From a virus: 24,375 nt of DNA. Both the position numbers and the translations under genes were made by a program. Of the stretch, positions 1 to 24,375 are shown piece after piece. The DNA lies in the IMG/VR virus record IMGVR_UViG_3300030117_004420, positions 1-24,375 of that record; one strand, 5' to 3'. The notes under the pieces were generated by a model. It saw nothing but the letters and a program-made list of their open reading frames with translations, did not search any database and was not told the DNA's origin. How positions within the stretch are numbered: position 1 is the first letter of the stretch; every line of letters starts with the position of its first letter.

Positions 1-40
1 GATTTACAGTCCGTTGAGCTCACCCATGCTCAGCCTCTCC
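1..40 (-). tRNA. tRNA-Tyr (anticodon GUA), 5' part only
   Basis: The minus strand from position 40 down reads as the 5' half of a tRNA: acceptor strand GGAGAGG, then CT, a D-arm with stem GAGC/GCTC around a GG-containing loop, then anticodon stem ACGGA and loop CTGTAAA with anticodon GTA. The window ends two bases into the 3' anticodon stem, so the rest lies outside. The gene begins one base after the methyltransferase stop codon. Identity rests on the anticodon and D-arm only. Confidence 0.82.
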
Positions 41-41
41 G

Positions 42-1340
42 TTATACAAATTCCATTAGTGGTGATTGAGATTTTATTCTACTATTAGAAATCTCAAAAT
101 ATTCCTCTTCTTTTTCTATACCAATAAAATCAAATCCTTCATCTTTTGCAGCCATTCCAGTAGAACCTGAACCCATAAATGGATCAAGAACTGTTCCACC
201 TTTTGGTGTTACGAGGCGACAAAGGTATTTCATCAACTCTATTGGTTTGACTGTTGGATGTATATTTTTTCTTGTTGTTACAAATCTTCCTGTTACATCG
301 TTATCTATTTTAGATTTTTCCATATTATGTGGATCTCTTCTACCTGACATACTAGAAGTTTGTTTTTCCTCAAACCCATCTAGTCCTCTATTTCTCTCAC
401 TCTTGGAAACTTTAGGACAATAGAAGAATCTTGCTGCAGAACCTTCATCTTCATATTCATTATTTACAAATACTTCTTGACTATTATTCAGTCTTGTCTG
501 ATTTTTAATAGTTGCTGTTCTTGGTTTTCCTTTTATGCTCTTTGTATTTGGAAACTCTTTCAACACTTCTTCACTTCCATCGTGCATTACATTTGCTGGG
601 TATCTACCACTCTCTGGTGTGGTCTTGTTTTCACCATACGTTTTTTCTTCTGTGTACTGATTATTTTTATATACTCGTTTAGCACTTCCAGATGGTGGGG
701 TTTCTCCCCCAAGTGATATTCTGCATCCATCAATATTAATTCCACCCGTTCCATGCTTCAACACATTCTCTGTAATTGTTCCTTCAACTGGTTTCCTTGC
801 CATTACAACTGGTTCGTGTGCTGGTTTGAGTGCAGTTCCCCAACCTTCGTATTCAGAGTTACCTTTTGAAATTTCACCACCAAATGTATTTTTCTTACTA
901 CTACTACCAAAATGTGTACCAGCAGTATTTCTACCTTCAGTCCATTCTGGTTTTTCAGATGGTGCTACATATTTTCCAATAATTTTTCTTTTATTACCAA
1001 GTTTCTTATCTACGGCCTTTCCGATATTCAAACTCTTGGGAAACCCCGAACCATACAACCACATAATTTGATCTCGTATCTCAAACCCTGCATCTTCTAT
1101 TGCAACGGCCATTCTGTGATATGTTCTACTACCAGAAAATGCAAGTAGATGTCCGCCAGGTTTCAATAATTGAAATGCAAGTTCCCAAGTTTCTTTCTGG
1201 AACGCTATTCCTGTTGAATCCCAACTCTTACCCATAAATCCAAGTTCGTAAGGTGGATCTGTAACAACGGAATCAACTTGGACTCCTTCATCAATCATTT
1301 TTTGCATCTGTACGATACAATCTTCATTATATAATTTCAT
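42..1340 (-). CDS. DNA (cytosine-N4 or adenine-N6) methyltransferase, 432 aa
   Basis: Predicted amino-methyltransferase that transfers a methyl group from S-adenosylmethionine to an adenine N6 or cytosine N4 in DNA. The catalytic motif DPPY is at residues 28-31 and the SAM-binding motif DPFMGSGSTG is near residues 386-395. DPPY before the SAM motif is the beta-class order. Between them lies a long region (about 110-360) probably holding target recognition. A longer frame runs upstream to 1505, but it crosses the tRNA-Pro gene. The ATG at 1340 begins the family's usual opening (MKLYNEDC) and has AAAAGGT upstream, so it was chosen. The gene sits exactly between two tRNA genes with no nuclease partner beside it. 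Orphan phage methyltransferases commonly protect against host restriction. The recognition site cannot be read from the sequence. The family is sure; the exact base modified is not. Confidence 0.9.
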   Translation of the reverse strand: MKLYNEDCIVQMQKMIDEGVQVDSVVTDPPYELGFMGKSWDSTGIAFQKETWELAFQLLKPGGHLLAFSGSRTYHRMAVAIEDAGFEIRDQIMWLYGSGFPKSLNIGKAVDKKLGNKRKIIGKYVAPSEKPEWTEGRNTAGTHFGSSSKKNTFGGEISKGNSEYEGWGTALKPAHEPVVMARKPVEGTITENVLKHGTGGINIDGCRISLGGETPPSGSAKRVYKNNQYTEEKTYGENKTTPESGRYPANVMHDGSEEVLKEFPNTKSIKGKPRTATIKNQTRLNNSQEVFVNNEYEDEGSAARFFYCPKVSKSERNRGLDGFEEKQTSSMSGRRDPHNMEKSKIDNDVTGRFVTTRKNIHPTVKPIELMKYLCRLVTPKGGTVLDPFMGSGSTGMAAKDEGFDFIGIEKEEEYFEISNSRIKSQSPLMEFV

Positions 1341-1350
1341 ATTTACCTTT

Positions 1351-1427
1351 TGGTCGGCGCAGCAGGATTTGAACTTGCGACCTCTTGCTCCCAAAGCAAG
1401 CGTTCTACCAAACTGAACTATGCGCCG
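1351..1427 (-). tRNA. tRNA-Pro (anticodon UGG) with encoded CCA
   Basis: A full cloverleaf reads on the minus strand: acceptor CGGCGCA/TGCGCCG (7 pairs), D-stem GTTC/GAAC, anticodon stem CTTGC/GCAAG with loop TTTGGGA (anticodon TGG), variable loop AGGTC, T-arm GCAAG-TTCAAAT-CCTGC, discriminator A, then an encoded CCA at 1351-1353. The T-stem has one A-C mismatch. The 5' end overlaps the stop codon of the 39-aa membrane peptide gene by 10 bases, and the CCA end lies 10 bases before the methyltransferase start codon. Confidence 0.93.
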
Positions 1428-1537
1428 ATTAATACTTGTAAAACTGATCCAACAATGAACATGAGAACAAACATACCGATTCCCATCCACATCACTTTGG
1501 ACCAACTAAAATCTTCTCCTAGATAATTGTCTTCCAT
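1418..1537 (-). CDS. 39-aa single-pass membrane peptide
   Basis: Small reading frame not shared with any larger gene. It begins MEDNYLGEDFSWSKV with an acidic head, followed from about residue 16 by a hydrophobic stretch rich in Met, Val, Ile and Phe that runs to the end, so one membrane span is likely with the acidic end on the other side. The ATG overlaps the stop codon of the SET-domain gene as TAATG, the same junction used between the Sm-like and SET genes, which suggests coupled translation. No good Shine-Dalgarno is seen. The stop codon TAG falls inside the 5' end of tRNA-Pro. Function is unknown; small membrane peptides like this are common in T4-type phages. Confidence 0.6.
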   Translation of the reverse strand: MEDNYLGEDFSWSKVMWMGIGMFVLMFIVGSVLQVLIGA

Positions 1538-1836
1538 TATTTTATTTCATATAAAGTGTAAAACCAAGTCAATTCTTCTCCTTCTTCAATATCTCTTTTT
1601 GACACAATCCAAACAGTATTGTCATCTGTCATTTCTAGTTTATAACAAGAAGGATTAAAGGAATGATTCCCAAAAGCACCAAGTGGAGTTCTAAAATACC
1701 CATGCAATTCTTTTTCATTTGGGATGTGAATCATACCAATCAAAGTTCCCGCTTTGATTTTTTTTGTCGCAATCAGTCCCAAACCCTCTATTTCAGATTC
1801 TCCGATTGTGACTCCATCTGGCAAAGGTCTATACAT
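1537..1836 (-). CDS. SET-domain protein (putative protein lysine methyltransferase), 99 aa
   Basis: SET domains transfer methyl groups from S-adenosylmethionine to protein lysines. All main motifs are visible: the glycine-rich SAM-binding start EGLGLIATKKIKAG (17-30), the pseudoknot motif GNHSFNPSC (56-64), and the closing GEELTWFYTLY (86-96) with candidate catalytic tyrosines at 93 and 96. At 99 residues it is shorter than typical SET domains (about 130), with a small insert and no post-SET cysteines. The start ATG overlaps the stop of the upstream Sm-like gene (TAATG) and its own stop overlaps the next start the same way, so the three genes are probably translated together. The substrate is unknown; host ribosomal proteins, RNA polymerase or a virion protein are possible. 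SET proteins are mostly eukaryotic but also occur in bacteria and some viruses. Confidence 0.85.
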   Translation of the reverse strand: MYRPLPDGVTIGESEIEGLGLIATKKIKAGTLIGMIHIPNEKELHGYFRTPLGAFGNHSFNPSCYKLEMTDDNTVWIVSKRDIEEGEELTWFYTLYEIK

Positions 1837-2111
1837 TATAAACTCAGTCCAGTGATAGATGCAAGATAATTCTTCTCAATCTCACCTTTTGCTTCTGTCT
1901 CAATCACGATATGAGTCAATGAAAGTTGCATATAATCACCCTTTGCGGCCATCATCCAAGGAACCATTGCAAAACCCATCTGTCCTGCCGCTTGACCTGG
2001 CACAGGCGCCAGTGTCATTGGTTTTTCTAGTTCCATATAATCTCTATTTTGTTTTGCTCTTGCAATAATTTCTTCACCAGTAGTTAACTTAAATACTTTA
2101 ACTTCACTCAT
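1836..2111 (-). CDS. Sm-like phage protein, 91 aa (paralog A)
   Basis: Small beta-rich protein opening with VKVFKLTTGEEIIARAK, a hallmark of Sm/Hfq-like proteins of marine T4-type phages, where a strand and TTGEE turn begin the barrel. A KPM-hydrophobic segment, an aromatic VPWMM strand and a closing LTHIVIETEA strand follow. The 109-aa product at 13154-13483 has the same plan (KYVKLSTGDELLTIL, KHPIKI, a WIPF strand, AKYIVTMA), so the two look paralogous. Sm-fold proteins usually bind RNA as rings, but binding here is inferred only. The ATG overlaps the upstream stop (ATGA) and is preceded by AAAAGGAAAAA, a good Shine-Dalgarno. It is the first gene of a tightly joined trio with the SET protein and the membrane peptide. 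Confidence 0.72.
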   Translation of the reverse strand: MSEVKVFKLTTGEEIIARAKQNRDYMELEKPMTLAPVPGQAAGQMGFAMVPWMMAAKGDYMQLSLTHIVIETEAKGEIEKNYLASITGLSL

Positions 2112-2728
2112 TTTTTCCTTTTATAGAATCCGACTCTTTCGTAGTCTGGTTGTTCAATATAAGTAAAACCATTAGGAGCATTTACTTCTTCTCCTTTCCA
2201 AACAGGAATAATCTCATCATATTCGCCCATGTCTTCATTTGCACGAAAATGAACTTCAATGAGGTTTCCATCAATAAACTCACAATTAATAACTGGATAT
2301 TCACCAAATATATTGTAAAGAACTTTTGGATATTTAATATACTCATTAACACGAATCCATCTTTTATATTTCCAAAGAGGATCATTGTCATTACGAAACC
2401 CTTCAGTTGTTAAATCTTGTGTAATTGTTCTTGTTTTTAGGTCAGTGACATAATCAACACTCAGATGCCGACCTTCAAAAATCTCACACCAAAAAGTCCC
2501 AGGCGGCAAATAATCTGTATCAACATTCTTTACAATGTAATCTATGTATGCACCCTTGCTCATTCCAACTGCATTGACACAAGGACGAATTATGTAATTT
2601 TTTGATTCAGGAGTCCAACCACCAGCTGGACCACATTGATATCCAAGTTTTTTTGCAAGAATAAGTTTATCAAAAATCCAAAGGTCTTCTGTATGTGCTG
2701 TGTCCCACACTTCATCATCATCTATCAT
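2108..2728 (-). CDS. Conserved phage-type hypothetical protein, 206 aa
   Basis: I cannot assign a function. The N-terminal third carries a pattern I associate with marine T4-type phage proteins: WIFDKLILAKKLGY (17-30), a CGPAGG turn (32-37), then YIIRPCVNAVGM (45-56). The rest is rich in aromatic and charged residues, with no signal peptide or membrane span. The RPCVN..GM stretch recalls nucleotide-binding or ATP-grasp-like folds, but the resemblance is weak and I would not call it. The gene overlaps the end of the lipase gene by 11 bases and the start of the Sm-like gene by 4, so it belongs to the same transcript. The Shine-Dalgarno is weak (GGAA about 13 bases upstream), consistent with coupling to the lipase stop. 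Confidence 0.7.
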   Translation of the reverse strand: MIDDDEVWDTAHTEDLWIFDKLILAKKLGYQCGPAGGWTPESKNYIIRPCVNAVGMSKGAYIDYIVKNVDTDYLPPGTFWCEIFEGRHLSVDYVTDLKTRTITQDLTTEGFRNDNDPLWKYKRWIRVNEYIKYPKVLYNIFGEYPVINCEFIDGNLIEVHFRANEDMGEYDEIIPVWKGEEVNAPNGFTYIEQPDYERVGFYKRKK

Positions 2729-3452
2729 TTTGATGACGTTCCAAAATCTTGATGTATTCTTTTATAGAATGATCTCTTGCATCAATTTTTGTTACATCGC
2801 CAATCGGATGATCTTCATCCCAATCTAAAGTTTCAGCGTTTATCCTCATACCCCAATGCACATAAGGAAAAGGTGGTAAAAAAGGCACAGGGTCATTTTC
2901 TAAATAAACTCTGAAATGTCCATTCATCCACAACTGTTCTGTCATTACGGAAGGAGAACCATAAGTGTAAATCTGAACTTCGTATGCATCATCCTCTAAC
3001 CACAAACCAATAATTTGTGCAACCGCTCCACCAAGTGAATGGCCTGTGAGAATAACTGTTTCTTCAAGTGCATGATTTTCAAGTAGGTCATCTCTTATTT
3101 TCTCAGCCGCATCTCTAAAACCTCTATGAAGATTTGCACCAAGTTTATTATCTTTGAATGGTCTAGCATCAAGGTCCGTTAGAACGTTTCGTCCATTGTT
3201 CGTTCCACGAATGATGACAATTGTAACACCCCTATCTTGAATGACATCGTAAGAAAACTCATTATCGTCAATCTCTTCTCCATCATCGTAAACCCTCTCA
3301 CAATATCCGGCCATTTCTAACAGAACTTCTATTCCTACTGGTAGATTTTCTTTTGTTCCGTTTGCACCACCCATACTTAAAAATTGATTTGTTGAAACAC
3401 ACGAATTAAGTAGTAGAGTTACTATTCCTATTATTATGAATTTCAACTTCAT
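2718..3452 (-). CDS. Class-3 lipase-family lipoprotein, 244 aa
   Basis: Alpha/beta-hydrolase of the lipase class 3 family, predicted to hydrolyse acyl esters such as phospholipids. The N-terminus has a lysine-containing start, a hydrophobic run and LLNSC with Cys18, a likely lipoprotein signal, so the enzyme is probably exported and lipid-anchored. Family motifs follow in order: IRGTNNGRNVLTDLD (81-95), the nucleophile elbow TGHSLGG with Ser139, YGSPSV (164-169), END with Asp187, and DH with His228, giving a complete candidate triad. The frame opens further upstream (3512), but the ATG at 3452 begins the signal peptide and has GGAG 8 bases before it. It overlaps the holin-like gene by 47 bases. 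That neighbour suggests a role in envelope breakdown at lysis; this is inference. The Asn at lipobox position -2 is unusual. Confidence 0.85.
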   Translation of the reverse strand: MKLKFIIIGIVTLLLNSCVSTNQFLSMGGANGTKENLPVGIEVLLEMAGYCERVYDDGEEIDDNEFSYDVIQDRGVTIVIIRGTNNGRNVLTDLDARPFKDNKLGANLHRGFRDAAEKIRDDLLENHALEETVILTGHSLGGAVAQIIGLWLEDDAYEVQIYTYGSPSVMTEQLWMNGHFRVYLENDPVPFLPPFPYVHWGMRINAETLDWDEDHPIGDVTKIDARDHSIKEYIKILERHQNDR

Positions 3453-3702
3453 CTTTCTTTCTCCACGCAGTTGCACCAAGAATCGCTCCAAATGAAAGAT
3501 GAAGCATAGCACCTGCTTGTAATGTCAATGGTTCCCACCTGCTCGTCTTACAATCTTGACCAGCTGCCAAAACTTCTGCACAAGCATCAAACATCAACAA
3601 ATTCCACCAAAGAGGCCCTACAAAAAAGTCGCACAAGCATATGAACAAATACACAAGTGCGGCCCAATCTCTCCAATAACGATTTATTAACTTATTTATC
3701 AC
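3406..3702 (-). CDS. Holin-like membrane protein (3TM/GTA-type), 98 aa
   Basis: Small membrane protein predicted to sit in the inner membrane and open it for lysis. The sequence shows WRDWAALVYLFICLCDF with a hydrophobic span (about 12-36), a short loop with two Cys, then PLTLQAGAMLHLSFGAILG and a second span (about 60-80), ending in a basic and polar tail. The RDWAALVYL and PLTLQ.G..LHL.FGAILG.TAW signatures match a holin-like family common in phages of marine alphaproteobacteria and in gene-transfer-agent-like clusters; this is from memory. The start is GTG at 3702, overlapping the upstream stop as GTGA; no other start precedes the first span. The 3' end overlaps the lipase gene, making a compact candidate lysis pair. 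No endolysin is seen nearby. Confidence 0.7.
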   Translation of the reverse strand: MINKLINRYWRDWAALVYLFICLCDFFVGPLWWNLLMFDACAEVLAAGQDCKTSRWEPLTLQAGAMLHLSFGAILGATAWRKKDEVEIHNNRNSNSTT

Positions 3703-3908
3703 CTCATACGCTTTCGGGTGTTTTCAATCGTTTGTTGAGCACGTTTGATTTTGCTCTTACGAAGTGATTCTACCTTATCAGTAGAACCAGTTGACATCTT
3801 CTTATCTTCCATGATAGAGATGGTGAGTTCCGCATTTGCTTCGTGCATTGCGATTGTTTTTTCAAGACGCTGAATTGCACCCTCTTGACGTTCACGTTTT
3901 GTTTGCAT
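3699..3908 (-). CDS. Small basic coiled-coil hypothetical protein, 69 aa
   Basis: Highly charged helix-rich protein with Lys/Arg-rich ends and a likely coiled coil over most of its length (for example ERQEGAIQRLEKTIAMHEAN and SLRKSKIKRAQQTIENTRKR). No signal peptide, membrane segment or known domain is visible. A strong Shine-Dalgarno AAGGAGATT precedes the ATG at 3908. Its stop overlaps the GTG start of the holin-like gene, so it could help set holin expression through coupling. Function unknown. Confidence 0.68.
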   Translation of the reverse strand: MQTKRERQEGAIQRLEKTIAMHEANAELTISIMEDKKMSTGSTDKVESLRKSKIKRAQQTIENTRKRMR

Positions 3909-3919
3909 AATCTCCTTTG

Positions 3920-4492
3920 TTATGCGGTTTCAAAATGTTCTGCAACAATTTCACCCATACCATACCGATGCCACTTTTCAACGACAACTTCCAACTCATC
4001 TGCATACTCATCGTATTCGGCGGTATCTCTGTTGTCCTCAAGTGCAAGATTTCTCAATCGTTGTACTGTCCCTCGTCCTACACGAACAAATGAAGTGACC
4101 AACCAAGAAAATCCATTCCAAGTAGAGTTATACTCAGCATACTGACCAGTTCCCTCAACAGTTGTAGTCCAAGACGAAACCATCCACTTTCCGCCAGTCC
4201 AAAGATAACCAAACTCAAGATGACTGTTTTCCATCAAATATTCTTCAAACTCGGTCATGGAATCAAACATCTCAACCTCTTCGGTATGAACCGATTCTTC
4301 CAGAGATGACTTGAGGTCTTCACTCAAACTTGAATAGTAACCCCCGACTGAAACGGCAAGGGCTCTTTCGTCTGAATTGTAGTGTTCCAGAAGGGTCATA
4401 CCAACACCAGTTTCATATCCATCGTAATGAACGTATGAACTCACGATTGAACCATCACTTCTCAAATACCCAACAACAGAATTAGTACTCAT
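3920..4492 (-). CDS. Conserved phage-type hypothetical protein, 190 aa
   Basis: I do not recognise a biochemical function. The N-terminus reads GYLRSDGSIVSSYVHYDGYE (8-27), a pattern I recall from several T4-type phage hypotheticals, followed by GMTLLEHYNS and a Ser/Glu-rich middle. The C-terminal half has a Trp-rich stretch (WTGGKWMVSSW) and an acidic-to-basic helix ending EKWHRYGMGEIVAEHF. No membrane or export signal is present. The ATG at 4492 has an excellent Shine-Dalgarno (AAGGAGATACT) that overlaps the stop codon of the 33-aa membrane peptide upstream. It lies downstream of the early promoter at 4646-4674, so early expression is likely. Confidence 0.75.
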   Translation of the reverse strand: MSTNSVVGYLRSDGSIVSSYVHYDGYETGVGMTLLEHYNSDERALAVSVGGYYSSLSEDLKSSLEESVHTEEVEMFDSMTEFEEYLMENSHLEFGYLWTGGKWMVSSWTTTVEGTGQYAEYNSTWNGFSWLVTSFVRVGRGTVQRLRNLALEDNRDTAEYDEYADELEVVVEKWHRYGMGEIVAEHFETA

Positions 4493-4501
4493 AGTATCTC
4501 C

Positions 4502-4603
4502 TTAGAGGGAAAAGAACATTACGAAATTGACATAAAGGACAGCCGCACTGACTACCCACCCGCTGAAACAAAGAACCAACTCTCTCATCACTTCTCTTTC
4601 CAT
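4502..4603 (-). CDS. 33-aa single-pass membrane peptide
   Basis: Short reading frame MEREVMRELVLCF... with a charged head (Glu, Arg) followed by a Val, Leu and Phe-rich segment to the end, typical of a small membrane peptide. It is the first frame after the early promoter at 4646-4674 (predicted start near 4639, leader about 36 bases). Its stop TAA at 4504-4502 overlaps the Shine-Dalgarno of the next gene (TCTAAGGAG), the kind of close packing seen between real phage genes. Its own Shine-Dalgarno is poor. Function is unknown; envelope or exclusion peptides in T4-type phages have this form. Confidence 0.5.
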   Translation of the reverse strand: MEREVMRELVLCFSGWVVSAAVLYVNFVMFFSL

Positions 4604-4619
4604 AATCATTTTTGGGAAA

Positions 4620-4665
4620 AGGGTTTCTCAATCACTCACATTTATATAATACCAAGAGAAACCCT
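4620..4665. repeat. Perfect 10-bp inverted repeat flanking an early -10 box
   Basis: AGGGTTTCTC at 4620-4629 and GAGAAACCCT at 4656-4665 are exact reverse complements, 26 bases apart. On the minus strand one arm lies between -35 and -10 and the other just after the transcription start, so the pair brackets the -10 box like an operator. It could also form a hairpin in DNA. Confidence 0.75.
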
Positions 4666-4674
4666 AGATGTCAA
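4646..4674 (-). promoter_or_regulatory. Sigma70-type early promoter P1
   Basis: Minus strand TTGACA (4674-4669), exactly 17 bases, then TATTAT (4651-4646), preceded by an A-tract that may act as an UP element. It would transcribe the 33-aa peptide and on towards the holin-like and lipase genes. The same bases also read TATAAATG (4646-4639), one change from the T4 late motif TATAAATA, so dual early and late use is possible. Confidence 0.85.
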
Positions 4675-4681
4675 GTTTTTT

Positions 4682-5650
4682 TCAATCAAATTTCATAAGG
4701 ATATATTCAAATTCCTCAAAATTCAAAAACGTTCTAAGTTCCGAAAACCTTGTCTTGATCTTTGACTCAAAATCTGACATCGATCCGTCAGGTTTTTTCT
4801 TTAGACGATTAGCTTGAGTAGCATTACTTGCATATAAAGGAATTAAAAGTTTTCTCTTTTCTGCTCTGTTACACTCCATAATTGCTCTACCAAGAGCTTC
4901 TCCACTCCACGAGGCCGTAGTTGTGGGTGCAATAATTACAAAACCATCATAATGATTCATTTTCACCAGTTGATCATGAAATGCCTGTAATTCGTCCTGA
5001 CTGTACTTAACAATTGGAGCTCTTCGACCACCAGATGTGTGATTTGCAACCCAGTTTGTGTAAACACGATCATCTATCTGAGGATAAGCACTCAAAAAAC
5101 CTTTTCGTTCTTCATCAGATGGTTTTCCTTCTTTGCCTTCAGCAATCCTCTTGTCCATCAATCGATAAAGTTCAAGTTTTATAGCTTCATCCAAAAGAGG
5201 TTGTACCTCGTAATCAGCCCGATTAAGTAGATTGGCTAAACGATAAATAAGTAATTCATTTGATCGGAGATCATATTTGAAATTAACAACATTCGCTATC
5301 AGTTTTGAATTTCCAAGGTACTTGTTAATGACCATTCCGTGAGTACGATCAATTAAACGATAACTATTAGAATTAATTTCTTCACCATTGACAACAGCAG
5401 CATCTGGAAAATAAACAACAGTTGCTGGAAGACTCACATTTATACCAGCTTTTGACTTTCGTACTTGTCTCTTTACAAAATCGGGACTGTAAGTTTCAGG
5501 TCGGGATTGAATAATTGCATCCATAATAGGAGCATATTCATTAGGAGTTACTTCATAGACGAAATTATCAATTTTCATCATTTCAGTGCTCGACCATTTA
5601 TCTGATCGAATTGCTTCTGCAATTTCTTCAGGTTTCATAGATGGAATCAT
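4682..5650 (-). CDS. Hypothetical protein with possible ParB-like domain, 322 aa
   Basis: Function uncertain. Residues about 85-125 (YRLIDRTHGMVINKYLG, then LIANVVNF) resemble the core of ParB/sulfiredoxin-fold domains, where a Y-LIDG-H-R-A-G pattern appears; here the usual glycine is Arg and the usual second Arg is Gly. A helical segment containing LANLLN and YPQIDDRVYTNWVAN (about 190-205) could be a helix-turn-helix. The C-terminus is basic then acidic. No export signal is present. The ATG at 5650 has AGGAAAA upstream and its own promoter at 5704-5732 inside the end of the methyltransferase gene. ParB-like domains are often found beside DNA-modification genes, which fits the nuclease and methyltransferase immediately upstream, but linkage is only positional. 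It may also be an unrelated family. Confidence 0.5.
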   Translation of the reverse strand: MIPSMKPEEIAEAIRSDKWSSTEMMKIDNFVYEVTPNEYAPIMDAIIQSRPETYSPDFVKRQVRKSKAGINVSLPATVVYFPDAAVVNGEEINSNSYRLIDRTHGMVINKYLGNSKLIANVVNFKYDLRSNELLIYRLANLLNRADYEVQPLLDEAIKLELYRLMDKRIAEGKEGKPSDEERKGFLSAYPQIDDRVYTNWVANHTSGGRRAPIVKYSQDELQAFHDQLVKMNHYDGFVIIAPTTTASWSGEALGRAIMECNRAEKRKLLIPLYASNATQANRLKKKPDGSMSDFESKIKTRFSELRTFLNFEEFEYILMKFD

Positions 5651-5703
5651 TTTTCCTCATTATATGAATATTAATTAAATATATCTTATACTGATATAAT
5701 ATA

Positions 5704-5732
5704 AGTATACTATAATAGAGTTGAAAAGTCAA
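5704..5732 (-). promoter_or_regulatory. Sigma70-type promoter for the ParB-like gene
   Basis: Minus strand TTGACT (5732-5727), 17 bases, then TATACT (5709-5704), each box one base off consensus. It overlaps the last codons of the methyltransferase gene and lies about 55 bases before the ParB-like ATG. The long very AT-rich leader contains further -10-like sequences. Confidence 0.7.
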
Positions 5733-6456
5733 GTCTATTATAACCCTTCTGAAAATACTCATCAGAAGGTTCGCAACTCAAACAGATTCTCTTCGTGTTT
5801 TTCGCTGCTAAAGCAGTGGTAGCACTTCCACCATAAGGATCTACTACCACATCTCCTTCATTTGAATGTTTCTTAATTAACTCTTCAAACAAAGGTAGAG
5901 ACTTTTGTGTAGGATGAAATCTATCTTTACCAGAATAGATAGGATACTCGTACACACCTTTATCGTATTTACTGTTGAATGTCGCCTTTGAACCTTTCAC
6001 ACAACTAATAGCAATTTCTCTCGCATTATTAAGATAGGTATATTTTTGATTTACTGGAACAGGATTGGTTTTCAACCATTCAATAAATCTGAGTTTGGAA
6101 AATTTGACTTCTTCCAATAAATTTGACAGAGTTTCTATTTTCCATAGATCGAAAAAAATTATACAAGAACCACCTGGCTTCAATATTCGTTTGAATTCTG
6201 ATATAGCATATTTCAAATCATCAATTGTATAATTTTTATCCCACTCACCAAAGTCAGTATTGAATGCAAGATTGTTTTTACGTCCGTCTGGATGTATAAC
6301 GTGTTTACCACCAGCTTTCAAATGTTTTTTATATTCATCCATGCCAGTGTTTTTGGAGATGATGTAGGGTGGATCGGTCAGAACCAAATCTACACTATTT
6401 TTTTCGATACTGGATAGAAGTTCCTTATCGGTTTTTTTAGTGTATGATGACTTCAA
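5710..6456 (-). CDS. DNA amino-methyltransferase (N6-adenine or N4-cytosine), 248 aa
   Basis: Beta-class arrangement: catalytic DPPY at 28-31, a LKPGGSCIIFFDLW strand near 93-106, FHPTQKSLPL before the SAM site, and VVVDPYGGSATTALAAK (203-219) in the SAM-binding position. The usual FxGxG reads YGGSA, a slight departure. At 248 residues it has little room for a separate recognition domain. The start is TTG at 6456, with GGGAG 7 bases upstream; the first ATG is well past the catalytic motif, so TTG is the only workable start. It overlaps the nuclease candidate by 20 bases, the classic arrangement of a type II restriction-modification pair, and would protect phage DNA from that enzyme. It is distinct from the larger methyltransferase at 42-1340. 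Confidence 0.88.
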   Translation of the reverse strand: MKSSYTKKTDKELLSSIEKNSVDLVLTDPPYIISKNTGMDEYKKHLKAGGKHVIHPDGRKNNLAFNTDFGEWDKNYTIDDLKYAISEFKRILKPGGSCIIFFDLWKIETLSNLLEEVKFSKLRFIEWLKTNPVPVNQKYTYLNNAREIAISCVKGSKATFNSKYDKGVYEYPIYSGKDRFHPTQKSLPLFEELIKKHSNEGDVVVDPYGGSATTALAAKNTKRICLSCEPSDEYFQKGYNRLDFSTLL

Positions 6457-6973
6457 ACTCTTCTCCCTTCAAATCCTTAGTTGAAACAGAACCACCGATT
6501 CTTGGATCACTTGCGTATGGATTGTCAAAACTGTTTTTCCATTTAGGCCAAAGTAGTTTCCAAACTGTTTCGGCAGGAACTTTGAATGTCTTTACGAAAG
6601 TTCCATTATCGTAATTTATGATGGTCCAGTAGTGAAAAGGATCTCTCATAATTTTTTGTCTACAATATTTTTCCTGTTCTTCAAGATTGTCTTTACGACT
6701 AGTACCATTGTAAGAAAAAGAATGTGTCTTTTCGATTCCTTTTTTAGTAGTCCCTTTGTAGACAGTCGCTTTAAATTCAGCGGTTATCCCTTCATCATTT
6801 ACTCCATCTGAACCACCACCTACTTTTGTTAGATGAAATCCAAGCAAACTGGCTTGAAGATATTCAAAGGCACGATTATAATTAAAAGGATTACCAAGAC
6901 CCCTTCCATTGAATTCTTTCAAGAGATTCAATAAGTTTTCTGTCAATTCTTGGTCAGTCATATTTTCACTCAT
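6437..6973 (-). CDS. Putative PD-(D/E)XK endonuclease (restriction-enzyme candidate), 178 aa
   Basis: The segment GGGSDGVNDEGITAEFKAT (52-70) has the spacing of a PD-(D/E)XK active site: Asp56, then Glu66-Phe-Lys68, with Glu38 in the preceding helix FEYLQASLLG as a possible extra metal ligand. The size suits a simple type II restriction endonuclease. The ATG at 6973, joined to the upstream stop as TGATG and preceded by AAGGGGAT, is preferred over the TTG at 6991. The 3' end overlaps the methyltransferase gene, and this partnership is the strongest argument for restriction activity. The family is not one I can name, and the fold call is by motif only. It might instead be a phage nuclease attacking host DNA. 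Confidence 0.6.
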   Translation of the reverse strand: MSENMTDQELTENLLNLLKEFNGRGLGNPFNYNRAFEYLQASLLGFHLTKVGGGSDGVNDEGITAEFKATVYKGTTKKGIEKTHSFSYNGTSRKDNLEEQEKYCRQKIMRDPFHYWTIINYDNGTFVKTFKVPAETVWKLLWPKWKNSFDNPYASDPRIGGSVSTKDLKGEEFEVIIH

Positions 6974-7221
6974 CAATATCCCCTTTTCCAAAGAGTTGTC
7001 ATTTTCTTACCACTCAACCAAATGGTCATTGATTCATACACATCAAATGATGTTCCCATTATCGATTCCATAATATCAAAAACAGGAAGTGTCTTACGAT
7101 CATTAGGTTCCCAGAAGGAATCGGTGTTTCTCGCTTCGATCAACCTTCGAGCGATTTTGTGGGCTGCATCAACTGAAGAAACTGTTTTCACAATCTTTCT
7201 ACCAGAGCGAAATTCAATCAT
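6973..7221 (-). CDS. Small hypothetical protein, 82 aa
   Basis: Unrecognised mixed alpha/beta protein. It opens MIEFRSGRKIVKTVSSVD, continues with a basic helix (AHKIARRLIEAR), and ends with Trp and Lys-rich WLSGKKMTTLWKRGY. No membrane span or clear helix-turn-helix is visible. A longer frame starts with TTG at 7248, but the ATG at 7221 has GGAG 8 bases before it and lies at a normal distance from promoter P2, so it was chosen. The stop overlaps the nuclease-candidate start (TGATG), so it heads the nuclease-methyltransferase operon. A role as controller or accessory protein is possible but unsupported by motif. Confidence 0.65.
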   Translation of the reverse strand: MIEFRSGRKIVKTVSSVDAAHKIARRLIEARNTDSFWEPNDRKTLPVFDIMESIMGTSFDVYESMTIWLSGKKMTTLWKRGY

Positions 7222-7237
7222 ATCAAATCTCCGAAAG

Positions 7238-7268
7238 GGGTTTCTCAATCACTCACACTTATATAATA
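7238..7268 (-). repeat. Repeat of the early-promoter start region (copy of 4621-4651)
   Basis: These 31 bases match 4621-4651 with one difference. They cover the -10 box and the first transcribed bases of P2 and P1, reading GTGAGTGATTGAGAAACCC downstream of the -10 on the minus strand. The upstream half of P1 is instead matched by P3 at about 7395-7430. The copies suggest spread of a promoter cassette within the genome. Confidence 0.8.
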
Positions 7269-7291
7269 ACAAACTGAAGTCACAATGTCAA
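7263..7291 (-). promoter_or_regulatory. Sigma70-type early promoter P2
   Basis: Minus strand TTGACA (7291-7286), 17 bases, TATTAT (7268-7263), with an A7 tract just upstream. Predicted start near 7256, about 35 bases before the ATG at 7221. It would drive the small hypothetical, nuclease candidate and methyltransferase. Confidence 0.85.
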
Positions 7292-7319
7292 ATTTTTTTC
7301 AAATAAAACTTTTTTCTCT

Positions 7320-7364
7320 GGGCGGTCGTGCTGCTCCCGCACCCCTCGCTGACGGAGGAGCTCC
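7320..7364. other. GC-rich island between two early promoters (possible structured RNA)
   Basis: About 45 bases are roughly three-quarters G+C, in sharp contrast to the AT-rich surroundings. On the minus strand, CTCCTC and GAGGGG can pair around loop CGTCAGC, and GTGC/GCAC around GGGAGCA; GGAGCTCC at 7357-7364 is a palindrome. It would be transcribed from P3 and lies upstream of P2. It may be a small RNA, a leader structure or a relic of an insertion. Short frames on both strands (38 and 28 codons) lack ribosome binding sites. Confidence 0.5.
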
Positions 7365-7397
7365 ATTAAAAATCATCAATCTCAACCTCACAAGTAT

Positions 7398-7426
7398 ATA
7401 ATACCAAGAAGAAACCCCGATGTCAA
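7398..7426 (-). promoter_or_regulatory. Sigma70-type early promoter P3
   Basis: Minus strand TTGACA (7426-7421), 17 bases, TATTAT (7403-7398), again with an A-tract before the -35. Its spacer shares the GAAACCC sequence of P1. It directs transcription through the GC-rich island into P2 and the nuclease operon. Confidence 0.83.
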
Positions 7427-7434
7427 GTTTTTTT

Positions 7435-7770
7435 TCAACTTTTTTGCATATTGATCATCATCATAAGTCCTCGACCAGCCTCGATTGCAGTATCAACGAT
7501 CCAATCTAGGTTCTCTTCGTCATAGTTCCACTTCCCTTTGACATATTCCACAAGTTCATCGTATTCCTCATCTGTCAAATCTTCAATCTCTGGAAGAACC
7601 TCTTCAATGTCATCTACCGCCTCAAAGAGTTTTTTCACAGGGTCAATGAAATATCTTGCATCACTCCATGACATTTCACCATCTGCTTTTGCTTTACCGA
7701 CTGCTTCTACAAACGAGAATACGAAATCGATAATATCTCTCGTTTCTTCAATACCTCTTTTCTCAGCCAT
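7435..7770 (-). CDS. Acidic hypothetical protein, 111 aa
   Basis: Strongly acidic, mainly helical protein with no recognised domain. It contains IIDFVFSFVEAVGKAKADGE, an acidic centre (DDIEEVLPEIEDLTDEEYDE) and ends in a Met-rich tail. No export signal is evident; hydrophobic parts are too short for membrane spans. The ATG at 7770 overlaps the deformylase end by 8 bases and is preceded by AAGGAAAC, so it is part of the same transcript. Acidic phage proteins of this size can mimic DNA or bind host proteins, but nothing specific supports that. The gene ends just before the upstream elements of promoter P3. Confidence 0.72.
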   Translation of the reverse strand: MAEKRGIEETRDIIDFVFSFVEAVGKAKADGEMSWSDARYFIDPVKKLFEAVDDIEEVLPEIEDLTDEEYDELVEYVKGKWNYDEENLDWIVDTAIEAGRGLMMMINMQKS

Positions 7771-8290
7771 TTCTTTGTTTCCTTTCTGCTTTGCGTTTTA
7801 GGATTTTACGTTTCTTCATTGCGGATTTCAGTTTGAAGTCCGATACACTATCTATAAAAAGTTCACCTTCCATATGTTCCATTTCATGTTGGAAGATTAT
7901 GGACAACAGACCACCGAAACTTCCAAATTGTTCTGTTCCGTCTTTGAACTCAAATTTTGTTCCAATTGTTTCTGCTCTTTTAACAGGCATAAAAAGATAA
8001 GGAAAAGACAGACATCCCTCTTTTTCATAAAGTTCTTCGTCACTCCATTCAACAATATCTGGATTGAATACCACCATAGGATCACCATCTGTAATCATTG
8101 CAAATGCTTTGATGGGAAGACCAATTTGATTCGCAGACAAACCAATGCCGTTGTAATGAAACATATTATCAATCAAACGTTTCTCAAGTTTATCTGGGTC
8201 TTCGTGTGGACTATCAAAATCAAAACGATGAGGAACTTCTCGTAGAAAAGGATCTTTCTCATCGATTAAGGGCATAACCAAATCACTCAT
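7763..8290 (-). CDS. def: Peptide deformylase, 175 aa
   Basis: Metalloenzyme that removes the formyl group from the N-terminal methionine of new proteins. All three signature motifs are present: GIGLSANQ (48-55), EGCLS (91-95) with metal-binding Cys93, and QHEMEHMEG (134-142) with His135, catalytic Glu136 and His139. The third motif is HEMEH rather than the usual HEXDH. A basic tail of about 25 residues (KSAMKKRKILKRKAERKQ) follows the core. The ATG overlaps the upstream stop (ATGA). Marine phages often carry this enzyme, where it may keep translation efficient late in infection. Here it sits beside gp46, away from the structural genes. Confidence 0.93.
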   Translation of the reverse strand: MSDLVMPLIDEKDPFLREVPHRFDFDSPHEDPDKLEKRLIDNMFHYNGIGLSANQIGLPIKAFAMITDGDPMVVFNPDIVEWSDEELYEKEGCLSFPYLFMPVKRAETIGTKFEFKDGTEQFGSFGGLLSIIFQHEMEHMEGELFIDSVSDFKLKSAMKKRKILKRKAERKQRNG

Positions 8291-8520
8291 AATTTTAACT
8301 CTTTCTTGAGGTTTTTTAAATCTTGTTCAAGACGATCAATACGCATAGATAATAATTCTACTGGCGAATAATAACGTGGAACTGCTTTATTTGCTTTTGT
8401 TTGCCAGGTTTCACCACCAGTTACACCAATCCTTTCAACAGTTTCTCGACCATTCTTTTTATTATGCTCATCAATGTCATCAATATAATCACCTGCTGTT
8501 GTAAATTTCAAATCATTCAT
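8287..8520 (-). CDS. Small hypothetical protein, 77 aa
   Basis: No known domain. The N-terminal half is polar and probably flexible (TAGDYIDDIDEHNKK, then GVTGGETWQTKANKAVPRYY), and the last 25 residues form a leucine-containing heptad helix (LLSMRIDRLEQDLKNLKKEL), likely a short coiled coil for self-association. It overlaps the gp46 stop at its start and the deformylase ATG at its end, both as ATGA, so it is translated in series with them. Its place directly after gp46 hints at a link to replication or recombination, but nothing more can be said. Confidence 0.7.
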   Translation of the reverse strand: MNDLKFTTAGDYIDDIDEHNKKNGRETVERIGVTGGETWQTKANKAVPRYYSPVELLSMRIDRLEQDLKNLKKELKL

Positions 8521-10235
8521 ACTGTCTCTATTTTACTGAAGTTTTTCTCTTTCACAAACTTGATTGTGCTAAGGAACTTATCATAAAGGATTTCTCCCTT
8601 ATGTGAAATCACGAACACATTGGTATTCTCGTCCATTGTGTTTATGATTTTGAGGAATGCATCAGTTCCATCTGCATCAAGAGAAGAGTCAAACACCTCA
8701 TCCATAATAAGCAGATTGGTGTTGACACTATTCTTGAGTTTTGCAACCTGACGCCATGTGAACAGAAGTGCAAGGTCAATCCTCATCTTCTCTCCCTCTG
8801 AAAAAGAAGAGTAAGTAAACTCATCACGATATTGAGAACGAATTGTCTCGTTGAAGTTTTCGTCAATCGAGAAGTTGATGAGGAAGTCAAGCTCGTTCAA
8901 ATACTTGTTCACATACTTGTTGATAATCGGCACATACTGTTTGATAATCTTTGTCTTGATTCCTGTGTCACGCAGAAGTTCATGTGCATAGTCATATAGT
9001 TGTTTCTGTTCAGTCAACTTTGCATAATCCTGCAAACACTCTTCAAGATTCTGTTGTAATAATTTTAACTCATCTTTCTCTGTATTGTCAAGTTTTTTCT
9101 TATCTCTAAGTTTTTGAATCTCATTTGTAGTTTTCTCTATATTTTCATCTAATGAACTGATGTAAGATTGAAGTGCTGCAACTTTCTTATTCTTTTCTAC
9201 GATTGACTGACCAATCTCTTGAAACTCAAACAAAGTTTGTTCCAAAGAATCTATTTCTGATTGTATGTCATCAATAGCATCGTCATATTTCTTTGATTGA
9301 TCCAACAATTGTGTATTTCGTGTCTTCTTGAAAGTTTCATTGATAGGTTGTTCACATACTGGACAATCGTCATTCTTGGTGAAAAACTCTCGTTGTTTGT
9401 CCACCTCCGATTTCTTTGCGCCAATCTTGTTCTGTACTTTGTTGTATTCCTTTGTCTTCTTCTTGACTGCACTCTCATCCGTCAACTTTTTTCCAAGAGT
9501 TCCTATCTCCACTTGAAGTGCAGCTACTGTATCAGTTTCTTCTTTGATTGTCTTTCTATAATTATCAATGTCTTTTTCTTTTTGTAATATGACTGACTCG
9601 TTATCCACCTTGAGGCGTTCAATGTAATCCTCTTGTATCTTTATCTTCTGGTTGTACAATCCCTTCTCTACCTCAAGAGTTCCCAAGTCATCTTTCAACT
9701 CCAAGTTCTTTTTCTTGAGAACAGTATTCATTGTTGAGAAGATTTGTATGTCAAGCAAGTCCTCAACAATCGCTCGTCTGTCTGATTGCTTGAGTTGCAT
9801 AAATGGTTCAAAACTTGAACTTCCGAGCAGAACAATTTGAGTGAATGATTTGTAGTTCAGTTTGAGAATGACCTTTTCCAAATACTCTTGATAATCTCTA
9901 TTATTTGCCAACTGGTCAATCAACTTACCATTCAGATGAATCTCAAACAGATTTGGTTTTACACCTCTGCGAACAGTATAATTCTTCTTTCCAATCGTAA
10001 ACTCAATCTCTACCAACAAACCCTTTTCGTTGATGGTATTCACCAGTTGAGGTTTGTTGATATTCCGATATGCTTTTCCAAACAACCCAAAGGTCAGAGC
10101 ATCAAGAATAGTTGACTTACCAGAACCATTCTCTCCAATGATAAGAGTTGTTGGTGACCTGTCAAAGAAGACAGTTGTTGGATTATCTCCTGTTGACAGA
10201 AAATTAGACCAAGAAATCTTTTTAAATGTAATCAT
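8517..10235 (-). CDS. 46: gp46 recombination nuclease ATPase subunit (Rad50/SbcC-like), 572 aa
   Basis: SMC-like ATPase of the gp46/gp47 complex, which resects DNA ends for recombination-dependent replication and host DNA degradation. The N-terminal Walker A GENGSGKST is at 34-42, a Q-loop-like stretch follows, long coiled coils run from about 170 to 410, and the zinc hook CPVC is at 291-294. The C-terminal ABC signature FSEGEKMRIDLALLF lies near 478 and Walker B LLIMDEVFDSSLD near 515. Length matches T4 gp46 (about 560). The ATG overlaps the upstream stop (ATGA). Its partner gp47 is two genes upstream. Core function is certain from motifs and context. Confidence 0.96.
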   Translation of the reverse strand: MITFKKISWSNFLSTGDNPTTVFFDRSPTTLIIGENGSGKSTILDALTFGLFGKAYRNINKPQLVNTINEKGLLVEIEFTIGKKNYTVRRGVKPNLFEIHLNGKLIDQLANNRDYQEYLEKVILKLNYKSFTQIVLLGSSSFEPFMQLKQSDRRAIVEDLLDIQIFSTMNTVLKKKNLELKDDLGTLEVEKGLYNQKIKIQEDYIERLKVDNESVILQKEKDIDNYRKTIKEETDTVAALQVEIGTLGKKLTDESAVKKKTKEYNKVQNKIGAKKSEVDKQREFFTKNDDCPVCEQPINETFKKTRNTQLLDQSKKYDDAIDDIQSEIDSLEQTLFEFQEIGQSIVEKNKKVAALQSYISSLDENIEKTTNEIQKLRDKKKLDNTEKDELKLLQQNLEECLQDYAKLTEQKQLYDYAHELLRDTGIKTKIIKQYVPIINKYVNKYLNELDFLINFSIDENFNETIRSQYRDEFTYSSFSEGEKMRIDLALLFTWRQVAKLKNSVNTNLLIMDEVFDSSLDADGTDAFLKIINTMDENTNVFVISHKGEILYDKFLSTIKFVKEKNFSKIETV

Positions 10236-10456
10236 TCTGTTTCATTCAATAATTGTGGTTTAGTTCCATTTTCAAACTGATAGTCAGATTCTTTGATTTT
10301 GTCTTCTAACACTCTGAGAATAAAATTATTAAGTGTCATTTTGTGTTCATGAGCTGCAAGTGACAATTGCACTATTGTTTTGTCATCAAGAGCGAGTTCC
10401 ACATCTACTGTTTCTCTATCCATTTTTTCTCTTATTTCATGATGGTCGTGTAACAT
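10232..10456 (-). CDS. Small protein with possible ribbon-helix-helix fold, 74 aa
   Basis: The central region (RETVDVELALDDKTIVQLSL, then HEHKMTLNNFILRVLEDKI) follows the strand-helix-helix pattern of Arc/CopG-type DNA-binding proteins: an alternating VDVELAL strand, a helix, and a second helix ending in LEDKI. A frame extends to 10498, but the ATG at 10456 has AAGGA five bases before it, overlapping the stop of the 2OG oxygenase gene, so I take that start. It lies between gp47 and gp46, where other T4-type phages also carry small genes of unknown role. DNA binding is inferred. Confidence 0.6.
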   Translation of the reverse strand: MLHDHHEIREKMDRETVDVELALDDKTIVQLSLAAHEHKMTLNNFILRVLEDKIKESDYQFENGTKPQLLNETE

Positions 10457-10463
10457 ATTTTCC

Positions 10464-11357
10464 TTATGATTGATGAAATCTACCAACATCCCCTTCAAAA
10501 TGTTTTACTTCAGAATCCTCTTTTTGTTTTTCTATTGTTAGAGTTGGAATCTCACCTTTGTAGGTTGTTTGACCCTCTTTCATTTGTTTAGTTTGGTTTG
10601 CTTCCAACAACTGTTTTTGTTGTTCTTGTTGTGCTTTTATTTCATCCTCAGTTGCAAAAATAGCATTGAAAGACACACTTCTTCTTTCTCCTTTTCCATC
10701 AGCAGTTCTGAACGGATAGACAAAATGTGATTGTTGTGCTGGGAAGACGAAGAAATCACCAACCTGAGGCCTCCAAGAAAATTGTGGTGATACTAACTGA
10801 CCATCATTACAAGTACTGTTTACAAACACAATATTTCCATCGTCTTCCCTACCTTTTTTTCTACTTGGAAGATACTCTGGTATTTTGAGATACATCACAG
10901 AAGATAATTGACATTCGGTGTGAATGTGCATTGGATTATATTCACCATCCTTTTGTGAGATAATCCACATTGACAACATTTGAGTCAACCATTTTTCTTG
11001 TTGAATCGCTTGTTCATTGCCTGGGTGTTGTTGTGATTTAGCAGAAATTACATAGTGACGAATTATGTCCATGAAAAAACCATAGATTCCTGCTTCGTGT
11101 AATTTTTCATGGTCTACATACAATTCGTGTTCTATTTGTCCTGCGAGATTATGACCCCAACTTTTTTCATTTTCTGCGTTGTCTACCATTTCGTCTGTAA
11201 TCTCAAGCATTTTACCCAAAATAGCATCTGGTAATTTTGTCTTCATCACAAAAGTAGACCAAGGTTGAATCATTGTCATATTCAACTCAAACTTTTGTTT
11301 TGCTACGGGTTTTTTTCTTTCTTTTCTTTGTTGCATTCTTCTTTGTTGTCTGTTCAT
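10464..11357 (-). CDS. 2OG-Fe(II) oxygenase superfamily protein, 297 aa
   Basis: Double-stranded beta-helix oxygenase that would use 2-oxoglutarate, Fe(II) and oxygen to hydroxylate an unknown substrate. The core shows NPMHIHTECQLSSVMYL (141-157) with His144, His146 and Glu148, then GDFFVFPAQQSHFVYPF (200-216) with distal His211, and RRSVSFNAIF with Arg226 as the likely 2-oxoglutarate contact. This matches the phage-rich family with a H-x-H...LSxVxYL signature. The first 20 residues are very basic (RQQRRMQQRKERKK) and could bind nucleic acid; a Gln/Lys-rich tail follows the core. The ATG overlaps the gp47 stop and has GGAG upstream. Such genes are frequent in marine T4-type phages; substrates are unproven. 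Exact iron ligands are uncertain. Confidence 0.8.
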   Translation of the reverse strand: MNRQQRRMQQRKERKKPVAKQKFELNMTMIQPWSTFVMKTKLPDAILGKMLEITDEMVDNAENEKSWGHNLAGQIEHELYVDHEKLHEAGIYGFFMDIIRHYVISAKSQQHPGNEQAIQQEKWLTQMLSMWIISQKDGEYNPMHIHTECQLSSVMYLKIPEYLPSRKKGREDDGNIVFVNSTCNDGQLVSPQFSWRPQVGDFFVFPAQQSHFVYPFRTADGKGERRSVSFNAIFATEDEIKAQQEQQKQLLEANQTKQMKEGQTTYKGEIPTLTIEKQKEDSEVKHFEGDVGRFHQS

Positions 11358-12412
11358 ACTGTCTCCACTGTTAATGCCTCATTATAAAGGTCTTGCATCA
11401 ATTTATTCAGTTCACCCTTATTGGTGATTTGTAAACTATCCACACAATTTCTGATTACACACATCGTATCTTCCACATCTTCAATACTCTCTAAATCTTC
11501 ACCCAAATCTTCAATATCAAAAAGATTATCTATGATTGAAATATTACCTACTCCAACCTTGATAAGTCCGTCCATCAGAGCCTCAAACATATACTGATTG
11601 GTCTTATTCTTGATGATGATTTTGACATAACAATCTTTGTACCTTGACAAGTCCTGTTCTGGTTCTTGTCCTTCAGAATCATCGTAATAAATCTTGTGAA
11701 ACATAGAAAAAGGGTTTGGTATAAACTCCGTATCCAATGTTTCAGTATCAAAGATGTGAAATCCTCTTTGATCATTGTAATCTGCCCATGTCATCTCATA
11801 TGGGTTTCCAAGGTAGTGAATATTACCTGTGATAGAACGATGATGAAAATGACCACTAAACACTTTACGATAAGCTTTGAAAAGAGATGGAGAAAAACCA
11901 TCTGTACTGATTGAACCTTTTGTGTGTTCTATTCCATCTAAGTGCAAATGACCAAATACAACTGGGCATCTTGACTTCTCAACCATCGACATTGACATCT
12001 CATGATTGTCCTCACATATCCAAGGAAGAATCAATACTTCCGTATTTCCTAACTTCACAACCGAAGGCTCTTCGTAGTAAGAAAGATAATCATACCCATC
12101 CATCAATTCACGAACAGCATTCACTTCCAGAGTATTCTTAAAGTAAATATCGTGATTTCCAATAATGATTGAGGTTGGTATCTTCAGTTCATTCAAAGGT
12201 CCAAGAAATATTTCTCTCATTGTGTTGAGAGTTTTGTAGTTGATGAACTTTCGTCTGTCAACTATGTCGCCTAAGTGAATCACTCCATCCACTTTTCGTT
12301 CTATGAGAGTTGGAAAGAAAACCTCTTCGTAAAACCTACGAAAGAAGTTTGCAAAAATCAAACTATCGTTTCTTGCTCCAAAATGAGTATCGGTTATGAG
12401 TGCATATTTCAT
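11354..12412 (-). CDS. 47: gp47 recombination nuclease subunit (Mre11/SbcD-like), 352 aa
   Basis: Metallophosphoesterase partner of gp46. The metal-binding motifs occur in order: DTHFG (Asp8, His10), HLGDIVDRR (Asp49), IIGNHDIY (Asn86, His87), FGHLHLDG and SGHFHHRS. The last 100 residues form the regulatory and gp46-binding part, with an acidic stretch (LFDIEDLGEDLESIEDVED). Length matches T4 gp47 (339). The ATG overlaps the gp55 stop (ATGA), with AGGAA upstream, so sigma factor and nuclease are co-translated. With gp46, UvsY and UvsW in the same window, the recombination machinery is nearly complete here; UvsX must lie elsewhere. Confidence 0.95.
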   Translation of the reverse strand: MKYALITDTHFGARNDSLIFANFFRRFYEEVFFPTLIERKVDGVIHLGDIVDRRKFINYKTLNTMREIFLGPLNELKIPTSIIIGNHDIYFKNTLEVNAVRELMDGYDYLSYYEEPSVVKLGNTEVLILPWICEDNHEMSMSMVEKSRCPVVFGHLHLDGIEHTKGSISTDGFSPSLFKAYRKVFSGHFHHRSITGNIHYLGNPYEMTWADYNDQRGFHIFDTETLDTEFIPNPFSMFHKIYYDDSEGQEPEQDLSRYKDCYVKIIIKNKTNQYMFEALMDGLIKVGVGNISIIDNLFDIEDLGEDLESIEDVEDTMCVIRNCVDSLQITNKGELNKLMQDLYNEALTVETV

Positions 12413-13005
12413 GCAGGAAGTTCCTCGTTAAGATAGGTTGTCAAAGGAGACATCTTTGCTAATTTTGTATCTACTTTCTCTTTGGGTTTTTTCTTTTTTC
12501 TTTTCTTCTCTTCAAATGCGTAGATGAAATCATATATTGTAGCACGTTTATCAGCAGTAAGAGGTGATGCTCCAGTTGAAATAAAATCCTCTGACTCCAT
12601 AGAACTAGTATCGGAATTCTCTTCTAGCGAATCAAACTCATTCATAGTTTTGTACTTGATGTACAGTTGTTTCTTCTCTTTCTCAATTCTTCTTAAAAAC
12701 GCATAGTAAATAATTTGAGTAAAGTAAGCAAATGGATTTTGTGATTTTTCTGGGTTAAAATTATTAGCATACATCACGCAATTTTCTATCCCATCACTCA
12801 CCATTTCTTCACGAAATGCATAGTTGATAAAGTTTGGTCGATGTGATAATTTTTCTGCAATTTTCAAAAAACATTCTCCTGCATAATCTGGAATTACTGG
12901 TGGCTCTATATCGTTATCTTTAGCAATTAAATATTGTTCACGATATTCGCTCATAACCTCAAGGAGTTTAGAATTATCAACATAATGTTGTTTCTTTCTT
13001 GGCAC
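12409..13005 (-). CDS. 55: gp55 late-transcription sigma factor, 198 aa
   Basis: Small divergent sigma factor that directs host RNA polymerase to TATAAATA late promoters, three of which are seen in this window. Region-2-like sequence ENCVMYANNFNPEKSQNPFA, then YFTQIIYYAFLRRIEKEKK (about 75-115), matches the -10-binding helix of gp55 and sigma70 proteins. The C-terminus is acidic then Lys-rich (EEKKRKKKKPKEK), the area that meets the sliding clamp. The start is GTG at 13005 with AAGGAA upstream; no in-frame ATG precedes it. It has its own consensus early promoter (13040-13068). Length is close to T4 gp55 (185), and the neighbours UvsW and gp47 match the usual marine order. Confidence 0.92.
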   Translation of the reverse strand: MPRKKQHYVDNSKLLEVMSEYREQYLIAKDNDIEPPVIPDYAGECFLKIAEKLSHRPNFINYAFREEMVSDGIENCVMYANNFNPEKSQNPFAYFTQIIYYAFLRRIEKEKKQLYIKYKTMNEFDSLEENSDTSSMESEDFISTGASPLTADKRATIYDFIYAFEEKKRKKKKPKEKVDTKLAKMSPLTTYLNEELPA

Positions 13006-13039
13006 AGGGTTCCTTTCATAAATTTAATCATATAAGAGT

Positions 13040-13068
13040 ATTATACACGACTACAAATAAAATGTCAA
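13040..13068 (-). promoter_or_regulatory. Consensus sigma70 promoter for gp55
   Basis: Minus strand TTGACA (13068-13063), 17 bases, TATAAT (13045-13040): an exact consensus promoter. The predicted start near 13033 gives a leader of about 28 bases before the gp55 GTG codon. It would let the host polymerase make the late sigma factor early in infection. Confidence 0.9.
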
Positions 13069-13092
13069 GTTTGTTTTTTTCACTTGACATTT
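13060..13092. repeat. 11-bp inverted repeat joining two divergent -35 boxes
   Basis: AAATGTCAAGT (13060-13070) and ACTTGACATTT (13082-13092) are exact reverse complements around an 11-base T-rich centre. The arms contain the -35 boxes of the two back-to-back promoters, making the site symmetrical; it may serve as a shared operator or simply reflect the two promoters. Confidence 0.8.
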
Positions 13093-13112
13093 ACGTTACA
13101 GAACGATATAAT
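13084..13112 (+). promoter_or_regulatory. Consensus sigma70 promoter pointing antisense
   Basis: Plus strand TTGACA (13084-13089), 17 bases, TATAAT (13107-13112): exact consensus. It points right, away from gp55 and into the antisense strand of the Sm-like gene and uvsW. No supported plus-strand gene lies downstream in the window. A short palindrome (AAGACT/AGTCTT, 13113-13126) overlaps the predicted start. Confidence 0.8.
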
Positions 13113-13153
13113 AAGACTGTAGTCTTTAAGAATAATAGTATATACAGACAATA

Positions 13154-13483
13154 TTAGTTCATCATCATGTTCTTGAGCATCTCTTCTGATACGAAATCTT
13201 CTTGATGTTCGTTCACTTCTTTTAAAATATCATCGTAAATTTCACTCATCTTCTTTGAAAGAGAAGCCATGGTGACGATGTATTTAGCGGATACTGGCAC
13301 GGAGTGGTCTTCTGTGAATGGAATCCACTTGGTAAATCGCACACCATCTTCGCCGTCTTCGTCTAGGATGTGGGATATTTTGATTGGATGTTTGAAATGG
13401 AAAAGTCCTCCCTCTGGTTTCTCCAAAATGGTGAGAAGTTCATCTCCTGTGGAAAGTTTAACGTATTTGATGCTTGAGTCCAT
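13154..13483 (-). CDS. Sm-like phage protein, 109 aa (paralog B)
   Basis: Beta-rich protein with KYVKLSTGDELLTILEK near the start, a KHPIKI strand, KWIPFTEDHSVPVSAKYIV in the middle, and a helical acidic tail (SKKMSEIYDDILKEVNEHQE) absent from paralog A (1836-2111). The shared strand plan and STGDE/TTGEE turn suggest the Sm/Hfq-like fold known in marine T4-type phages. RNA binding is inferred. An ATG at 13489 overlaps the uvsW stop; the ATG at 13483 has better Shine-Dalgarno spacing (AAAAGG), so I chose it. The gene is covered by the antisense promoter at 13084-13112, which could influence its expression. Confidence 0.72.
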   Translation of the reverse strand: MDSSIKYVKLSTGDELLTILEKPEGGLFHFKHPIKISHILDEDGEDGVRFTKWIPFTEDHSVPVSAKYIVTMASLSKKMSEIYDDILKEVNEHQEDFVSEEMLKNMMMN

Positions 13484-13485
13484 AT

Positions 13486-14946
13486 TCATCCTTTTATTGG
13501 TATGGTGTATATATGATATGGAAATTGTTCTGAACTGTAAATCTTGACTCTTTCCATAAAATGATTGAGTGTATAGTTTTTCCTCTCTTTGAATGTTAGG
13601 TCATCTGCAATATCGTAAAGTGAAGTTGTTGACTTCGTGTCTGACTTTCGCAAACCTCTTCCTATTGATTGTAAATTTCTGATGCGTGATTTAGAAGGAG
13701 AAGCAAAGATAATGTTATGCAAATTCCTAATATTGATGCCGGTAGAGTATACCCCATAAGAAGCACAAATGACTGCATCTTTTTCAGTTTCAATAATAGA
13801 CCTGACCTGTTCTCTTGACTCTGCATCTGTACCTCCATATACAAAGAATACTCTTCTTGAGTTGTCCAGTTTATCTTGCAACATATCATACAGAATGTTG
13901 CCATGTTTTTCTACCAATTGAAATAGTACGAGTGAATTACCTTTTAATCCGTCTACAATGTTACATATATACTTATTTCTTTCAGGATGACTCACCAAGA
14001 AATCAATCTCTTCTTGATACTTTAATTTAGACACAATCATAGCCGACTCTTTAGAGTACTTCAGAACCAAACATCGAATACTTATTTCTGAAAGTGTCTT
14101 CTTCTTGATAAGTTCTTTTGTTGTCGTGACCTTTTTTACTGGTCCAAATAACCCTGTGAGAATCAATCTGTGTACCTCTACTTCATCCAATGTTCCAGTT
14201 GTTCCAATACGATAAGGAGCATTCACTAAGTTTTTCATTATTTTTGTAAGTGACTTTGCTTTGTACAGATGAGCTTCGTCACCAATCACCACCTCAAAAT
14301 CATTGAAGAAAGGTTTCTTGAGTTCGTACAATGATTGCCAAGTTGAGATGATTACTTCTTTGTTCGATTTCTTTTCTTGTCCACCATAGATTTGATGAAC
14401 GTGATTTTTCACTTTAAAATCTTTATCTGCGTAAGCATCAAAGTCAGAATACATTTGATTCACAAGTGACAGAGTTGGAACAATTATCAACGTTCTTCTT
14501 GGAAAGTAGTATCGCATCAAGTAATAAATGATAAGTGATTTTCCAGAAGCTGTGGGTGAAAGTAACAGACATCTCTGTTTGTCTATCGCATATCTTACTG
14601 CACTGCTCTGATAATCTCTCAGTTTGTATTCACAAGGAAACGATGTGAGAAACTGAAAATAGTCTTCATTTGTGATAATTGAATTTTCAGATACAGTATA
14701 ATCTTTTATTTTGTATTCTCTATCGTTTGCAAATCTGTAAACCTCTTGTTTTAGACCTGAGTAAATCTTTCCACTATCGTTGTTGAAAAGATATACATAT
14801 CCATCCCATTTTCTCGCACGAAACATTGGCATGAATTGATAGTTACTAGGACGAAAACGAAAATAATGATTCAGTTCCATCTTCAAAGATGGTTCACATG
14901 AGATTTGAATATAGACATTATCAACTGAATTTATTTCCAATTCCAT
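13486..14946 (-). CDS. uvsW: UvsW RNA/DNA helicase, 486 aa
   Basis: Superfamily 2 helicase that unwinds branched DNA and R-loops and helps switch replication from origin-dependent to recombination-dependent mode. It has a short N-terminal DNA-binding domain (about 1-90), then LRDYQSSAVRYA, Walker A SPTASGKS (130-137), IIVPTLSLVNQM, DEAH (223-226), GTTGTLD (248-254), and the C-terminal motif VI QSIGRGLRKSD near 440. A frame extends 11 codons upstream into uvsY, but the ATG at 14946, five bases after the uvsY stop begins, gives the expected start MELEINS. Length agrees with T4 UvsW (about 500). It lies directly downstream of uvsY, as in other marine T4-type phages. Confidence 0.95.
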   Translation of the reverse strand: MELEINSVDNVYIQISCEPSLKMELNHYFRFRPSNYQFMPMFRARKWDGYVYLFNNDSGKIYSGLKQEVYRFANDREYKIKDYTVSENSIITNEDYFQFLTSFPCEYKLRDYQSSAVRYAIDKQRCLLLSPTASGKSLIIYYLMRYYFPRRTLIIVPTLSLVNQMYSDFDAYADKDFKVKNHVHQIYGGQEKKSNKEVIISTWQSLYELKKPFFNDFEVVIGDEAHLYKAKSLTKIMKNLVNAPYRIGTTGTLDEVEVHRLILTGLFGPVKKVTTTKELIKKKTLSEISIRCLVLKYSKESAMIVSKLKYQEEIDFLVSHPERNKYICNIVDGLKGNSLVLFQLVEKHGNILYDMLQDKLDNSRRVFFVYGGTDAESREQVRSIIETEKDAVICASYGVYSTGINIRNLHNIIFASPSKSRIRNLQSIGRGLRKSDTKSTTSLYDIADDLTFKERKNYTLNHFMERVKIYSSEQFPYHIYTIPIKG

Positions 14947-14948
14947 TA

Positions 14949-15368
14949 TCACCCAAGTCCAGCAACAAACTTCCTCCAAGTTATTGCATTGTTGATATGG
15001 AAACTTCGGTTTTCAATGATTGATAATACCTTACTCAGATACTCTACTTTCGCTTCCTGCTCGTTAAGAATCTTTTCTGCTTTTTGTAGTGGTTCATCGG
15101 CAGCAACATAATACTTCTCAAGTTCCGTCTTGGATAGTCGTATGTTATGTTCTGGAGCCTTACCACTTTTAGAAATCACTACTTCCCATCTTTGCTGAAA
15201 TAACACCTTCCAGTGTGTCTTCAAGTCAGAGAGTTTGCGTTTTTCTTTACTGTAAATGTTTAAGTATTTTTGGTGAAGATTTGGTATCTTCAAAGATTCA
15301 TTATCTAAATCTGTGTCATCAATATGAGAGTCATTCTCCCACATTGTCATTATTTCATCAATTGTCAT
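14949..15368 (-). CDS. uvsY: UvsY recombination mediator, 139 aa
   Basis: Mediator that loads the UvsX recombinase onto single-stranded DNA coated by gp32. Length equals T4 UvsY (137), and the pattern fits: an acidic N-terminus (MTIDEIMTMWENDSHIDD), IPNLHQKYLNIYSKEKRKL (28-46), then long charged helices (LEKYYVAADEPLQKAEKILN) and a C-terminal oligomerisation-type helix. The position between the gp3-like gene and uvsW is the standard marine T4-type order. No clear Shine-Dalgarno is seen before the ATG at 15368. Confidence 0.9.
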   Translation of the reverse strand: MTIDEIMTMWENDSHIDDTDLDNESLKIPNLHQKYLNIYSKEKRKLSDLKTHWKVLFQQRWEVVISKSGKAPEHNIRLSKTELEKYYVAADEPLQKAEKILNEQEAKVEYLSKVLSIIENRSFHINNAITWRKFVAGLG

Positions 15369-15382
15369 AAATTATATAGATA

Positions 15383-15919
15383 TCAATTATTCAATAGGTT
15401 TTTGATTTCATAGTTGACATAACGAAAAGTAGCAGTTGCAACGAAATACTCAACATCCGCAGCAGAACTGTCAAACTCAATAGATGATACATTGATTGGA
15501 AATGCATCGAAAAAATGAAATTCCATTTGTGGATTCATTGCACTTGTCAGAAGTGTGAGAACAATAGTAGAAACTGTTCCACCCCTTGCAGTTGGATTTG
15601 AACCTCCTGCCTTAAGTTTACGAAACTTCTCTTGTCCCTCTGCAAGTCCAAGAGCTATGATTCGATCATAAATCTCAGTCCAGTTTTTCATGTGTTCGTC
15701 TACGATGAAACGAACAGATAATTCTTCAAAACTTACTCTCGAACCGGCGACAGGAATTGTTGCAGTTGGATTGAAAATCTCTATTGCATCTATCGAAACG
15801 CCTGGAATGTTTGCTGCTTGACAAAACCATGTCATGTGCGGAGCATCTTCCATCGTCAGACGAAAACTGACATTAGAGAGATAGTTTAGATTTTCGGGTA
15901 CTTTGTTTGATGCGCTCAT
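15383..15919 (-). CDS. Tail-tube-fold virion protein, gp3-like by position, 178 aa
   Basis: The sequence FRLTMEDAPHMTWFCQAANI (17-36), followed by PGVSIDAI, SRVSFEELSVRFIVDEHM (57-74) and a final ATFRYVNYEI strand, has the strand pattern of the tail-tube family that also includes gp19 and the tube-end proteins. In T4 and marine relatives the gene between gp23 and uvsY encodes gp3, the tail completion and sheath-stabiliser protein of 176 residues, so gp3 is the best guess. Direct similarity to T4 gp3 is not clear to me. An imperfect late-promoter-like AATAAATA lies just upstream. It could also be another tube-initiator or terminator protein. Confidence 0.65.
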   Translation of the reverse strand: MSASNKVPENLNYLSNVSFRLTMEDAPHMTWFCQAANIPGVSIDAIEIFNPTATIPVAGSRVSFEELSVRFIVDEHMKNWTEIYDRIIALGLAEGQEKFRKLKAGGSNPTARGGTVSTIVLTLLTSAMNPQMEFHFFDAFPINVSSIEFDSSAADVEYFVATATFRYVNYEIKNLLNN

Positions 15920-15933
15920 ACTATTATTTATTT

Positions 15934-16659
15934 CTAAATTAATTCAATGTTACAATCTGGGAATGTAGTTTTGATATCCTCAAAATATTGATTCCATTTG
16001 TCTGCATCAATGGGCCGATATGTTTCGGGATGTCTTTTACCATCAAATGATTGTTTATCAAATTGATAAAATTTGGAACCATCATATATGTTTCTATAGT
16101 TATTATCTCTTAAACCATCGAATCCATACATAATAACTTCTTTGTGTCCGTTTTCTGCTGCTTTTTGAAGTGCCATCATTCCAGTGCTTGGTAATTCTGT
16201 TAATGGTCTAAAACCCCATTCAAAATTTGAATTTTCTGAACGATTAATCCAAATAACTATGTGAAATTTTTCTTCTCCTAAGTAAAGAAAATCAGTTGCA
16301 CTATCTTTGTCTCCATAATATTCTATATTCACTGCAACGTTTGGTGGTAAAGAAAGTCGTATACCTTCAAATACTGTTTCAAATGAAGTAATTGGTGCTA
16401 AATCCAAATCTGAAAATATACATTTACCTTTGTATTCATCAATATAAATTTGTCTAATCATTCCATAATCTGTTGCAAAAAGATAATCTGGTTTCCAATC
16501 TCTGTAAAGTGCATTACAACCATACACAATACCATCTTTCCTTAGTTCGTCTAGGTTTATATGTGCTCTACTTGGACCATTGCCTATTATGTATCCTTTC
16601 ACCTCAGAACATTCGACAGTAGCTTTTTGATTTTCTCTTTTGACAATCACTTGTACCAT
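15934..16659 (-). CDS. Putative glycosyltransferase-like protein (GT42/DUF115-type), 241 aa
   Basis: Rossmann-type protein with GYIIGNGPS (22-30), VYGCNALYRDWKPDYLFATD (45-64), then ELPSTGMMALQKAAENGHKE and VIMYGFDG near 180-205. The order NGPS, CNxLY..PDY..xxD, PSTG, GFD is typical of sialyltransferase-like GT42 and DUF115 proteins, which act on sugar nucleotides or pterins. It may decorate a virion or host surface sugar; this is inference. The ATG at 16659 has GGAG six bases upstream. It follows the strong gp23 terminator, so it depends on read-through or an unseen promoter. It interrupts the usual gp23-gp3 order, which marks it as an accessory insertion. Methyl- or pterin-related activity remains possible. 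Confidence 0.65.
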   Translation of the reverse strand: MVQVIVKRENQKATVECSEVKGYIIGNGPSRAHINLDELRKDGIVYGCNALYRDWKPDYLFATDYGMIRQIYIDEYKGKCIFSDLDLAPITSFETVFEGIRLSLPPNVAVNIEYYGDKDSATDFLYLGEEKFHIVIWINRSENSNFEWGFRPLTELPSTGMMALQKAAENGHKEVIMYGFDGLRDNNYRNIYDGSKFYQFDKQSFDGKRHPETYRPIDADKWNQYFEDIKTTFPDCNIELI

Positions 16660-16684
16660 ATTAACTCCACAGGAAAATTACTAC

Positions 16685-16720
16685 AAACAAAAAAGGGAGA
16701 GGATTTTCGTCCTCTCCCTT
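16685..16720 (-). terminator. Strong Rho-independent terminator after gp23
   Basis: On the minus strand an 11-bp perfect stem AAGGGAGAGGA / TCCTCTCCCTT closes a six-base loop CGAAAA and is followed by TTTTTTGTTT. It lies about 30 bases after the gp23 stop codon and would end the capsid transcript; the opposite direction lacks a T-run. Confidence 0.94.
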
Positions 16721-16748
16721 AAAATCCCTACAGTATGTAGGTGCCGGA

Positions 16749-18134
16749 TTACATCAAGTTCTGAATCTGAACTTTTCTGTAATACTCATTATTATGAGCT
16801 CCGTTTGTACCGACAGCTGCGAGAGCAGATGCAGTTTCACCATTACCTACAGTTGAACCCTCTGCGAATGGATTTGCAATCATTCCGTATCGTGTCTTGA
16901 ATGCAATTTTTGGCTGAAAACTATCAGAGTCAACCGCACGAACCATTTGTAATGGAACGTATGGGCAATAGAAAATTCCAGCATCCATTGGGGATGAACC
17001 TTTGTAACCTACAGTAATAAGTTCGTTTCCATTACTGTCAGTTGCTTGGAATGGATCAACATATACACGATAACGACCATTCAATACACCAGCAAAAGTG
17101 TTTGATGCTTCGTCAACGTTAAGGTCTGTGCTCATTGAAGGAGCATAGTCGAGAACACCGGCCATCTGAAGAGCAGAAGCAACGTCTGAAGAAGTTAAGA
17201 TAATATTACCTTTTCCTCTACGTGTTCCTTTTGCAATTGCATTAGCTTCACGTTCTACTTGCATCATAAGACCTTTGAACTTCTCAACCATCCAACGTCC
17301 GTTAGAATCTGTGTCAAGGTCAAAGATACCAGTAGTTGTTGTTCCTGCGGTTGCACCAACTTTTGCTGCAATTTGAATTCTGCGAACTACTTCACGATTT
17401 ATTTCTGCAAGAATTTCAGCAGAAAGAATATTCGCAAGTTCACCCTCTGCATCAAGACCATGAACAGCACGTAAATCCTGAGCAAGTTCCATTGAATAGG
17501 AACCAGCAAGTGCTCTTGTTCCTGCAGCAGTTGAAATCTTCTCAATCGAGAAAGACATATTAGCAGGTGTAAGACCTTCACCTACTGCTGTAGTATTTGC
17601 AGGAGCAACGTCATATGCACCTGTTGTAATAGCAGCACCAGTTGAATTGTTAATCATCAAAGATGGTTGTGTTGTTGCGTTTGAACCACTTCCACCACTT
17701 TGAGTTGTGTCTGCTTCACTGTAAAGTGCTTCTGCACCATCTGATGTACCAAAACGGGCACGTAGTGCGAAAACAAGTCCAGTAGGTCCAGACATTGGTT
17801 GTACACCACAAATATCATAAGCGATAAGTTGTGGCATTGCACGGCGAACCATGCTAATAAGAACTGGATCAGCAAATTCTGCTGCATCATCATGTGTTGG
17901 ATTACCGGCAGCACCTGAAGTTGCAGTTGCAGTTGTCAAACCCAATACTGTATTGGGGGTTGCCTCTGTCAATAGTCCACCACCTTGAACTGCTTTGTCT
18001 GATACATACTGTTTTTCAGTATTCTCAAGACAAAGTGCAGTTACCGCTCTTCGATACGAATCTTTAATTTCTGGAAGATCCGAATGGTCAAGAACAGGCG
18101 CCCACTTTTGACTAATTTGTTCTGAGAGTTGCAT
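16749..18134 (-). CDS. 23: Major capsid protein gp23, 461 aa
   Basis: Forms the hexamers of the T4-type head (HK97 fold). The N-terminus (ISQKWAPVLDH, then SYRRAVTALCLENTEKQ) and the segment DPVLISMVRRAMPQLIAYDI (89-108), followed by GVQPMSGPTGLVFALRARFG, are characteristic of gp23. The expected prohead-protease site is near GLLTEATP (about 53-60), cutting after Glu. The C-terminal part contains YVDPFQATDS and the ending FKTRYGMIANPF. At 461 residues it is the size of marine gp23 proteins and shorter than T4 (521). A Shine-Dalgarno AGGAG lies nine bases before the ATG. The terminator at 16685-16720 follows. Identity is very safe. Confidence 0.97.
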   Translation of the reverse strand: MQLSEQISQKWAPVLDHSDLPEIKDSYRRAVTALCLENTEKQYVSDKAVQGGGLLTEATPNTVLGLTTATATSGAAGNPTHDDAAEFADPVLISMVRRAMPQLIAYDICGVQPMSGPTGLVFALRARFGTSDGAEALYSEADTTQSGGSGSNATTQPSLMINNSTGAAITTGAYDVAPANTTAVGEGLTPANMSFSIEKISTAAGTRALAGSYSMELAQDLRAVHGLDAEGELANILSAEILAEINREVVRRIQIAAKVGATAGTTTTGIFDLDTDSNGRWMVEKFKGLMMQVEREANAIAKGTRRGKGNIILTSSDVASALQMAGVLDYAPSMSTDLNVDEASNTFAGVLNGRYRVYVDPFQATDSNGNELITVGYKGSSPMDAGIFYCPYVPLQMVRAVDSDSFQPKIAFKTRYGMIANPFAEGSTVGNGETASALAAVGTNGAHNNEYYRKVQIQNLM

Positions 18135-18166
18135 TTTTAAAACTCCTGTTATTGTTAAAAAAACTT

Positions 18167-19243
18167 TTACTTACGTGAAATTGCTTTACTGTAAGCTTCC
18201 ATGATGTTGTTCATCTTAGGGGCTTCTTGCGTTACCTCTTCTTCTGAAACGACATCTTCTTGTTCAATATTTTCATCCTGTTTAACTTGATTAGGAAAAT
18301 AACTTTCCTTAATCATTTTTACCTTATTCTCAAAATCATCTGCATTTTCCTCGTATGTGACTCCATCAACCAAAGATTTCATTTTCTCTGCTTGTGTGTC
18401 TGCAAGGTCTTCACATACTTCTTCAAGAATTTTGTTTTTGCGATAGTCATTGAGTTCGTCTTTAACCTTAACGTTCTCTTCAATTTGAGAATTTAACTTC
18501 TCTTCTAGTTCCTCAACTTTGTCAAAAAGGTTCTCTACAATGTCAACCTTCTCGTCTGGAACTTCGATGTAATGTTCTGTGAACAGATTTTTTAATCCAC
18601 CCATGAACTCTTCTGTAATCTCGCTTCTCAAGGAACTCTCAAGTGCAAGTTCATTCTCTTTCATCCACTCTTCAACTACGTAGTTGAGGTATCCGTCAAC
18701 TTTTTCGGTTAACTCATCACGGAAAGAAACGATTTCTTCTTGTAAGTTATCTTGAAATTCTTTTTCGAGTTCGTCAATTTTGTCACTCGAAACTTCCATT
18801 ACTTTTTGATGCACTGCAGCTTCAAAAATTGTTGCTGCTTTTGACTTAAATTCTTCGGAAAGTTCTTCTCCTTGAACCAAAGCTGCAATGTCTTCTTTGA
18901 CATTGATTTCAGGCATCGCAACTTTCATTTTCTTTTTCTTTTTACCGATTGCAACCTTATCACCCTCTGGGTCAGCATCCATTGGTGTTTCTCCACCCAT
19001 GTCTTCTGCTTCGATTACATCAATAAGTTCTTTGAAACGTTTTGAAACTTCTTCTTTTTTCAATCCGTTTACTTTGTCAAAAAGTTGTTTGATCATTGCA
19101 GTTTTAGTAGAAGGAATTTGAATCTCTTCAATTTTTTCTTCTTCTACAGTTTCTTCTGCAACTTGCTCTGGAGCTTCAACAAGTTCCTGTTCTTGCTCGA
19201 TCTGTTCCAGAACTTCTTCTTGGTTATTAATTTCTTCAGTCAT
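18167..19243 (-). CDS. 22: Prohead core scaffolding protein gp22, 358 aa
   Basis: Internal scaffold around which gp23 assembles, later destroyed by gp21. The protein is very rich in Glu and Lys with long helices and few aromatic residues, begins with a Glu-rich stretch (EEVLEQIEQEQELVEAPEQ), has a Lys-rich patch (KVAIGKKKKKMKVAMPEI, about 91-108) and a C-terminus EAYSKAISRK, as in gp22 proteins. It is longer than T4 gp22 (269), the extra length mostly in the acidic N-terminal part. It has its own late promoter (19285-19292) and AGGAG before the ATG. The position between gp21 and gp23 is canonical. Confidence 0.9.
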   Translation of the reverse strand: MTEEINNQEEVLEQIEQEQELVEAPEQVAEETVEEEKIEEIQIPSTKTAMIKQLFDKVNGLKKEEVSKRFKELIDVIEAEDMGGETPMDADPEGDKVAIGKKKKKMKVAMPEINVKEDIAALVQGEELSEEFKSKAATIFEAAVHQKVMEVSSDKIDELEKEFQDNLQEEIVSFRDELTEKVDGYLNYVVEEWMKENELALESSLRSEITEEFMGGLKNLFTEHYIEVPDEKVDIVENLFDKVEELEEKLNSQIEENVKVKDELNDYRKNKILEEVCEDLADTQAEKMKSLVDGVTYEENADDFENKVKMIKESYFPNQVKQDENIEQEDVVSEEEVTQEAPKMNNIMEAYSKAISRK

Positions 19244-19284
19244 TGAAACTCCTAAAGTTTTTATAAGTAGTTCGTTACTGTTAA

Positions 19285-19292
19285 TATTTATA
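19285..19292 (-). promoter_or_regulatory. T4-type late promoter before gp22
   Basis: The minus strand reads TATAAATA exactly, 43 bases before the gp22 ATG and outside any gene. The surrounding AGTTTTATAAATATTAA is shared exactly with the promoter at 21003-21010. It would be recognised by gp55 with the sliding clamp. Confidence 0.88.
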
Positions 19293-19296
19293 AAAC

Positions 19297-19947
19297 TTAA
19301 AGATTAGACAATAAATTTTTGAATTCTTTGAGTTTTACTTCTTCAAGTTGTTTTGAAGATGCTTTTTGAATGTTTGCTCTTGCACGTTCAACATCTTGTG
19401 CTTTTAGCATACCATTATCCCAAACCCATTCTACACCTTCCATAATACCTTCTACGAAAGCATTAGGTGCAGAAGGATCTGCAACAATATCAGCAGCAGT
19501 TGCAAGATAAAAATCATCTTGAACAATTTGCGCTTTCTTGTTTGCTTTAAGTGACCCCATACCTCTTGAGGAAACACCTAATCTTGCACCTTCATCAATC
19601 AAACTTTTTACGATCTGACCATTCGGTGTGTCAAGAATCTTTGCTCTTCCAATAAAGTTTTTTCCATCTTCTACCAATTCTGTAATCATGTGTGAAACAC
19701 GATCAAGATTTACAGTTGGTCCGTCTGGATGTCCTAACTCACCAAAGGCTCGTTTTGGTTCTACGTACTCTTTGACGTAACGATTGACTTCTTTTTGAAG
19801 AACTTCTTTTGGATAGATACGTCCGTTCTTGTTTTTCTGCTCGGACTGCATGAAGATGCCTTCAATGAAATACTGTTTCTTTCCCCCGGCACCTTCTTCA
19901 ATAAGTTCATAATCTACTGATTCTGTTAATTCGCAGATTAATTTCAT
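19297..19947 (-). CDS. 21: Prohead core protease gp21, 216 aa
   Basis: Assemblin-like serine protease that cleaves scaffold and capsid proteins during head maturation. Residues GIFMQSEQKNKNGRIYPKEV (30-49) are the typical opening, GELGHPDG holds the catalytic His73, and LGVSSRGMGSL (123-133) holds the nucleophile Ser126 or Ser127. Length equals T4 gp21 (212). AAGG precedes the ATG at 19947. The C-terminal tail (EEVKLKEFKNLLSNL) is probably self-cleaved. Order with gp22 and gp23 is canonical. Confidence 0.95.
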   Translation of the reverse strand: MKLICELTESVDYELIEEGAGGKKQYFIEGIFMQSEQKNKNGRIYPKEVLQKEVNRYVKEYVEPKRAFGELGHPDGPTVNLDRVSHMITELVEDGKNFIGRAKILDTPNGQIVKSLIDEGARLGVSSRGMGSLKANKKAQIVQDDFYLATAADIVADPSAPNAFVEGIMEGVEWVWDNGMLKAQDVERARANIQKASSKQLEEVKLKEFKNLLSNL

Positions 19948-19955
19948 ATTTGCCT

Positions 19956-20432
19956 TTATTTTGCGTTACTAAATGCAAAATCCAAAACCTTCATAAAAGA
20001 TTTGGTATCTTTATTCATGTTCATTTGCATTTTTTTCTTATTGGAAGAATTAAGTGAGTCATATGTTTTCAACAATACATTTGCTGAATCTGGGTCAATA
20101 GGAACCTCTGTCCCAGATGCAAACTTAATATTCATTTCTTTTTTCTTTTTGGAGATGGTTCGCAACATATTAATTACATCTTCTTTGATTTCTTTCTCTT
20201 CCTTCATGGGATACTTGATGTAATTTGCAGCCGATTCTAATTTTTCTCTTGCAGAATTTATTTTGTTCATCCACCACGATTCCAGAGAATCTTCACCCGA
20301 CATGGAACTTAGTGCAGTTTCTATTTCAGAGATGGATTCAGACATGACCTTCAATGAGCGCATTGCACTTGGAACGTCCGTATGACCATCTTCTTGGATG
20401 TTCTGATTCTTAAATTCTGTTAGTGTTTTCAT
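19956..20432 (-). CDS. Prohead-associated protein (gp68 position), 158 aa
   Basis: Helix-rich charged protein with HTDVPSAMRSLKVMSESISE (17-36), followed within 30 residues by ESWWMNKINSAREKLESAANY (central part quoted only as landmark: ESWWMNKINSARE), a pattern I recall from T4-type phage proteins located between gp20 and gp21. The second half is Lys-rich with VPIDPDSANVLLKTYDSLN and ends FAFSNAK. By position it stands where T4 has gp68, a prohead core protein, but similarity to gp68 is not evident. The ATG follows the upstream stop by one base. A virion or core role is likely, exact role unknown. Confidence 0.7.
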   Translation of the reverse strand: MKTLTEFKNQNIQEDGHTDVPSAMRSLKVMSESISEIETALSSMSGEDSLESWWMNKINSAREKLESAANYIKYPMKEEKEIKEDVINMLRTISKKKKEMNIKFASGTEVPIDPDSANVLLKTYDSLNSSNKKKMQMNMNKDTKSFMKVLDFAFSNAK

Positions 20433-20433
20433 T

Positions 20434-20703
20434 TTACATTAACACCCCGGCAGCAATTTTTGTATACGTGCCATTTGTTTGATTTGCTTTTAAAAATTGG
20501 TCAGAATCTTTACTGATTATATTCAGTGATGCTGCAGGAACAGTTATAGAACCTACTGTAGTTCCGTTTGTTCCACCCTCTGTTCCATCGTTTGCTATGA
20601 CAGTTATTATAGTGATAGCAGATGCATAAACTGCAACTGCGGTCGCTTTTCCCAAATTTTGATTATTTGTCGTTGTAGCGGCTTGTGCTGCTAAAAGTTT
20701 CAT
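20434..20703 (-). CDS. Small putative virion protein, 89 aa
   Basis: Low-complexity, Thr/Ala/Gly-rich beta-type protein: MKLLAAQAATTTNNQNLGKA, then alternating hydrophobic strands (VAVYASAITIITVI), GGTNGTTVGSITVPAASLNI and ISKDSDQFLKAN. Small beta-sandwich proteins of this form occur in the structural clusters of many phages, but I cannot name a family with certainty. A strong Shine-Dalgarno GGAGG lies seven bases before the ATG, which overlaps the upstream stop (ATGA). High translation potential and location among head genes suggest a structural or decoration role. Confidence 0.68.
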   Translation of the reverse strand: MKLLAAQAATTTNNQNLGKATAVAVYASAITIITVIANDGTEGGTNGTTVGSITVPAASLNIISKDSDQFLKANQTNGTYTKIAAGVLM

Positions 20704-20978
20704 GCCTGTACCTCCGTTGTCTCTTCCTCTGGTTCTGTGATGGGTTCTGTCACAACTTCTTCTGGTTCTGCTTCAATTTCTTCTTCTGGTTCTACTTCAA
20801 CTTTGTCTGCAAACATATTGTTTGAAACTTCTTGTTTTTTGGTTGCAAGCATATCTACAACCTTAGAAGAAATAAGTTGATTGAAAGCATCATTTACTTT
20901 CAAAGGGTTATTCTGCATTGAAAAATCTACTATATCCACTGTCTTAAACTCTTGTTGCTTTTGCGGTTGTTCTGACAT
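20700..20978 (-). CDS. Prohead core protein, gp67-like by position, 92 aa
   Basis: The first half is helical (NDAFNQLISSKVVDMLATKK), and the second half is an extremely acidic tail built of Glu, Pro, Val and Thr repeats (EPEEEIEAEPEEVVTEPITE). T4 gp67 is a small acidic prohead core protein encoded directly after gp20, so position, size and composition agree, though sequence similarity is not clear by eye. It has its own late promoter (21003-21010) and a strong GGAGG before the ATG, as expected for an abundant core component that gp21 later cuts. Confidence 0.72.
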   Translation of the reverse strand: MSEQPQKQQEFKTVDIVDFSMQNNPLKVNDAFNQLISSKVVDMLATKKQEVSNNMFADKVEVEPEEEIEAEPEEVVTEPITEPEEETTEVQA

Positions 20979-21002
20979 AATCCTCCAAAAATTGTCTATT
21001 AA

Positions 21003-21010
21003 TATTTATA
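21003..21010 (-). promoter_or_regulatory. T4-type late promoter before the gp67-like gene
   Basis: Exact TATAAATA on the minus strand in the gap after gp20, 25 bases before the gp67-like ATG. It shares a 17-base context with the gp22 late promoter. Confidence 0.88.
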
Positions 21011-21013
21011 AAA

Positions 21014-22501
21014 CTAGATGCCCTCGTCTTCCGAGCCATCTGATTCACTTTCAAGTTCACTTTCAATTCTTTCGTCTTCCAACTGTGCTTCCTCTTCATT
21101 TTGTCTAAGTATATTTGTTCTAAACCATTCTTTTGAATAATATTTTCCTACAAAATCTTCCATATCTCTTGCAAGTGTCATTCTTGCGGTCATTATTTCT
21201 TGTTGTTTCAACTCTGTGTAGAAATGGTCTGATGTAAAATTATATTGTATCTTGTCTCTAATCTTAGACCACTCAGCAGAAGTCATCACATTTTTCAATA
21301 TCAACTGTTTTTCCATTACATCTTGAAACAGTGATGAAAATCTTATTTGAAGTTTTGCAACAAATTTACTAAACAGTAGTTCATCCCTTGTAATTTCACT
21401 TTCTCTTCCAAGAGAGAATCCTGAATCTGCTTCTAGTCGTGAAACAGGAACGTGCATAGCCTTGTAAAGTTTTTTCTGGAAATAATCTACATCGTCTAAC
21501 TGTCCAAGATTTTCACCGCCAGGAAGTGTGGTAATCTCTGTTCCTCTTCCACCTTCTCTTCTTGGTAACCAATAATCTTCTAACATTGACTGATGTCTGC
21601 GGTCATCTCTGACTTCACCTGAATCAGAGTCGTAGACAAGACGATTCTTGTATCGTGTCATGATGTCACGAATGTACTGTTCTGCTTTGACTTTTGGTAA
21701 ATTTCCAACGTCAATGTAAAAAATTCTTCGTTCTGGAGCTCTTGATATACGATAAATGACGATTGCATCTTCAACCATTCGTAACTGATTGAGAGGTTTG
21801 ATTGCCTTGTGGAGATAAGACAATACTTGTTTTTTCTTTGAATCAAGAAGTCCAGATGTGCAATATGCGATACTGTCTTTGGAAATTAGAATACCTTGTT
21901 GATGTTGATTTTTAAGACCGGCTGGATTATATGTAAATATCTCATCCACCTTTATATTTACAGTATCTTGTGCTTTTTGTTTGTTTACTTGATTGACTTT
22001 TTTGATTTTTGTAGCATCTAAACTTCGTAACTCAACGATTCCTCTTGATGGGTCATTTTCGTCAATCATTATGTGATAATATAATCTTCCCTCCACATAC
22101 CATCTACGAAAAATCTCGTGGCCAAAGTTATTAAAGTTTAACAAATCGAGAACAAAATCAAATTCATTTCTTATTTTTGTTTTGATTGATTCAGTAAGAC
22201 CTGTGTTGTCAAGAAGAATATTGACAGGTCTTTCATTTTTCCCTGCAACGATTGCTTCATTTACAATGTTCTCTATTGCAATTTCACAATCTGAAAGTTG
22301 AGACATTTGACGATATTTTTGAATGAGGTCAACTTCGCTTTTATACGTACCCTCCATATTGAGGTAAGAACCATAGGCTCCTCCCCCAGCAATCATCATT
22401 GAACCATCATCATTTTCTGGAAGTGCAAATGCAGGAATATTTGCATTAGGTTGTTCTTCACTCTTTCTTTCAATTTTGAAACCAAAAATTTCAAATGCCA
22501 T
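21014..22501 (-). CDS. 20: Portal vertex protein gp20, 495 aa
   Basis: Dodecameric portal through which DNA enters the head and on which the prohead initiates. Recognisable gp20 segments are YGSYLNMEG, DLIQKYRQMSQLSDCEIAIE (58-77), then NIVNEAIV; VVELRSLDATKIKK-like text reads IVELRSLDATKIKKV here; IYRISRAPERRIFYIDVGNL (249-268); MHVPVSRLEADSGFSLGRE (about 362-380); and an acidic C-terminus. Length is a little below T4 (524). AAGGA precedes the ATG at 22501. It is followed by a late promoter and the gp67-like gene, the canonical order. Confidence 0.96.
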   Translation of the reverse strand: MAFEIFGFKIERKSEEQPNANIPAFALPENDDGSMMIAGGGAYGSYLNMEGTYKSEVDLIQKYRQMSQLSDCEIAIENIVNEAIVAGKNERPVNILLDNTGLTESIKTKIRNEFDFVLDLLNFNNFGHEIFRRWYVEGRLYYHIMIDENDPSRGIVELRSLDATKIKKVNQVNKQKAQDTVNIKVDEIFTYNPAGLKNQHQQGILISKDSIAYCTSGLLDSKKKQVLSYLHKAIKPLNQLRMVEDAIVIYRISRAPERRIFYIDVGNLPKVKAEQYIRDIMTRYKNRLVYDSDSGEVRDDRRHQSMLEDYWLPRREGGRGTEITTLPGGENLGQLDDVDYFQKKLYKAMHVPVSRLEADSGFSLGRESEITRDELLFSKFVAKLQIRFSSLFQDVMEKQLILKNVMTSAEWSKIRDKIQYNFTSDHFYTELKQQEIMTARMTLARDMEDFVGKYYSKEWFRTNILRQNEEEAQLEDERIESELESESDGSEDEGI

Positions 22502-22520
22502 TATTTAATCCTTTCATTTG

Positions 22521-23120
22521 TCATCCACTTGGACTCGTAAATGTTGGTGTAAAGGTTGCACTTCCACCAGTGTCACCACTTGATGCAGAAGCTGACTCCC
22601 AATGATCGTATGTCCATGTACAAGAAAATTCTTCTATTTCTCCTGCACCCCAATCTAATGTTATTGGAGACAAAGCAGTTGGAAATGCATTCATAAACTT
22701 GTATATTTTAATTGCATCACCCTGCTTACTGAATTGTGTGACTGTTAAATCTTTTTTATAATTAACGTTGTCACCTTCAGATACTCCAAAACTACTATCT
22801 CTATTATTTAGTTTAACATTTGACACTAAATTCATCCATTCTTCAATAGTATTTCTTATTCCAAAATCTTCATCGTTGATAATTGTAGTTTCCCAAGTGT
22901 CAAAGGTTCTATCACCAGCAATTTTTATTGACTTCCCATGAAAAAATACCTCATGAGTGCCAATATTAGATGCTGGTAGAGATGAAGCTCTAACAAGAAA
23001 TTCTGAACGTGTAGGTGGGTTGGTTACACCCGAAGGATAAAGAAGGTCAACTTTGAACAGGGAAGGTCTTGCCCCTCCCTGTTTTAAATTAGATTTGAAC
23101 TCCGTGACTGAAAATGCCAT
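22521..23120 (-). CDS. 19: Tail tube protein gp19, 199 aa (copy 3, most T4-like)
   Basis: Forms the hexameric rings of the inner tail tube. The match to gp19 is clear: GGARPSLFKVDLLYP (15-29), VRASSLPASNIG, IKIAGDRTFDTWETTIINDE (70-89) and a closing FSCTWTYDHWES. T4 gp19 has the same AGDRTFDDW and LDYWE landmarks. At 199 residues it is longer than T4 gp19 (163), ending in a Ser/Gly/Thr tail. Being next to gp20 it holds the standard gp19 place. It is the last of three adjacent gp19-like genes. The Shine-Dalgarno is weak; coupling to the preceding stop is likely. Confidence 0.92.
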   Translation of the reverse strand: MAFSVTEFKSNLKQGGARPSLFKVDLLYPSGVTNPPTRSEFLVRASSLPASNIGTHEVFFHGKSIKIAGDRTFDTWETTIINDEDFGIRNTIEEWMNLVSNVKLNNRDSSFGVSEGDNVNYKKDLTVTQFSKQGDAIKIYKFMNAFPTALSPITLDWGAGEIEEFSCTWTYDHWESASASSGDTGGSATFTPTFTSPSG

Positions 23121-23134
23121 TCATTATAAACTCA

Positions 23135-23707
23135 TTATGCTGTTCCTGAAATCACGGAATTATTTTCCTCTGCGGATGCTCCGTGACTCCAATAGTCATA
23201 TGCCCAAGTGCAAGTATATTCTTCCACTGCATCACTTGACCAATCGAGTGCTATTTCACTCAATTCTGTTGGCCACAATTTGTAAAATTTCCACGATTGA
23301 ACATCATTTCCACCTACGTCAACTTGTGTCACAATTGCTTCGCCTGGTGAATCAGTTATACCATTGCTATCATCTCTTGTACCATCTGCTTGACCAGATA
23401 GACGATACATCCAATTCATTATTTTTTCACGAATTGCAAAATTTTCATCATTTATAATTGTGGTAGTCCAATTGTCATAAGTACGAAATCCTGTCATTTT
23501 GTATGCTCGTCCAGCATAGTTTACTGGTAATGCTGCAATCGTAGCAGCAGGAACTGCCGCTGCTTTGACTAGTATATTTTCAGTGTCAGAAAAAGAAAAG
23601 TCAGAAGATGAGTCAGTTATAGAAATTTTATATAAGGATGGTCTTGCACCACCAGCTGCAGCTGCGGCAAAGAGGTTACTTTTAAAATCTGTTACTGTAA
23701 ACGCCAT
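23135..23707 (-). CDS. Tail tube gp19 paralog, 190 aa (copy 2)
   Basis: Same plan as its neighbours: VTDFKSNL, an Ala-rich insertion before GGARPSLYKI, VKAAAVPAATI, a GRAYKMTGFRTYDNWTTTII segment (66-85), and ending YTCTWAYDYWSHG. It differs from copy 3 by the Ala-rich N-terminal insertion, a MTGFRTYD in place of IAGDRTFD, and a different linker (DGTRDDSNGITDSPG). GAGG lies eight bases before the ATG. All key strands are kept, so it is likely a functional tube or tube-like protein rather than a relic. It may form another part of the tail or baseplate tube end. Confidence 0.9.
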   Translation of the reverse strand: MAFTVTDFKSNLFAAAAAGGARPSLYKISITDSSSDFSFSDTENILVKAAAVPAATIAALPVNYAGRAYKMTGFRTYDNWTTTIINDENFAIREKIMNWMYRLSGQADGTRDDSNGITDSPGEAIVTQVDVGGNDVQSWKFYKLWPTELSEIALDWSSDAVEEYTCTWAYDYWSHGASAEENNSVISGTA

Positions 23708-23715
23708 TTTATCCT

Positions 23716-24252
23716 CTATGCAAAAGTGTAGTAATTATAAGACCAAGTTACATCGAACTGTTCTATGTCACTTGCAGTATCATAACTTAATGCAATCTCA
23801 CCTATTGTATTTGGCCAACAATCTACAAACGTAATTGTCTGGTCAGGAGTAGCACTACCATCTTTACCATATTGAAGAAGTTTGACTGTTCCTCCAAAAC
23901 CATTAGCAGTATCATATAAAGTATTCATTTTATTATCAACTGTACCATTAATTTCATTCATCCATTTTTCAAGTTCAGAGCGTTGAGTTGAGGCTTCTGT
24001 CATGATAATTGTAGTACTCAAATCTCCATAAACAATATCGCCTGGTATTTTAACAGTTCTACCAAAATATTGTCGTTCAATTGGTGTGACTGTTAATGGT
24101 GGAAGTGCAGATACATTACAAAAAAACTTAATGTCAGTCAGATTTGATAAAGTAACACCATTTGGAACAGCAGTAATTTGCAGTTCAAATAAACTTGGAC
24201 GGGCGCCCCCCGAAGCGAGCGCCGTTTGAAACGTTGATAAGTCAAATGCCAT
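23716..24252 (-). CDS. Tail tube gp19 paralog, 178 aa (copy 1)
   Basis: First gene after gp18. It reads FQTALASGGARPSLFELQIT (8-27), NVSALPPLTV, RTVKIPGDIVYGDLSTTIIM (69-88), WMNEINGT, and ends FDVTWSYNYYTFA. The gp19 landmark AGDRTFDDW is replaced by PGDIVYGDL, so this copy is the most diverged of the three. It lies directly behind a late promoter (24281-24288) and has AGGAAAT before the ATG, so expression of the set begins here. It is probably a structural tube-fold protein; whether it replaces or joins the main tube cannot be told. Confidence 0.9.
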   Translation of the reverse strand: MAFDLSTFQTALASGGARPSLFELQITAVPNGVTLSNLTDIKFFCNVSALPPLTVTPIERQYFGRTVKIPGDIVYGDLSTTIIMTEASTQRSELEKWMNEINGTVDNKMNTLYDTANGFGGTVKLLQYGKDGSATPDQTITFVDCWPNTIGEIALSYDTASDIEQFDVTWSYNYYTFA

Positions 24253-24280
24253 TTGATTTCCTCGAAATTAATCTTTTAAT

Positions 24281-24288
24281 TATTTATA
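24281..24288 (-). promoter_or_regulatory. T4-type late promoter before the gp19 cluster
   Basis: Exact TATAAATA on the minus strand, beginning with the final bases around the gp18 stop codon and 29 bases before the first gp19-like ATG. Confidence 0.88.
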
Positions 24289-24375
24289 TCAAACAGCACC
24301 AACGACTTCAGAGAACTCAACACCAGAACGAACTGCAACAAAGTTCAACTGAATAAAGTTGATAGCTCGTGATGG
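24289..24375 (-). CDS. 18: Tail sheath protein gp18, C-terminal end only
   Basis: The last 28 codons of a gene that enters from the right edge. The residues SRAINFIQLNFVAVRSG and then VEFSEVVGAV before TGA match the C-terminal strand of T4-type sheath proteins (T4 has RAINYITLNFVA). The sheath contracts to drive the tube through the host envelope. Its place before gp19 is canonical. Only the end is visible, so nothing can be said about length or start. Confidence 0.85.
   Translation of the reverse strand, partial: PSRAINFIQLNFVAVRSGVEFSEVVGAV

Follow-up and report, generated by a model that had tools for sequence, protein, structure and literature searches.

Restriction-modification systems are known in viruses, ParB-like genes beside methyltransferases are probably not new in phages, and the methyltransferases of lytic phages are mostly viewed as solitary enzymes with which bacterial restriction is evaded. 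Among described restriction enzymes, NhoI and Eco15I belong to the BisI family, which requires methylated DNA and has PvuII as its closest canonical relative; BisI enzymes carry a QVK or QIK (Q-x-K) motif, are modification-dependent and come without a partner methyltransferase (PMC11347163). The passages of PMC7019647 that deal with chloroviruses describe virus-encoded pairs (e.g. CviJI) in which nuclease and methyltransferase genes are always adjacent, and for which a role in breaking down host DNA at an early stage of infection has been proposed. The ParB/Srx fold occurs in restriction or conflict systems in the form of GmrS and Osa, with possible nucleotidase (NTPase) and sometimes DNase activity (PMC4619093).

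Here, a 24.4-kb virus record (24,375 nt), referred to below as the window and meaning the whole stretch of DNA analysed, was examined. Its gene content suggests that this marine phage is T4-like. Four consecutive open reading frames on the minus strand, encoding proteins of 82, 178 (R), 248 (M) and 322 amino acids (ParB-like), include a nuclease and a methyltransferase in separate, adjacent genes, as in Type II systems. The cassette is probably a phage-borne Type II restriction-modification system comprising a PvuII-like R, M and a ParB-like third component, for which we infer cleavage, specificity, timing and target. The relevant features are:

4682..5650, minus strand: predicted ParB/Srx-fold companion, 322 aa (phrog_5778; fold model)
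5704..5732, minus strand: promoter-like site ahead of the ParB-like gene, TTGACT-17-TATACT (consensus match 10/12)
5710..6456, minus strand: M, a 248-aa beta-class N6-adenine (or N4-cytosine) DNA methyltransferase (PF01555; TTG start)
6437..6973, minus strand: R, a 178-aa predicted PvuII-like PD-(D/E)XK restriction endonuclease (E37, D56, E66, K68; phrog_35715 family)
6973..7221, minus strand: 82-aa gene heading the operon (open reading frame call; conserved before R in L001-L003 and L012)
7263..7291, minus strand: promoter-like TTGACA-17-TATTAT upstream of the 82-aa, R and M genes (consensus match 11/12)

The 82-aa open reading frame and R have 1 bp in common, and the 20-base overlap between a PD-(D/E)XK candidate and the methyltransferase that was described in the initial annotation proved to be exact (6437-6456). 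M begins with a rare TTG codon preceded by a GGAGAA-type ribosome-binding site. Since the identical TTG and 20-bp overlap are kept in the nearest relative, L001, whose R and M are 63% and 73% identical to those of the window, the M start and the coupling of the two genes are real and not an artefact of the ORF finder. Two promoters are plausible from their sequences, one ahead of the 82-aa gene and one ahead of the ParB-like gene; the latter gene had been credited with a promoter of its own, and a TTGACT-17-TATACT site is indeed present, although the regional total of promoter-like sites is near the shuffled-sequence expectation, with no excess. The 82-aa gene had also been placed at the head of the operon, which agrees with its position at 6973-7221, whereas it belongs less clearly to the restriction-modification system itself: at locus L202 (3001-3736) the gene behind an 84% identical copy encodes a zinc-binding HNH-like nuclease in place of R. 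The 82-aa protein gave no convincing match in family libraries, and its candidacy as a C-protein was rejected for want of an HTH or family match.

The AlphaFold2 model of R (pLDDT 94, pTM 0.88) was compared with solved structures using Foldseek, which returned 21 matches at E <= 0.001, all of them to NhoI, Eco15I or PvuII (E 5e-6 to 9e-4, prob 1.00, TM-scores about 0.5); the value for PvuII structure 1ni0 was E 1e-5, with prob 1.00 and TM about 0.5. Within the model E37 is part of a helix and D56 precedes a strand that contains E66 and K68, as in PD-(D/E)XK cores, and all four residues are invariant across 34 aligned relatives, as are D56, E66 and K68 in a smaller set of eight. R therefore has the fold type of the PvuII family together with its helix E, D and E-x-K residues, with D56, E66 and K68 in the places of D58, E68 and K70, the catalytic residues of PvuII. 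Fold prediction had been named in the initial annotation as the test that could overturn a PD-(D/E)XK core; both the core and the positions given for D56 and Glu66-x-Lys68 came through it.

Sequence comparison places R further from PvuII. As a single sequence R returned only noise from the PDB, so that a family profile was required, and the profile of eight relatives matched PvuII entries only, weakly (E 0.02-0.3, best 0.022); over the sequence comparisons as a whole, the resemblance of R to PvuII stays weak, at E 0.02-0.13. The relative at L070 matched PF09225 (Endonuc-PvuII) with E 0.0063 and 16.9 bits, under the cut-off of 25, and R of the window gave no match to PF09225 at its gathering cut-off; because its score lies below this cut-off, R is regarded as a distant relative of PvuII and not as a member of the family. 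Curated HMM libraries gave no named family for R, with only the unnamed phrog_35715 from PHROGs, and the PADLOC catalogue of defence systems had no matches for R or the ParB-like protein, M alone of the cassette being matched (as MTase_II). The structural model nevertheless supports R as a PvuII-like PD-(D/E)XK endonuclease with predicted cleavage activity.

A pattern-plus-tblastn scan of viral contigs located R relatives in 360 stretches, and one bacterial bin contig was found in the genome collection. At 90% identity, the R-centred set comprised 38 clusters, three of which (L108, L116 and L120) had been added via the ParB search. A methyltransferase gene lies within 3 kb of R in 32 of the 38, and is the immediate next gene after R in 23 of the 37 with enough downstream sequence, compared with 7 of 87 control genes, a rate above zero since phages carry many methyltransferases. 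When M was taken as the starting point instead, R was again a neighbour of M relatives, at over a dozen loci, one of which (L129) repeats the R-M-ParB order of the window. With all searches pooled, and hence with loci found through partner genes taken in, 50/55 R clusters have a methyltransferase. At L070, a 492-aa GHKL-ATPase-like protein (1222-2700; DNSEAADA...GVGMK motifs, by eye) is encoded between R and M.

Six R records come from cultured phages (P-SSM2, P-SSM5, P-TIM68 and duplicates), and all have an SNPPF methyltransferase about 82% identical to the L009 copy; among Prochlorococcus records of named phage genomes, the SNPPF protein occurs only in these six. P-SSM2 was considered as an R phage without a methyltransferase, which was ruled out by its SNPPF methyltransferase 6.6 kb from R. 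The premise of the initial annotation that T4-type phages usually lack matched nucleases thus needs revision, T4-like cyanophages such as P-SSM2 and P-TIM68 carrying pairs more often than that, while its reading of the locus as a restriction-modification operon gains support at the level of sequence and fold, and from a pairing that recurs in many phages.

Assignment of M to the beta class, also proposed initially, was borne out by a PF01555 (N6_N4_Mtase) match at E 1.7e-30 and by a DPPY motif that precedes the AdoMet motif; the closest solved structures are DpnA-type adenine methyltransferases (5hek/5hfj, phmmer E 2e-32). The commonest partner of R is of another type, the small SNPPF methyltransferase (phrog_799, E 8e-35). 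Methyltransferases have been swapped repeatedly beneath the one nuclease family, since the beta-class label changes eight times on the R tree, with at least six changes forced by well-supported branches. A second beta-class methyltransferase is encoded in the window at 42-1340 on the minus strand (phrog_67 E 4e-72, PF01555 E 1e-34), 3.3 kb from the ParB-like gene, and in L001-L003 and L012 its relatives stand immediately ahead of the 82/89-aa gene. It adjoins a tRNA-Pro (TGG) gene at 1351-1427 (minus), and the long open reading frame that runs through the tRNA is spurious upstream of 1340. Further along the same strand are genes for a small SET-domain protein (1537-1836; PF00856 E 9.5e-13), which is unusual for a phage, and a class 3 lipase/esterase (2718-3455; PF01764 E 5e-20); an esterase/lipase is likewise annotated in P-SSM2.

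The ParB-like label given initially to the 322-aa protein found no support in sequence libraries, which returned phrog_5778 only (E 1e-44), and a ParB profile retrieved nothing from PDB sequences; the label is sustained instead by predicted fold and recurrent linkage. The AlphaFold2 model (pLDDT 87, pTM 0.47) has a ParB-like N domain, an HTH-like middle and an alpha/beta C domain, and its best Foldseek matches are Noc (E 4.8e-4), sulfiredoxin and ParB, with Srx/ParB probabilities mostly of 0.84-1.00 and TM-scores on the targets of 0.35-0.55, the match spanning the N-terminal part only. A ParB/Srx fold in the N-terminal part is supported by this model. The presumed nucleotide-site motif reads DRTHG in the window as against NGNHT in most relatives.

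Members of phrog_5778 adjoin R and a methyltransferase at eight loci (L031, L039, L108, L110, L116, L120, L129 and L130). In Synechococcus phages ACG-2014b and S-RIM12 a member comes after genes for a D12 methyltransferase and for a nuclease of the PDDEXK_11 type (Pfam 2.7e-11), and at L100, L101, L102 and L097 the family is found with a PDDEXK_11 or phrog_15364 protein plus Dam or D12 methyltransferases; phrog_15364 has a sub-threshold MvaI/BcnI-like Pfam match (1.4e-4). Since the family recurs with other nuclease/methyltransferase pairs, the ParB-like gene would appear to be no bystander, which corrects the initial annotation. The slot between R and M is filled elsewhere by several unrelated ParB/Srx-type families, which by sequence motif are of the DGQH type and of the L055, L141, L142, L148 and L163 types. 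A 466-aa DUF262 plus HNH-like protein (GmrSD-like, by eye) between R and M at L143 (1571-2971) is a further ParB/Srx-fold candidate. Beside a ParB-like gene and a D12 methyltransferase, phrog_2400 proteins at L105 (3653-4186) and L113 (3201-3746) have a PDGG...FEGKK motif reminiscent, by eye, of EcoRI; PDB profile searches supported neither an EcoRI-like identity for phrog_2400 nor a MutH/Sau3AI-like one, also suggested by eye, for phrog_15364. At L117 (1372-1944), a possible PD-(D/E)XK protein (phrog_21547; weak HSDR_N match, 0.06) is encoded near a ParB-like gene and methyltransferases.

Other explanations of the locus were weighed against these data. R could feasibly be a modification-dependent nuclease of the BisI kind (Type IIM/IV) directed at host- or rival-methylated DNA, with M an unrelated orphan, and the slight lead of NhoI and Eco15I over PvuII in the structural ranking would fit with this. 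However, whereas BisI enzymes have QVK/QIK and no methyltransferase (PMC11347163), R has an E-x-K that is invariant in 34 sequences and coupled methyltransferases, and we consider such a mode improbable; because R has both E-x-K and a partner methyltransferase, a PvuII-like mode in which methylation blocks cleavage is more likely. A chance meeting of neighbours in a gene-dense accessory region, M being an anti-restriction orphan and R a general host-DNA, recombination or homing nuclease, seems more improbable still: methyltransferases are common in such phages, as seen in the control and in at least four annotated DNA methyltransferases in P-SSM2, but the linkage is far above the control from two independent starting points (R and M), cultured phages hold both genes even when these are 6.6 kb apart, and the 20-bp overlap is conserved.

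The standing of the third gene is less settled. R and M may be a true pair beside a ParB-like gene that is a mere transcriptional regulator or partition-like relic unlinked to restriction, a reading to which we give real but minority weight. The gene has its own promoter-like site, and at some phrog_5778 loci neither a nuclease nor a methyltransferase is recognised in the neighbourhood. A ParB/Srx-like gene lies within 3 kb in about 22/55 R clusters, and because none is recognised in the other 60% or so, the component is not obligatory. Against this, recognised nuclease genes are near 14/22 phrog_5778 clusters (11 when calls made by motif only, phrog_2400 among them, are left aside) and methyltransferases near 16/22, and the slot between R and M is taken by ParB/Srx-type families of several unrelated kinds. 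A broader interpretation, which we advance tentatively, is of a widespread, phage-specific three-component restriction-modification arrangement in which interchangeable PD-(D/E)XK nucleases and methyltransferases would be assembled around a working ParB/Srx protein (e.g. a clamp, driven by nucleotide, through which the nuclease is loaded or licensed on foreign DNA), for use by lytic phages against host or rival genomes.

In the preferred reading, a Type II restriction-modification system, R would cut a short unmethylated DNA site, and M, expressed from the gene that overlaps that of R, would methylate the same site on phage DNA and thereby protect progeny genomes. Virion DNA would arrive already methylated from the previous host, with M not required ahead of R; the R-before-M gene order would be tolerable for this reason, unlike in a bacterial system entering a naive cell. 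Host chromosomes or unmethylated competing phages could then be cut soon after infection, and the system is likely to serve either to destroy host DNA, for which chloroviruses offer a precedent, or to exclude rival phages. For the ParB/Srx protein the likeliest role is to regulate or target the pair as a DNA-binding or clamp-like factor dependent on nucleotide; it could load, license or regulate the nuclease, given the nucleotidase and sometimes DNase activity of GmrS and Osa in conflict systems (PMC4619093).

The nuclease/methyltransferase pair is widespread in phage contigs and extends to cultured model cyanophages, where the nuclease is labelled hypothetical. Phages may thus routinely turn restriction-modification on host or rival DNA, an idea that is testable in P-SSM2, P-SSM5 and P-TIM68, and the recurrent ParB-like partner suggests a mechanism unlike that of ordinary Type II systems. 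In the open-access literature searched, no report was found of the R family, nor of the combination seen here, in which a PvuII-like family is distributed among marine phages, its methyltransferases are interchangeable and a recurrent ParB/Srx partner serves other nucleases as well. What the fold model adds is support for the 322-aa neighbour as a ParB/Srx-fold protein of a family recurrent beside R and a methyltransferase.

Compared with known systems, the cassette resembles the Type IIP PvuII system in fold, in D-x9-E-x-K spacing, in the adjacent methyltransferase and in the small gene ahead of R. It differs in being phage-borne, in a methyltransferase of another type and in having no HTH C-protein among the genes found, and R is only about 13-17% identical to PvuII over the structural match, with an insertion at about residues 70-85 in the branch of the window. 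With the BisI enzymes NhoI and Eco15I the fold is common, whereas the active site of R is E-x-K and R is accompanied by a methyltransferase. Chlorovirus pairs are likewise virus-encoded and adjacent, yet they belong to algal viruses and consist of different enzymes, with no ParB-like third gene in the passages that describe them. GmrSD belongs to Type IV and has an HNH partner, whereas the ParB-like protein of the window is separate and accompanies a pair of the Type II kind. Finally, the ACG-2014b and S-RIM12 loci have a nuclease of the PDDEXK_11 type and a methyltransferase of the D12 class, unlike the window, but agree with it in that the ParB-like gene stands next to genes for a PD-(D/E)XK nuclease and a methyltransferase and that a helicase gene lies downstream.
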